Below, in pieces: positions 1-56,701 of a stretch of 56,701 bases of DNA (position 1 is its first letter; every line of letters starts with the position of its first letter). Source of the stretch: Vicinamibacterales bacterium (GTDB lineage: Bacteria > Acidobacteriota > Vicinamibacteria > Vicinamibacterales > UBA8438); NCBI GenBank assembly GCA_029940535.1, contig JAPYUM010000016.1, positions 1 to 56,701 of the forward strand, in the 5' to 3' direction. Under the pieces are notes generated by a model that made no database searches, had not been told where the DNA came from, and worked only from the letters and a program-made list of their open reading frames with translations. The translations under genes and the position numbers were made by a program.

Positions 1-72
1 ACGAGGGAGCAGGCAGGCGGCATGTGACCGAGGAAGCAACGCCGCCAGGCGGACGGATCGCCAGGAAACCTA
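1..72 (-). repeat. Intergenic repeat R, copy 1 (cut by window edge)
   Basis: Read on the minus strand, the segment opens with TAGGTTTCCTGGCGATCCG and continues into the core CCTGGCGGCGTTGCTTCCTC, then GGTCACA and CTGCTCCCTCGT. The same string recurs near 4100, 4430, 54006 and 56624. Its first three bases are the TAG stop codon of the ribonucleotide reductase gene. Only one inverted arm is inside the window; the other should lie just upstream of base 1. Confidence 0.75.
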
Positions 73-2874
73 GGCGCAGCCGCTGGTGGCGCCGCAGTTG
101 ACACACTTGTAGCAACTGCCGTTCCGAATCATGATGGCGCCGCAGGTCGAGCAGGGCGGAGCGTCCTGGTCGTTCTGGATCGCGAATGGGGCGCCTCGGC
201 TCCCGGACTCGGCATCGCCGTCGGCTGACGCGGCGGCGTCTCGATTCGTCGGCTCGAGGCCGGGGTCGAGCCGCTTCGCATCCGCCTCCCCGCCAGGCGT
301 CACATTGACCCCGGCGTGATACTGCGCCTCCGGCGACAGGAACTTCATCGCCATCCACCGGAAAATATAGTCAACGATCGACTTGGCCACACGTACGCCG
401 GAGTTCTTCGTGATCCCGGACGGTTCGAAACGCACGTGACTGAACTTGTCGACCAGCACCTGCAGCGGCACTCCGTATTGCAGCGCATACGACACTGCCT
501 GTGCGAATGCATCCGCAAATCCGGAGATGGTCGAGCCCTCTTTGGCCATCACCAGGAAAATCTCGCCAGGCGTCCCGTCCTCGAACAAGCCGACCGTGAT
601 GTAGCCTTCGTGTCCGGCAATATCGAATTTGTGGGTAATCGCCTGCCGTTCGTCCGGTAGCCGGCGTCGGACCGGTCGCGGCGTCGCGGCATCGATGGTC
701 TTGTCCTTCTCAGAGGCGGTGGCGGCGCGGAAGGTATTCAGCGGCTGCGTCCGTTTGCTACCGTCTCGATAGATCGACACTGCCTTGGTACCAAGGCGCC
801 ACGCATCGACATAGGCCTGCTCGATGTCCTCGATCGTGGCATCGGTCGGCACGTTGATCGTTTTCGAGATCGCCCCGGAGATGAACGGCTGCGTCGCCCC
901 GATCATCTTGACGTGCCCCATGTAGTGGATCGAGCGGGACCCGTGGGCCGGCTTGAAGGCACAATCAAACACATCGAGATGGGCCGGATCCAGGTGGGGT
1001 GCGCCCTCGATCGTTTCGTGTTCGTCGATATACGCGACGATCGCATCTACCTCATTCTGGGGGTAGTTCAACGCGGCCAGCGCCATCGGTACGGTGTGGT
1101 TCACAAGCTTCATGATCCCGCCGCCAACCAGCTTCTTGTACTTGACGAGCGCAATGTCCGGCTCGACGCCGGTGGTGTCGCAGTCCATCATGAAGCCGAT
1201 GGTGCCGGTAGGCGCCAGCACGGTGGCCTGCGCGTTTCGATAGCCGAATTCTTCACCCAACTCGACCGCGTCGCGCCAGGACTGACCGGCACCGTCCACC
1301 AGGGCCGCCGGGACGTGGTCGGCGTTGATCCCCTTCAGCGCATCGCGATGCTTCCGCATGACTCGGAGGAACGGCTCCCGATTGGCCGCGAATCCCGTGA
1401 ACGGTCCACCGTGGTCACGCGCGAGCCGCGCCGATTGCGCGTAGGCTTCCCCCGTCATCTGGGCGGTCAGCGCCCCGGCCCAATCCCGCCCTTTGTCGCT
1501 GTCGTACGGAAGTCCACGCGACATCAGCAGGGCGCCGAGATTCGCGTAGCCCAGACCCAGCGGCCGGTAGGCGAGGCTGTTCTTCCCGATGGCCTCGGTC
1601 GGATACCCGGCACAGTCGACGATGATTTCCTGGGCCGTGATCAGCGTCCTGACGGCGGCGGCGAAGGCCGGAGCGTTGAACTCTCCGTCGTCGTCGTTCA
1701 GGAACTTCATCAGATTGAGCGACGCGAGGTTGCAGGCCGAGTCGTCGAGGAACATGTACTCCGAACAGGGGTTCGACGCGCGAATCCGGTCGGTATTCGG
1801 GCAAGTGTGCCAGTCGTTGATCGTCGTATCGAACTGCATCCCCGGGTCGCCACAGACGTGCGTCCCTTCCGCAATCAGATGCATGACCTCGCTCGCCTTG
1901 TAGGTATCCATCACCCGACCGTCGGTGACCGCCCGGGTGTGCCACTCACCGTCGTCGAGCACCCCGCGCATGAAGTCGTCGGTGACCCGCACGCTGTTGT
2001 TCGAATTCTGGAAGAAGACCGATGAATACGCGGTACCGGTAAACGACCCGTCGTAGCCAGCGTCGATCAGCGCCCAGGCCTTGCGTTCCTCATCGACCTT
2101 GCAGTTGATGAAATCGACCACATCAGGGTGGTCGACATCGAGCACCACCATTTTCGCGGCCCGGCGTGTCTTGCCACCTGACTTGATCACGCCCGCAAAC
2201 GCGTCGTAGCCCTTCATGAACGAGACTGGACCGGACGCGGTGCCACCACCGCCGAGCAGTTCGCGCGACGACCGGATCGACGACAAGTTGGTGCCGGTGC
2301 CGGAGCCGAACTTGAACAGCATGCCCTCGGTCCGAGCCAGCGTCAGAATCGACTCCATCGTGTCTTCCACGGAGTTGATGAAGCAGGCCGAACACTGTGG
2401 GGCCTTTTCAAACCCGCAATTGAACCAGACCGGACTGTTGAAGGCCGCCTTTTGATACACCAGCAGATGCTTCAGGTCGTCACTGAACGCCTGTAGGTCG
2501 TCCTCACTGGCAAAGTACTGCTTCGCGCGGCCCCATTCGGTGATCGTCTCCACGACCCGTCCGATGAGCTGCTTGACGCTCCGCTCCCGGGTGGGCGACC
2601 CCATCGGTCCACGAAAATACTTGGAGACAACGATGTTCGTCGCCTGCTGCGACCAGAAGGACGGAATCTCGACATCGCGCTGCTCGAACACGACCTCGCC
2701 CTGCTCGCTCCCGATCAACGCCACTCTGGACTCCCATTCGATCTCATCGAATGAATCGATGCCTTCGGTAGTAAAGAATCGCGGAAATTCCAAACCCGGC
2801 TGAGCGGGAATCTCGGGGGTCAAGCTTGTTGGTGGGTCGACAGCTTCGGTTTCACGAGCAGCGCCTCTCGGCAT
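70..2874 (-). CDS. nrdJ: Vitamin B12-dependent (class II) ribonucleotide reductase
   Basis: Adenosylcobalamin-dependent reduction of ribonucleotides to deoxyribonucleotides in the cytoplasm. The 934-residue protein has the class II large form: an N-terminal segment with NSPVWFNCG, the active-site stretch NPCSEYMFLDDSACNLASLN, a GTIGFMMDCDTTG segment, and a C-terminal zinc-ribbon-like tail with CSTCG and CYKCVNCG cysteine pairs. I chose the ATG at 2874 because AAGGAG lies 7 bases upstream of it; a longer frame reaches 2907 but starts inside a hairpin. The gene stands alone. The stop codon lies in a repeat (copy 1). A candidate promoter with NrdR-like boxes lies about 300 bp upstream. Because class II enzymes are oxygen-independent, this gene could support growth with or without oxygen if cobalamin is available. 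Confidence 0.97.
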   Translation of the reverse strand: MPRGAARETEAVDPPTSLTPEIPAQPGLEFPRFFTTEGIDSFDEIEWESRVALIGSEQGEVVFEQRDVEIPSFWSQQATNIVVSKYFRGPMGSPTRERSVKQLIGRVVETITEWGRAKQYFASEDDLQAFSDDLKHLLVYQKAAFNSPVWFNCGFEKAPQCSACFINSVEDTMESILTLARTEGMLFKFGSGTGTNLSSIRSSRELLGGGGTASGPVSFMKGYDAFAGVIKSGGKTRRAAKMVVLDVDHPDVVDFINCKVDEERKAWALIDAGYDGSFTGTAYSSVFFQNSNNSVRVTDDFMRGVLDDGEWHTRAVTDGRVMDTYKASEVMHLIAEGTHVCGDPGMQFDTTINDWHTCPNTDRIRASNPCSEYMFLDDSACNLASLNLMKFLNDDDGEFNAPAFAAAVRTLITAQEIIVDCAGYPTEAIGKNSLAYRPLGLGYANLGALLMSRGLPYDSDKGRDWAGALTAQMTGEAYAQSARLARDHGGPFTGFAANREPFLRVMRKHRDALKGINADHVPAALVDGAGQSWRDAVELGEEFGYRNAQATVLAPTGTIGFMMDCDTTGVEPDIALVKYKKLVGGGIMKLVNHTVPMALAALNYPQNEVDAIVAYIDEHETIEGAPHLDPAHLDVFDCAFKPAHGSRSIHYMGHVKMIGATQPFISGAISKTINVPTDATIEDIEQAYVDAWRLGTKAVSIYRDGSKRTQPLNTFRAATASEKDKTIDAATPRPVRRRLPDERQAITHKFDIAGHEGYITVGLFEDGTPGEIFLVMAKEGSTISGFADAFAQAVSYALQYGVPLQVLVDKFSHVRFEPSGITKNSGVRVAKSIVDYIFRWMAMKFLSPEAQYHAGVNVTPGGEADAKRLDPGLEPTNRDAAASADGDAESGSRGAPFAIQNDQDAPPCSTCGAIMIRNGSCYKCVNCGATSGCA

Positions 2875-2894
2875 TATGCAACTCCTTCCGACGC

Positions 2895-2914
2895 GTGACA
2901 CAAACACGTGTCAC
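2895..2914 (-). promoter_or_regulatory. Hairpin just upstream of the nrdJ ribosome-binding site
   Basis: GTGACAC and GTGTCAC form a perfect 7-bp inverted repeat around a 6-base spacer. The element ends 21 bases before the nrdJ ATG and about 8 bases before its Shine-Dalgarno sequence. It could be an operator or an RNA hairpin that affects translation; the sequence alone does not decide. Confidence 0.45.
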
Positions 2915-3179
2915 GAAACCTGTGGTGGAACATCCGTCCGTTGGTGTCACCACGAATCGAATACCAAGGACCTCTCTCACGGATTCGGGCTAGACACCAC
3001 CGTCGTATGCAGCGCGACGGCAAGCGATGCAACCACGCTCGACAGGCGATGTGTCGGACGACGTCGCAACCGGTCGAATGGACCCGACGACCAGCCTAGA
3101 TTTCGGTGAAAAATGACCCCAAATCCGCGAGACAGGCCACTCGAAACTTCGACGGCTGGGCACCCTCGCAAGTTCGCCT
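2915..3179 (-). other. Long 5' leader of nrdJ
   Basis: If the promoter at 3180-3208 is used, nrdJ mRNA has a leader of about 300 nucleotides. I looked for cobalamin riboswitch features (the B12 box and the conserved GCCACTG) and did not find them. Short frames here have no ribosome-binding site or recognisable product, so I see no gene. Confidence 0.35.
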
Positions 3180-3208
3180 ACTATGGGCCCAGATATCGTG
3201 ATTGTCAA
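3180..3208 (-). promoter_or_regulatory. Candidate sigma-70 promoter for nrdJ
   Basis: On the minus strand TTGACA (3208-3203) is followed by a 17-base spacer and CATAGT (3185-3180), which matches the -10 consensus at 4 of 6 positions. It faces nrdJ and lies directly downstream of the NrdR-like boxes. Confidence 0.55.
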
Positions 3209-3215
3209 GAAATAG

Positions 3216-3263
3216 CCACAAGATGTGGTGTAACACTTTTAGGTCAAACGCAAGATATAGTGA
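3216..3263. promoter_or_regulatory. Tandem NrdR-like boxes
   Basis: Two 16-bp palindromic boxes, CCACAAGATGTGGTGT (3216-3231) and ACGCAAGATATAGTGA (3248-3263), match the NrdR box consensus at about 12 and 13 of 16 positions by my count. Their starts are 32 bp apart, the roughly three-turn spacing known for paired NrdR boxes. They sit just upstream of the nrdJ promoter, so ATP/dATP-sensing NrdR control of nrdJ is the natural reading. An nrdR gene is not in this window. Confidence 0.6.
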
Positions 3264-3310
3264 ATACACCCTGAAAAACAGGCCGTTCTACCGTGTGGTA
3301 AAGTCCGCGC

Positions 3311-4102
3311 ATGTCGACCGGCGACGCACCGAGCCTGCTCGATCAGGACCAGCCAACCGATTCCGACTCACACCCACCGACGCGGTCGCCGCAGCCGTCG
3401 CCCGCGGAACGCTTCCGGGCCCTGATCGAGGTGACGCTCTGCTCGGGGTTCCCGACCCAACTCGCGCTCATCCTTGTGCTAGCGATGATCGGGGCGGCCC
3501 CGCCCGGCGGTACGCTGCCTCTGTTCTATGTGGTGGTGTTGTCGCTGGCCGACGCGGTGCTCGTCCTGGGACTGATCTGGGTCTTACTTCGCGCGCACGG
3601 TGAACGCCCCGTTGCGATGTTCCTCGGTGTTCGCCCGATCGGACGGGAAGCCACCCTCGGTCTGTTGCTCGTACCGGCGGCGTTGCTGCTTGTCGCCGCC
3701 GCATTCAGCCTCCTGCTTCAAGTCGCACCGTGGCTGCACAATGTGACCGAGAACCCCTTGGAGGCCTTGATCGACTCACCGCTCAACGCCGCTGCGTTTG
3801 CCCTTATCGCCGTGGTTGCGGGAGGCGTCCGGGAAGAAGTGCAGCGGGCCTTTGTCCTGAGCCGGTTCGAAACTCACCTGGGGGGACCAGCCGTCGGCTT
3901 GATCGTGTTCAGCGTCGCGTTCGGACTCGGCCATCTGGTTCAAGGACGTGACGCCGCAATCGTGACCGGTCTGCTTGGCGCCTTCTGGGGCATCCTGTAC
4001 CTGAAGCGCCGAAGCATCGTCGGCCCCGTCGTCTGTCACGCCGGCTTCAACCTGACCGAAGTGCTCATCGCCTACAACGTCGCCACATCCGCCGCGTCCT
4101 AG
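3311..4102 (+). CDS. CPBP-family intramembrane metalloprotease
   Basis: A 263-residue integral membrane protein of the CAAX-protease/bacteriocin-processing (Abi, CPBP) family. A hydrophilic N-terminus of about 45 residues is followed by several hydrophobic helices. The family motifs are present: an EE..R-type motif in GGVREEVQRAFVLSRFE, then FGLGHLVQG with the second metal-ligand region, and VVCHAGFN near the C-terminus. The substrate is unknown; members process prenylated or secreted peptides or act in immunity to bacteriocins. It is transcribed away from nrdJ and convergently with the SurA-like gene, and its TAG stop forms the first bases of repeat copy 2. Confidence 0.85.
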   Translation: MSTGDAPSLLDQDQPTDSDSHPPTRSPQPSPAERFRALIEVTLCSGFPTQLALILVLAMIGAAPPGGTLPLFYVVVLSLADAVLVLGLIWVLLRAHGERPVAMFLGVRPIGREATLGLLLVPAALLLVAAAFSLLLQVAPWLHNVTENPLEALIDSPLNAAAFALIAVVAGGVREEVQRAFVLSRFETHLGGPAVGLIVFSVAFGLGHLVQGRDAAIVTGLLGAFWGILYLKRRSIVGPVVCHAGFNLTEVLIAYNVATSAAS

Positions 4103-4161
4103 GTTTCCTGCCGATCCGTTCGCCTGGCGGCGTTACTTCGTCGGTCACAGCCCACCTGGCT
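4100..4161 (+). repeat. Intergenic repeat R, copy 2 (one arm and part of core)
   Basis: TAGGTTTCCTGCCGATCCG is followed by CCTGGCGGCGTTACTTCGTC and GGTCACAGCC, then the copy breaks off and module M follows. The first TAG is the stop codon of the CPBP protease gene. Together with M copy 1 and R copy 3 it fills the whole gap between two convergent genes. Confidence 0.75.
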
Positions 4162-4171
4162 GGGCCATTCC

Positions 4172-4266
4172 TCAGACGGGGCTGCGCCCCGAACCCCACG
4201 CGAACGCTACGCGGGGACCCCGAGAGCCCCACTCCGCGGCCGCGAGGCGCGCACATGCGCGCCTAG
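4172..4266 (+). repeat. Intergenic repeat M, copy 1
   Basis: About 95 bp starting TCAGACGGGGCTGCGCCCCG (a GC hairpin) and ending in a GCGCGCACATGCGCGCC palindrome. The reverse complement recurs at 53866-53959 with about five differences by eye, and diverged copies lie at 33377-33464 and 53086-53131. Open frames through it give the same peptides in different copies, but these are repeat translations and not genes. Confidence 0.8.
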
Positions 4267-4325
4267 GCTCACAGAGGAGGAAGCGACGCCGAAGGCGGAC
4301 GTGTCCCTGCCTCGCGCGCCCCGGG

Positions 4326-4433
4326 GGTTTGCTGTCGAGGTGTTCGGCTGGCAAGGCGCGACGAGGGAGCAGCCAGGCGGGCTGTGACCGAGGAAGCAAC
4401 GCCGTCCAGACGGGCACCTCGGCAGCAAACCTA
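4326..4433 (-). repeat. Intergenic repeat R, copy 3 (complete, with both arms)
   Basis: Arms GGTTTGCTGTCGAGGTG (4326-4342) and CACCTCGGCAGCAAACC (4415-4431) are complementary over 17 bp with one G-T pair. Between them, on the minus strand, lies the shared core CTGGACGGCGTTGCTTCCTC to GCGCCTTGCCAGC. The arm sequence differs from that of copy 6 yet remains self-complementary. The outer edge supplies the TAG stop codon of the SurA-like gene. Confidence 0.8.
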
Positions 4434-5081
4434 CGGCACGCGGGAGACGTCGGCTCGGTCGACGAGCGTCGAAACCCAGGCGTCGATCGATTCCTGACGC
4501 AGCGCTCGGGTCAGTTGCCGGCGTGCCTCGTCGCGGGCTTCCTCGAGCGACCGCGCGGGGTCATCCCGCAACTCCTCGGCATGCTCCTGCATCCACGCCT
4601 CGAGTTCCTCCTCGGTCGGCTGTCGCGCCCCCGGAAACCGCCGCGCCAGATAACGTTCGACCCGGAGGTCCTCGCGCAGGAGCTGCTTGAGGTCCTCTGC
4701 CGTGAAACCGACGGCGGGCAACACGGCTCGCAGCGCATCCAGTCCCCCGAGTCTCTCGGCGACAACCGCCATCTGGCCTTCGACCTCCTGAGTTGAGGGC
4801 TCCTCGATCACATTGGCCGAAACCTCGTTCACGACGAGCTGACGTTCGATGAGGGCGGTCAGTGTCTCCGGCACCGGATCGGCCGAGGCCGGCAGGTCGA
4901 CGAGCCCGAGTTCCAGAAACGCGCGCACGTCAGACAACATGATGACCTTCGGCGCCACGACCGCGAGCACCCTGTCCACGAGGTCCAGGGAGACGGGAGC
5001 TTGTCCCGCCCCGATGGCCGGGGCCACGGCCACACACATCGTTAAGGACACTGACCAGAATAACCTTGCCACCCTGATCAT
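4431..5081 (-). CDS. SurA-like periplasmic chaperone, N-terminal domain only
   Basis: A 216-residue exported protein with a signal peptide (about residues 1-25, ending near AIGAGQA). After it comes a helical region resembling the SurA N-terminal chaperone domain: DRVLAVVAPKVIMLSDVRAF, LIERQLVVNEV, LREDLRVERYLARRF. No parvulin (PPIase) domain follows, so peptidyl-prolyl isomerase activity is not expected. It is the last gene of an operon; its ATG shares one base with the TGA of the upstream Omp85 gene. Context suggests it escorts outer-membrane proteins to the Omp85/TamB machinery. The family call rests on general pattern and is moderately sure. Confidence 0.7.
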   Translation of the reverse strand: MIRVARLFWSVSLTMCVAVAPAIGAGQAPVSLDLVDRVLAVVAPKVIMLSDVRAFLELGLVDLPASADPVPETLTALIERQLVVNEVSANVIEEPSTQEVEGQMAVVAERLGGLDALRAVLPAVGFTAEDLKQLLREDLRVERYLARRFPGARQPTEEELEAWMQEHAEELRDDPARSLEEARDEARRQLTRALRQESIDAWVSTLVDRADVSRVP

Positions 5082-8038
5082 CAGAAGGCTTGGCCGATGC
5101 TGAAGTGCAACGCGGTCAGCGATTCCCGCTCACCCGCGAACTCGCGCCGGTCCAGCTTGAATCCCAGATCGACTCGGATCGGTCCCACCGGCGACCGGTA
5201 GCGCACGCCGAAGCCGGCACTGCCTCGAATCTCATCCAGCTGGAAGTGGCTGACGCGGTCGAAGACGTTACCGGCGTCCAAGAAGCCAACCATCTGGAAG
5301 GCGCCGCCGACCGGCACGCGCAGCTCGGTAATCATCACCAGCATCGCGTTGCCACCGGTCGGAAACCCGTTCGCGTCGATCGTAGGGGCAGCCCCCGGCT
5401 GGTCCACGGTGGGTCCGGTCCCGAGCCGATCCAACGCGAACCCGCGCACGGTGGTATCCCCTCCCGAGAAAAACCGCTCACTGGCGGGCAGGTCCGAGAT
5501 ATCCACCGACTGCGCCTCCTCGGTGTCCACAAACACCAGCACGCCGTCATCCTGCAAGACCAAGATAGGCAACGGCGCGATGCTCACCGTGCGGTTGAAT
5601 CCGCGCGCCAAACCAATCCGCCCACTGGCGGCGAGCACGAGGTCTCCAGGAAGTTGACGGAACACCGACCCCTGGAGCGAGGTCTTGACAAAGCCCACTT
5701 CTGACCCGACCGCGCGAAACGCCCCCTCCGCCTCCACGCCCAGTAGCATCCCCTGAGTCGGCTCGAGCGGATCGTCGCGGGTGTCGCGCACCAATCCAGC
5801 GGTAAAGGTGGACAACTTCACGCTGGGAAACAATCGGTCGACGAGGGGCGCCTCCTCTTGCACAAACTGGGCGTTCGTCAGCCGGTTCTGGCCGTATCTA
5901 TACCCGACACTGCCAGTCATGGTGAAACCGATGGCGCGTCTGAGCTCAACGTTCACGCCCCGACCGAACAGGTCAAAGCTGGGACGAATCGTCTGCTCGA
6001 TGAACCCGGAGATGAGCAGGTCGCCCGCCCGCCCGAACGCCCGAGGTTCGCGGTAATTCAACAGGACCCGGTACTCGTTGAACCCGAGACTCGATGTCGG
6101 CACTGCCGCATCCAGGTCGTCCTTTCGACGCACGCTGACCCGGGTGAACAGATCGATCGATCGGTTCTTGCCCCACAGATTGCGCCGACCGATCTCGAAG
6201 AACCCGCGCGGCGCGAGCTCCAGACGTTCGGTGGCGGCGCCGGCCTCGGTCGCGCGGAGCCGTTGGGTCAGCTCGACCCCACCGCCATACCCGATACTGG
6301 TGGCCGGCGCTTCCTCCACGACGACCACGACGTCGCGTCGGTCCCCGCCGCCGTGACTGATCGTGAGCAGGTCCACCCGTCGAAACAACCCCAGCGCGTT
6401 CAACCGTCGGCGCGTCTCGACTTGCTCGTCCAGACCGAGTGGTGCCCCGGGTCGGAACGTCACCTCCGAACGGACCGTCGATGGCGAGATCTGGCGCATC
6501 CCGACGACCAGCACATGGTCCACGACGACCTGGACGCCCTCCACCACCTGGAACGTTACCTCCGCGCCCGTGAGATCCTCGTCAAACACGACCCGGGCAT
6601 CGACCAGCACCGTCTCATACCCCTCGTTGAGGTACTGTTCACGGATCCGCAGGCGATCGACCTCCAGGCGGGGCGCGTAGTACGGCACGCCGGACACGGT
6701 GTCGAGCAGGGCTGCGAGCTCGGCCGGGGCAAACGCATCGTTGCCGCTGAACGCCACCGTGCCGACAGTCGTGCGCGGGCCCTCAATCACCCGCACCGTG
6801 CACACCAGATGCGTCTCCTGGGTCTCGTCCTCGTCCGGCGGCTCTACGTCGGCGAGCGCCGGAATGACCTGCGTGCGGCTATATCCCCGTCGAGCGTAGG
6901 CGGCTCGGATGGCGGTCGTTCCCAGGTCGATGTCGGACATGACCAGCGGGGCGCCTGGTGCAAGATTGAGCAGTTCCACCAGCTCCGTCTCGGTCACGAC
7001 CTGCTGCCCCTCGAACCGGACGCCGACCACGCGATGCATCCGACCGCGAGCCACCGTGAACACGACCGACAGCTCTCCCACCGCCGCCATCCGACGATGC
7101 GAGACGCTGGCGTCTCGATACCCGAGCCCGCGCAGGTGGAGTTCGAGCCGTAGGCTGGAGTCCTCCAACAGGTCTTCGTCGATGGACCCCTCACTGGCGA
7201 TTGGGACCAACTCCTCCAGCCGCGCCTCGGGCACATCGTCGCCCTCGAAGACCACCTCCACCGGCGACCCCGTCTGGATGTCCAGCACCACGTCCACCAC
7301 GCGGCCGTCCGGACTCGGCGACACATCGTGGCGCAACCGGGCTTCGTAGTAGCGCTGGCCGCGGAGGTCCGCCTCATAGTCGTCCAATCGGGTCTCGAGA
7401 TCCGCCGGGTCGTAGGCCACACCCTCTGCGAGCTCCAGCCTCCGCAACACCCCGGGACGATTTTCGTCAGACACGCCGCGGAAGTCGATATGACCGATCA
7501 GCGCGGCCGGCCCTTGATCGACATCGAACACCAGACGGCCATCGACGGTGTCGGTTGAAATGCGCACCGCGAACCGGCCGGCCTCCTGGTAGATGTCCTC
7601 GAGCATCGCGACCGCGGCCGGGATCTGGTCGGTGCGTACGGCGCGCCCGAAACGTCGAGTGATGGGTCCGAGCAACTCCTCGGCCGGGAGCCCCAGGGAG
7701 CCTCGAAAATCCACGGCCCCGGTGGTAGGGACCGGGAACAGGTCGTAACGCACCACGACACTGCGAGGCTCCGCGGCGGCGCTCACCCGCACCTCGGCGA
7801 AGTAACCACGGGTGAACAGGTGGAGCACGCTCTCACGCACTTGGCGAAGGGAGAACGGCTGGCTGGTCCGGGTCTCGATCAGCTCGAGGATGGTGCGGTC
7901 GTCGATGACGACGCCGTCCTGGAATACCCGAACCACGGCCACCGTCTGCCCGACGAGATCGACGGGGGCGGCGGCACGGACCGAGGCGGGCACACAGGCC
8001 AGTACGACGGCCAGCAGCCACGCTGACCCACGGTTCAA
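5081..8038 (-). CDS. Omp85 (BamA/TamA) family outer-membrane assembly protein
   Basis: A 985-residue outer-membrane beta-barrel with a signal peptide (residues 1-23). About 600 residues of POTRA-type repeats (DFRG, FEGQQV, FSGNDAF and similar strand starts) precede a C-terminal barrel. The barrel carries Omp85 hallmarks: DTRDDPLEPTQGM, the loop-6 motif VRGF, and a C-terminal phenylalanine. BamA usually has five POTRA domains; the length here suggests six or seven. The start is TTG at 8038, overlapping the TGA of tamB as TTGA. Position directly after tamB favours a TamA-like partner for TamB, but a BamA role cannot be excluded. Confidence 0.92.
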   Translation of the reverse strand: MNRGSAWLLAVVLACVPASVRAAAPVDLVGQTVAVVRVFQDGVVIDDRTILELIETRTSQPFSLRQVRESVLHLFTRGYFAEVRVSAAAEPRSVVVRYDLFPVPTTGAVDFRGSLGLPAEELLGPITRRFGRAVRTDQIPAAVAMLEDIYQEAGRFAVRISTDTVDGRLVFDVDQGPAALIGHIDFRGVSDENRPGVLRRLELAEGVAYDPADLETRLDDYEADLRGQRYYEARLRHDVSPSPDGRVVDVVLDIQTGSPVEVVFEGDDVPEARLEELVPIASEGSIDEDLLEDSSLRLELHLRGLGYRDASVSHRRMAAVGELSVVFTVARGRMHRVVGVRFEGQQVVTETELVELLNLAPGAPLVMSDIDLGTTAIRAAYARRGYSRTQVIPALADVEPPDEDETQETHLVCTVRVIEGPRTTVGTVAFSGNDAFAPAELAALLDTVSGVPYYAPRLEVDRLRIREQYLNEGYETVLVDARVVFDEDLTGAEVTFQVVEGVQVVVDHVLVVGMRQISPSTVRSEVTFRPGAPLGLDEQVETRRRLNALGLFRRVDLLTISHGGGDRRDVVVVVEEAPATSIGYGGGVELTQRLRATEAGAATERLELAPRGFFEIGRRNLWGKNRSIDLFTRVSVRRKDDLDAAVPTSSLGFNEYRVLLNYREPRAFGRAGDLLISGFIEQTIRPSFDLFGRGVNVELRRAIGFTMTGSVGYRYGQNRLTNAQFVQEEAPLVDRLFPSVKLSTFTAGLVRDTRDDPLEPTQGMLLGVEAEGAFRAVGSEVGFVKTSLQGSVFRQLPGDLVLAASGRIGLARGFNRTVSIAPLPILVLQDDGVLVFVDTEEAQSVDISDLPASERFFSGGDTTVRGFALDRLGTGPTVDQPGAAPTIDANGFPTGGNAMLVMITELRVPVGGAFQMVGFLDAGNVFDRVSHFQLDEIRGSAGFGVRYRSPVGPIRVDLGFKLDRREFAGERESLTALHFSIGQAF

Positions 8039-11000
8039 AAGGCGTGCCTCACACGAAAATCGAGCGCGTAGGTGCGGTCTTCATTCTGGGACAGGATCCA
8101 CGCGAGTCGATCGCTCTGGTCATACTCGAGGACCACGATGAGATCACGGTTGGCGCCACTGATCGCGCGCGACAAGGTGAGGTGCGCTCGTTCGGAAATC
8201 CGCTGGCCGATCAGGACCCGCGCGGTCGGATTGAGCTGCGCTGATTGTTGCGACGACGGGTCGCCCAGCGAGGGCGTGATCTGAAAGGAGTCGACGCCGA
8301 ACGATTCCTCGACCACCCGGCCGACACCGGACGACAACGAGCTGGTCAGCAAGCGGGCCGCACTGGCCTGAATCCGCTGTTGCTGCGCCAATTCGGGAGA
8401 CCTGGCCGCACGCAGGTCGGCACTCTGGGGGTCGCGAATGTCACCCAGCAGCAAGCCGATCACATCAACTTCCGGCAGCGGAGGATCCGACTGGAATGTC
8501 AGAGCAAACTGATCGTCGGTGCTTCCGGTGGCCTGCACGGTCACCCGATAGGTCTGACCCGGCACCCGCACATCGGTCTCGACCTCGACGTTGACGAACG
8601 GCTCAATCTTGCTCGGGTTGGCGAGGCTGATCGTTCCGTAGTTCAACCGATACCGGAGTCCTTCGAAGAACGCCTCGCCGCTCTCCATATCAGCCGAGCC
8701 AAACAGCTGTGGTTGGTCATAGGTACCCTGCACCGTGAGATCCGCGCTGGCCACGACTCGCACCGCATTGCTCGTCATCCGCAAACTGGCCGGCGCGACG
8801 ACACGAATGTCCAGAGCCAGCGGCACGACCGACGTGTCGGGCTCGGACAGGTCGAGGGCTGGGTCTGCCTCGTCTCCACTGAAGAGTCCCGTACCCAGGT
8901 CGAGCCCCTCGAGCAGATTGGCGTCAAGCACATCGATGGTGCCGGCCAGTACCGGTGCCGTGGCGTCGCCGCGAAGCACCAGATTGGCGTCAACGAGCGA
9001 CCGGAACCCAACCGGGTATCGCCACTGCATCTCCCGGCCCGTCAACGTGATGGCCAGCTCCTGGAGCTCGACGCCGGCCAATCCGACGCGACCGCCGATG
9101 GTGACCGCTCCCCCGCCCATCACGGCTGGGATATTGTCGAAGCGCAGGCCACCCTGCTCGAAGACGACTCGACCGTTGATCGCCTCAAGCCCATGGGGCA
9201 ATCCGATGTGGCGGATGCGGCCATTCAACAACGCCGCCTGTCCAACCAACTCGGGCTGGGCGAATGTACCGGTCAGACGTGTGCGCAACTGGGCCACCCC
9301 GGACCCACGCAGATCCGGCACGAGTCCCCTGAGGATGCCGAGATTGGCGTCTCCATCAATGTCCAAGGCCAGCGCGTCGGTCGCCAAATCGACCGAACCG
9401 GACAGGTCGAGCGCCGTACCCTCCCCCACCAGCCGCAGCCGGTCGATGTCGATGGCCTGGCCATCGAGTCTCAGCTCGATCGGACCGTCATTGTGCAGGT
9501 CGTACTCCAGCAAGGTCAGGTCGGCCTGCTCTATGGTGGCGTCGATCCGCACGCGGTCCGCCTGCAGTGGGCCTTGAATGTGGGCCGACCCGCTCACCAC
9601 GGCCGAGGTGTAGGGTGACAACCTCGGATCGAACATCCGGACGTAGGGCGCGAGGGACGCGTTCGCCACCCGGACCCGCACATCGGCCAGCATGTCCGTC
9701 ATCTCCACCTGACCTGTCGCCGACACCGCCAGCGTCGACGAGGCACCCTCGAGGGTGATCATGAGCAGGCCGTCGCGGACGTTGAGGCTCGCCGTCACCT
9801 GCCCGATCTCCTCGTCCCCGACAAACAGATCCACGACGGTTCCGCGAATCTCGTATCGCGGATCGTCGAACGCCCCGACCCCTGCAATGTTGAAGTTGAC
9901 AACGCCAGACAGCGGCTCCGGTGGCGCTGGCATGCTGTCCACCGTGTTGACCTCGAGATCGCGCACGTCCCAGTTGAAGACATACGACGCATCCCAACCG
10001 ATGAAGGCGGCGCCGGTCACGGTCCCCGTCCCCTTGCGCATCTCGAACCCGTCGAGACGAACACCGTTGCCCTCGAACCGCAGATCGGCCGACGCCGTAT
10101 CGATCGGTTCGCCGTAGGCCGTCGGCTGGTCGAGCACGACCTGGCCGTACCCGAACATCCCGCCGTACGGGCCATAGAGGCGCACCTCACCGGTGGCCGG
10201 CCCGTCGATGGTGTAGCCCTCCTCCAGTCCAAACGCGGCCCGGATATTCGAGGTCGGAAACGAGGTCATGGTGATGACCGCGTTGATTTCTTCTCCGCCA
10301 TCGACGCGGGCCCCACCTATCGAGAACGTGCCGTCGGCGCCGAATTCGGCCCCGTCGTTCCGGAACAGCCCGTGTCTCACCTCCAGGTAGCCGCTATCCA
10401 CGACGATCTCGCCGCCTCCAACGCCCCATTCCACGTTCCAGGCACGTAGCGCCTCCCCGGCGAACGTCGCTTCCACGCGTGGGCGCGTGAGGTCGCCCAG
10501 CATGACCCCCTCGAACGTACCTGCACCGTCCACCTCGAATGGCTCCGTCGGCGACCCCGTCGCGGTCATCACCGCGGTCATGAGCCGGTAGCCTTCTTGC
10601 CAATCGGTGCTCGTCGCTCGGAACGGGATCTCGGTCTGGGCGCCACCACCGGTGCGTCCGTCGAACGTGACGTGGGTTGACGGGGTGGCGATATGGCCCG
10701 ACGTCAGTTCGATCACGTCGCCCTCGAACGCATACTCGAGCGCTCCGCCCACCTGGAACTCGGTGGTCGTGAGGTCCGGTGGCCGATCGCCTCGGGACGC
10801 AACGCCCTGGGCAGCGCCGGACGGAAGCTGGGCCGTAGCCAGGCTGACGCCCGCGAGCGGTTGTAACTGAATCGTCCCGGTGTGACGGGACCCACCCGAC
10901 GGTCCGGTCGGCCACCCCATCTGGTTGTGCCCGGCAGCCCGGGCGATGGGCCGGATGCCATGGAGCTCGAAGAACCGCGCCAACTCGACGACGTCGGCGT

Positions 11001-12252
11001 CCTCATAGTAGGCGTCGAAGGTCCCCTCCCACGGGTCTTTGGTGCCGAATGTCTTGAGTTCGGCCCGCACGTCGCCGCCAAAGAGCGTGGACGTGACGTC
11101 CCACATGTCGAAGCGGTCTTGCTGCCAGACCAGTTGTCCGGCCAGACTGGGGAACTGGAATTGGCCAGCGTCGGTGTCAAGGCCGAAGAGCGGACTGGTG
11201 ATCGATCCACTCAGGTCATACCCGTCTTCGAACTTGTGAAACGTGCCGGAGAAGCGGGCCTCTCCGGAGGCGGTGAAACCGTCGTCGGCAAAGAAGATCT
11301 CGCGCAACCGCGGTAGATCGAGGTCTGATTCCAGCTCGTAGGTCATCTCTGACAGCTGGCGCATGTCGACATCGCCCACGAGCCTCGTGCTGGCGCCATC
11401 GGTCTCCACGTTGATCCGGGTCAGATGTACCTGGCTCCCGTCCAGCTGGAAGTTCGTCGCCATGTCCATCCACATCGGCTCGAAATCGCTGACGCGGACG
11501 CTGCCTCCGGTGCACGATGCGTCCCCCCGGTAGTCGAAAATCTTGGTAATGGTGACGGTGAGGTTCGCGCAGACCACGCCAAAGTTCGACCCGTAGTCCT
11601 CCAGCACGAACTCACCCTGTGTCGCCCCGAGATGCCGCAGCGTCGCGACCCACCGGTCGTCGTCCTCAGCGTCGTCGGTCGGGGCAGGGTCAGACTCGAC
11701 TGGCGCGTCGTCGTCCGCGCTCCGACTCGGCATGAACGCGGGAAAACTCTGCGTGCCGTCGGCGTACGACTCGGCCCGTATCCGCCAGCTCGTCATCTCC
11801 GCGTCGACCAGAAATTCCCGGTGCAGCAGCGCCAGCCAATCCACGGAGACCGCGATCCGTTCCGCGGTCATGAACGGCTCGGCCTCCGGGGTGAGGCCGC
11901 CAATGTGCAGGTCCTCGACGAGGAATTTCCCTGGCATGAGATACATCCCGACACGGCCGATGGTGACCTCGCGATCGAGCTGGCTCGACGCGGCCTCTTC
12001 AGCGCGGCTGCGAACCAGCGGCCCCAAATCGATGGTCACCGTCGCGATGGTCGCCACGGCCAACGTCACCGCCAGCGTTCCACCGCCCCATCGGACGAGC
12101 CATCCCGCCCGGCCGCTGGTCCAGCGACGCAGACGCGCCCGAACGGTGGGCCGCGCGGCCGCGCTCTCGTCCGGCGCCGTGGTCGCCTCGACCGGCGTCG
12201 CCGGCTCAGGCGTGTCGGCCGATTCCGGAGCCCCGGGGTGCGACTCAGTCAT
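8035..12252 (-). CDS. tamB: TamB-like (DUF490) translocation and assembly protein
   Basis: A 1405-residue AsmA/TamB-family protein. A hydrophilic N-terminus is followed by one membrane anchor at about residues 40-65 (GGTLAVTLAVATIATVTI), then a very long beta-rich periplasmic region of repeated FDG, LDGS and VRG-type strands. The C-terminal TamB domain includes LALDIRVVAP, GSADMESGEAFFEGLRYRLN, FALTFQSDPPLPEVDVIGLL and the ending DFRVRHAF. Family members form an inner-to-outer-membrane bridge for lipid transport or autotransporter/Omp assembly. I start at the ATG at 12252, which has AGGTGG five bases upstream; it overlaps the biotin-carrier gene by 8 bp. A longer frame reaches 12279. Confidence 0.9.
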   Translation of the reverse strand: MTESHPGAPESADTPEPATPVEATTAPDESAAARPTVRARLRRWTSGRAGWLVRWGGGTLAVTLAVATIATVTIDLGPLVRSRAEEAASSQLDREVTIGRVGMYLMPGKFLVEDLHIGGLTPEAEPFMTAERIAVSVDWLALLHREFLVDAEMTSWRIRAESYADGTQSFPAFMPSRSADDDAPVESDPAPTDDAEDDDRWVATLRHLGATQGEFVLEDYGSNFGVVCANLTVTITKIFDYRGDASCTGGSVRVSDFEPMWMDMATNFQLDGSQVHLTRINVETDGASTRLVGDVDMRQLSEMTYELESDLDLPRLREIFFADDGFTASGEARFSGTFHKFEDGYDLSGSITSPLFGLDTDAGQFQFPSLAGQLVWQQDRFDMWDVTSTLFGGDVRAELKTFGTKDPWEGTFDAYYEDADVVELARFFELHGIRPIARAAGHNQMGWPTGPSGGSRHTGTIQLQPLAGVSLATAQLPSGAAQGVASRGDRPPDLTTTEFQVGGALEYAFEGDVIELTSGHIATPSTHVTFDGRTGGGAQTEIPFRATSTDWQEGYRLMTAVMTATGSPTEPFEVDGAGTFEGVMLGDLTRPRVEATFAGEALRAWNVEWGVGGGEIVVDSGYLEVRHGLFRNDGAEFGADGTFSIGGARVDGGEEINAVITMTSFPTSNIRAAFGLEEGYTIDGPATGEVRLYGPYGGMFGYGQVVLDQPTAYGEPIDTASADLRFEGNGVRLDGFEMRKGTGTVTGAAFIGWDASYVFNWDVRDLEVNTVDSMPAPPEPLSGVVNFNIAGVGAFDDPRYEIRGTVVDLFVGDEEIGQVTASLNVRDGLLMITLEGASSTLAVSATGQVEMTDMLADVRVRVANASLAPYVRMFDPRLSPYTSAVVSGSAHIQGPLQADRVRIDATIEQADLTLLEYDLHNDGPIELRLDGQAIDIDRLRLVGEGTALDLSGSVDLATDALALDIDGDANLGILRGLVPDLRGSGVAQLRTRLTGTFAQPELVGQAALLNGRIRHIGLPHGLEAINGRVVFEQGGLRFDNIPAVMGGGAVTIGGRVGLAGVELQELAITLTGREMQWRYPVGFRSLVDANLVLRGDATAPVLAGTIDVLDANLLEGLDLGTGLFSGDEADPALDLSEPDTSVVPLALDIRVVAPASLRMTSNAVRVVASADLTVQGTYDQPQLFGSADMESGEAFFEGLRYRLNYGTISLANPSKIEPFVNVEVETDVRVPGQTYRVTVQATGSTDDQFALTFQSDPPLPEVDVIGLLLGDIRDPQSADLRAARSPELAQQQRIQASAARLLTSSLSSGVGRVVEESFGVDSFQITPSLGDPSSQQSAQLNPTARVLIGQRISERAHLTLSRAISGANRDLIVVLEYDQSDRLAWILSQNEDRTYALDFRVRHAF

Positions 12253-12817
12253 GATCCACCTGGGGTGACACAGCTGCACTCACGACGACCATCACCGCGC
12301 CAGCCTCCACGGTGTCATCCACCGACACCCGCACTTCGCTGACGACGCCATCGACGGGCGACGCCAGTTCGTTCTCCATCTTCATCGCCTCGACCGCAGC
12401 CAGTCCTTGGCCTCTGGTCACAACATCGCCCGGCTCGACCGACACCCGCACCACCCGGCCGGGCATTGGCGCGGCGACCACGTGGTCCCCTTCGGCGCCC
12501 GCGGCGCCGGCCGGCTGCGCACGACGCCCGTCACCAACCCGCGCCCTGATCTGCAGACCGTCGAGTCCGAGCATCACCTCGCCCGGGGCCACCGTGTGAC
12601 AGGTGACCTCTCGGCTCGCCCACGAACCTCCCGGCATGGTGAGGGAGAATCCGCCCGCTCGCGGCACCGCGTCCACGACGTAGCTGGTCTCGTCCCAACT
12701 CACTCGGGCCTGCGAGGAATCGACGGAAACTGGCTCAACCGTCACCTGCCGGACCGACCCGGCGATCTCGACATGGAGACGCAACGTTCGGCCGGGTGGC
12801 GTCGGCGTGGACGTCAT
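12245..12817 (-). CDS. Biotin carboxyl carrier protein of an acyl-CoA carboxylase
   Basis: A 190-residue subunit with a C-terminal biotinyl/lipoyl domain (about residues 110-185) holding the biotinylation motif EAMKMENE, preceded by APMPGRVVRV, the usual start of the domain. The N-terminal 100 residues are beta-rich and resemble the linker (BT-like) segment of propionyl/methylcrotonyl-CoA carboxylases. The start at 12817 gives the ATGA overlap with the upstream biotin carboxylase, a sign of translational coupling; the longer frame to 12853 lies inside that gene. The biotin on the lysine of MKM carries carboxyl groups between the carboxylase and the carboxyltransferase encoded at 15231-16772. 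Confidence 0.9.
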   Translation of the reverse strand: MTSTPTPPGRTLRLHVEIAGSVRQVTVEPVSVDSSQARVSWDETSYVVDAVPRAGGFSLTMPGGSWASREVTCHTVAPGEVMLGLDGLQIRARVGDGRRAQPAGAAGAEGDHVVAAPMPGRVVRVSVEPGDVVTRGQGLAAVEAMKMENELASPVDGVVSEVRVSVDDTVEAGAVMVVVSAAVSPQVDHD

Positions 12818-14319
12818 TGGCCGACACCCTCGAGACGCGCCGCCTGTCGCCACGGCGTGGCCCCGACCGCCGCGGCGGCCGTCGGCGGGACGGACAGATA
12901 CGCGCTCAGCGCGGCAGCGATCACCGCCAGGTCGGTCTGCTCCGCCGTCAAATCGGAAAACGACTCACCGGCGCGTGCCGCCAGCACCCCGTCGAGAAAA
13001 CTCGTGTCGAACGCGCCGTCCCGAAAACGGTCCTGCGCCAGCACCCACAGCAAGGCCGGGATGGCGGTTGTAATGCCTCCGATCTGATACTCGTGCAGCG
13101 CGCTGCGCATACGGGCAATCGCGCCAGCACGATCCGGGGCCCAGGTACTGACTTTGGAGATCATCGAGTCGTAGAAGACCGGCACGTCGAACCCGGCCTC
13201 GACGCCACTGTCGTCGCGGACCCCCGGTCCCGACGGACCGCGGAGCACGGTGATGCGACCGGGCGCGGGGAGAAACCCGGCGTCAGGATCTTCGGCGTAG
13301 ACACGACACTCGATCGCGTGCCCCACGGCCGTGAGCGCACGTGCCGGATCGACGGTGAGTGGTTCGCCCCGCGCGATTCGGATCTGCCACTGCACCAGGT
13401 CGATGCCGGTCACCAGCTCGGTCACGGGGTGCTCAACCTGCAGCCGCGTATTCATCTCGAGGAAATAAAAGCGCCCCTCGGGGTCGAGCAGAAACTCCAG
13501 CGTGCCGGCGCTGGCATAGGACACCGCGGTGGACAGCGCCACGGCCGCCTCAGCCAGGGCGGCCCGAATCGCCGGCGTCACCGCGACCGACGGCGACTCC
13601 TCGATCACCTTCTGATGACGCCGCTGGATCGAGCACTCGCGCTCGACAAACGGCACGACGACACCGTGCCCGTCGCCCAGTACCTGCACTTCCACGTGAC
13701 GCGCGCCCTCAACCAACCGTTCGAAATAGACCGTCGACTCGCCGAACGCGGCACCGGCCTCGGAGCGTGCCGCGGCCACGCCGACGACCACCCCGGCGCG
13801 GTCGGCCACGCGTCGCATGCCACGGCCGCCGCCGCCGGCGACAGCCTTGATGAACAGCGGGTAGCCGATCTCGTCGGCACGGCCGCACAACGCGTCATCA
13901 GTCAACGTGTCGGGCAACGCCTCGGTTCCCGGCACTACCGGGACACCGGCCTCGATCGCGGCACGACGCGCGGCCGTCTTCCCGCCCATCGTCTCGATGA
14001 CGTCGGGAGAGGGTCCGATGAACGTAAGGCCCTCATCGCCGCAGGCCCGGACGAACCCGGCGTTCTCAGCCAGAAACCCATAGCCGGGATGAACCGCGGT
14101 GGCACCGGTCGCGCGCGCGGCGGCGATCACGCGCTCGATGTTCAAATAACTCTCGGCGGCCGGGCTGGCCCCGATCGAGACCGCTTCATCCGCCAGTCCA
14201 ACATGGAGCGCCGTGCGGTCGCAGGCGGAAAAGACCGCGACCGACGGCACACCCATCTCGCGACAGGCCCGCAGGATGCGGACGGCGATTTCGCCTCGGT
14301 TGGCGACGAGGATCTTCAC
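12814..14319 (-). CDS. accC: Acyl-CoA carboxylase, biotin carboxylase subunit
   Basis: A 501-residue ATP-grasp enzyme that carboxylates biotin with bicarbonate. Visible features: N-terminal MKILVANRGEIAVRILRACR, HPGYGFLAEN, FIGPSPDVIETMGGKTAAR, the glycine-rich ATP loop KAVAGGGGRGMR, ECSIQRRHQKVIEESP, and EMNTRLQVEHPVTELVTGID with the catalytic glutamate and arginine. The C-terminal domain includes GHAIECRVYAEDP. Length is that of PccA/MccA-type or stand-alone AccC subunits. It is the first gene of an operon that continues into the biotin carrier, tamB, Omp85 and a SurA-like gene. Substrate (acetyl-, propionyl- or other acyl-CoA) is set by the carboxyltransferase and is not certain. Confidence 0.93.
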   Translation of the reverse strand: MKILVANRGEIAVRILRACREMGVPSVAVFSACDRTALHVGLADEAVSIGASPAAESYLNIERVIAAARATGATAVHPGYGFLAENAGFVRACGDEGLTFIGPSPDVIETMGGKTAARRAAIEAGVPVVPGTEALPDTLTDDALCGRADEIGYPLFIKAVAGGGGRGMRRVADRAGVVVGVAAARSEAGAAFGESTVYFERLVEGARHVEVQVLGDGHGVVVPFVERECSIQRRHQKVIEESPSVAVTPAIRAALAEAAVALSTAVSYASAGTLEFLLDPEGRFYFLEMNTRLQVEHPVTELVTGIDLVQWQIRIARGEPLTVDPARALTAVGHAIECRVYAEDPDAGFLPAPGRITVLRGPSGPGVRDDSGVEAGFDVPVFYDSMISKVSTWAPDRAGAIARMRSALHEYQIGGITTAIPALLWVLAQDRFRDGAFDTSFLDGVLAARAGESFSDLTAEQTDLAVIAAALSAYLSVPPTAAAAVGATPWRQAARLEGVGQ

Positions 14320-14544
14320 TGGAACAATGAGTCTTTCGACGACCGGGCCGCCGAACGCATGGCAACCTGGACCCGACCTCTGCCATCCGGATGACGTGGG
14401 CGAGACATCCGGCCTCAGGACGGCGCGATCTATCTATTATTCTAACACTTAAGGACGCCCGACAGTCTGGCTGCGAGCGCCACTGGCTGATATAGTCCGT
14501 CTCGTGGCTGGCATCGCCGCCTGGTCGCGCACATCGCATCCTGG
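14320..14544. other. Intergenic region with an AT-rich patch upstream of accC
   Basis: About 225 bp with no convincing gene. At 14431-14450 there is an AT-rich stretch; on the minus strand it contains TAGAAT (14444-14439), a 5-of-6 match to a -10 box facing accC, but I found no good -35 at the right spacing. It probably holds the promoter of the accC operon. Confidence 0.35.
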
Positions 14545-14733
14545 GTGCTGCTCGTCGTCGGGTGGGACGACCTACGTGGAGCTGGAGCGGCCGTCTTTCT
14601 CCTCCTATGGGTCGCGGGTTTCGTGGGACGTCAGTTTGTTCCTCTGGGGCCGTTGTTGTTCGCACCCTACGTCGCGATACTGGCCGTGGGCTTGGTTTTC
14701 ACCGTCTTCAAGGGTGACATTCGCGCGTCATAG
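14545..14733 (+). CDS. Possible small membrane protein (62 residues)
   Basis: A short frame with a GTG start encoding two hydrophobic helices, AAVFLLLWVAGFVG and LLFAPYVAILAVGLVFTVF, joined by a short loop and ending in a charged tail KGDIRAS. I see no clear Shine-Dalgarno sequence, and no ATG lies upstream in frame before a stop. The hydrophobic pattern and the small membrane gene that follows (14859) argue for it being real, but the start is unsure and no family was recognised. Confidence 0.4.
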   Translation: MLLVVGWDDLRGAGAAVFLLLWVAGFVGRQFVPLGPLLFAPYVAILAVGLVFTVFKGDIRAS

Positions 14734-14858
14734 CTGACCGCGCAGGTCATCTCGGCCGCGTCGTTGATGAGCGCGCGACGGCGAAACGGCGAAGATTCGA
14801 GGGAAGAACGCGTTCATTCGGCCGCTCGTGTCCGCTATCACTAACCAGGAGCACGCTG

Positions 14859-15206
14859 ATGCTCACCGCCCGCTTCGCCCTGCTGACGCTCGTGACCGCC
14901 GCCGTGGTGTCGGTGGCGCTGGTCCTCCTGCTCGACGCCACACCGGCCACCGCCATCTTCTCAGGCCTCGCGGCGGGGGCATTCGCCGCCATGATGCCGG
15001 TCGCGGTTCGGGACGGTCGGTTTCCAGGCGCACACTCAGGACGGCGCGCCAGCGCGATCGCCAGTCTCCTCGTTCTCGGGTCTGGTCTCACCGTGCCCGC
15101 GACGCTCGGCTTGACTCGCGGCGCGCAGCTGAGTCTGTCGATCCTGATCCTCGTCGTCGGCTCCGCCGCCTTCCTCCTGGGCTCAGCCGCAGTCATCGAA
15201 GAATAG
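14859..15206 (+). CDS. Small integral membrane protein, unknown function
   Basis: A 115-residue protein with an AGGAG ribosome-binding site about 8 bases before the ATG. It shows about four hydrophobic helices (residues 6-25, 30-50, 65-82, 90-112) with a basic loop GRFPGAHSGRRAS between helices two and three. No family was recognised. It lies between the two halves of an acyl-CoA carboxylase locus but on the opposite strand, and is convergent with the carboxyltransferase gene. Its TAG stop runs directly into a GC hairpin. Confidence 0.65.
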   Translation: MLTARFALLTLVTAAVVSVALVLLLDATPATAIFSGLAAGAFAAMMPVAVRDGRFPGAHSGRRASAIASLLVLGSGLTVPATLGLTRGAQLSLSILILVVGSAAFLLGSAAVIEE

Positions 15207-15224
15207 ACGGGGCTACGCCCCGTC
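15204..15224. terminator. Stop-codon-linked GC hairpin
   Basis: GACGGGGC (15206-15213) and GCCCCGTC (15217-15224) pair perfectly around a TAC loop. The first base overlaps the TAG stop of the small membrane gene, and the carboxyltransferase gene ends 7 bp away on the other strand. The hairpin matches the opening of repeat M. There is no T tract, so termination activity is inferred from position and structure only. Confidence 0.5.
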
Positions 15225-15230
15225 GGAGAC

Positions 15231-16772
15231 TCAAAGCGGGATGTTGCCGTGTTTCTTGGGGGGGTTCTTGGCGCGCTTGCCGGCCAGGCTCCGCAACGTG
15301 GCGATCAGCTTCGTTCGGGTGTGACGTGGCTGAATGACCTCGTCGATGAAGCCACGACCGGCAGCGACGAACGGGTTCGCCAGCTTGTCCCTGAACTCGA
15401 CGATCTTCTCGGCCCGCAGCGTCTCCGGGTCGTCGGCGGCTTCGAGTTCGCGGCGATAGAGGATGTTGACGGCACCCTCCGGCCCCATGACGGCGATCTC
15501 GGCCGTCGGCCAGGCGAGGTTCACATCGGTACGGATGTGTTTGCTCGCCATCACGCAGTACGCGCCGCCATAGGCTTTGCGAGTGACCACGGTCACTTTG
15601 GGCACCGTGGCCTCGGCAAAGGCGAAGAGCAGTTTCGCCCCATGCCGGATGATGCCGCCGAATTCCTGAGTGGTGCCGGGTAGAAAACCGGGCACATCCT
15701 CTAGCGTGACCAACGGAATGTTGAACGCGTCGCAGAAGCGCACGAAACGGGCGGCTTTGACCGACGCGTCGATGTCGAGTGTGCCGGCGAGATGGGCCGG
15801 CTGGTTGGCGACGATGCCGACCGACTGTCCGCCGAGCCGCGCAAAGCCGACCAGGATGTTCCTGGCGAAATGCTCGTGCACCTCGAGCCAGTCAGCCTGG
15901 TCGACGATACCGCGGATGACATCGCGCATGTCGTAGGGCTGGTTCGGATTCTCGGGTATCACGTCGTCCAGCGCCAGGACCTCCCGGTCGATCGGATCGG
16001 TGTCCGCCCCCAGAGGGGCGTCGTCGAGGTTGTTCGCCGGCAGATAGCCAAGCAGCGCGCGGATCAGCGCGAGGCACGCCTGGTCGTCAGGCACGACGAA
16101 GTGCGCGACCCCACTCTTGGCGTTGTGGGTCATCGCCCCCCCAAGCTCTTCTTTGGTGACGTCCTCGAGGGTGACCGTCTTGATGACCTCCGGCCCGGTG
16201 ATGAACATGTAGCTGGTCTTGTCCACCATCACGGTGAAGTCGGTGATGGCTGGGGAGTACACCGCCCCCCCGGCGCACGGTCCCATGATGGCCGAGATCT
16301 GGGGCACGACGCCCGAGGCCAGGGTGTTCCGCAAGAAAATGTCAGCGTACCCGCCCAGCGACAACACGCCCTCCTGAATCCGCGCGCCGCCGGAATCGTT
16401 CAACCCGACGACCGGGACGCCAGACTCCATCGCCAGGTCCATGACTTTGACAATCTTGGCGGCGTTGGTTTCGGACAACGACCCGCCGAAGACGGTGAAG
16501 TCCTGCGCGAAGGCGTACACGAGCCGGCCCTCGACGCGACCGCGTCCAGCCACGACACCGTCACCCGGCACGACCTGCTCGGCCATGCCGAAATCGCGGC
16601 ATCGGTGGGTCACGAGCTTGTCCACTTCCTGAAACGTGCCGGGGTCGAAGAACAGATCGATCCGTTCCCGCGCGGTGAGCTTCCCGGCCGCATGCTGCCG
16701 TTCCAGGCGCGCCTCACCGCCGCCCAGCTCGGCCTGCCGCTCGTATTCCTCGAGTTGCCTGTGCTTGTCCAT
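15231..16772 (-). CDS. Acyl-CoA carboxylase carboxyltransferase (propionyl-CoA carboxylase beta type)
   Basis: Transfers the carboxyl group from biotin to an acyl-CoA, forming for example methylmalonyl-CoA. The 513-residue protein has both crotonase-like halves of the family: [20 protein letters not shown] at the start, a [11 protein letters not shown] oxyanion region, [14 protein letters not shown], then in the second half [29 protein letters not shown] and [14 protein letters not shown] start at the ATG of MDKHRQ (16772); a frame extends to a TTG at 16850 that would overlap the aldolase gene. It should work with the biotin carboxylase and carrier at 12.2-14.3 kb, from which it is separated by plus-strand genes. 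Confidence 0.93.
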
Positions 16773-16819
16773 ACTGATGCCGGTCAGCCGCTCTCGGAGA
16801 CGTGTGGATCCACGAACCG

Positions 16820-17473
16820 CTACCCCGCCGACGACTGAGACTTGGCCCAATCGGCGAGAAATTTTTCGAGTCCGATATCGGTCAAGGGGTGGTTGAACAA
16901 CGCATCGATCGCCTTCGGCGGACAGGTACAGATATCGGCCCCCAGCCGAGCCGATTCGATGAAGTGCATCGGTCCGCGAATGCTGGCGACCAGCACCTCG
17001 GTCGAGAACTGAAAGTTCTCGAAGATCTCAACGCACTGCCGGATCAGCTCCATGCCAGGCGTGCCGATGTCATCAAGTCGGCCGACGAACGGACTCACGA
17101 ACGTGGCCCCCACCTTGGCGGCCAGCAACGCTTGCGCGGCGGAGAAAATCAGCGTGACGTTGACCCGGAGGTCTTCGCCGGCCAGGGTGTGGCAGGCCCG
17201 GACGCCGGCCTTCCCGAACGGCACCTTGACCACGATGTGCGGATCGATGGCGGCCAACTCGCGCCCCTCACTCACCATGCCGTCGTACGCGGTTGCGACG
17301 ACCTCCGCGCTCACCGGCGCTTGCACGAGGTCGCAAATGCGTTTGAGGACGGCGCGAGGATCGTCCCCCACTTTCGCCAGCAACGACGGATTCGTGGTGA
17401 CGCCGTCTACGATGCCCAGCGGTGTGAGCGCCTCAATCTCGTCCAGGTTGGCCGAATCGACGAACAGCTTCAT
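16820..17473 (-). CDS. fsa: Transaldolase-family protein (fructose-6-phosphate aldolase/TalC type)
   Basis: A 217-residue class I aldolase of the small transaldolase subfamily (MipB/TalC), either fructose-6-phosphate aldolase or transaldolase in the pentose phosphate route. It begins with the typical [34 protein letters not shown] (Schiff-base lysine), [31 protein letters not shown] and the C-terminal [15 protein letters not shown] are all present. Spacing of 47 bp to the carboxyltransferase and 92 bp from the FAA hydrolase suggests one transcript. Whether it acts as aldolase or transaldolase cannot be told from the sequence by eye. Confidence 0.93.
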
Positions 17474-17565
17474 GAGATGTGTCCTGACTCAGAAATTTCG
17501 GTGCACGGATTCCCGGCGTGGCGCCCGGTTGCGACGACGGGAGGCAACGGGCAACAGTGGCACGA

Positions 17566-18330
17566 CTACTCTTGATCCGCCACCACCTCGTTCACGAGTT
17601 CGCCGACCCCTTCGATCGCCACGACGACCTCATCGCCCGGCGCAAGCGGCCCCACCCCCGGGGGCGTCCCGGTGGAAATAATGTCGCCTGGCAGCAACGT
17701 CATGACACGCGTCACGAACTCGACCAGGTCTCGGATCGAAAAAATCAGTTCCCGAGTGCTCGACTGCTGACGCGTCTCACCGTTGACCCGGGACTCCACC
17801 CGAATCGGTCGATCGAGGTCACCCGACACGATACAGGGCCCGAGGGGAGCGAACGTGTCGAACCCCTTGGCACGGGTGTACTGGACATCACGTCGTTGCA
17901 GATCACGGTCGGTCACGTCGTTGACACAGGTCAACCCCAGCACGTACTCATGGGCGCGCGCCGCGGGCACGTGACGAGCGGTCTTGCCGATCACGACGCC
18001 CACCTCCGCTTCGTAGTCGACCCGTCCGGCTCCGGATGGGATCACGATGGGGACGCCCGTGCCGATCACCGCCGTCGACGGCTTCAAGAAAATGAGCGGC
18101 TCCTCCGGCAGGGCCTTGTTCATTTCAGCCGCGTGATCCTTGTAGTTCAAGCCGACGGCCACGATCTTGGACGGCATGACGGGCGCGAGCAGACGGGGCG
18201 AGTCTGTGTCCAGTGCCGCACCGACCGTATGCGCGCCGAACGGATCACCGTCGAGCAGACGCCAGCCGTCGTGGCGGCGGAGCGCGTGTCGCGGGGCGCC
18301 CCGGTGGTCAATTCGATAGAGCGGGTCCAT
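17566..18330 (-). CDS. Fumarylacetoacetate hydrolase family protein
   Basis: A 254-residue FAA-hydrolase-fold enzyme. The core begins at about residue 55 with KIVAVGLNYKDHAAEM, followed by PLIFLKPSTAVIG, the metal-ligand region DYEAEVGVVIG, GLTCVNDVTDRDLQ, GFDTFAPLGPCIV and the C-terminal MTLLPGDIISTGTPPGVGPL. Members include 2-hydroxyhepta-2,4-diene-1,7-dioate isomerase, acylpyruvate hydrolase and oxaloacetate decarboxylase; the exact substrate is unknown. It lies 41 bp downstream of the FN3 lipoprotein on the same strand. Confidence 0.9.
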   Translation of the reverse strand: MDPLYRIDHRGAPRHALRRHDGWRLLDGDPFGAHTVGAALDTDSPRLLAPVMPSKIVAVGLNYKDHAAEMNKALPEEPLIFLKPSTAVIGTGVPIVIPSGAGRVDYEAEVGVVIGKTARHVPAARAHEYVLGLTCVNDVTDRDLQRRDVQYTRAKGFDTFAPLGPCIVSGDLDRPIRVESRVNGETRQQSSTRELIFSIRDLVEFVTRVMTLLPGDIISTGTPPGVGPLAPGDEVVVAIEGVGELVNEVVADQE

Positions 18331-18371
18331 GGCGTGATTCGCGGGCGTGGTTCAACTCGGGCGACAGTGTG

Positions 18372-19859
18372 TCAGCGTGCCGTCGCGTCGAACGTCTCCG
18401 AGGCGAGGCTGATGTTGGGCGGAACCGCGTCGTCGACCGCCTGCACGGTGTAGACGTATCGCACACCGGGCACGGCCGTGCTGTCCCGGTAGGTGCTCTC
18501 CCGCACCGGCTCGGCCGTAAGCGGCAGCAGTGTCTCACCTGGCGCGACACCGCGCAAGACCAGGTAGCCAGCCAGATCCTCCTCCTCGTTCGGTTCCCAG
18601 CTCAGACTGACCGCGCCTTCGCTGCCAACGGCGTTCAAGCCGGTCGGCGCGACCGGTGCAAAGGTATCAAGGAATGTCACACACGTCGGCGCGGAGAAGT
18701 CGCTGCGGACATCGAGCTCAGATACGACGTCCAGCGTCACCACCGCGAAGCAACGTTCGACCCCGAATTCCACCCGTTTGTCCGGATAGGTGGGGTCGGG
18801 CAGCGGCAGCAAGTTGAGCGGCCGGGGCATGACGAGCGACCCCTCGTCCGCCTCCACGATCTCAAAGAGGTCATACCGCGAGGCCGGCGGCCAATCGACG
18901 ATCGGCGTCGAGGCCAGTGGCGGCGGCGGCGGCACCGGTGGGGGTGGGGTCACGGAGACCGGCTCCGGGACGACCGGCGACGTGCCTGGCGGCGGGGGCA
19001 GCGCACCGACCACGGGGGCACCGACGGCCGGCGACGCGGCGGCGGGAGCGGTCACCGGAGTTGGTTGGGTTACCGTCCCGACGCCCGACACCGCACCGGG
19101 CGCCGCCGTGATCTGGACACTGCGACGCACCCCGACCGGCAACTCCCAGACGATGGTCGCAACCTCCTCGTCGTAGGTGACGACGGGTGCCGGCGGCGCG
19201 TGTGGCGGCGTCACGAGCGGCACCGCGATCCGCATGACCGACTCAGATTCGTGTCCCTCGCCCGACACCCCGACCACCGCATACCGGCGTTCCAGTGGCC
19301 CCGGCAACGGTGGGGTCATGAGGGGAACCTTGACTGGCTCCTTCGACCCGTCCTCCTCTTTCTCCCTTGCTTCGTCCCGCTCGCGCCGGCGACGTTCCTC
19401 CTCCCACGGGTCAACCGGCACCAGCAGCGCCGCCGTCATCACTTCAGAGAACGCGATCGGGAAACCCTGCAACGGACGAAGGTCGGGAGCATCAGGCTCG
19501 ACCGGCTCCTCGGCCGCCATCGCCGGCGGCGGCGCCACCTCAATCGAGGTCACCAGGGTGGCGTCGTCCTGAAATTCCTCGAGCTCCAGCATCCGGTCCG
19601 CGGGGATGTGGGGTTGGACCGTCATCGCGTAGATGTCGACCCGTTCCAGATCCGCCGGCTGCGTTCCGTCCTGATTCTGGGTCGGCAGCGAGAAACCGAC
19701 CCACACGGTGTCGCCAATCCGTTGGATCACCAGATCGGTCATCGGCGACGGCACCCGAACAAACGGTGCCAGCGGTGGCCCCTTCTTGCCGCAGCCGAGC
19801 GGCGCCAGCATGGCGAGACTGATGACGAACAGCGTCGTGGAGCGGCGGGACAAAATCAC
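18372..19859 (-). CDS. Fibronectin type III domain lipoprotein with proline-rich linker
   Basis: A 495-residue predicted lipoprotein. The signal peptide ends in a lipobox at [15 protein letters not shown]; the CGKKGPP start after the cysteine is common in short outer-membrane lipoproteins (LptM-like). Residues of about 230-315 are a Pro/Ala/Val-rich low-complexity linker ([12 protein letters not shown]). The C-terminus (about 400-495) is an FN3-like domain: [48 protein letters not shown]. The start codon GTG overlaps the TGA of hslU as GTGA. Its coupling to hslU is odd in function; a role in envelope structure is only inferred. Confidence 0.8.
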
Positions 19860-21268
19860 AGGATGTAGCGGGAGAGGTCTTCGTCACTGACGATGTCGGC
19901 CAGCATGTCGTCGACGTACGCCGCGTCGATCTTGATCGTCTTCTCATCCAAATCCGGGGCGTTGAACGAAATCTCGTCCAACAACTTTTCCATGATGGTG
20001 TGGAGACGACGGGCGCCAATGTTCTCTGATCGCTCGTTGACCAAGGTGGCGAACTCGGCCAACCGATTCACCGCATCGGGTTCGAACGTCAGCGTCACGT
20101 CCTCGGTCGCGAGCAGCGCCGTGTACTGTTTCACGAGGGAACCGCGCGGCTCGGTCAAGATCCGCACGAAGTCTCCCGTCTCCAACGCGTCCAGTTCCAC
20201 GCGGATCGGAAAACGGCCTTGCAGCTCCGGAATCAGGTCGGACGGTTTGGCGACGTGAAACGCGCCGGCCGCGATGAACAGGATGTGGTCGGTGCGCACC
20301 ATTCCGTGTTTGGTGTTCACAGTGGTGCCTTCGACAATCGGGAGAATGTCGCGCTGCACTCCTTCGCGGCTCACGTCCGGACCCTGGCCTCCCTCCCGAC
20401 CCGTCACCTTGTCGATCTCGTCAATGAAGATGATACCGGCCTGCTCCACGCGCTCCACCGCGTCTTTCCGAACACTGTCGACATCCACGAGTTTCTGCTC
20501 TTCTTCCAAGACCAGATGTTCGAGTGCCTCCGGCACCTTGACCCGACGCTTACGCGATCGTCCCTGAAAGAGCCCCGGCAACATGTCCTTGACGTTGATG
20601 TCGATCTCCTCGACCGAGTTACCGGAGATCACCTCGAACGACGGAAACCCTTTCTGGGGCACGTCGACATCGACCTCACGTTCGTCCAGCCGCCCCTCGG
20701 CCAGCTGCGTCCGCAACCGAGCGCGGGTGCGCTGATGATGATCGCTCGCCGGGCCTGGGTCGTTCTCCTTGACGGACGGGGACAACGGCGGCAGCAACAG
20801 GTCCAGTAGACGCGTTTCCGCGTTCTCGCGAGCCTTCAAGCGAACCGCCACCAGTCGTTCCTCGCGCAGCATCTCCACGGCCAGTTCGACGAGGTCACGC
20901 ACCATGGACTCGACGTCGCGTCCCACGTAGCCGACCTCGGTGAACTTCGAAGCTTCCACCTTGATAAACGGCGACTGCGCCAAGCGGGCGAGCCGCCGAG
21001 CGATCTCGGTCTTGCCAACGCCGGTCGGTCCGATCATGAGGATGTTCTTCGGCGCCACCTCCTCCGCCAGTTCCGGCGAGAGTTGCTGGCGCCGCATCCG
21101 ATTCCGCAGCGCGATAGCCACCGCCCGTTTCGCCTTCGCCTGCGAGATGACGTATCTGTCGAGCTCGGCCACGATCTCACGTGGCGTCAGGGCTTCGATG
21201 GACGGCTCGGCTCGGCCGGCCGCGAGGGGCCCGAGCGCGTCGGTCGACTCCGGAAGATAAATGGGCAT
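19856..21268 (-). CDS. hslU: ATP-dependent protease ATPase subunit HslU
   Basis: The AAA+ unfoldase of the HslUV (ClpYQ) protease, feeding substrates to HslV. In the 470 residues: [17 protein letters not shown] at about 27-43, Walker A GPTGVGKT at 80-87, a central intermediate domain with a charged stretch (about 140-250), Walker [11 protein letters not shown], and sensor-type [14 protein letters not shown]. The C-terminus DLSRYIL matches the tail that docks into HslV. The N-terminus has about 25 extra residues before the usual start. It follows hslV by 56 bp and overlaps the next lipoprotein gene by 4 bp. Confidence 0.97.
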
Positions 21269-21324
21269 CGCGGGTGGCAGAAGGCGGACTCAGTCAGGAA
21301 GGCAGGCCGCTGGGCTGGCCACGG

Positions 21325-21852
21325 TTACAACGCTTCGATCGTGACACTGGCGTTCGTGTAAATGCAAATGGATGCGGCGATCCCCATCGCGTGCTCCGCG
21401 ACCTCCCTGGCATCGAGCTCGGTATGGCGCGCCAGGGCCTTGGCGGCCGACAACGCGTAAGCACCACCTGAACCGATGGCCGCGATTCCGTCGTCCGGCT
21501 CGATCAGATCGCCCGTGCCCGACAGGAGAAATGTCGAATCGGCGTCCATGACCAGGAGCATCGCTTCGAGCCGACGGAGCAAGCGGTCCGTCCGCCAGTC
21601 TTTCGCCAGTTCGACCGCCGAGCGCTCGAGGTTGCCGCGATACTGCTCGAGCTTCGACTCGAACCGGGCGCACAACGCGAATGAGTCGGCGGCAGAGCCG
21701 GCGAAGCCGGCCAGAATCTTGTCGTTGTACAAGCGACGGATCTTCTTGGCCCCAGCCTTCACCACCGTGTCGCCAAAGGTGACTTGTCCGTCGCCGGCCA
21801 TCACCGCCACTCCGTTGTGACGCACAGCCAAGACGGTCGTGCTTCTGATCAT
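21325..21852 (-). CDS. hslV: ATP-dependent protease peptidase subunit HslV
   Basis: A 175-residue threonine protease of the proteasome-beta fold. The start [14 protein letters not shown] places the catalytic threonine within the STT segment after a short propeptide. [33 protein letters not shown] and [15 protein letters not shown] are typical of the family. I start at 21852; a longer frame to 22005 gives a sequence unlike any HslV N-terminus. It lies 52 bp after the APC permease gene and 56 bp before hslU. Confidence 0.96.
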
Positions 21853-21904
21853 CTGGGGAGCGTACCACGGCGAGCCGTGGCGTATTCCCGCCCGGGGCCT
21901 TCGC

Positions 21905-23263
21905 TCAACCCTGGCGGGCCCGACCCATGAGCAGGTAGACCGGAAGACCGGCCAGAATGACGAGCAGCCCGGCCCCGGAGGTCGAGGGGCTGCGCCAGAG
22001 GGCATTCAGCACGATGAGGAGGCTGGCGGCCGCGAAGATGAACGGGGCAACGGGATAGCCCCAGGCGCGGAATGGCCGGGGCTCATCCGGATGCCGGCGA
22101 CGCAGCACAAACAACGACGCCACGCCGATCCCCGCAAACAGGACGACAGCAAAACCGGTGTACTCGACGAGTTGGTCGAAGCGCCCGGACAATACGAGGA
22201 GACTGGCCCAGACGCCCTGCGCCACGATCGCCAGCGATGGGGTGCGATATCTCGGATCGACTCGCGCCGCAAACGCGGGGAACTGGCCGTCTCGGGCCAT
22301 GGCGTAGTAGACGCGCGGTCCGGCCATTACCATCGCGCTGATGCTGGCCGCGATCATGACCACCGAGGCGGCGGCGAACGGTGCGGCAATCGCCGGCCCG
22401 AAAAGGCGGTCAGCCGTCGCGTCGACGACCCGCACATCGATCGTGGCGAACTCCGCCACCGGAAGCGCGTAGACGTAGAGCGCGTTCAGCAGCAGATAGA
22501 TGACCACCACCACGACGGTGCCGAGCCCGAGCGCGAACGGCACATTGCGCCCCGGGTCTCGCATCTCCTCAGCGACATACGCGGCCGCGTTCCACCCGGA
22601 GTAGCTGAACATCACCGGAATGAGCGCCAACACCCAGAGCGCGGGCGACACCGTCCCGCCGGCCCCGAAATGCGCCAGGTCTCCCTGGCCGATCCCGAAA
22701 CCCAACGCGACGAACGCCACCAGCACCGCGACTTTCGCACCCGCCAGCAGGTTCTGAACGATGCGTCCCGGACCGAGGCCAAAAATGTGGACGCACGAGA
22801 GCAAAACGATCACCGCGATCGCCGCGACCGCCTGTGGCGACACCACCAACTGGAGCGGGCCCAGCGGCAGGGTGAAGAACGGCGTCACGTCGCCGGCGGC
22901 CGGAACAAACCGGCTGAGATAGCTGGCCAGCCCGACGGCACTGGCGGCGATGGCCCCGCTGAATCCGGCAATAAACGAGGTCCAACCGGTCAGGAACCCG
23001 GCCAACGGACCGAACGCTTCGCGCAGATACACGTACTCGCCGCCGGCCCTCGGTCTCAGGGCGGCGAGCTCCGCATAGGCCATCGCTCCCGCGAAGGCAA
23101 GCGCGCCCCCCGACGCCCAGACGGCGAGCATTGCCCACGGATGGGTCACCGATTGGGCAACAAACGCCGGCACGAGAAAAATGCCGCCGCCGATGACATT
23201 GGACACCACGATGGCGGCGCCATCGAAGGGTCCGAGACGACGATCAAGTCGAACCTCAGACAT
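21905..23263 (-). CDS. APC-family amino acid permease
   Basis: About 452 residues with roughly twelve transmembrane helices. It shows the family start [20 protein letters not shown] (the unwound TM1 substrate site with GGGIF), [20 protein letters not shown] and [20 protein letters not shown], the hallmark of amino acid/polyamine permeases of the APC superfamily. The substrate cannot be named. I start at the ATG at 23263; a GTG at 23293 would add ten residues. It precedes hslV on the same strand. Confidence 0.9.
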
Positions 23264-23314
23264 CGTGGGGGAAGAAACGGTGGAAGAAGCCACGCGGCCT
23301 GAGCAGGTCGGGCG

Positions 23315-23800
23315 CTACTGAATCAGGAGCTGGCGGTCGACATCCAGAGTGTCGACCAATGCCCACTGTTGGGCGCGGTGCTTGATATACAGATCCATCT
23401 TGACGTCGACAAAATCGCGATGCCCCAGCATCTCCGACTGGGACTGCTCGCCGGTGTACCCACGACTCGAGTCGAGTGTCAGCAGCTCCGAGGCCGCCCC
23501 AGGGGGGATGCCTTCCGTACCGACCACTCTAACGAACTTCGTCCCCCACCCTTCGTTCTCACCCTCGCGGCGAAACACCGCGTTGATTTGGAGATAGCCC
23601 AACTCTTCCGTCGTCTCGTTTTCGAGGCGAAACGACACGACCGGTACGATCTTGTTCCGCCCGAGCGAGTCGAGGCCAGCGTCGAACCAGCCGCTTGACA
23701 GCTGTGTCACCTCCAGCGAGGCGGGCACATCAATGGGGGACGCGCAGCCGGCCGCGGCCAGCATGCCACACAGCGCGACGAGACGAAGGCTGAGGATCAT
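23315..23800 (-). CDS. Lipoprotein of unknown function
   Basis: A 161-residue protein starting MILSLRLVALCGMLAAAGC, a signal peptide with a lipobox at AAAGC. The mature part is a single compact domain: QLSSGWFDAGLDSLGRNKIV, VVSFRLENETTEELGYLQIN and VKMDLYIKHRAQQWALVDTL, which suggests an immunoglobulin-like or FxLYD-like beta fold. I do not recognise the family with confidence. I chose the ATG at 23800 because the longer frame (to 24094) has no export signal at its start and runs into the anti-sigma gene. It lies 77 bp downstream of the anti-sigma factor gene. Confidence 0.7.
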   Translation of the reverse strand: MILSLRLVALCGMLAAAGCASPIDVPASLEVTQLSSGWFDAGLDSLGRNKIVPVVSFRLENETTEELGYLQINAVFRREGENEGWGTKFVRVVGTEGIPPGAASELLTLDSSRGYTGEQSQSEMLGHRDFVDVKMDLYIKHRAQQWALVDTLDVDRQLLIQ

Positions 23801-23877
23801 AGGTAATTGTATCGCAGGGTCGCCTGTCCACAAATACGTGGCGGAGGAGGTTTCCCGCCGCCGGTCCGGTCCTAACG

Positions 23878-24696
23878 TCAGCGTGACGAGAGCCGACGCA
23901 TGTAGTCCAGCATCCGTCGCCGAACGAGGTCGGAGTCGCCGTCCCCGAGCTCGGCGAACATCCGCTCCATCTCCGCCAGATCGGCCCGCCGGCGGTTTGA
24001 CAGCTGCTGCTCGAACTGCTCCATTTCGATCACGAGAGCCCGATCCTGTCGCCGCTCGCTCTCGAGAATCATTTGACGCACACCCTGCACCCACGCGTCA
24101 TTTATTGAACCGGGCGTCGGACCGGATGTGGAGTCATCGAGCCTGGGCTGCCGTCCAGGCGACCCGCCGCCCGTGCCGACCGGGGTGCCACGCACTGGTT
24201 GCGGGTCACGACGCGGGTCATCATCGGTTGCCGTACCGGATGCCGCCAATTCCTGTCCCGACGGAGCATCGGCGACGGTTTGCGCGGGCGAGGTCATCGC
24301 ATCGATCCATCCGATACGCACGACCATCCCACCCTGACCGATCTGCACTTCCGGTCTCGCGATGACGGCTGCGGTGGCCAGCACCAGGACTGCGGCCGCC
24401 GCCAAACCCCATGCCGGCATCCGCCGCAGCCGGCCCCACCGGGACACTGCCGCCAATGATGTTCCGAGATCGGCCTCATCCTCGTCGGTGGCTGCCACCA
24501 CCCGAAATCCCAGTGCGGCGGGGGGCGGGCTCCACGTCTCGAGCGTGCCACGCACCTCTCGCAGTTCACCGATTTCGTCGGCGCACTGTGCGCAACCGCG
24601 CGCGTGCGTCTCGATTCGTTGACGGGTCTGGTCGTCAGCCTCGCCGTAGAGGTATTCGACCAACGCCTCCTGCTCGATACAACTGTTGTCGGTCAT
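23878..24696 (-). CDS. Zinc-finger anti-sigma factor
   Basis: A 272-residue single-pass membrane protein that should bind and hold the ECF sigma factor encoded just upstream. The N-terminal anti-sigma domain has the zf-HC2 pattern H..GCAQC in IETHARGCAQCADEIGEL (about residues 28-45). One transmembrane helix follows at about 90-108 (AWGLAAAAVLVLATAAVIA), then a low-complexity periplasmic linker and a charged helical C-terminus (ERRQDRALVIEMEQFEQQL). ATG overlaps the TGA of the sigma gene (ATGA), the normal layout of sigma/anti-sigma pairs. Release is probably by proteolysis or conformational change, not visible here. Confidence 0.88.
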   Translation of the reverse strand: MTDNSCIEQEALVEYLYGEADDQTRQRIETHARGCAQCADEIGELREVRGTLETWSPPPAALGFRVVAATDEDEADLGTSLAAVSRWGRLRRMPAWGLAAAAVLVLATAAVIARPEVQIGQGGMVVRIGWIDAMTSPAQTVADAPSGQELAASGTATDDDPRRDPQPVRGTPVGTGGGSPGRQPRLDDSTSGPTPGSINDAWVQGVRQMILESERRQDRALVIEMEQFEQQLSNRRRADLAEMERMFAELGDGDSDLVRRRMLDYMRRLSSR

Positions 24697-25331
24697 CGAT
24701 CTAGATTCACCACTTTACGATGGCTTCTCGCCATCAGAGACGTCGCCGGCACGGCGCTGAGCATGGCTGCCCCGTGCACGCCCTTCCGCTGTAGTTGCCG
24801 GCGCAGCAGGCTGAGCCCCTGGTAGAGCCGGGTCTTCACCGTGCTCAGTGGATTGCCCTGCAGATCGGCAATTTCCTGGAACGTGAGGCCGTGATACTCC
24901 TTCAACACGACGGTCGTACGTTGCTCCTCGGACAGCGTCGCCATCGCCTCCGTCATCAGCCGTCCGAGGTCGCGTCGGACCGTCTGGTCCTCGGCCGTCT
25001 CGACAGACAGATCTGGCAGCGACGGTTCGCCGTCGGTATCGAGCGGGGTCATGATGGCCGTTCGTCGTTCCCGCCTCATCCAGTCCCGACACAGATTCAG
25101 CGCGATCCGATACAACCAGGAGGAGAACTTTGCCTGTCCCTTGAACCCTTTGATCCCCCGAAACGCGCGAAGGAACGTTTCCTGGCATATGTCCCGAGCC
25201 TCCTCTTCGCGGCCGAGCACCCGATACGCCAAGGCGTAGATCTGCCGCTCCCAGCGACCGACCAGTTGATTGAAGCTCTCGGAGTCGCCGGCGGTGGCGA
25301 GCGCGACGAGTTCTTCGTCAGTTCTTTGCAT
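24693..25331 (-). CDS. ECF-type RNA polymerase sigma factor (RpoE-like)
   Basis: A 212-residue extracytoplasmic-function sigma factor. Region 2 is seen as FNQLVGRWERQIYALAYRVL and EEARDICQETFLRAFRGI, with KFSSWLYRIALNLCRDWMRR; region 4 as LSEEQRTTVVLKEYHGLTFQ and EIADLQGNPLSTVKTRLYQG. It is paired with the overlapping zinc anti-sigma factor. I start at the ATG at 25331; a TTG six codons earlier is possible. Regulon and inducing stress are unknown, though the lipoprotein two genes downstream suggests an envelope link. Confidence 0.92.
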   Translation of the reverse strand: MQRTDEELVALATAGDSESFNQLVGRWERQIYALAYRVLGREEEARDICQETFLRAFRGIKGFKGQAKFSSWLYRIALNLCRDWMRRERRTAIMTPLDTDGEPSLPDLSVETAEDQTVRRDLGRLMTEAMATLSEEQRTTVVLKEYHGLTFQEIADLQGNPLSTVKTRLYQGLSLLRRQLQRKGVHGAAMLSAVPATSLMARSHRKVVNLDR

Positions 25332-25576
25332 CCCGAACGCCGTTCGCAATGCGGTTATGGTGGCAAGCCGAGTAAATGCGCATCGTCCGTTCCCTGGCGT
25401 GTCCTGTCGGCGAGTGACCCGGTCCGCTCCACGCCTTCAGATAAGAGCCCCTACACCACTGTTAGACGCCGGATCGCGTGAAGTGGTCTTCGAAAAACGC
25501 CTCGCGTCCGACCCGGACCGGAAAATGGCTCGCATCCGGGAAAAGTGGTACTCTAACCATCCGCGGTGCCGCTGTC

Positions 25577-26169
25577 ATGATAGACGAAACGTTTCTGACC
25601 ACCGACGAGGTTCTTGAGTATCTGCAGATCAATCTGCGGACCGTCTATCGACTCATCAAAGCCGGCAAGATCCCTGCGGTCCGAGTGGGGCGGCAGTGGC
25701 GTTTCCGAAAGACCCACATCGACGCTTGGCTCGAACGGGAGCGCTCCCACACGATCCCAGCGCCAGCGGCGTCCGGGGGCGCCCACCCGGGGGCCCGCTC
25801 AGGCGGCCCGCGACGGGTGCTCGTCGTAGACGACGAGGAAAGCATTCGCGACCTGCTGGCAAAGACGCTCGCCCTAGCCGAGTACGAGGTGTCGATCTGG
25901 CGCCGAACGGACAGGTGGCGCTGGAGCAGATGCGGCTCGTCCGCTATGAGCTCCTCATTGCCGACCTCCAGGTGCCGGGGATGGATGGGCTCACCGTCAT
26001 TCACGAGGCCCGGCGGTTGAACGCCGACTTGCCGGTCATCATCATCACTGGCTTCTCGACCGAAGCGAGTGCCATCGGGGCCGCCAACCTTGGCGTTTCG
26101 TGATATCTCACCAAACCGTTCAAGGTGCCCAAGGTGCTAGCCGTCGCGGCACGGGCGCTCGGCGAGTAG
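25577..26169 (+). pseudogene. Broken response regulator: N-terminal HTH plus receiver domain
   Basis: The reading frame starts at 25577 with an excisionase/MerR-type helix-turn-helix (FLTTDEVLEYLQINLRTVYR, VGRQWRFRKTHIDAWL), a Pro/Gly linker and a receiver domain (RRVLVVDDEESIRDLLAKTL). At about 25890-25898 the frame shifts by one base loss or two base gain: EYEVSI continues in another frame as APNGQVALEQMRLVRYELLI. That frame carries the phospho-acceptor region IADLQVPGMDGL and IIITGFSTEASAI, then hits TGA at 26101, after which YLTKPFKVPKVL continues to a TAG at 26167. All receiver catalytic residues (DD, D, T, K) are present across the pieces. Two separate lesions point to a real pseudogene, unless both are sequence errors. 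Confidence 0.8.
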
Positions 26170-26247
26170 TGTCGTCTCCGTTTTCCACCGACCATCCGAT
26201 CGCAGTCCGACACACCACGACCACAACACGGTAGTTCCACCTCGGGC

Positions 26248-28266
26248 ATGCTCCAACTCTCGTCGCTCACCAAGGGCTTTGGCGACCGCCTGCTCTTCGA
26301 AAACGTCAATTGGCAGATCGCCGCCGGCGACCGAGTAGGACTGTGTGGTCCGAACGGAGCCGGCAAGACCACCCTCCTGCGCCTCATGGCCGGCCTTGAC
26401 GAGGCCGACGGTGGCAGTGTCACCAAACACAGCGCGGTCACGGTTGGGTATCTCCCGCAGGACGGCCTCTCTCACGCCGGTCGGTCATTGCTCGACGAGG
26501 TCAGCACCGCCTTCCAGCCGCTACTGGAGGTCAAGCAGGCCATGCACGAGATCGAAGGACAGCTCGCCGACGGCCAGGGGTCGCGTGAAGAGCAGGAGGC
26601 GATGCTCGAGCGGTACAGTGACCTGCAGCACCGCTTCCGTGATGAGGACGGCTACACGATCGATCTCAGGGTCGCCGGCGTGCTGGACGGCCTCGGGTTC
26701 ACACCGGATCAGTTCACCCAACCGACCGACACGTTCTCCGGCGGCTGGCAAATGCGGATCGCGCTGGCGACACTGATTCTGCGGCAGCCACACGTGCTAT
26801 TGCTGGACGAGCCAACCAATCATCTGGACCTCGAGGCCCGCAACTGGCTCGAGGATTTTCTGGCCGAGTATCCCCACGCCCTCATTCTGGTGTCACATGA
26901 CCGGTATTTCATGGATCGCGTGGTCACTCGGATCGCCGAGGTGGGCATGCGGACGCTGACCCCCTACACCGGCACCTACTCGGAGTATCTGGTCGCGCGC
27001 GATGCTCGGATTTCGGCCTTGCTGGAACAGAAGCGACGGCAGGATGAAGAAATCGCTCGGGTGCGGATGTTCATCGACCGGTTCCGCTACCAGGCCACCA
27101 AGGCCGCGCAGGTGCAGAGCCGGGTCAAGATGCTCGAGAAGATCGTCCCGATCGAGGTACCGGTCGCGCGCAAGCGGGTACATTTCTCGTTTCCCGATTG
27201 CCGGCGCAGCGGGCGAATCGCGCTGGAGCTTCGGGGAATTCGAAAGACCTACGGGACCACGGTCGTGCTCGATGGGGTGGACGCGCATGTCGAGCGCGGC
27301 GATCGGATCGCCATCGTCGGCCCGAACGGCGCCGGCAAGTCCACCTTGATGCGCATGCTGTCTGGAACCGAGCCATCGGACGCGGGCGACCGGATTGAAG
27401 GCCACAACCTGGTCGCCCAGTATTTTGCGCAAGATGAGGCCACGCGCCTCGATCCGAAGCTGACGGTCTACGACACGCTCGGCGCCAGTTCTTCGACCGA
27501 CATGCTGCCGTCGATCCGCAACATTCTCGGCGGCTTCCTGTTCTCGGGCGACGATATCCACAAGCCCGTCGCGGTCCTGTCGGGCGGTGAACGTACCAGG
27601 CTGGCCGTAGCCCGCATGCTGCTCCAGCCCTCCAACACCTTGTTGCTGGACGAGCCCACGAACCACCTCGACATCGATTCGACCAACGTCCTCCTGGACG
27701 CCCTCAAAGCCTTCGGGGGCACCCTGATCTTCGTGTCCCACGACCGATATTTTGTGGAGCAACTGGCGACGTCCATCATTGAAGTCGGTCACGGCGAAGC
27801 GAATCGATATCCGGGGACCTACGAAGAATTCCGTTGGAGCAAGACCCAGCGAGCCGCAGAGTCGGCGGACAGCTCCGCCGACACGCCCAACACCGCGGCA
27901 CGTCAATCCCCGGCGTCGGCACGCACCCGAACCCCGGCGCGCGTGAACACGCCCGCCGCGAAGACGCCCGGCGGCAACGCCAACCGCGAGGAGCGGCGCC
28001 GACGGCACCAGGATGATCGCCGTCGCCAACGGGCGCAATCGGCCCGGCGCAAACGGATCGACGAACTCGAGCGACGCATCGCGGACCACGAGCGAGAAAT
28101 CAAAGACGTCGAGGGCGCGATGGCCACGCCCGGCTTCTACGACGACCGGGCGGCGGCACAACCTGTGGTCGCCCGCTATGAGAAACTCATGTGGGACGTT
28201 GGCGACCTGATGGGGCAGTGGGAGGCGCTCCAACAGGTTGATGGAGACCAGGAATCACAATCTTGA
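26248..28266 (+). CDS. ABC-F family ATPase (Uup/YheS-like translation factor)
   Basis: A 672-residue soluble protein with two ABC ATPase domains and no membrane segment, so a ribosome-associated ABC-F protein and not a transporter. First domain: GLCGPNGAGKTTLL (Walker A), FSGGWQMRIALA, LLLDEPTNHLDLEA. Linker with the charged P-site tRNA-interaction motif region (RYQATKAAQVQSRVKMLEK). Second domain: AIVGPNGAGKSTLM, LSGGERTRLAVARM, LLLDEPTNHLDIDS. The C-terminal 120 residues are a Pro/Ala linker plus an Arg/Glu-rich coiled coil, as in Uup and YheS. It likely relieves stalled ribosomes. The downstream kinase frame can begin 4 bp before its stop. Confidence 0.93.
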   Translation: MLQLSSLTKGFGDRLLFENVNWQIAAGDRVGLCGPNGAGKTTLLRLMAGLDEADGGSVTKHSAVTVGYLPQDGLSHAGRSLLDEVSTAFQPLLEVKQAMHEIEGQLADGQGSREEQEAMLERYSDLQHRFRDEDGYTIDLRVAGVLDGLGFTPDQFTQPTDTFSGGWQMRIALATLILRQPHVLLLDEPTNHLDLEARNWLEDFLAEYPHALILVSHDRYFMDRVVTRIAEVGMRTLTPYTGTYSEYLVARDARISALLEQKRRQDEEIARVRMFIDRFRYQATKAAQVQSRVKMLEKIVPIEVPVARKRVHFSFPDCRRSGRIALELRGIRKTYGTTVVLDGVDAHVERGDRIAIVGPNGAGKSTLMRMLSGTEPSDAGDRIEGHNLVAQYFAQDEATRLDPKLTVYDTLGASSSTDMLPSIRNILGGFLFSGDDIHKPVAVLSGGERTRLAVARMLLQPSNTLLLDEPTNHLDIDSTNVLLDALKAFGGTLIFVSHDRYFVEQLATSIIEVGHGEANRYPGTYEEFRWSKTQRAAESADSSADTPNTAARQSPASARTRTPARVNTPAAKTPGGNANREERRRRHQDDRRRQRAQSARRKRIDELERRIADHEREIKDVEGAMATPGFYDDRAAAQPVVARYEKLMWDVGDLMGQWEALQQVDGDQESQS

Positions 28267-28472
28267 AATCCCTGCAAGGCTCTTCCGTATCTTCACGCTG
28301 TGCCAACTCCAGTCGATTGAGCCCTGGAGACCATCCGATTACACTATCGTCATGTCGAACGGCCGAGGCTGGTGCCCCCGCGCCGGCCAGACACCAAGGC
28401 CGGTCTCCCCTGCCGGACGCGCGGGGCGCTCACAGGAGCGGACCGAATGCTCGCCCAGACGCGCACAACCCG

Positions 28473-29615
28473 ATGGTTGACCAAGAAGCGTTCTACCGCA
28501 ACGTCGTCCACAGCCTGCGCAACGGCGTCATCGCCATCTGGCGCGACGGCTCCATCGCGGTCGTCAACGATGCCGCCTACCGCATTCTTGGCGTGACCGC
28601 ATCGGCGAGCCACATCGGCCGACCGCTCTACGAGGTGCTGGGCCGGGACCACGACCTCACGGAAGTGCTGTCGCTGGCCTTCACCGACACCGCCCTCCCG
28701 AACCGCGCGGAACTGCGGCTTCGGTCATCCGGCAAGACGATCGGCTACACGCTGTGTCGCATTGCCGACCGCGACGGCACCGTTTCGGGGGCGGCCCTGC
28801 TGTTCAAGGACCTGACGCGAGTTGAACAGCTCGAGGAACGCGAACGACTTCGAGACCGCCTGGCCGCCCTGGGCGAAATGGCGGCCGCGATCGCCCACGA
28901 AGTCAAGAATCCGCTCGCCGGCATACAGGTCGTGGCCGGGGTACTCAAGCGGCAATTGCCGGAGTCGCCCGACGCCCATGAACTGCTCAACGACATCATC
29001 AACGAGGCCAAGATGGCGAATCAGATCGTCGTCCAGGTCCTCGAGTTCGTGCGGCCGATGAGTTTACAGGTCGAGTCGGTGTCGATCACCACCGTGGTCG
29101 ACGACGCCATAGCCACACTCCGAGGTCTGCCGGCCGCGGGACGGACCACGATTGCCGTGGACCGAGACACCCAGCTTCCCCGATTCGACGGAGACCGGTT
29201 GCAACTGCGCCAACTGTTCACCAACCTGCTGACGAATGCCGTCGAGGCCATGATGGACGGTGGGCACATCTGGGTCACCTTTGGCTACGCGGCGGCCGAC
29301 GAGGCCACCGAACCGGGTGAACAACCTGACTACGCCGGCTACGTCACGGTGGAGGTCAGCGACGACGGGCCGGGCATCCCGGACGAGGTCACCGAGCAGA
29401 TGTTCAGCCCGTTCTTTACCACCAAGCCGCGCGGGACCGGACTGGGGCTGGCGATCGTGCGCAAGATCGTCAACGCTCATGACGGCCGCATCGACATCCG
29501 GCCACGGGCGGAAGGCGGTACGCGCTTCCGCGTCCGGCTCCCGGTCTCACGCCTGACGCACGTGACCGACACCACGCCGTCGGACAATCGAACCGCAGGG
29601 AGAACGCATGTCTAG
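28473..29615 (+). CDS. NtrB-like cytosolic sensor histidine kinase
   Basis: About 380 residues with no transmembrane segment. A PAS domain (residues 1-110, NGVIAIWRDGSIAVVNDAAY) precedes HisKA with the phospho-accepting histidine in AIAHEVKNPLAGIQVV, then the HATPase domain: N box LFTNLLTNAVEAMM, G1 DDGPGIPDEV, F/G2 FSPFFTTKPRGTGLGLAIV. The start is chosen at MVDQEAF, where the PAS homology begins; the open frame runs back to 28263 but that extra part is low-complexity. It overlaps the response regulator gene by 8 bp, so the pair is co-expressed. Signal unknown; soluble PAS suggests an internal cue. Confidence 0.92.
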   Translation: MVDQEAFYRNVVHSLRNGVIAIWRDGSIAVVNDAAYRILGVTASASHIGRPLYEVLGRDHDLTEVLSLAFTDTALPNRAELRLRSSGKTIGYTLCRIADRDGTVSGAALLFKDLTRVEQLEERERLRDRLAALGEMAAAIAHEVKNPLAGIQVVAGVLKRQLPESPDAHELLNDIINEAKMANQIVVQVLEFVRPMSLQVESVSITTVVDDAIATLRGLPAAGRTTIAVDRDTQLPRFDGDRLQLRQLFTNLLTNAVEAMMDGGHIWVTFGYAAADEATEPGEQPDYAGYVTVEVSDDGPGIPDEVTEQMFSPFFTTKPRGTGLGLAIVRKIVNAHDGRIDIRPRAEGGTRFRVRLPVSRLTHVTDTTPSDNRTAGRTHV

Positions 29616-31011
29616 GGAACGGATCCTGGTCGCCGACGATCACGACTCACTACGCCGCGGCATCGCCCGCGCGCTGAGTGAGAGCGGACACGACGTGGAA
29701 CAGGCGGACAGCGGCAACGCCGCCATCGAACAACTACACAAAGGACAGTTCGACGTCGTGGTGTGCGATCTCAAGATGGGTGGCAGCGACGGCATGGAAG
29801 TGCTCCGCACGGCGAAGGCGATGCAACCAACGACCGCGGTCATTCTGATGACCGCGTTCGGGTCCGTCCAGACGGCGGTCGAAGCGATGCGCGTCGGCGC
29901 CTTCGACTACGTGCAAAAACCGTTCGAAATCGAGGAGATGGAGCTCAAGATCGACAAGGCCCTCGAAGTGCGGCGGCTCAAGCACGAGATCGACTATCTC
30001 CGACACACCCAACCCGACATCTACGATTTCGACCGCATCGTGGGCGCCAGCGGAGCGCTACAGCGTGTGCTCGATATCGTACGAAAGGTCTCGAAGACCA
30101 ATACGACGGTGCTGATTCGCGGGGAAACCGGCACCGGCAAGGAGTTAATCGCGGCCGCCCTGCATCACAACTCGCTACGCGCGAACCGCAACTTCGTCCG
30201 GGTCAACTGCGCGGCATTGCAAGAAAACCTGCTCGAGTCGGAGCTGTTCGGCCACGAAAAGGGCGCTTTCACGAGCGCCGACCGACAGCGCATCGGACGA
30301 TTCGAACAAGCGGACGCGGGTAGCCTGTTCCTCGACGAGGTCGGGGACATGAGCGCGAACACCCAGGCCAAGATCTTGCGGGTGCTGCAGGAGCAGGAAT
30401 TCGAGCGCCTCGGAGGCACTCGCACCATCCGCGTCGACGTAAGGTTGATCACCGCGACGAACCGCAACCTCTCGGAAATGGTCGCGAGCGGCGAGTTTCG
30501 AGAGGACCTGTACTACCGGCTCAACGTGATGGCAGTGGAGATGCCACCGCTACGTGAGCGTAAAGAAGACATCAACGCCCTGGCCAAGACGTTTATCCGC
30601 AAGTTTTCGGGCGAGCTCCGAAAGAAAATGATCGGGCTGGAGCCGGCCGCGGAGAAACTGCTGCAGCGCTACAACTGGCCTGGCAACATCCGCGAGTTGG
30701 AGAATGCGATCGAACGCGCCATGCTGCTCGCCGAGGGCAATCTCATCACCCAGGACGACCTGCGGCTCGGCGAGCTGTCACCCACCATCGCCGGATCGGA
30801 CGTCGCCGCGGTGGTCAAGATTCCGCCGACCGGTATTGCGCTCGAGGAGGTCGAGCGTCAGGCGGTGGTCGAGGCCCTGACGATGTCCAACTGGGTCCAG
30901 AAGGATGCGGCGGAGCTGCTGTCGATCACGCCCCGGGTCATGAACTACAAGATCAAGACGCTGGGCATCGAATTGCCCCGCCCACGTCGCCCCATGGCCA
31001 CGCGTACTTAG
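29608..31011 (+). CDS. NtrC-family sigma-54 response regulator
   Basis: A 467-residue activator with three domains. Receiver (1-120): ILVADDHDSLRRG, phospho-acceptor VVCDLKMGGSDGMEV, VQKPFEIEEM. AAA+ domain (about 140-375): Walker A GETGTGKE, ELFGHEKGAFTSA (sigma-54 contact loop), Walker B GSLFLDEVGDM, GTRTIRVDVRLITATNRNL, YNWPGNIRELENAIERAML. C-terminal Fis-type HTH (about 420-460): NWVQKDAAELLSITPRVMNY. The loop reads GAFTSA where most activators have GAFTGA. It is the partner of the overlapping NtrB-like kinase. Confidence 0.94.
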   Translation: MSRERILVADDHDSLRRGIARALSESGHDVEQADSGNAAIEQLHKGQFDVVVCDLKMGGSDGMEVLRTAKAMQPTTAVILMTAFGSVQTAVEAMRVGAFDYVQKPFEIEEMELKIDKALEVRRLKHEIDYLRHTQPDIYDFDRIVGASGALQRVLDIVRKVSKTNTTVLIRGETGTGKELIAAALHHNSLRANRNFVRVNCAALQENLLESELFGHEKGAFTSADRQRIGRFEQADAGSLFLDEVGDMSANTQAKILRVLQEQEFERLGGTRTIRVDVRLITATNRNLSEMVASGEFREDLYYRLNVMAVEMPPLRERKEDINALAKTFIRKFSGELRKKMIGLEPAAEKLLQRYNWPGNIRELENAIERAMLLAEGNLITQDDLRLGELSPTIAGSDVAAVVKIPPTGIALEEVERQAVVEALTMSNWVQKDAAELLSITPRVMNYKIKTLGIELPRPRRPMATRT

Positions 31012-31037
31012 ACGGGGCCGCGCCTGGGAAAACCCTA
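31009..31037. terminator. Short element joining two convergent stop codons
   Basis: The 29 bp between the response regulator and xerC begin TAGACGGGGC and end GGGAAAACCCTA, so the TAG stop of each gene is the outer edge on its own strand. The left end matches the opening of repeat M (as at 15204), the right end, TAGGGTTTTCC on the minus strand, resembles an R arm. A GGCCGCGCC-type hairpin lies between. Probably a minimal bidirectional terminator. Confidence 0.45.
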
Positions 31038-31973
31038 AGCTCGCGGGTGGCTCTTTTTGTAGAGCGACATCAGCTGTGCGGTACTGACGTGGGTGTAGCG
31101 CTGGGTCGTGCTCAGTCGAGTGTGCCCGAGTAATTCCTGAATGGCCCGGAGGTCGGCCCCGCGCTCGAGCAGATGCGTGGCAAAGGAGTGTCGCAAGGCA
31201 TGCGGACTGATCCCCAGCCGCGTGCTCGTCGCCGAGACGTAGCGGCGCACCAAACGGTGGACGCTTCTGGCGGACAGACGGCCGCCCTTATAGTTCACGA
31301 ACAACGGATCGGCCTTCGCCCTCCGCCCGCCCGGCGGGACCTCGCCGGACGCGGGAGCCCGTCGCACGAGTGCTTCCCGGTCGCCGAGGTAGACGCGAAG
31401 CGCACCACGCGCGTCGCGATGGAACGGCAGAATACGCTCCTTGCCGCCCTTCCCACACACACGCACCAACCGGCTGCTCAGATTGACGTCTTCCAGGTCC
31501 AACCCAACGAGCTCGCTGAGTCGAAGTCCGGACGCGTAGAACAGTTCAAGAATCGCACGATCGCGCCGTCCCAACGGCGTCGTCGAGTCGGGCCCGGCGA
31601 GCAACGCCTCCACCTCCGATATCTCGAGCCGGGCCGGCATTTTCCGCTCCTGCTTGGGGGTCGCGACCAGCGCACCCGGTTCCTGGTCGATATGCTGCTC
31701 GCGCCGCAGATAACGGCCAAACGACCGGATGGCCGCCAGCCGCCGAGCCGAGGACGCCCGCGCATTCCCGCGATCGTAGAGTTCGGCCATAAAACCGCGG
31801 ATGGCATGGTGGTCGACCTCACGGGGATTGATCTGGTCGGCTGGACGCCCGAAGTGGCGTTCCAGAAAGCTCACAAACTGCCGTAGATCGCTGTCGTAGG
31901 CGCGAACCGTGCGCGAAGACGCGTTCCGGTTGAGCTGCAGGTACTCAAGAAAGCAGCGCAGGTGTGTTCGCAT
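31035..31973 (-). CDS. xerC: Tyrosine recombinase XerC
   Basis: A 312-residue site-specific recombinase of the XerC/XerD family, likely resolving chromosome dimers. The N-terminal SAM-like core-binding domain (FLEYLQLNRNASSRTVRAYD) is followed by the catalytic domain with the first arginine in YASGLRLSELVG, lysine in GKGGKERILPF, HALRHSFATHLL (H..R), and LGHTRLSTTQRYTHV with the histidine and the nucleophilic tyrosine. It overlaps trmFO by 29 bp. The trmFO neighbour is the usual setting for XerC (CodV) in several phyla, so I prefer xerC to xerD. Confidence 0.9.
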   Translation of the reverse strand: MRTHLRCFLEYLQLNRNASSRTVRAYDSDLRQFVSFLERHFGRPADQINPREVDHHAIRGFMAELYDRGNARASSARRLAAIRSFGRYLRREQHIDQEPGALVATPKQERKMPARLEISEVEALLAGPDSTTPLGRRDRAILELFYASGLRLSELVGLDLEDVNLSSRLVRVCGKGGKERILPFHRDARGALRVYLGDREALVRRAPASGEVPPGGRRAKADPLFVNYKGGRLSARSVHRLVRRYVSATSTRLGISPHALRHSFATHLLERGADLRAIQELLGHTRLSTTQRYTHVSTAQLMSLYKKSHPRA

Positions 31974-33372
31974 GAGTGTGGTTCGCCGTGCTGGCCTCCG
32001 GTAGTGTCACTCGCCACTCGTCGATTCGGGACAATGCGCGCTCGGCGACGGCGCGACGACGATCGGCGCGACGACGCGGCGCCCCCGGCACGACCGGAAT
32101 CAGCCCGAATGCAATGTTCGACGGCTGGTAGTTGCTCGGATTGGCGTGGGAAACGTAGTGGCCGAGCGCGCCGATGGCGGTCTCGCGTGGCGGCGCCTGC
32201 GGAAGCTCTCCCTGTGCGAGCAACGCGGCATTGAGTCCGGCGACCAATCCGCTCGCCGCCGACTCGACATACCCTTCCACCCCGGAAATCTGTCCGGCGA
32301 ACAACACCGATCGGTCCTGTTTGCACTGCCAGGTCGGACGCAACGCCGACGGGCCGTTGATGTAGGTGTTCCGATGAATCATGCCAAACCGAACGAACTC
32401 CGCCTCTTCCAGACCCGGTATCAGCCGCAAGACCCGCGCCTGCTCTCCCCATTTGAGCTGGGTCTGAAACCCGACCAGATTGAAATGGTCGCCCGCGAGC
32501 GTGTCCTGTCGCAACTGTACGACGGCGTAGGGGCGCCGCCCCGTACGGGGATCGGTGAGTCCAACGGGCTTCATCGGCCCGAAACGCAACGTATCTTCGC
32601 CACGCCGAGCCATGACCTCGATCGGCAGGCACCCCTCGAAGAAGCGCTGACGATCAATCTCGTGCACCGTCGCCAGTTCAGCTCCAACGAGCGCGTCATA
32701 GAAGCGCCGGTACTCGACCGCCGTCATGGGGCAATTCAGGTAGTCGCCCTCGCCCTGAGTATCGACGGCGCACCGAACCCCAGGCTGTTCGTCGTCGGTC
32801 GCGGACACCGCGGTGTGGCGACCCCAGCGGGACGCCCGGAACACGATCGCCGGATCCACGCTCTCGGCGAGCACGATAGGGCTGATCGCGTCGTAAAAAT
32901 AGAGATGCTCGCGACCGACCAGCGCGGCCACGGCGGAGGACAAACTGGGAGAGGTCAGCGGCCCGGTGGCGACGATGACCGGTTCCCGCACATTGCCAGC
33001 TGCCGACAGATCCGGGACTTCCGTTCGCTCGATGGTCACGAGCGGCGCATCTCGAAGCGTCGAGGTGATGGCCTCGGAGAACCGCCCGCGGTCGACGGCG
33101 AGCGCGCCCCCCGCCGGTACGCGGGTTGCGTCGGCGATCCGCATCACCAGCGAGCCCAGTCGGCGCATCTCGGCCTTGAGCAGACCGACGGCGTTCTCCA
33201 GCTTGTCCGCGCGAAACGAGTTACTGCACACCAACTCGGCAAGCTGGTCGGTCTGGTGGACCGGCGTGGGCCGGTCCGGGCGCATTTCGTACAGCGTGAC
33301 CGGCACGCCGCGTGAGGCCGCCTGCCAGGCCGCCTCGCTGCCGGCGAGTCCACCACCGATGATGTGAATCAT
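31945..33372 (-). CDS. trmFO: Methylenetetrahydrofolate-tRNA (uracil-54-C5) methyltransferase TrmFO
   Basis: Flavin- and folate-dependent enzyme that makes 5-methyluridine at position 54 of tRNA. The 475 residues start MIHIIGGGLAGSEAAWQA (FAD Rossmann motif), then HQTDQLAELVCSNSFRAD with one functional cysteine, GDYLNCPMT with the other, RFGPMKPVGLTDPRTGRRPY, and the C-terminal AGQISGVEGYVESAASGL. I start at the ATG at 33372, where homology begins; the upstream frame runs through repeat M copy 3 and into the topA 3' end. It lies between topA and xerC, the conserved order in many bacteria. Confidence 0.96.
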   Translation of the reverse strand: MIHIIGGGLAGSEAAWQAASRGVPVTLYEMRPDRPTPVHQTDQLAELVCSNSFRADKLENAVGLLKAEMRRLGSLVMRIADATRVPAGGALAVDRGRFSEAITSTLRDAPLVTIERTEVPDLSAAGNVREPVIVATGPLTSPSLSSAVAALVGREHLYFYDAISPIVLAESVDPAIVFRASRWGRHTAVSATDDEQPGVRCAVDTQGEGDYLNCPMTAVEYRRFYDALVGAELATVHEIDRQRFFEGCLPIEVMARRGEDTLRFGPMKPVGLTDPRTGRRPYAVVQLRQDTLAGDHFNLVGFQTQLKWGEQARVLRLIPGLEEAEFVRFGMIHRNTYINGPSALRPTWQCKQDRSVLFAGQISGVEGYVESAASGLVAGLNAALLAQGELPQAPPRETAIGALGHYVSHANPSNYQPSNIAFGLIPVVPGAPRRRADRRRAVAERALSRIDEWRVTLPEASTANHTHANTPALLS

Positions 33373-33376
33373 TGTT

Positions 33377-33464
33377 ACTGGGGCTCCGCCCCACGCCCCG
33401 GCTCGTTGCTCGCGTGGGCCCCAGAGCCCCGCTCCGCCGCCTCGCGGGCGCGCAGGTGCGCGCC
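33377..33464 (+). repeat. Intergenic repeat M, copy 3 (diverged)
   Basis: ACTGGGGCTCCGCCCCACGC to GCGCGCAGGTGCGCGCC resembles repeat M at 4172 across its whole length, including the opening hairpin, the CCCCAGAGCCCCGCTCCGC centre and the closing GCGCGC palindrome. It fills much of the 161-bp gap between topA and trmFO. The remaining 33465-33533 is GC-rich with GCCAACTCGTTGCCCGCG but shows nothing I can name. Confidence 0.65.
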
Positions 33465-33533
33465 GTTGGCGGCAGGGGGTTCGGCCGCGCATGCCAACTC
33501 GTTGCCCGCGGGGGCACTCCGCTGCGGCTTGGT

Positions 33534-35960
33534 TCAGGCGGACGCGGCTTCCTCCGTGCGTGAGTAGTCGCAGTCCTCGTTGTCGCACAGCACCTGATGC
33601 CCCCACCGCTTGGTGATCTTCTCGACGAGATAGGGCACGCCACAGGTCGGACACACCTCGGCGAGCGGACGGTTCCACAGGGTGAAGTCGCACTTGGGAT
33701 AATTGTCACAGCCGTAGAAGACCCGCCCCCGCTTCGACTTGCGCTCGACGACATCGCCGCCGTCCTTCGGGCAGGCAACCCCGGTGGACTTCAACTTTAC
33801 GTACTTGCACGTCGGATAGTTGCTGCACGCCGTAAACTCGCCAAATCGACCCTGCTTGACCACCAGATTTGACTCGCATTTCGGGCACTTCTCGTCGAGC
33901 ATCTGGTCAGGTTTGGCCGCGGTCAGTCCACCTTTCGTCTCGATCAACTTGCGGGTGGTCTTGCACTCCGGATAGGCGGAACAGGCCAGGAACTGCCCGA
34001 AACGGCCACGCTTGACCAGCATCGGCTTGCCACAGTTCTCACAGGCCTCCGGCTCCGCATCGGCGGCGGGCTGGTCGGCCGGCTCGACCTCACGCGTATT
34101 GGAACACTCCGGATAGGCGCTACACGCCAGGAACACCCCGAACTTCCCGACCTTCATGACCATCGGCGACCCGCACTTGTCGCACACCTCGTCGCTCGGT
34201 AGCCCCTCTATCTTGATGTTCGGCATCGTCTCGGCGGCCTGCCCGAGATCGGCGCTGAACTTCTCGTAGAAACTACCGAGCATGGTGCGATAGTCCGCGT
34301 CGCCACCTTCAATCTTGTCGAGCTGCTCCTCGAGCCCCCGGGTGTAGTCGACAGCCAGAATGTCCTTGAAGCTGTCGGCGAGCAGGTCAATCACCAGTCG
34401 ACCAAGGCGAGTCGGGCGAAACCGTCCCTCGACCTTCTCGGCGTATTCGCGGGTCTGGATTACGCCGATGATGGAGGCGTAGGTGCTCGGCCGACCGATG
34501 CCGTTCTCCTCCAATTCCTTGACCAGCGTCGCCTCGCTGAAGCGGGGCGGCGGCTGCGTGAACTTCTGTTGCGGGTCGAGCGCGCGTAGCTCCAGCCGGT
34601 CGCCCTTGGCTAGCGCCGGAAGCAGATCCGTCGTGGCCCCGTCATCTCCGTCTCCGGGCGCGTCCGCGGACGCCGCCGGCGCCCCGGTCGCTTCTCCCTC
34701 GGTGGGGGTCTCCGCTTGATAGAGGGTCAACCAGCCGGCGAATTTTTGGATGGAGCCTTTCGTGCGAAGCAGGTAGTCTCCGGCCTCGACCTCCAACGTC
34801 GTGTCGTCGAACAGCGCGGGTGCCATCTGGGAGGCGACGAACCGGTTCCAGATGAGTCGATACAACGAATACTGATCCCGCGTCAGGTGGGGGCGCACGG
34901 TCTCCGGGTCGTATTGCATCCCGGTGGGCCGGATCGCTTCGTGGGCGTCCTGGGCGTCCGCCTTCTTCCGGAAGTACCGCGCTTTTTCCGGCACGAACGG
35001 CTCGCCATACCGCTCGCCAATGTGCGCCCGCACGTCAGTGATCGCTTGATCGGCCACCCGGGTGGAGTCGGTCCGCATGTATGTGATCAGGCCGATGGCC
35101 CCTTCACCGGGCAGGTCGATACCCTCATACAGTTGCTGCGCGATCATCATCGTCTTCTTGACCGGGAACCGCGCGGCCTGCTGCAGCTTGCTGGTAATGA
35201 AGGGGGGTGGCGCCTGTTTCTTCCGCTCCTTCTTGGCAACGCCGCTGACCACGAAACTGGCGCCCTCCAGGTCAGACACGACCTGTTTGGACTCCGCCTC
35301 CGTGGTCACCTTCAGCGCCTGTTTGCCGCGCTTGACGACCTTCGCATCGAACTCCGGCGGCGTCTGACCTGCCAACCTGGCGAACAGATGCCAGTATTCC
35401 TCGGAGACGAACTGATCGATCGCGTTCTCTCTATCGCAGACAAGCTTGAGCGCGACCGACTGCACCCGGCCGGCGCTCAGTCCACGTCTGACCTTGTCCC
35501 ACAGCAACGGGCTGAGCTTGTATCCGACCAGGCGGTCGAGCACGCGCCGCGCCTGCTGCGCATCGACCATCTGCAGATCGATCGTGCGCTCTTCCTTGAG
35601 CGCGTTGAGGACCGCCGTCTTCGTGATCTCGTTGAAGAACAGCCTCCCAACCTTGCGCCCCTTCCCCAACTCGTTGGCCAGATGCCAGCCGATGGCCTCG
35701 CCTTCGCGATCGGGGTCCGTGGCGACGTAAATGGTGTCGACCCCCTTGGCAGCGTCTCGTAGCTCCTTGATGACCTTCTTGCGAGCCGGAATCTCTTCGT
35801 AGTCCGGGGCGAACCCGTCGTCGACGTCGACCCCGAGCTTGCTCTTCGGCAGATCTCGGATGTGCCCCATCGAGGCGACAACTTTGAAGTCTCGCCCGAG
35901 GTACTTGTTGATGGTCTTCGCCTTGGCCGGCGATTCCACGACAACCAGTGCCTTTGGCAT
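33534..35960 (-). CDS. topA: DNA topoisomerase I
   Basis: Type IA topoisomerase that relaxes negative supercoils. The 808-residue protein starts with the Toprim domain (ALVVVESPAKAKTINKYLG, TDPDREGEAIGWHLA), includes RRGLSAGRVQSVALKL, and the active-site tyrosine in GLITYMRTDSTRV. From about residue 595 to the end there are five cysteine modules: CDKCGSPMV, CENCGKPML, CPKCESNLV, CPKDGGDVV and CPTCGVPYL, most closing with a CSAYPEC-like half, i.e. five zinc ribbons where many bacteria have three or four. It is followed by trmFO and preceded by dprA on the same strand. Confidence 0.97.
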   Translation of the reverse strand: MPKALVVVESPAKAKTINKYLGRDFKVVASMGHIRDLPKSKLGVDVDDGFAPDYEEIPARKKVIKELRDAAKGVDTIYVATDPDREGEAIGWHLANELGKGRKVGRLFFNEITKTAVLNALKEERTIDLQMVDAQQARRVLDRLVGYKLSPLLWDKVRRGLSAGRVQSVALKLVCDRENAIDQFVSEEYWHLFARLAGQTPPEFDAKVVKRGKQALKVTTEAESKQVVSDLEGASFVVSGVAKKERKKQAPPPFITSKLQQAARFPVKKTMMIAQQLYEGIDLPGEGAIGLITYMRTDSTRVADQAITDVRAHIGERYGEPFVPEKARYFRKKADAQDAHEAIRPTGMQYDPETVRPHLTRDQYSLYRLIWNRFVASQMAPALFDDTTLEVEAGDYLLRTKGSIQKFAGWLTLYQAETPTEGEATGAPAASADAPGDGDDGATTDLLPALAKGDRLELRALDPQQKFTQPPPRFSEATLVKELEENGIGRPSTYASIIGVIQTREYAEKVEGRFRPTRLGRLVIDLLADSFKDILAVDYTRGLEEQLDKIEGGDADYRTMLGSFYEKFSADLGQAAETMPNIKIEGLPSDEVCDKCGSPMVMKVGKFGVFLACSAYPECSNTREVEPADQPAADAEPEACENCGKPMLVKRGRFGQFLACSAYPECKTTRKLIETKGGLTAAKPDQMLDEKCPKCESNLVVKQGRFGEFTACSNYPTCKYVKLKSTGVACPKDGGDVVERKSKRGRVFYGCDNYPKCDFTLWNRPLAEVCPTCGVPYLVEKITKRWGHQVLCDNEDCDYSRTEEAASA

Positions 35961-36134
35961 ATGCCTATCCTCTACTTGCGGTTACGGTGTGGCTTGGCAG
36001 CCTGCGGCCAAGCCCGCTGCTACGGAATCACAGGCGCCGGTCTCACCGACGCTTGAGATCTACCCTACCACCCTTCCCCACGCCGTGTGTCCAGCTCGGC
36101 GCGGGGCTCGTCGTCCCCGGTTGGCCACTCCCGG

Positions 36135-37241
36135 TCACGGGTCGAGCCCTCGAAGCATCGCCCCCTCGGCGGTTCGACTGAAGCGGCCACCGGCAATCCG
36201 AGCCAGACGCCCGGCGAGCTCGTGTTCAAGCAGCCGGGGCAACAATCGAGGCCCGTCGATACCCGACAGCGCAATCAATTCATCGAGATCGTAGCTGTCG
36301 CCGCGGGCCAGGTGTCGCAACACGGGGTCCTCTGCACCCGGACGCGACGGGCCCGCATCGACGGGCGCCGGACCGATCTCTTCCAAGATATCGTCCACAC
36401 CCTCCACGAGCTTTGCCCCATCTTTGATCAGGGCGTGCGCACCACGGTTCCGACCGGACAACGCGTTGCCGGGAACCGCCATGACTTCGCGACCTTGTTC
36501 TAGCGCCAGCCGAGCTGTAATCAGCGAGCCGCTCCGCTCGGTCGCCTCGACGACGACCACGGCCCGCGAGAGTCCGCTAATCAGACGATTCCGCTGGGGA
36601 AAGTGCGATGGTCTGGGCATCGTGCCTGGCGGCAACTCACTGACCAGGGCACCGCGCCGGACGACGGCGGCGGCCAAACCAGTGTGCTCGCGAGGGTACA
36701 CGATGTCCACACTTGAGCCCAGCACCGCCGCAGTACGCCCCTCGGCCGCGAGCGCTCCCTGATGTGCCGACGCGTCGACGCCGCGGGCCAAGCCGCTCAC
36801 CACTGTGACGCCGCGAGCCGCCAGTGCGGATCCCAGCGCTCGTCCCACCTCGCGGGCATAGGTGGAGCCGGCGCGAGAGCCCACGATGGCGACCGCCGGT
36901 GCGTGCAGCGCCTCCACCCGGCCCCGTATCCACAGCACCGGCGGGGGGTCCTGAATGGCGGCGAGCATCGTTGGATATCGGGGGTCGGACCAGGGCACGA
37001 CGGTCATGCCGGCCGCTTTCGCCGACTCCAGCGCCGACCTGGCGGCGGCTCGCGCGCCAGTCAGCCGGTCGGGCGCCGCGAGGCTGGCCTCGATCCTCGC
37101 CAGCGCCCGACCGAGCGGGACATCTGGATCCCGCCCTGATTGAGCGGCCCCGTCCGGGTCGCTCAGCCACCGGGCAATGGCCGCTCGGCCACGCCCACGC
37201 CACCACAACATGGCCAGCACCACCCAATCGTCAGTCGTCAT
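36135..37241 (-). CDS. dprA: DNA-processing protein DprA
   Basis: A 368-residue Rossmann-fold protein that loads RecA on incoming single-stranded DNA during natural transformation. Motifs: DPRYPTMLAAIQDPPPVLWI, AIVGSRAGSTYAREVG, VVSGLARGVDASAHQGAL, FPQRNRLISGLSRAVVVVEA, GSLITARLALEQGREVMAVP and GAHALIKDGAKLVEG. A C-terminal winged-helix-like segment (LDELIALSGIDGPRLLPRLLEHELAGRLARI) is present. I start at the ATG at 37241, which has AAGGAG six bases upstream; the frame continues to 37472 without homology. First gene of the dprA-topA-trmFO-xerC run. Confidence 0.94.
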   Translation of the reverse strand: MTTDDWVVLAMLWWRGRGRAAIARWLSDPDGAAQSGRDPDVPLGRALARIEASLAAPDRLTGARAAARSALESAKAAGMTVVPWSDPRYPTMLAAIQDPPPVLWIRGRVEALHAPAVAIVGSRAGSTYAREVGRALGSALAARGVTVVSGLARGVDASAHQGALAAEGRTAAVLGSSVDIVYPREHTGLAAAVVRRGALVSELPPGTMPRPSHFPQRNRLISGLSRAVVVVEATERSGSLITARLALEQGREVMAVPGNALSGRNRGAHALIKDGAKLVEGVDDILEEIGPAPVDAGPSRPGAEDPVLRHLARGDSYDLDELIALSGIDGPRLLPRLLEHELAGRLARIAGGRFSRTAEGAMLRGLDP

Positions 37242-37576
37242 CCCCGCTCCTTCAACGCCCGATCGGCTCGCCCCCCCGGGCGACACCGGCCACGGACACA
37301 AGGCACACACACGGAGCGGAGGATCGAATGGACTGGAGCACACCGCACCGCAGGGCGGATGCCACGCTGGACACACGGGTGGGCGCCGGGGAATGACCGC
37401 CCCCGACGATGGCACCCGACCGCGGCCAACCCGCACCCGGTGTGCCCGACCTTCCGCGAGTATACATCCCACGGTCGACAGAGGCTCCGCACGATGGGAT
37501 CGCCGAGACCGCGCCAGGCGTCCTACCCTCAGCCACGTTGTGCGGACAGCCGCGGCACGCCGAAGTGGCAGACCCC
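37242..37576. other. Intergenic region between divergent dprA and TPR genes
   Basis: About 335 bp without a convincing gene; frames here are GC-driven shadows with no ribosome-binding site. On the minus strand TATACT lies at about 37475-37470, a 5-of-6 match to a -10 box facing dprA, but no good -35 accompanies it. No tRNA or terminator was seen. Confidence 0.3.
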
Positions 37577-37606
37577 TTGCATCCCCGAGAGACGTCTGGC
37601 TATAGT
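37577..37606 (+). promoter_or_regulatory. Candidate sigma-70 promoter for the TPR/lipoprotein pair
   Basis: TTGCAT (37577-37582), an 18-base spacer and TATAGT (37601-37606). Transcription would start about ten bases before the TPR gene's GAGGA ribosome-binding site, so the mRNA leader is very short. Confidence 0.5.
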
Positions 37607-37621
37607 GGCTCAGAGGAATTC

Positions 37622-37975
37622 ATGAAACGGCAGACCCTGGTCGCCCTTGTCCTGTTGCTGCTTTGCGCGAGCGCGCACCCGCTCGCGGACGATGTGTCCG
37701 ACGCGCGGGCGCAGGTAGATTTCGGCAACGAGGTCGCCAGACGGGGTCTCTGGAGAGAGGCCGTCTACCGCTTTCAGCGCGCCGTCGAGTACGACCCGAC
37801 CTATGCCGCGGCCTGGAACAACCTCGGCATCGGCTACGAACACGAAGGACAGATGGACGATGCTCGGGAGGCCTACGAAACCGCGCTCGACCTCGATCCG
37901 AACAACGTCACCATCGAAACGAACTACGACCTGTTCCTGGAAGTGAGCGACCGTGTCAGCGAAGATCCTCGGTAG
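37622..37975 (+). CDS. Exported TPR-repeat protein
   Basis: A 117-residue protein with a signal peptide (MKRQTLVALVLLLLCASAHP) and about two tetratricopeptide repeats: AQVDFGNEVARRGLWREAVY and AAAWNNLGIGYEHEGQMDDA. GAGGA precedes the ATG at proper distance. TPR modules are protein-interaction scaffolds; the partner is likely the lipoprotein encoded by the next gene, whose start overlaps this gene by 23 bp. No lipobox cysteine is present, so it should be soluble in the periplasm. Confidence 0.8.
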   Translation: MKRQTLVALVLLLLCASAHPLADDVSDARAQVDFGNEVARRGLWREAVYRFQRAVEYDPTYAAAWNNLGIGYEHEGQMDDAREAYETALDLDPNNVTIETNYDLFLEVSDRVSEDPR

Positions 37976-38780
37976 CGTCGCCTGTGTCGCGTTGGTCGCC
38001 GGTTGCAGCGCCGGCAACTACGAGATTCCTATCGAAACCCCGCTGACACCAAAACTGGACATCTCGAAGTTCCAGCGGGTGCTCATTGCGGGGTTCGTCT
38101 CGGGAGGCTCCGAAGACGTCGACGCCAACCTGGAAACGGCGCGACTCCTGCGGAGCCAGCTGCGCCGGAGTTCTGTGCTGGAAGTGATCGATGCCGACGT
38201 GATGCCGCTCCTCGACATTGCCGATGAACAGATCCGCTCATCGACCCGCAACGCAGCCCCGACGGTGCCCGACGGTTTCGCCGCGGCCCCTGGTGCCGAT
38301 GCGGACGCGGACGAGAATGCCGAGGACGACCCGCTGGGCGAAGACAACCAGATGAGCGAAGAGGAGCTCGAAGCCTACGAGACCATTTTCGCCAACGTCG
38401 GCTTCTGGCGTGATCTGGGCGAGGAGTACCAGAACCCTCTCATTCTCACCGGCACCGTCTACTTCTCTCCCCATCAGCAGTCGGGCATGGTGACCCGCGA
38501 GCGTGAGGTGTATGACTCGTTCGGACGACGCCGCACGACACCAGAGCGCACATACCGCGACCGTCGTGGGTTCGTGTTGAGTCCCAAGTTCATCTTTATC
38601 GACGGCGAAACCGGAGCCACCGTCTACAGCGAACGCCATCGTGAGGAAATCCTGTACGACGCCAGCCAGAACACGCCGGCGCTCTCGTCCTATTTCGAAC
38701 TGATGGACCGGTTGTTGCCATCGGTGCTCGGCGCGTTCAGCAACCAGAGTATCCACGGCACCCGCACGCTCCTGCGGTAA
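37953..38780 (+). CDS. Lipoprotein of unknown function, CsgG/GNA1162-like pattern
   Basis: A 275-residue lipoprotein with signal peptide and lipobox (ACVALVAGCSAG). The mature part starts with KFQRVLIAGFVSGG and LLRSQLRRSSVLEVIDADVM, an alpha/beta pattern reminiscent of CsgG- or FlgT-like domains that assemble on the outer membrane. Residues of about 113-135 form a very acidic insert (GADADADENAEDDPLGED). Later, NPLILTGTVYFSPHQQ and FIFIDGETGATVYSERHREE match the ligand-binding-like strand pattern. Start GTG at 37953 overlaps the TPR gene. I do not know its function; assembly with the TPR partner is inferred. Confidence 0.7.
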   Translation: MSAKILGSVACVALVAGCSAGNYEIPIETPLTPKLDISKFQRVLIAGFVSGGSEDVDANLETARLLRSQLRRSSVLEVIDADVMPLLDIADEQIRSSTRNAAPTVPDGFAAAPGADADADENAEDDPLGEDNQMSEEELEAYETIFANVGFWRDLGEEYQNPLILTGTVYFSPHQQSGMVTREREVYDSFGRRRTTPERTYRDRRGFVLSPKFIFIDGETGATVYSERHREEILYDASQNTPALSSYFELMDRLLPSVLGAFSNQSIHGTRTLLR

Positions 38781-38875
38781 GGACACGGGTCGATCCGTGT
38801 CCCAAGCCGGTGGCCAGACGCCGCCACCGCGCTGCCTGGACGAGCGCCACGCCCGCGTCATGTAGGCCAGATCCC

Positions 38876-38905
38876 TTTACAGACGGGACCACGCGGGAGT
38901 ACGCT
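38876..38905 (+). promoter_or_regulatory. Possible promoter of the rplU-rpmA-obgE cluster
   Basis: TTTACA (38876-38881, 5 of 6), an 18-base spacer and TACGCT (38900-38905, weak). It would give a leader of about 105 nucleotides before rplU. The rest of the 239-bp gap shows nothing else I can name. Confidence 0.35.
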
Positions 38906-39019
38906 AAAGGGCTCGTGTGAGTGACGGTGTCCGACGCAGGGATGCCGGTCCGGCGCAACCTCGCGCCAGGCGCAGCAAGGGGGGTATGTGTCTCCCGCCC
39001 CCGGGGAAGGACTAGATTC

Positions 39020-39334
39020 GTGTTCGCGATCATTCAAGCCGCCGGCCACCAGTTCAGGGTGGAACCGGGAAACCACATTGATGTGGATAGACTCGGGGCC
39101 GACGCTGGCGCCGAAGTGACGTTCGACCAGGTTCTGCTAGTAGGCGGCGACGACGGTTCTGTGATCGCCGGAAGTCCGGCGATCAGTGGTGCGCGCGTCG
39201 TTGGGGTGGTGGACGCCCACCACCGGGGACCGAAGGTTCGGGTGTTCAAGTTCAAGCGCCGCAAGGGCATGCGGCGAACGATGGGCCACCGGACCGACTT
39301 GACGCGCGTGCGTATCACCGACATCGCGACCTGA
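39020..39334 (+). CDS. rplU: 50S ribosomal protein L21
   Basis: A 104-residue ribosomal protein. It begins [20 protein letters not shown], then [28 protein letters not shown] and [19 protein letters not shown], the conserved L21 C-terminus. The start is GTG at 39020 with AAGGA 8 bases upstream; the open frame extends further back with no homology. First gene of the rplU-rpmA-obgE cluster that is conserved in most bacteria. Confidence 0.96.
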
Positions 39335-39341
39335 GGCGGCC

Positions 39342-39602
39342 ATGGCACATAAAAAGGGACAGGGAAGCTCACGAAACGGGCGCGACAGCAACGCCCAGCG
39401 TCTTGGCGTGAAGCGCTTCGACGGCAACCTCGTGACCGGGGGGTCGATTCTCGTACGACAACGCGGGTCAGTGTTCCGGCCAGGACTGAACGTCGGGCTT
39501 GGCAAGGACGACACCCTGTTCGCCAAAGTCGGCGGCCGCGTGCGTTTCGAGAACCACGGCGCTCGCGGACGCGTTATCAGCGTGCTGCCGCTCGACAGCT
39601 GA
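39342..39602 (+). CDS. rpmA: 50S ribosomal protein L27
   Basis: An 86-residue ribosomal protein whose N-terminus reaches the peptidyl-transferase centre. [20 protein letters not shown] has glutamine where the third position of the usual KKGGGSS is glycine. [20 protein letters not shown] and [20 protein letters not shown] are canonical. There is no N-terminal extension of the kind cleaved in Firmicutes. It follows rplU by 7 bp. Confidence 0.97.
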
Positions 39603-39697
39603 ACCCGTGGACCGCGCAGGGCCGGTGGAGGGTATCCCACCCACGGTCCGCACGGCGCTCCTCCGTTGAAGGCGCGACGTAACCCCTCTGACAACGC

Positions 39698-40783
39698 ATG
39701 TTCGTCGACGAAGTCGACATCCACGTAACCTCCGGAGACGGCGGGCGTGGCTGTCTCAGCTTCCATCGAGAGAAATCTGCCCCGCGGGGCGGGCCAGATG
39801 GGGGTGATGGCGGCGCCGGCGGATCGGTCGTGCTCGTCGCCACCCCCCACGTCAATACATTGGTCGCGTTCCGCTTCCACCGGACCTACAAGGCGACCCG
39901 CGGCGCCCATGGTGAGGGCTCGAACCGCACCGGCAAGAGCGGGAAAAGTCTGGTACTGAAGGTACCGGTCGGCACCGTGGCGTACGAGCAGGTAAATGAC
40001 AGGCAGGTCCAGTTCGCGGACCTCCGGGTGGATGGGCAGCGCGTGGTCGTCGCGCGGGGAGGGGACGGCGGACGAGGCAATCAACATTTCGCCAGCCCCA
40101 CCAACCAGGCGCCACGGCGCGCGGGGAAAGGGTTCCCTGGGGAAGCCCGTCTTCTGCATCTCCGGCTCAAGCTATTGGCCGATGTGGGACTGGTTGGGTT
40201 CCCGAACGTCGGCAAGTCGACCCTGATCGCTAGAATCTCCGCCGCGAAGCCAAAAATCGCCAACTATCCGTTCACGACGCTGAGCCCCAACCTCGGCGTG
40301 GTGAGCCTGAGCGACGATCGGAGCTTTGTCGTGGCCGATGTCCCGGGACTCATCAAGGGCGCTCACGAGGGCCACGGTCTTGGCGACCGCTTCCTCGCAC
40401 ACCTGGAACGCACACACGTCCTGATGCATATGGTGGACGTCTCGTCGAGCACCGGGCGTGACCCGATCGAAGATTTCGAGGTCATTCGGGGCGAGCTCGA
40501 CTCGTTTCGTGACCGGATGGCGACGGAGGGTGATGCGCCACTCGCCGCGAAGCATCAGATCATCGCCGCGAACAAGGTCGACGCGATCGACGATCCCACC
40601 CGACTCGCACGATTGCGGGAACATGCCGCGGCACTCGGACTGGACTGTTTCGAAGTCTCGGCCGTCACGGGACAGGGTGTCGGTCCACTCTTGGAGGCGG
40701 TCTGGGCGGCATACCAGGCGGCCAAATCTGCGTCGGCTGAGCCCGACGAGGCGGACGACGACGACGTGGCGTCGCCGGCATGA
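39698..40783 (+). CDS. obgE: GTPase Obg (CgtA)
   Basis: A 361-residue ribosome-assembly GTPase. The glycine-rich Obg fold occupies residues 1-157 (MFVDEVDIHVTSGDGGRGCL, GPDGGDGGAGGSVVL). The G domain follows: G1 GFPNVGKSTLIARI, switch region YPFTTLSPNLGVV, G3 DVPGLIKGAHEGHGLG, G4 AANKVD, G5-like SAVTGQG. The C-terminus ends in a short acidic tail (EPDEADDDD) and lacks the extra Obg C-terminal domain of Firmicutes. It overlaps nadD by the ATGA pattern. Confidence 0.97.
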   Translation: MFVDEVDIHVTSGDGGRGCLSFHREKSAPRGGPDGGDGGAGGSVVLVATPHVNTLVAFRFHRTYKATRGAHGEGSNRTGKSGKSLVLKVPVGTVAYEQVNDRQVQFADLRVDGQRVVVARGGDGGRGNQHFASPTNQAPRRAGKGFPGEARLLHLRLKLLADVGLVGFPNVGKSTLIARISAAKPKIANYPFTTLSPNLGVVSLSDDRSFVVADVPGLIKGAHEGHGLGDRFLAHLERTHVLMHMVDVSSSTGRDPIEDFEVIRGELDSFRDRMATEGDAPLAAKHQIIAANKVDAIDDPTRLARLREHAAALGLDCFEVSAVTGQGVGPLLEAVWAAYQAAKSASAEPDEADDDDVASPA

Positions 40784-41466
40784 CCAAGGCACGCACGGGG
40801 GTCCTGGGCGGCCGGTTCGACCCGATTCACCGTGGACACCTGGAGACGGCGAGGCTGGCCCGGCTCGCATTGGGACTCGATCGGGTGCTCTTGCTGCCCT
40901 CCGGGGTGTCGCCCCACCGGGTGTCGGCTGCGCGTGCCACCGACGCGGACCGACTAGCCATGGTCAAACTGGCAGCCCAGACGGGGCCCTATCTCAACGC
41001 CTGTGGTCTGGAGCTCGACATCGAAGCCCCGTCGTACACGGCCCGCACTCTGGGCCGGCTTCACGCACGAGGCTACGACCGTACGCAGTTGTTCTTCATC
41101 GTCGGCGCCGACGCGTTCGAGGAAATCGCAACCTGGCATGACTATCCCGCCGTGCTCGAGGGCGCCCATTTCATCGTGGTATCGCGGCCGGGGCATACCG
41201 TCGCCGGCCTGGCTGACCGTCTTCCAACCCTACGCGAGCAGATGCGAACGGTGACCCAGAGCCGACATGGAACGCCTCCTGACGTCGGCACCCCACCGTG
41301 CATCTGGTTGCTCGACGCCGCAACCCCGGCCGTCTCATCCACCGACGTCCGCACGCGCCTGGCGCGTCGGCACCCTGTCACCGGTCTGGTGCCCATGGCC
41401 GTGGCCGCGTATATCGCGGACCATCGACTGTATGACGCCGGACCGGCCATGAGCTTGCATGACTGA
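40780..41466 (+). CDS. nadD: Nicotinate-nucleotide adenylyltransferase
   Basis: Converts nicotinate mononucleotide plus ATP to deamido-NAD. The 228 residues hold GVLGGRFDPIHRGHLETARL (the nucleotidyltransferase motif GG.FDPIH.GH, here with arginine at the variable place), DRVLLLPSGVSPHR, FFIVGADAFEEIATWHDYPA and the C-terminal VSSTDVRTRLARRHPVTGLV (the ISST-type motif). It is coupled to obgE (4-bp overlap) and to rsfS (8-bp overlap), an arrangement common to many phyla. Confidence 0.95.
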   Translation: MTKARTGVLGGRFDPIHRGHLETARLARLALGLDRVLLLPSGVSPHRVSAARATDADRLAMVKLAAQTGPYLNACGLELDIEAPSYTARTLGRLHARGYDRTQLFFIVGADAFEEIATWHDYPAVLEGAHFIVVSRPGHTVAGLADRLPTLREQMRTVTQSRHGTPPDVGTPPCIWLLDAATPAVSSTDVRTRLARRHPVTGLVPMAVAAYIADHRLYDAGPAMSLHD

Positions 41467-41848
41467 CATCCAGACCGCTCCCAGAGAGCCATCGACACCG
41501 CTCCCGGAACCGATCGATCAAGTCGTGGACGCGGCCCGCGACAAGAAGGCCGCGAACCTGCTCGTCCTCGACCTCCGGTCAGCGAACGGGTTCACGGACT
41601 ATTTCGTGATTTGTTCCGGTCGGAGCACTCGGCAGGTCCGGGCGATCGCGGAAAGCCTCGAGGCTCGCCTCAAGGCGGTCGGCCACCGACCGGCTCACAT
41701 CGAAGGCGCCGGAACGGATTGGGTGCTCATCGACTGCTTCGATTTCATCATCCATGTCTTCACGCCGGAATCCCGCGACTTCTACTCACTCGAGCGCCTC
41801 TGGGGCAGCGCCGAGCGGGTGGAGATACGAGGGTCGGCGCAGGAATAG
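41459..41848 (+). CDS. rsfS: Ribosomal silencing factor RsfS
   Basis: A 129-residue protein of the RsfS/Iojap family that binds L14 and blocks subunit joining under starvation. Core: KKAANLLVLDLRSANGFTDY, FVICSGRSTRQVRAIAESLE, HIEGAGTDWVLIDCFDFIIH, VFTPESRDFYSLERLWG. Overlaps nadD by 8 bp. Its last six codons and the TAG stop lie in the left arm of repeat copy 4. Confidence 0.94.
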   Translation: MTDIQTAPREPSTPLPEPIDQVVDAARDKKAANLLVLDLRSANGFTDYFVICSGRSTRQVRAIAESLEARLKAVGHRPAHIEGAGTDWVLIDCFDFIIHVFTPESRDFYSLERLWGSAERVEIRGSAQE

Positions 41849-41988
41849 CTACCCATTTTCGGCCGCCGATCCATCCCGCCTGGCGGCGTTGCTCGTCGCT
41901 CGAATACCGCCTGTATGCTCCCTCCTCGCGCCTGGCCAGCCGGGTGCTTCGACGCCCCAAAATGGGTAGCTATTCCTGCGCCGACCCT
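41830..41988. repeat. Intergenic repeat R, copy 4, with perfect 30-bp inverted arms
   Basis: Bases 41830-41859 and 41959-41988 are perfect inverted copies over 30 bp. The left arm includes the last codons and stop of rsfS (GGCGCAGGAATAGCTACCC); the right arm contains the apparent ATG of comF. Between them lies the R core: CCTGGCGGCGTTGCTCGTCG to TGCTCCCTCCTCGCGCCTGG. The arms share no sequence with those of other copies. A transcript through it would form a very stable long hairpin between rsfS and comF. Confidence 0.85.
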
Positions 41989-42756
41989 AGCCGGACCCCG
42001 GGCCAAACCGCGCGCGCGGTTCTCGATGCCCTCCTGACGGTACTGCTGGCCCCGGCCTGCGCCGTCTGTGCCTCGGCCTTGTCGGAGCCGACACGCGGCC
42101 CGATCTGCACGAATTGTTGGCACAGAGTCCCGAGACTCACTCCGCCGTTGTGCGATCGCTGCAGCGACCCGCTGCCCTCCTCGCGTGTGCTCCGCGTCGC
42201 GCGGCCGCGGTGCCCACGCTGCCGCCGGACCCGGTCAGCGATCAGCCGGTCCCGCGCCGTCGGTCCATACGAAGGGCCGCTCCGGCAGTTGGTCCATCTC
42301 CTGAAGTACGACCGCCGGCACACGCTCGCCGTGCGACTCGGCCAACTGATGCGTCAGCACGGCGCGGCGGTCCTTGGTGACGCGGATTGTGTGGTACCAG
42401 TGCCACTCCATCCTCGTCGCCGCAGAGCCCGCGGCTTCAATCAAGCGACCGAGTTGGCGGCCCAACTGGGTCTGCCGGTCGTCGACGCGTTGCGACGCAC
42501 CGTCGCCACGCGGCCGCAGACGGAACTGCCCGCATCGCGCCGGCACCGGAACGTACGCGGGGTCTTCGCGCCGGCCCGGGGTCCGGCGTGGCGCCCGATC
42601 GCGTCTCGAATACGCGGGGCGCGCGTGGTCGTCGTGGATGACGTGGTCACGACCGGCGCGACGGTCGAGGCGTGCGCCCGAGTCTTGCGCCAGCTGGGCG
42701 CTCGCGACGTGCGGGTGCTTACGCTGGCGAGAGTCGCGCGCTCACGATCGACATGA
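41962..42756 (+). CDS. ComF-family phosphoribosyltransferase-like protein
   Basis: A 264-residue protein of the ComF/GntX family linked to DNA uptake. The N-terminal zinc-ribbon-like part has CAVCASAL, ICTNCWHRVP, LCDRCSDPLP and CPRCRRTR. The phosphoribosyltransferase fold follows: LVHLLKYDRRHTLA, DCVVPVPLHPRRRRARGFNQ, ATRPQTELPASRRHRNVRGV and the PRPP-binding VVVVDDVVTTGATVEAC. The only ATG near the domain start is at 41962, inside the right arm of repeat copy 4, with no ribosome-binding site visible; the true start may be a non-ATG codon. It overlaps the convergent tmk by 38 bp. Together with dprA it hints at competence. Confidence 0.85.
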   Translation: MGSYSCADPSRTPGQTARAVLDALLTVLLAPACAVCASALSEPTRGPICTNCWHRVPRLTPPLCDRCSDPLPSSRVLRVARPRCPRCRRTRSAISRSRAVGPYEGPLRQLVHLLKYDRRHTLAVRLGQLMRQHGAAVLGDADCVVPVPLHPRRRRARGFNQATELAAQLGLPVVDALRRTVATRPQTELPASRRHRNVRGVFAPARGPAWRPIASRIRGARVVVVDDVVTTGATVEACARVLRQLGARDVRVLTLARVARSRST

Positions 42757-43303
42757 TCTCCGCCGTGACGGCGTCTTTCGTTTGGTCGCCGTTCACGGAG
42801 ACCCAGTCCTCCTGCGCCGCTTGACGCGTGTAACTGTCTCGCACCCGTTCGAGCAGCGCGAGGTCACGTTCATATCGATCACGCCCGGTCGACTTACGCT
42901 CGGCGGCCAGTGCCGGATCGATGTCGAGCAGAATCGTCAACTCCGGAGCCGGCAGGAATCGTTGGATATCCGCCAGCCACGGCGCGTCGAGCCCTTGCGC
43001 CTCACCGTAGGCGATGCTGGACGCCACGTAGCGATCACAGACCACGGTCAGGCCACCCCCCAGCCACCGCTCCAGGTCGGCTTTGCGCTCATAGCGGTTG
43101 GCCACGTAGAGCAGCTGCATCGCCTCGGGACCATACTCACGCTCGCCCTGCAACGCCCGCGCGATTTCCTCGCCGATCGACGTGCCGTAGTCAGGAAAGG
43201 ACACCAAGCGCGCCCGGGCGCCTCCCTCTCGAAGCTGATCCCGCAACCGCTCCGCCTGCGTCGCCTTGCCGCTCTGGTCAAGCCCTTCAATCGCTATCAA
43301 CAT
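42719..43303 (-). CDS. tmk: Thymidylate kinase
   Basis: Phosphorylates dTMP to dTDP. The 194-residue P-loop kinase starts MLIAIEGLDQSGKATQAERL; the loop reads GLDQSGKAT, closer to the archaeal/eukaryotic GLDRSGKST form than to GxDGxGKST of E. coli. SFPDYGTSIGEEI, VVCDRYVASSIAYGEAQGL (DRY/H motif) and LDIDPALAAERKSTGRDRYE (lid region) support the call. It follows lysA by 10 bp. Its 3' end overlaps comF from the other strand. Confidence 0.88.
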   Translation of the reverse strand: MLIAIEGLDQSGKATQAERLRDQLREGGARARLVSFPDYGTSIGEEIARALQGEREYGPEAMQLLYVANRYERKADLERWLGGGLTVVCDRYVASSIAYGEAQGLDAPWLADIQRFLPAPELTILLDIDPALAAERKSTGRDRYERDLALLERVRDSYTRQAAQEDWVSVNGDQTKDAVTAEIMSIVSARLSPA

Positions 43304-43313
43304 GGCTACCGGG

Positions 43314-44555
43314 CTACTCCTCGCACATCAGTTGTTCCTCGACGGTCTGGCGCCGCCGCACGACACGCCACGCGCCCCCGTCCACCATGACTTCGGCCGG
43401 CAGGGCGTGGCGATTGTAGTTCGACGACATCGCGGACCCGTACGCGCCGGCGTCCAGCACGGCCACCACCAGGCCAACCGTGGGCGCTGGCAACGACCGA
43501 CCCACGCCGAACACATCCGACGATTCGCAGATGGGCCCCACTATGTCGCACGGGACGGGTGCCCCATCACGCGCCGTCACCGCCTCGATCCGATGGTAGG
43601 CGCCATACAGAGCCGGGCGCAGCAGTTCGCTCATCCCCGCATCGAGGACCACGAACCAGGTGCCGTCGCCCCGTGGCTTGACGTCAACCACGGAGGCCAG
43701 CAACGCGCCGGCCGGTCCCGCGACGGCTCGTCCCGGCTCGACGACCACGGTAAGTCCGGAGGGCCGGACGATATCAACCAGCGCCGCGGCATAGGCATCT
43801 AGGGGCGGGACCGACTCGTCGTCGTAGGCGATGCCCAGCCCTCCGCCGAGATCCAGATGTTCCACAGAGATCCCGTCGTCGTGCAACTCCTGAGCCAACC
43901 CGATCACCGCGGTCGCGGCTCGACGCAGAGGGTCCAAGCCCACCATCTGTGAACCGATATGGACGTGCAACCCCACGAACCTGAGCTCGGCGTGGGCGGC
44001 GGCCTCCCGCACGATGGCACGCGCCTTGGTGATCGGCACGCCGAACTTGTGCGTGACCAGTCCGGTCGAAATATGAGGATGACTCCCGGACGCGATATCC
44101 GGATTGACCCGCAATGCGACCGGGGCCACCGTCCCGTGCCGACGCGCGGCGGCCGCAATGCGCTCCAGTTCTCCCGCGGACTCGGCATTGATGGTCTTCA
44201 CCCCGAGCGCCACCGCCCGGTCGATTTCCGCCGGGGTCTTCCCGACTCCGGTGAAGACAATGTCGGCCGGCACGCACCCGGCCCGGAGCGCAACCTCGAT
44301 TTCCGCCCCGGAGTTGGCGTCGACGAACCCGCCAGCGGCGCGAACGACGCGCACCACGGCCAGGTTCGAGTTGGCCTTCAGCGCGTAGTGCAGCGCGTGT
44401 GGATAGTCGCCGAAACCGGCATGCAGGGCGGCGATGCGCTCCCGGAGCGTGGCGGCACTGTACACATAGGTGGGCGTCCCGACCGACGCGGCGATCGCCG
44501 CGAGCGCCACATCGTCACAGGTGAGTTCGTCCCCGCTGGGTCGAAAGGCGTACAT
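43314..44555 (-). CDS. lysA: Diaminopimelate decarboxylase
   Basis: PLP enzyme that makes L-lysine from meso-diaminopimelate. The 413 residues show the PLP lysine in HALHYALKANSNLAVV, GVGKTPAEID, the histidine motif GLHVHIGSQ, the phosphate-binding LDLGGGLGI, EPGRAVAGPAG and the substrate-facing CESSDVFG and AGAYGSAMSSNYN. I start at the ATG at 44555 where homology begins. Its neighbour tmk is unrelated in pathway but close (10 bp), so they are likely co-transcribed. The gene diverges from the sigma factor gene at 44716. Confidence 0.96.
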   Translation of the reverse strand: MYAFRPSGDELTCDDVALAAIAASVGTPTYVYSAATLRERIAALHAGFGDYPHALHYALKANSNLAVVRVVRAAGGFVDANSGAEIEVALRAGCVPADIVFTGVGKTPAEIDRAVALGVKTINAESAGELERIAAAARRHGTVAPVALRVNPDIASGSHPHISTGLVTHKFGVPITKARAIVREAAAHAELRFVGLHVHIGSQMVGLDPLRRAATAVIGLAQELHDDGISVEHLDLGGGLGIAYDDESVPPLDAYAAALVDIVRPSGLTVVVEPGRAVAGPAGALLASVVDVKPRGDGTWFVVLDAGMSELLRPALYGAYHRIEAVTARDGAPVPCDIVGPICESSDVFGVGRSLPAPTVGLVVAVLDAGAYGSAMSSNYNRHALPAEVMVDGGAWRVVRRRQTVEEQLMCEE

Positions 44556-44652
44556 AGGCCCGGCATTGTACGGCACCTTCGGTGCACCGGGCGTCCCGGC
44601 CGCCAACGATGCGCCAGGCGAACGCCCGTCTCCCCCGCGTGGAGGGTGCCGA

Positions 44653-44681
44653 TTGACACGCCGCCACGCGGTTGCTATGCT
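44653..44681 (+). promoter_or_regulatory. Candidate sigma-70 promoter for the ECF/STAS/radical-SAM operon
   Basis: TTGACA (44653-44658), a 17-base spacer and TATGCT (44676-44681). Predicted start about 28 bases before the ATG at 44716. It implies expression by housekeeping sigma; I saw no second promoter that would suggest autoregulation. Confidence 0.6.
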
Positions 44682-44715
44682 TCGCCGGCCTTGCTCTACG
44701 GACTGTCGCCACCCC

Positions 44716-45345
44716 ATGCTCGCCAGTTCAGCGCCTGAGAGCCCTGACGCGATCGAGCAGTTGATCGATGGCTGTCTCCGCGGCGACCAGCAGGCCTGGG
44801 ACCTCATCGTCACCCGCTATTGGCGTAAGGTCTTCAACGTCGCGTACAAATTCGTCGGCCGGCACGACATGGCGGAGGATCTGACCCAGGACGTATTCCT
44901 GAAGATCTTCAAGGCGCTCGGCACCTTCGACCGCCGGGCCAACTTTCAGACCTGGCTGATCAACGTCAGTCGGAACCTCTGTATCGATCATTACCGCAGC
45001 GTTCGCAAGGAACGTGAACTGGTCGACCGCAGCGTCGATTCCGCCGACGTCTCGGCCGCGAGTGGCGAGCCTGATGCCCTGGTCACGCTCGAGCGTGGCG
45101 ACCGCCGAGCCCGGCTCCACGACGCGTTGGCACAGCTCCCGGACACCCTTCGCACGGCGGTGGTGCTGCGCGACATCCAAGAGCTGACCTATCAGGAAAT
45201 CGCGGACAAGCTGGCCCTGCCAGAGGGCACGGTCAAATCACGGATCAACCGGGGTCGCAAGGAACTCGCGCGCCAGATCCGGCGCACCATGCCTGACGGC
45301 GTGGTCAAACGCAGCCCACCCGAACCACAGGGAGGAATCACATGA
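44716..45345 (+). CDS. ECF-type RNA polymerase sigma factor
   Basis: A 209-residue sigma factor. Region 2: LIDGCLRGDQQAWDLIVTRY, DMAEDLTQDVFLKIFKALGT, NFQTWLINVSRNLCIDHYRS. Region 4: LPDTLRTAVVLRDIQELTYQ, EIADKLALPEGTVKSRINRG. No anti-sigma gene adjoins; instead the next gene encodes a STAS protein, overlapping as ATGA. I start at 44716; an ATG at 44677 in the same frame would overlap the promoter. It may be controlled by a partner-switching module whose other parts lie elsewhere. Confidence 0.9.
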   Translation: MLASSAPESPDAIEQLIDGCLRGDQQAWDLIVTRYWRKVFNVAYKFVGRHDMAEDLTQDVFLKIFKALGTFDRRANFQTWLINVSRNLCIDHYRSVRKERELVDRSVDSADVSAASGEPDALVTLERGDRRARLHDALAQLPDTLRTAVVLRDIQELTYQEIADKLALPEGTVKSRINRGRKELARQIRRTMPDGVVKRSPPEPQGGIT

Positions 45346-45683
45346 ACCTGACCACCGAGTCCATCGGCGACGTGGCCATCGTGCGGGTCAGCGAAACCCG
45401 ACTGATGTACCCGCTACTCTCGGAGTTCGCCGACGCCGTGACGGCGCTGATCAAGAGCGGCGAGCGGAAGGTGCTGATCGATCTCGCACCGGTCGTCTAC
45501 GTCGACAGTGCGTCGATCGGCTGTCTCATGGATCTGTATCGGCAGGCAAACGCCGCCGGCGCCACGTTGAAGCTTTCGGGCGTGCAGAAACGGGTCACCA
45601 CGATGCTGACCATGACTGGCGCCCAGCAGTTCATCGATGTCCACGGGGACGAGCAGGCCGCGCTCGAGACCTTTGGGGAGTGA
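45342..45683 (+). CDS. STAS-domain protein (anti-sigma factor antagonist)
   Basis: A 113-residue single STAS domain, SpoIIAA/RsbV type. KVLIDLAPVVYVDSASIGCL carries the aspartate-serine pair that is phosphorylated in family members. The fold continues through GATLKLSGVQKRVTTMLTMT and ends GDEQAALETFGE. It overlaps the sigma gene by 4 bp. Such proteins free sigma factors by sequestering an anti-sigma kinase; no such kinase is in the operon, so its partner is unknown. Confidence 0.88.
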   Translation: MNLTTESIGDVAIVRVSETRLMYPLLSEFADAVTALIKSGERKVLIDLAPVVYVDSASIGCLMDLYRQANAAGATLKLSGVQKRVTTMLTMTGAQQFIDVHGDEQAALETFGE

Positions 45684-45684
45684 C

Positions 45685-45954
45685 ATGCGTAGTATCAGGA
45701 CAACGGGCGGCGCAGACGTCACGCTCGATGGCGACCTGCTCGCGGTGCTCGAGGCGCTGTACAAGGAGCTGAACACCCGGTATGCCGCCGACCGCACGTT
45801 CGAGGACACGGTGCGCGAGGTGAACCACCTGTTGGATCAGATGACCGAGGACGAACGACGCACCTACCTGGTAGAGAGCCTCTTCCTCAACACCGTGACG
45901 TATGAGAACGAGCGGCTGGGCGCCTACATGCGCAAGCTGACCAAGGACGGGTGA
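45685..45954 (+). CDS. Small acidic helical protein, unknown function
   Basis: An 89-residue protein that starts one base after the STAS stop codon. After a short N-terminal strand it is almost all predicted helix: LLAVLEALYKELNTRYAADR, DTVREVNHLLDQMTEDERRT, NTVTYENERLGAYMRKLTKD. I do not recognise a family. Its place between a STAS protein and a radical-SAM protein suggests it is a subunit, adaptor or regulator in that operon, but nothing in the sequence shows this directly. Confidence 0.75.
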   Translation: MRSIRTTGGADVTLDGDLLAVLEALYKELNTRYAADRTFEDTVREVNHLLDQMTEDERRTYLVESLFLNTVTYENERLGAYMRKLTKDG

Positions 45955-45964
45955 GCGTGACTCC

Positions 45965-47338
45965 ATGTCGCTGAACCATCAGGCGACCCGGTTCAGTTGT
46001 TCGTGGCCGTGGAGCACGCTGGTGCTCACCTGCGACGGGCGCGTCGTGTGTGGATGCGCCGACCCCTACGCGCAGCGAGTGCTCGGCGACGCGCGGACCC
46101 AGACCATGGGTGACGTCTGGATCGGCGACACCATTCGCGACCTGCGAGCCGATCTGAACGGCGGCGGCTCGGCGTTCTGCGGCGACTGCCCCCTCAAGTT
46201 GCCGTTGCCGGACAGCGATAGTGGCCAGGACGCACCCGCTCCGCGGCCCGTGGATGCCGGAGGGCTGCCCTCGCGCCTTTATGTCGAGTGCACGGCCGCC
46301 TGCAACATTTCTTGCCTCGACGCCTGCTGTGCCCCTGAGACCGGTATCACGCGCACCCGGCAGGCAGGCATGCTCGACTTCGACCTGTTTACCAAGGTGG
46401 TCGAGGAGACCGGCCCATCGCTCGCACGGATCGACTTCTTCAACTACGGCGAGGCGTTCCTCCACAAACGGGCGGTCGAGATGTGCGAGCACATCAAGCG
46501 GCGGTTCCCGCACATCTACCTGTACACCAGCACGAACGGCCTCGCGCTGACCGAGGCACGAGCCCGACAACTCGTCCATTCCGGTATCGATGAGGTGACA
46601 TTCTCGGTGGATGGGGCGTTCCCGGAGAGCTATGCGCGCTACCGTCAGCGGGGCGACTTCGAGGTCGCCCTCCGCAACCTCCGTGCGATGACGGGTGAGA
46701 AACGAAGCGCCGGCAAGGATCTGCCGTTCATCAACTGGCGCTACATCCTCTTCAGGTGGAACGACAGTCATGAGGAAATGGACCACGCACGAGCGCTGGC
46801 CGAGGAGATCGGCGTCGACCGGCTCACCTGGGAGATTACCGACCATCCGGAGTCGGCCTACTCTCGCCGATTCGCCCCCGGCACCGACGACCACACGGCG
46901 ATCAGGCGGGAGATCTGGGACGACAGCAATCTGGGCAACGCGATCCCCGGAGCCACGCCCCGGGCACGCATCGACTTGCGCCGTCTCGTCCCAGGGCTCC
47001 CGCTCCTCGGTCGCCGCGGCGGCCGGATGCGGTTGCGCCCGCAAGTGAAGAACCTGTCGACACGACCGTTTCCGGCGCACGCGTCGTATGGGCGCCGCCT
47101 GGTCCGCCTCGGGGCGCAGCTCCGCGGAGCCGACGGCTCGATGAGGGACCGCGACCACGCGAGGGCGTGGCTCCCGGCAACCCTGGAGCCCGGGCAGACA
47201 CACGACGTTCCGATCGAGATCCCGCTTCCGGACACACCGGGCCGTTATCAACTCACGCTTGATCTGGTGTCCGAGGGCATCGACTGGTTCGAGGCCTGTG
47301 GCTCGCCAACCACGAGCGCGCCACTCGTCGTGTGGTAG
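45965..47338 (+). CDS. Radical SAM protein with N-terminal SPASM-like and C-terminal beta-sandwich domains
   Basis: A 457-residue protein. Residues 10-78 look like a SPASM-type cysteine module (CSWPWSTLVLTCDGRVVCGC, then FCGDCPLK). The radical-SAM barrel spans about 104-315; its cluster motif is C113-NIS-C117-LDA-C121, with further cysteines at 109 and 122. That is CX3CX3C, one residue more than the usual CX3CX2C. INDIRECT support for the fold: FFNYGEAFLHKRAVEMCEHI, YTSTNGLALTEARARQLV, IDEVTFSVDGAFPESYARYR. The C-terminal 110 residues (VKNLSTRPFPA, RYQLTLDLVSEGIDWF) form a beta-sandwich of the kind attached to glycan-related enzymes. Product and substrate are unknown. Confidence 0.8.
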   Translation: MSLNHQATRFSCSWPWSTLVLTCDGRVVCGCADPYAQRVLGDARTQTMGDVWIGDTIRDLRADLNGGGSAFCGDCPLKLPLPDSDSGQDAPAPRPVDAGGLPSRLYVECTAACNISCLDACCAPETGITRTRQAGMLDFDLFTKVVEETGPSLARIDFFNYGEAFLHKRAVEMCEHIKRRFPHIYLYTSTNGLALTEARARQLVHSGIDEVTFSVDGAFPESYARYRQRGDFEVALRNLRAMTGEKRSAGKDLPFINWRYILFRWNDSHEEMDHARALAEEIGVDRLTWEITDHPESAYSRRFAPGTDDHTAIRREIWDDSNLGNAIPGATPRARIDLRRLVPGLPLLGRRGGRMRLRPQVKNLSTRPFPAHASYGRRLVRLGAQLRGADGSMRDRDHARAWLPATLEPGQTHDVPIEIPLPDTPGRYQLTLDLVSEGIDWFEACGSPTTSAPLVVW

Positions 47339-47368
47339 GAAAACGAGAATGGGAGAGAACGAAACGGG

Positions 47369-48283
47369 CTAGTTGACGACGGGGGTCGGCACCTTGGCCT
47401 GGGCAGCGGCGCCCGCCACGTCGGCGTTGGCCGATGACTCCACCAGCTGCCAGGCGTCCGTATCCTGCAGAAACTTCTCCGCGAATGCGGCATGTAGCTC
47501 GTGACCGCCACGATGCGCCACGAGATGCCCGATGACCGGTGATCCCAACAGCGCCAGGTCACCGATCGCGTCCAGAATCTTGTGCCGGACGAACTCGTCC
47601 TCAAACCGGAGCGAATTGTTCAGAACGCCGGTCTCGCCCAGCACGACCGCGTTGTCGAGCGACCCACCGAGTGCCAGCCCCTTCTTCCGCAACATCTCGA
47701 CTTCCTTGAGGAACCCGAACGTCCGGGCCGGTGCGATCTCATCGACAAACGACTCCTGCGTGATCCGGAGCGTATGGGTCATGTGCCGCAGCAGCGGGTG
47801 GTCGAAACTGATGGTGTAGGTAATCTTGAAGTACTCGGACGGATACAACGCGATGCTCTTCTCACCGCGCGTCAGTGACACGGACCGCAACACTTTCAAG
47901 TAGCGCCGGGGACGCGTGAGTCGCTTCAATCCGGCCTCGTGCACCAGATAAACGAACGACGCCGCACTGCCGTCCATGATGGGCACTTCCGGCTGATTGA
48001 GTTCCACAACGACGTTGTCGACACCCAGGCCGACGAGCGCGGCCAGCAGGTGCTCCACCGTCTCCACCGTGCCTGCATCGCGTGACAACGCGGTGGCGTA
48101 GTGCAGCCGGTCGACATTGTCGACCGTGGCCGGAATCTCGATACCACCCAGGTCGGCCCGACGAAACCGGATGCCACGACCGGCTCTCGCCGGTTTGAGT
48201 GACATGGTCACCCTCTGGCCAGAATGCAGACCGATCCCCGAGCAGGAAACAGAACGTCGAATAGTGTGTTGCACGTCAGTCAC
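47369..48283 (-). CDS. lpxC: UDP-3-O-acyl-N-acetylglucosamine deacetylase
   Basis: First committed step of lipid A synthesis, so the cell makes lipopolysaccharide. A 304-residue zinc enzyme: QHTIRRSVSCSGIGLHSGQR at the N-terminus, zinc histidine in VETVEHLLAAL (H78), ELNQPEVPIMDGSAASFVYL, RHKILDAIGDLALLG with the second histidine and the aspartate, and HRGGHELHAAF with the general acid histidine. It is convergent with the radical-SAM gene (30 bp apart). The 223-bp upstream gap holds AT-rich sequence that probably carries its promoter. Confidence 0.97.
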   Translation of the reverse strand: MTDVQHTIRRSVSCSGIGLHSGQRVTMSLKPARAGRGIRFRRADLGGIEIPATVDNVDRLHYATALSRDAGTVETVEHLLAALVGLGVDNVVVELNQPEVPIMDGSAASFVYLVHEAGLKRLTRPRRYLKVLRSVSLTRGEKSIALYPSEYFKITYTISFDHPLLRHMTHTLRITQESFVDEIAPARTFGFLKEVEMLRKKGLALGGSLDNAVVLGETGVLNNSLRFEDEFVRHKILDAIGDLALLGSPVIGHLVAHRGGHELHAAFAEKFLQDTDAWQLVESSANADVAGAAAQAKVPTPVVN

Positions 48284-48308
48284 AGACCGGTATACCCCCT
48301 GAAGCTAA

Positions 48309-48369
48309 CGATCGACGAATTGTTTAAAGCAAGAGCGATACCGGTTATGCGACCTATTGTCGATCGACG
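48309..48369. promoter_or_regulatory. Direct repeats CGATCGACG upstream of lpxC
   Basis: CGATCGACG occurs at 48309-48317 and again at 48361-48369, 52 bp apart (about five helical turns). The flanking 48370-48420 is strongly AT-rich for this genome and likely contains the lpxC promoter; I cannot choose one hexamer pair with confidence. The repeats could be a regulator's binding sites. Confidence 0.35.
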
Positions 48370-48433
48370 TAAATAACTATTTATCAACTAGTTATCCAAT
48401 TTATGTCAGTTGGCAGATAACAACTTCGCATGG

Positions 48434-48480
48434 AGTGTGGCTAAACAGCCACACTGCGGGCGGCGATAAGTGTGGCTGTT
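48434..48480 (-). terminator. Alternative hairpins after uvrA
   Basis: Three segments: AGTGTGGCT (48434-48442), AACAGCCACACT (48444-48455) and AGTGTGGCTGTT (48469-48480). The middle one can pair with the first (9 bp, tight loop) or with the last (12 bp, 13-base loop), but not with both. The element begins about 27 bases past the uvrA stop codon and lies before lpxC on the same strand. No clear T tract follows. Confidence 0.55.
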
Positions 48481-48506
48481 GTACCACATAACGGCCGTAT
48501 TGTCAG

Positions 48507-51356
48507 CTACTTGGACACTTTTTTCAGCCCAGACAAGACGGCGGACAGGTATTGGCCTGTGACCGAAGCCGGCGTGTCCGCGATTTCCTCCGGGGTTCCA
48601 GACGCCACGACGCGCCCGCCGCCTCGGCCCCCCTCCGGGCCGAGGTCGATCACGTGGTCCGCGTTCTTGATGACATCGAGATGGTGCTCGATGACGACGA
48701 CCGTGTTCCCCTGATCGACTAGCTGCTGCAACACATCGAGTAACTTCCGGGTGTCCTCGAAGTGGAGACCGGTCGTTGGCTCATCGAGAATATAGACCGT
48801 GCGGCCGGTGCTCCGCTTGGACAGCTCCTTGGACAGCTTGACCCGCTGGGCCTCGCCACCCGACAGCGTCGTGGCTGACTGCCCGAGCGTGACGTACCCC
48901 AACCCCACCTCTTGCAACGTTCTCAGTTTGGCGGCAATCGGTGGGAAGTTCTCCAGCAATGGCATCGCCTGGTCGACGGTCAGCTCGAGCACGTCGGCGA
49001 TCGAGGCTCCGCGGTACCGGATCTCGAGCGTTTCTCGGTTGTATCGACGCCCTTTGCATTGCTCGCAGGTCACATAGACGTCCGGCAAGAAGTGCATCTC
49101 GATGGCGTTGACGCCGTCACCCTGGCACGACTCACATCGACCGCCCTTGACGTTGAACGAGAAACGGCCTGGTCGATACCCACGCGCCTTGGCATCGGGC
49201 AGCATGGCGAACAACTCGCGAATAAACGTGAACAGGCCGGTGTAGGTGGCGGGATTCGAGCGGGGCGTGCGCCCGATAGCCGACTGATCGATCTGAATCA
49301 CCTTGTCGACCAGATCGACACCATCGATGCCACGGTGCGCGCCCGGCACGGTGGTCGCGCGATAAAAGTCACGGGCCAGGGCCCGGTAGAGGATGTCGTT
49401 GACCAGCGTCGACTTCCCAGAGCCGCTGACACCGGTGACCGCGGTCAGGACTCCAAGCGGAATAGCCACGTCGATATCGGTGAGATTATTGGCGCTGGCG
49501 CCTCTGACCAGGAGCTGGCCGCGATCAAGCGAGCGCCGTTCGCTCGGGGTCGGAATCGTACGCTCTCCCCGGAGATACCGGCCGGTCATCGATGGATGCC
49601 CGTTGGCCATCAACTCAGCCGGCGATCCCTGGAAGATCACCTCGCCGCCGTGCTCACCGGCGCCCGGCCCCAGATCCACCAGGTAGTCAGACGTCCTGAT
49701 CGTCTCCTCATCGTGCTCGACGACGATGACGGTGTTGCCCAGATCCCGAAGGCGGGCCAGTGTCGCCAGCAGCAGTTGATTGTCGCGCTGATGCAGACCG
49801 ATCGAGGGCTCATCCAGGACATAGAGCACCCCGGTCAGGCTGGCCCCAATCTGCGTCGCCAGCCGGATGCGCTGCCCTTCCCCTCCCGACAACGTGGCCG
49901 CGCTGCGCGCCAGCGTCAAGTACCCCACACCAACGTCGTCGAGAAAACCGAGCCGATCGCGGATCTCGCGCACCACACGCCCCGCCACGAGCGTTTCACG
50001 CTCAGTCAGGTCGAGCGCGGCGAACACATCGACGGCCTCAGCAATGGGTAACTGGACGAAGTCGGCGATGGTGCTCCCCTTGACTCGCACCGCACGGCTC
50101 TCGGCCCGCAGGCGCTCCCCGTGACACTCTCCACACGCCTGCAGCGAGCGCAACGGCTCGAGGAGTTCCTGCTGGGCCCAGGTCCCTGTGCTGTAGCGAC
50201 GCCGCAAATTCGGCACGATGCCTTCGAAGTCGCGACCAAATGGCGCGGTGGCGCCCCGACGGGTCGTGGCGGCAGCGGCCTGACGCGACTTCGTCGGACC
50301 GTCCAACAGCAAGTGCCGATGCTTCTTGGGCAGGCGGTCGAACGGCGTGTCCAGATCGATACCGAAGTGCCGTTCGAGTCCGATCAGTGCCTCGCGAACA
50401 AGCTTGCGGTCTCCGGCGGCCCACGGGGAAATCGCACCCTCCCTCAGGGATTTCGATCCGTCTGGCACAATCCGGACCGGGTCGAAGTCGTCGACCGCCC
50501 CGAGCCCTTGACAGGCCGGGCAGGCCCCCTGCGGCGAATTGAAGGAAAACACACGCGACGTCAATTCCGACATGCTGATGCCGCAATTCGCGCAGGCGAG
50601 CGTACGGGAGAACAAGCGATCGCCGCCGCCCAGCGTATTGAGGATCACCACGTCATCGGCCAACTCGAACGCCAGCTCGAGACCCGTGCGTAGGCGACGG
50701 TCGACGCCGGGCCGGATCACCATTCGATCGACCATCACCTCGACATCGTGATTCCGCCGGCGCTCAAGCGCCAGCTCCTCGTCGAGCGACCGAATCTCGC
50801 CATCGATCCGGACCTTCGTAAACCCCCGGGCCCGCAACGCGGCCAGTTCTTTCTTGAACTCGCCTTTTCGCCCGCGGACGATCGGCGCCAACACGTTGAC
50901 CCGCTCATCCGTCGGTCCTTGCATCACCATGTCGATGATGCGCTCGATCGATTGACAACTGATCGGTCGATCACACTCCGGACAATGCGGCACCCCCACG
51001 TTGGCAAACAGCAGCCGGAGATAGTCGTAGATCTCGGTCACCGTGCCGACGGTGGAGCGGGGGTTCGCCCCGGTGGTCTTCTGCTCGATAGAGATTGCGG
51101 GCGACAAGCCGTCGATCTGGTCGACGTCCGGTTTTTCGACCTGTTCGAGGAACTGCCGCGCGTAGGCGGAGAGCGACTCCACATAACGTCGCTGCCCCTC
51201 GGCATAAATCGTGTCGAAGGCCAGCGACGACTTGCCGGACCCCGACAACCCGGTCACTACGATCAGACGGTCGCGAGGCAGGCTGACGTCGACACTCTTC
51301 AGATTGTGCACGCGGGCGCCGCGCACTTCGATGCGATTGTGAGCCATGGCCCCCAT
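48507..51356 (-). CDS. uvrA: Excinuclease ABC subunit A
   Basis: DNA-damage recognition ATPase of nucleotide excision repair. The 949-residue protein has two ABC modules: [20 protein letters not shown] and later [20 protein letters not shown], with signatures [14 protein letters not shown] and [15 protein letters not shown]. Zinc modules are [23 protein letters not shown], and [18 protein letters not shown]. Two in-frame ATGs (51356 and 51347) are possible; [17 protein letters not shown] from 51347 is the more usual start. LexA-type boxes were not evident upstream by eye. Confidence 0.97.
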
Positions 51357-51445
51357 GAACAGCCTGCGGAACCCCGGGCGGGTCCATGGTCGACTGGCGC
51401 GCCCCGCGACCGCTGATCCAAACTCACGATGTTATCACGCGAGAA

Positions 51446-52510
51446 TCACCGTGCCTGACCGCGCCCGGCGGGTGGCGCTGGCAGCCGACCAAAGCGGTAG
51501 GCGATATCTTCGGACACCACCACCGCGGCACCGGAACCATCGAACGCGACACCGACCAGCGCCGACGCCGCCACCACGAGCTCGGCGTCGGTCTCGTCGG
51601 CATCACCAGGGTCACCAGAGTCCCGCAATCGATACAACCCGGAGGCACCGGCCAACGCTTCGACGACGTGCAGTGCCCCGTGAGCGTCGAACGCCATCCC
51701 CTGGGGCCGGCCGAAGCGTCGAGTGACGGTGGACACGGTGCCGTCTCGGTCAATGCGGTAGATGGCGTCGTGTGTGGCTAGGGTCGGGGCCGCCACGTAC
51801 AGGATCCCAGTCGGCGCCATCGCCAGATGAAACGCCGCCACACTTGGCGGCAACGTGGTAAATGGTGAGACCTCCCCCGACTGGGTCACCCGGAACAGCG
51901 TCCCTGAGCGGTCACCGACATGCAGGATGCCGGCCGCATCGAAGGCCAGACCACACGCGACCCCCAGATCAGTCGCCACCTCTTCCACTCGTCCGTCCGC
52001 GTCGACGGCCGACACGGTGCCGTCAAACCTGCTGGAGACGAACAAGCGGCCGCCCGGTTGAAATGCCAACGACGTCGGGTTCGTCAGGCCGGTGACGAAC
52101 GGCTCGCAGAATCCATCCGTGCCCACCCGAAAGAGGGAGACCGGCGACGACGCGCCACGCGTGCCGCTGTGGGTCAAATAGAGAGTACCGTCGTCGCCGA
52201 ATGCGGGACTGTCGACCTGGTGCAGCCCGGTCGCCACCGGTGTGCCGATCTCGATAAACGCCGTCTCGCCCGGCGCCGTGGAGAGCCTGATCGGGGTAGC
52301 GCCACCGTCAAGACCGACCGGGACACGGCAGGTCACGGTATCGCGGTCGCCGTACACGACCCGAGCCGCCACCTCGCCAAACCGCACCTCCGGGAGACGC
52401 CCCGGCTCGCCGCCGATACCGGTGCCCCGCACCGTGACCCGCCCGCCACTGATGGCCGCCAGCGGACGCACGGAGGTGATACGCGGACGGGTCAGCGTGG
52501 CTGCGCACAT
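51446..52510 (-). CDS. IPT/TIG domain plus NHL/SMP-30-like beta-propeller protein
   Basis: A 354-residue protein. The first 85 residues look like an IPT/TIG immunoglobulin-like domain (ITSVRPLAAISGGRVTVRGT). The rest is a beta-propeller of repeated blades: GLTNPTSLAFQPGGRLFVSS, GVACGLAFDAAGILHVGDRS, AFHLAMAPTGILYVAAP, GRPQGMAFDAHGALHVVEA, GVAFDGSGAAVVVSEDIAYR. Such propellers include gluconolactonases and streptogramin lyases, but no catalytic set can be picked by eye. No signal peptide is visible. I start at the ATG at 52510; the frame upstream runs into the HNH gene. It follows that gene by 34 bp. Confidence 0.75.
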   Translation of the reverse strand: MCAATLTRPRITSVRPLAAISGGRVTVRGTGIGGEPGRLPEVRFGEVAARVVYGDRDTVTCRVPVGLDGGATPIRLSTAPGETAFIEIGTPVATGLHQVDSPAFGDDGTLYLTHSGTRGASSPVSLFRVGTDGFCEPFVTGLTNPTSLAFQPGGRLFVSSRFDGTVSAVDADGRVEEVATDLGVACGLAFDAAGILHVGDRSGTLFRVTQSGEVSPFTTLPPSVAAFHLAMAPTGILYVAAPTLATHDAIYRIDRDGTVSTVTRRFGRPQGMAFDAHGALHVVEALAGASGLYRLRDSGDPGDADETDAELVVAASALVGVAFDGSGAAVVVSEDIAYRFGRLPAPPAGRGQAR

Positions 52511-52544
52511 GGGCGAACCGCAGGCGGATGGCGTCTGGAAGGAC

Positions 52545-53078
52545 TCACGACTCGCCGATCTCGACGTTCCAGAAGAGGTAGTCTCGCCAGCTTTCTGGCG
52601 CCTCACGCACGCCGATGGCGATCCGAACGGTCGCCGAGCGGAGCGGTCGACGCGGTGGTCGCAGGATCGCCATGCGCGCCTCGGTAGGCGTGCGTCCTCC
52701 TTTGCGACGATTGCAGCGCACACACGAGGTCACGATGTTTTCCCACTCTTTGCGACCACCATGTCGCACCGGGACCACATGGTCGAACGTCAAGCTGTCG
52801 GCCGGCAACACTTGGCCGCAGTATTGACATCGATGGTTGTCTCGCGCGTAGATGTTCGCCCTCGAGAAGGGGACGAGATTGCAGTGCCGCTTGATGGTGA
52901 TGTACCGCAACAACCGGATCACGGAAGGCAACTTCACGGTGAGCGACACCGAGTGGACTTCCCGCGGGTAGACCGAGATCACTTCGACCTTCCCCTGGCA
53001 CCACAGGGTCATCGCCTTTCGCCAGTCGACGACCGTCAGAGGCTCGTAGGTCGCGTTCAGCAGCAGAATGGGTTCCAT
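52545..53078 (-). CDS. HNH endonuclease family protein
   Basis: A 177-residue protein of a stand-alone HNH family common in bacterial chromosomes. It begins ILLLNATYEPLTVVDWRKAM and carries the zinc-stabilised HNH motif CQYCGQVLPADSLTFDHVVP, with VRHGGRKEWENIVTSCVRCN and RRKGGRTPTEARM (H, N and the second Cys pair). No restriction or methylase gene is adjacent, so a restriction role is not supported; its physiological substrate is unknown. The gene's 5' side meets repeat M copy 4. Confidence 0.9.
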   Translation of the reverse strand: MEPILLLNATYEPLTVVDWRKAMTLWCQGKVEVISVYPREVHSVSLTVKLPSVIRLLRYITIKRHCNLVPFSRANIYARDNHRCQYCGQVLPADSLTFDHVVPVRHGGRKEWENIVTSCVRCNRRKGGRTPTEARMAILRPPRRPLRSATVRIAIGVREAPESWRDYLFWNVEIGES

Positions 53079-53085
53079 GGTTCAT

Positions 53086-53131
53086 ACGGGGCTGCGTCCC
53101 GGACCCCGCGGGCACGCCGCGGGACACCACC
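53086..53131 (+). repeat. Intergenic repeat M, copy 4 (5' part only)
   Basis: TACGGGGCTGCGTCCCGGAC followed by CCCGCGGGCACGCCGCGGGA resembles the first half of repeat M. It lies in the gap between the divergent HNH and NlpC/P60 genes, close to the HNH start codon, and so not at a 3' end. Confidence 0.5.
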
Positions 53132-53264
53132 ACTGGCATCTTGCCCGAGGGCATCGATGGTGTCAAGCGATAAGGCCTCGTAACATACTGAATTGAATGA
53201 GTTTATGCCCAATTACCCGCCGTTGGTAGCGCGCCAAGCGCGCGCCGCCGATAATAGTCAACAG

Positions 53265-53786
53265 ATGACTCGAATCCTGCCCGTCGTCACGCTCGCCCTC
53301 CTGGCCGGTGCGTGCGCGACGCGCGGGGGTGCAATCCCCGAACCGTTTCCAAGACCTGGCCGTGACACCGCCGCTGTTCGCACCGTGCCGAGCTCCAGAG
53401 GGACGGCGGATACCTACGCAATCACCGCCACGGCGCTCGACCTGCGGGGGACGCCATACGTGGACGGTGGCACGTCACCGACCGGCTTCGACTGCAGCGG
53501 ATTCACCTCGTATGTCTTCCGTCAACACGGAGTAGATCTCCCGCGTCTCGCGGCGGCGCAGTATCAGGTCGGCGTCCAGGTCGACCCGGACGCCATCGCG
53601 CCGGGCGACTTGCTGTTCTTCACGACCGTCGCGCCGGGCGCCTCACATGTGGCGCTGGCCATTGGCGGTGACGAATTCGTCCACGCGCCCTCGGAGCGCG
53701 GCCAGGTCCGCGTCGAACGGCTTGGCTCGAGCTATTGGTCGAGAAGGTTCCTGGGCGCCCGACGCATCGTGTCCGACGCCCCCTAG
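53265..53786 (+). CDS. NlpC/P60-family peptidoglycan hydrolase lipoprotein
   Basis: A 173-residue cell-wall hydrolase (gamma-D-Glu-diaminopimelate endopeptidase type). The signal peptide MTRILPVVTLALLAGACATR ends in a lipobox cysteine. The NlpC/P60 domain has the nucleophile in GFDCSGFTSYVFRQHGVDLP, the catalytic histidine in GASHVALAIGGDEFVHAP, and RRFLGARRI at the end. I start at 53265 because the signal peptide begins there; an ATG-less extension to 53193 is open. The TAG stop opens the repeat that separates it from the convergent M48 protease. Confidence 0.92.
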   Translation: MTRILPVVTLALLAGACATRGGAIPEPFPRPGRDTAAVRTVPSSRGTADTYAITATALDLRGTPYVDGGTSPTGFDCSGFTSYVFRQHGVDLPRLAAAQYQVGVQVDPDAIAPGDLLFFTTVAPGASHVALAIGGDEFVHAPSERGQVRVERLGSSYWSRRFLGARRIVSDAP

Positions 53787-54006
53787 GTTTTCCGACGAGG
53801 CGTCGGTCTCGTCAGCCCCCCCCTCTGGACATTTGTTCCAGCGCCCGTTGGCAATCTCGGCCGCCTAGGCGCGCACCTGCGCGCCTCGCGGACGCGGAGT
53901 GGGGCTCTCGGGGTCCCCGCAGAGCGTTCGCGTGGGGTTCGGGGCGCAGCCCCGTCTGAAGAAGTCGAAGCAACACCGCCAGGCGGACGGATCGCCAGGA
54001 AACCTA
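53784..54006. repeat. Composite intergenic repeat between convergent stops (M copy 2, R copy 5)
   Basis: The segment starts TAGGTTTTCC at the NlpC/P60 stop and ends GGAAACCTA at the M48 protease stop, each supplying that gene's TAG. Within it, 53866-53959 is repeat M in reverse orientation, about 5 differences from copy 1. Bases 53960-54006, read on the minus strand, are an R arm (TAGGTTTCCTGGCGATCCG) plus CCTGGCGGTGTTGCTTC, then cut off at TCAGACGGGG where M begins, the same junction as at 4172. Confidence 0.8.
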
Positions 54007-55458
54007 GCCTTCGACGGCTATCTTGATGCGGTCGCCGGGACGGGGCTGCTCGTTCACGGGCACGCCGTTCATGATGGCCAGCGTGTTTGGCGGGATGATG
54101 CTTTCGCTGGCATTCTGCGCGATCGACTGCCATGTCTCACCGTCACGCACGGTATAGAAGCGAAGCCGATTGGGCCGAATGTCTTCTGCTTCGGCCGGGC
54201 TCAGGGAACGAAAGCTCCTGATCGAGGTGTTGAATTCAGATTCCACCTGGTCGTAGGACTCGGCCCCGGTCAACCCACCGACGACGTAGATCGTCCCGTC
54301 GTAGTCGATGTACGCCACTCGCGCTCGCGGCTCCCCCGCATCTGTCTGCGCTCCGGTGAACGTACCGACGAACGCATCCAGGTCACCGATGCGCGTGTTG
54401 CCGCCAGAATCGAGACGATACCCGCCCTCCCGCATCGTGTCGTCGGCGAGTCGCTCCAGATCGGTGGTTGTCGGGTCGGTCACCAGTTGAAGCAGCATGT
54501 AGACCTCTTCACCGGGCTGCTGGACGACCACCTGCGTCGGCGTGTTGACAACCTCCCAGCCCTCCGGGAACTGCAGAGCGAAACGCAGCACCGGATGGAG
54601 GAAGTCTCGGCCCCGCACGATGCCCTGGTCGGGGTTGTCCCCAAACATCAGTCCGTCGATCCGGTCGAAATACCCCGCGCGGTTGACCCGAAGTTCATCA
54701 AAATCCAACCGGGTACCAAGTTCCTCGATGACCGGCCCCACGCGTGCTACTCGATCCGATGCCGCCGGGTGGGTCGAAAGCCACCCGGGAACGCCACGGC
54801 TGTCCCCGCCTTCGCTGAGCCGAGACAGGGTCGAGAGCATGTCGCGTACCCCGTTGGGATCCCATCCGGTCTCGCCGGCGTACTGGGCACCGAGACGATC
54901 GGCCTGCAATTCCGCGTCGCGACCATATCGGAGCAACAACACGCCCAGTCCGGACTGTGCCGCCCCTCCGACGGCTCGTGCTGCCGGCGAAAAGATACTG
55001 CCGACGGCGAGGCCGAGTTGGGCGCCGCTGGCGCGGGTGTACGCCTGCACACTGTGGCGGGCCGTGACGTGCCCGATCTCATGGCCGAGCACCCCGGCCA
55101 GATCGGCCTCATCACCGAGAAACGCCATGATGCCACGCGTCAGATAGATATAGCCGCCTGGAATAGCGAACGCATTGACCGCGGGCGAGTCGACCACAGC
55201 GAAGCTCCACGGCAGGTCTGGGCGGTGCGAGCGCGCGGCCATCTGGAGCCCGATCTCGCTGACGTACTGCTGCAGCTCCTCGTCGTCGTACAGCCCCAGC
55301 TGGTTGCGTACCTGCTCGTCGGACTCACGCCCCAGCGCGATCTCCTGGGCCTCCGTCATCATGACGAACTCGCGCGCCCCGGTGACCGGATTCCGGGCGC
55401 AGCCAGCCAGCCCCAACACGGCGAGCGGCAGAACGAAGCACCGATAGGTCATGCGCAT
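54004..55458 (-). CDS. M48-family metalloprotease lipoprotein with C-terminal LysM-like domain
   Basis: A 484-residue envelope protease, BepA/LoiP-like. Signal peptide and lipobox VLGLAGC are followed by NPVTGAREFVMMTEAQEIAL, the zinc motif HEIGHVTARH and the third ligand in AELQADRLGAQYAGE. The family clears stalled outer-membrane proteins. The C-terminal 60 residues (RFYTVRDGETWQSIAQNASE, LAIMNGVPVNEQPRPGDRIK) look like a LysM-type module that could tether it to peptidoglycan. Start MRMTYRCFVLPLAVLGLAGC at 55458. It lies 18 bp after the aldolase gene stop on the same strand. Confidence 0.92.
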   Translation of the reverse strand: MRMTYRCFVLPLAVLGLAGCARNPVTGAREFVMMTEAQEIALGRESDEQVRNQLGLYDDEELQQYVSEIGLQMAARSHRPDLPWSFAVVDSPAVNAFAIPGGYIYLTRGIMAFLGDEADLAGVLGHEIGHVTARHSVQAYTRASGAQLGLAVGSIFSPAARAVGGAAQSGLGVLLLRYGRDAELQADRLGAQYAGETGWDPNGVRDMLSTLSRLSEGGDSRGVPGWLSTHPAASDRVARVGPVIEELGTRLDFDELRVNRAGYFDRIDGLMFGDNPDQGIVRGRDFLHPVLRFALQFPEGWEVVNTPTQVVVQQPGEEVYMLLQLVTDPTTTDLERLADDTMREGGYRLDSGGNTRIGDLDAFVGTFTGAQTDAGEPRARVAYIDYDGTIYVVGGLTGAESYDQVESEFNTSIRSFRSLSPAEAEDIRPNRLRFYTVRDGETWQSIAQNASESIIPPNTLAIMNGVPVNEQPRPGDRIKIAVEG

Positions 55459-55476
55459 GATGAACGCCTGTCAGGC

Positions 55477-56379
55477 TCAGCCAGGTACGCCGCACGTGAT
55501 CTCCGCCAGCCGATCTACCTCATGAGCGATCTGTGCGACCGCATCGTCAGCGATCGGTTGGAGCGGGGGCCGGGCCGGGCCGCCGATATAGCCGAGGTAG
55601 GTCAGGGCCGCTTTCAACCCGGGAATTCCGTGCACCGACGTGATGAGCTTGGCCAGCGGCGACACTTGCCGCTGCAATGCTCTGGCCTCGTCGAGCCGGC
55701 CGGCCCGCACCAGTTCGTAGATCCGCAGACACGCGTCGGGCGCAATGCAGGCCAACGCCATGATCCCGCCGTCCGCCCCCAGCAGGAGGCTGCTGAAGAA
55801 CGTCGGGGCGGACCCGACCAGCACGCCGAACCCGTCGCCCGCCGCCCCGATCAGCTCGCCGACATAGCTCATGTCGGGACCCGACTCCTTGATGCCAGCG
55901 ATGTTCTCGTGACTCGACAACGCGGCCACTGCCGCGACCGGCAGCGTCACGCCGGTCAAACCCGAGAAGTTGTACAGCAACACCGGCACGGGGCAGGCAT
56001 CGGCCACGGCCGAGTAGTGTCGGATGAACGACGACGTCGTCAACTGCCCTTTGAAATAGGACGGCGTCCGGACGAGGACGGCGTCAGCGCCCGCATCCGC
56101 CGCCCGCCGGGACGCATCGATGGCGCACTTGGTTGACTGGCGTCCGGTACCGGCAATCAACAGACGACCCTCGGGAATCCGCGGCCGTGCCATGGCAATG
56201 AGCTGCTCAGACTCGTCGTCGTCGAGCAGCGGCGCTTCGCCATTCGACCCGAGGACCACGAGTCCATGAAGCCCGGTCCCCACCCACCGATCGAGGTTGC
56301 TGCGCCAGGCGCCCAGGTTGAGCGCGCCATTGTCGGCGAACGGCGTGGGAATCGGCGCGAAGACTCCGGTAAATTTCAT
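55477..56379 (-). CDS. DapA-superfamily aldolase, 4-hydroxy-2-oxoglutarate aldolase-like
   Basis: A 300-residue Schiff-base aldolase of the DHDPS/NAL superfamily. GSNGEAPLL replaces the GTTGE of true dihydrodipicolinate synthases and matches the hydroxyoxoglutarate aldolase (HOGA1) branch. Catalytic tyrosine in VLLYNFSGLTGVTLP, Schiff-base lysine in NIAGIKESGPDMSYVGEL, and the branch-typical HGIPGLKAALTYLGYIGGPA and RPPLQPI. It likely cleaves 4-hydroxy-2-oxoglutarate (to pyruvate and glyoxylate) or a related 2-keto acid. Start chosen at MKFTG (56379); the frame is open to 56421. Upstream promoter at 56482-56511. Confidence 0.85.
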   Translation of the reverse strand: MKFTGVFAPIPTPFADNGALNLGAWRSNLDRWVGTGLHGLVVLGSNGEAPLLDDDESEQLIAMARPRIPEGRLLIAGTGRQSTKCAIDASRRAADAGADAVLVRTPSYFKGQLTTSSFIRHYSAVADACPVPVLLYNFSGLTGVTLPVAAVAALSSHENIAGIKESGPDMSYVGELIGAAGDGFGVLVGSAPTFFSSLLLGADGGIMALACIAPDACLRIYELVRAGRLDEARALQRQVSPLAKLITSVHGIPGLKAALTYLGYIGGPARPPLQPIADDAVAQIAHEVDRLAEITCGVPG

Positions 56380-56481
56380 ATGCTCGCTCGGTATGGAGTG
56401 GGACGTTGCTGGCTCCATCACACCGACACGGTTGGGTGACGGTTCACCGACGGCTCACGGTGCCCCACGGCAGTCAGCGTC

Positions 56482-56511
56482 ACAGTAGCGAGCACGGCCG
56501 ATTCTTGTCAA
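56482..56511 (-). promoter_or_regulatory. Candidate promoter for the HOGA-like aldolase gene
   Basis: On the minus strand TTGACA (56511-56506), an 18-base spacer and TACTGT (56487-56482). Predicted leader of about 95 bases before the ATG at 56379; the region 56400-56470 contains short GGTGA-type palindromes. Repeat R copy 6 starts 9 bp upstream. Confidence 0.45.
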
Positions 56512-56519
56512 TGACCGTC

Positions 56520-56624
56520 GGTTTCCTGGCAAGCCGTTCGTGTGGCAAAGCGCAAGGAGGGAGCAGCCAGGTGGCTGTGACCGACGACGCAACGCCGTCC
56601 ACGCGGACGGATCGCCAGGAAACC
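56520..56624 (-). repeat. Intergenic repeat R, copy 6 (complete, with both arms)
   Basis: Arms GGTTTCCTGGC (56520-56530) and GCCAGGAAACC (56614-56624) pair over 11 bp, and the pairing continues imperfectly for ten more. On the minus strand the core reads GTGGACGGCGTTGCGTCGTC, GGTCACAGCC, CTGGCTGCTCCCTCC. No gene end touches it inside the window. It is the shortest complete copy, about 105 bp. The remaining 56625-56701 shows nothing I can name. Confidence 0.8.
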
Positions 56625-56701
56625 GTCCGTACAAGGAAGGGCCCGGCGTCGCCGACAATGTCGGCCACAGCCGGGCTGTGGTGGGTCGTAAGCGGGATAT
56701 A

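Follow-up and report, generated by a model that had tools for sequence, protein, structure and literature searches.

ECF sigma factors are among the most common signaling proteins of bacteria, and few modes of their control are known; their usual partner is a membrane anti-sigma factor. The window analyzed here, a 56,701-nucleotide stretch of DNA from a Vicinamibacterales bacterium, contains a canonical ECF and zf-HC2 anti-sigma pair at positions 23881 to 25349 on the minus strand. In contrast to that pair, an operon elsewhere in the window encodes an ECF factor followed by a STAS protein, an 89-residue protein, and a radical-SAM enzyme (Table 1). This raises the question of what holds the ECF factor of the operon in check, and of which of the four proteins belong to the switch.

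Table 1. Features of the operon and its borders (positions in the window)
Feature	Positions	Strand	Basis or remark
Sigma70-like promoter TTGACA-17-TATGCT, extended TG	44653..44681	+	34 nt 5' of the ECF start
ECF sigma factor, 209 aa	44716..45345	+	Pfam Sigma70_r2 6e-19, Sigma70_r4_2 1e-17; orthologues in all loci reaching ECF
Single-domain STAS protein, 113 aa	45342..45683	+	Pfam STAS 3.6e-14
Ser56 codon, presumed phospho-acceptor	45507..45509	+	Aligns with the DSxG loop found in other STAS proteins
89-aa small protein, undescribed family	45685..45954	+	No family match; AF2 model; distribution
Radical-SAM/SPASM protein, 457 aa, permuted domains; lineage-specific fourth gene, non-core	45965..47338	+	Pfam Radical_SAM and SPASM
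SPASM domain, aa 12-76, before the core	45998..46192	+	Pfam SPASM 6e-8; aligns to the BtrN C-terminal twitch region
Radical-SAM core, aa 108-242, CX3CX4C (C113, C117, C122)	46286..46690	+	Pfam
C-terminal Ig-like (NBR1/ILRUN FW-like) domain, aa 346-456	47000..47332	+	
lpxC, convergent neighbor; boundary, outside the module	47369..48283	-	

The tight packing of the four genes described in the original prediction is exact in the open reading frame coordinates: the ECF and STAS genes overlap by ATGA, the small gene begins 1 base past the STAS stop, and the radical-SAM gene begins 10 bp past the stop of the small gene (45954). The ECF, STAS, Radical_SAM, and SPASM assignments all exceed the Pfam cutoffs. 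The sigma factor contains regions sigma2 and sigma4 only, as judged by Pfam; it is of the ECF type by TIGR02937, its best equivalogs are SigW- and RpoE-like, and it is not of the sigmaB or sigmaF kind. None of the four genes encodes a zf-HC2/ZAS or any other anti-sigma domain by Pfam or NCBIfam, and no gene for a PhyR-type response regulator or for NepR was found in the operon or in its conserved neighborhood. Purifying selection acts on each of the four genes, with dN/dS values of about 0.06 to 0.33 in six comparisons.

The strong promoter that had been predicted ahead of the operon is the only sigma70-like match of the region, with 0.2 matches expected in shuffled sequences, and it is conserved in relatives. 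A match of at least 10/12 is kept 33 to 36 nucleotides 5' of the ECF start in 17 of 73 orthologous upstream regions, compared with 1 of 365 shuffles. An autoregulated promoter of the ECF type was also considered, and none was found; the conserved promoter is the sigma70-like one.

Conservation and loss of the ECF, STAS, and small-protein genes

Linkage was examined in 60 relatives, in 396 genomes across the phylum, in 80 named loci, and in 10 genomes from outside the Vicinamibacterales. The small gene was found in 52 of the 60 relatives and in 49 of the 396 genomes sampled across the phylum. In the 80 named loci, STAS and ECF genes precede it without exception wherever the contig extends to them; the spacings mostly lie between -4 and +5 bp. 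Throughout the order the operon stands in a syntenic block, rpmA-obgE-nadD-rsfS-comF-tmk-lysA-[operon]-lpxC-uvrA, and since the whole segment is syntenic, linkage within the order is by itself weak evidence of function. The ECF, STAS, and small genes (the trio) are contiguous in seven of those 10 genomes, and in three of the seven (L171, L173, and L175) they lie at sites unrelated to the lysA/lpxC neighborhood, so that synteny alone cannot explain the trio. In the other three genomes (L172, L174, and L176) the STAS and small genes are adjacent without a linked ECF gene; an ECF protein of 45 to 47% identity is encoded elsewhere in each genome and, from its place in the tree, could be either an orthologue or a paralogue.

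The losses are also informative. In four complete or nearly complete genomes of the order (G010, G013, G017, and G058), the small gene is missing and the ECF and STAS orthologues are lost as well; their best ECF matches are at 30 to 37% and their best STAS matches at most at about 33%, or there is none. Two others (G028 and G326) have lost the ECF and small genes together and have kept, between lysA and lpxC, a STAS gene with Ser56. These lone STAS genes at the syntenic site (L262, 6950 to 7312; L263, 1412 to 1747), in which Ser56 is intact, must serve another use in the two lineages. In G018 and G026 the small gene is missing merely through contig ends. The joint loss of ECF and small genes with retention of STAS pairs the small protein with the ECF factor inside the order, whereas the STAS-small pairs kept without a linked ECF gene in three distant genomes would pair it with STAS. 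In view of these opposing patterns, two readings of the small protein are retained below.

The ECF-STAS-small trio is a real, selected module of Acidobacteriota that evolves as a unit. The original prediction, a protein-based system with neither an anti-sigma gene nor a kinase gene linked to it, is borne out for the first three genes, which are conserved and very strongly linked, and their homologues are not scattered at unlinked positions. As a four-gene unit the prediction held in part, with genes 1 to 3 together in all 80 loci where the contig extends far enough and the radical-SAM gene behind them in 44 of 78 informative loci of the order.

Several further observations concern individual loci. 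A GAF-GGDEF gene, possibly an input gene, ends 26 bp before the STAS-small pair of G065 (L172, 5948 to 7177). G064 carries a closely related ECF gene with a zf-HC2 anti-sigma gene behind it. In G334 (L188, around 7948 to 8389) the ECF, STAS, and small genes are in pieces, and the adjoining radical-SAM gene is intact. Carriage of the module by phage was considered and rejected, as no relative of the small protein was confirmed in viral contigs.

The small protein, the STAS protein, and control of the ECF factor

The AlphaFold2 model of the small protein, built with 59 sequences (pLDDT 88), predicts a beta hairpin and three helices and no transmembrane segment. Its conserved motifs are LDGDLL and YLxESLFLNxVxYEN. 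It belongs to no Pfam or NCBIfam family, scans of the 59 members gave scattered weak matches only, and it has no sequence relative in the PDB. Structure searches with the model returned nothing of weight (best Foldseek E value, 1.3; best VIA-align Z score, 4.0) and no resemblance to a known anti-sigma domain, although the Foldseek and VIA-align results are not proof that the modeled fold is new.

In the STAS protein, D55 and S56 are invariant within the motif VDSA(S/T)IGCLMDLYRQ. Ser56 is kept in all STAS orthologues, including those outside the order and those in genomes without a linked ECF gene, and its invariance across the phylum is as expected if it is phosphorylated. Pfam detected no RsbW-type kinase (HATPase_c_2) in the operon. 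The earlier statement that no kinase is present thus holds for the locus and fails for the genome, which encodes one clear RsbW-like kinase (G000:C215:3467-3925, L217; HATPase_c_2, 2.8e-24). It is an orphan that lies between aroA-like and suhB-like genes and adjoins none of the six STAS genes, and a good orthologue is present in 49 of the 60 relatives, some of them without the module. A search for an unlinked kinase had been suggested with the original prediction; this one is a candidate only. The kinase persists in the module-less genomes G010, G017, and G028 and so must serve other STAS proteins too, and in G034 the module is present and no kinase was matched. The genome also contains six matches to SpoIIE-type phosphatases.

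The best overall explanation, in which our confidence falls somewhat short of even, is a non-canonical ECF module in which the ECF factor is partnered by the small protein, the STAS protein is a phospho-gated antagonist, and the radical-SAM enzyme stands outside the switch. For this scheme we infer the protein contacts, the direction of control, the signal, and the substrate of the enzyme. The operon would be made constitutively from its housekeeping promoter, with control exerted after translation. The 89-residue helical protein would serve the ECF factor as a dedicated partner, most likely as its soluble anti-sigma factor, and the unphosphorylated STAS protein would bind it, or its complex, and so free the ECF factor. 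Phosphorylation of Ser56 by the unlinked RsbW-type kinase would switch this release off, and one of the several SpoIIE-type phosphatases would reverse it. The radical-SAM protein would be co-expressed, probably modifying a sugar or surface-glycan substrate. In the original prediction STAS took the place of the anti-sigma factor; a linked anti-sigma factor is indeed missing, and STAS itself is the less likely substitute, the 89-residue protein being the better candidate. We propose more tentatively that the 89-residue family represents a novel type of soluble anti-sigma factor. A STAS protein governed by an unlinked kinase would release the ECF factor by acting on this anti-sigma factor, which is not itself a kinase. 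This would be a regulatory class missing from the current list of ECF mechanisms, ancestral in the Vicinamibacteria and present in other Acidobacteriota.

A more doubtful account is a classical partner switch divided between two loci. The RsbW-like kinase would itself act as anti-sigma factor toward the ECF protein, with STAS as the antagonist and the small protein as an accessory, for example a STAS cofactor or a phosphatase recruiter. In agreement with this account, Ser56 is constant, and the RsbW-like kinase is a lone orphan conserved across the order. Among the 40 best of the 60 relatives, the kinase is present in 35 of 36 genomes with the small gene and in 2 of 4 without it, an association with a Fisher value of about 0.02 that is not corrected for kinship. 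However, the kinase is kept where the ECF gene is gone (G010, G017, and G028) and unmatched in G034 beside an intact module, and the account leaves the strong conservation of the small protein and its co-loss with the ECF gene unexplained.

It is unlikely that the STAS and small proteins form a signaling pair, with the small protein as sensor or effector of STAS and the ECF factor as a replaceable output. The three distant genomes in which the two genes adjoin without a linked ECF gene, one of them with a GGDEF gene directly before the pair, argue for such a pair. Those same genomes, however, each hold a relative of the ECF factor elsewhere, and the two lineages with a lone STAS gene have lost the small gene together with the ECF gene.

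The radical-SAM enzyme

The SPASM or twitch domain of radical-SAM proteins is described as a C-terminal extension (PMC9012708). That order is not found here: the SPASM domain (residues 12 to 76) precedes the core (residues 108 to 242), and BtrN aligns to the protein as two pieces with their order swapped. The cluster-binding motif is CX3CX4C (window positions 46298 to 46328) instead of CX3CX2C in 55 of 58 homologues examined. It is kept in homologues of 40% identity, and relatives with the canonical domain order carry CX3CX2C. No description of a CX3CX4C radical-SAM protein was found in the literature searched. The C-terminal Ig-like domain also occurs on a methyltransferase of the same genome. 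The SPASM domain at the N-terminus, the Ig-like domain, and the altered cysteine motif were beyond what the original prediction could detect. By both sequence and fold, the nearest solved relatives are BtrN and BlsE, whose substrates are an aminocyclitol and a sugar nucleoside, respectively; a sugar or glycan is accordingly a tentative guess for the substrate here. Of the distant homologues, one lies behind a Gfo/Idh/MocA gene and another behind heptosyltransferase-region genes; by analogy with these neighbors and with the fold relatives, the enzyme possibly acts on sugars or glycans.

About 56% of the informative loci of the order have the enzyme gene behind the small gene; in the remaining 34 of 78 the small gene has no radical-SAM neighbor, and lpxC is next where the enzyme is absent. 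Unlinked copies occur in genera g2 and g9 and in G029 and G422, where they stand alone among unrelated genes and offer no functional clue. Full-length homologues of 41 to 49% identity are found in other classes. In family f41 (L248, L251, and L252) the enzyme gene directly follows Roadblock/LC7 and MglA-like GTPase genes, a different switch module, and the small gene is absent. In other classes, DUF1573, PPDK-like, or cupredoxin genes occupy the fourth position behind the trio. Remnants of the enzyme gene, consisting of its start and its C-terminal domain out of frame, lie behind an intact trio in three genomes (L202, L203, and L204), and apparently decaying copies occur in two f14 genomes, one with an in-frame TAG (L077) and one with C113 changed to Tyr (L085).

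These patterns bear on whether the enzyme takes part in the mechanism, either by modifying the 89-residue protein in a RiPP-like maturation or by sensing a signal for the switch. Radical-SAM/SPASM enzymes are commonly encoded behind their peptide substrates, and the adjacency and common orientation of the two genes in 44 loci would fit this. We nevertheless consider a part in the mechanism very unlikely, because the small protein is equally conserved where the enzyme is absent, and because the enzyme gene is unlinked in several genera, decayed in others, encoded in f41 where the small gene is absent, and replaced by other genes elsewhere. The constant pairing of a RiPP maturase with its precursor peptide is not seen, as 34 loci lack the enzyme and f41 lacks the small gene. 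A role for the enzyme as sensor or obligatory output of the switch is likewise not supported by this distribution. The enzyme is not part of the core; it is probably a lineage-specific output, a later addition in the Vicinamibacterales. Conservation of the neighborhood alone, for which the order-wide synteny of the entire segment speaks, might still account for the position of this gene but is scarcely credible as a general explanation and is refuted for the trio, which in other classes keeps the same gene order with next to no spacing at unrelated positions and which disappears as a set.

Relation to known systems

The trio is carried by soil- and water-dwelling Acidobacteria, of which a single order has gained the radical-SAM enzyme behind it. 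The Acidobacteriota, which are abundant in soil and hard to culture, appear to join the two classical logics of ECF and STAS anti-sigma control through a small protein without known relatives. The module is compact and cytoplasmic and could be tested in E. coli. A 2022 review of non-canonical ECF mechanisms nowhere mentions STAS, and the combination of ECF, STAS, and small protein without a kinase is not in it; an earlier mention of this gene neighborhood in the main ECF classification (Casas-Pastor 2021) is possible.

The enzyme shares with BtrN (4m7t) and BlsE (7vob), both of which act on sugar-like substrates, the radical-SAM core fold and the auxiliary-cluster cysteines. It differs from them in having the auxiliary domain before the core, CX3CX4C for CX3CX2C, and a C-terminal Ig-like domain. 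This permuted family offers a test of how far a cluster-binding loop can vary.

Four regulatory systems resemble the trio in part. In the RsbV/RsbW/sigmaB and SpoIIAA/SpoIIAB/sigmaF switches of Bacillus, a single-domain STAS protein with a conserved serine is likewise encoded beside a sigma factor. Here, however, the sigma factor is an ECF protein, and an undescribed helical protein is encoded where a kinase or anti-sigma gene is missing from the operon. In Pseudomonas aeruginosa, unphosphorylated HsbA binds FlgM, which shows a STAS protein acting on an anti-sigma factor that is not a kinase (PMC6482189). The HsbA-FlgM-FliA system thus combines a STAS protein with a small non-kinase anti-sigma factor, the role that we propose for the small protein here. 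FliA is not an ECF factor, though, the small protein has no match to FlgM, and the components of that system are not encoded in one compact sigma operon. The Bordetella locus unites the ECF factor BtrS with a STAS protein and a further, soluble anti-sigma protein (BtrU/V/W and BtrA; PMC7498569). There, a kinase and a phosphatase are encoded in the locus, BtrV and BtrW act on secretion, and the small protein is a different one.

For ECF factors, the only precedent for partner switching is EcfG-NepR-PhyR of the general stress response in Alphaproteobacteria (PMC8999054). The likeness lies in an ECF gene beside a gene for a small soluble protein, which is an anti-sigma factor there and is proposed to be one here, and in the partner switch itself. 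The small protein of the trio matches no anti-sigma family in Pfam or NCBIfam, and whereas a response regulator that carries a sigma-like domain serves as antagonist in the alphaproteobacterial system, in the Acidobacteriota module the antagonist would be a STAS protein.
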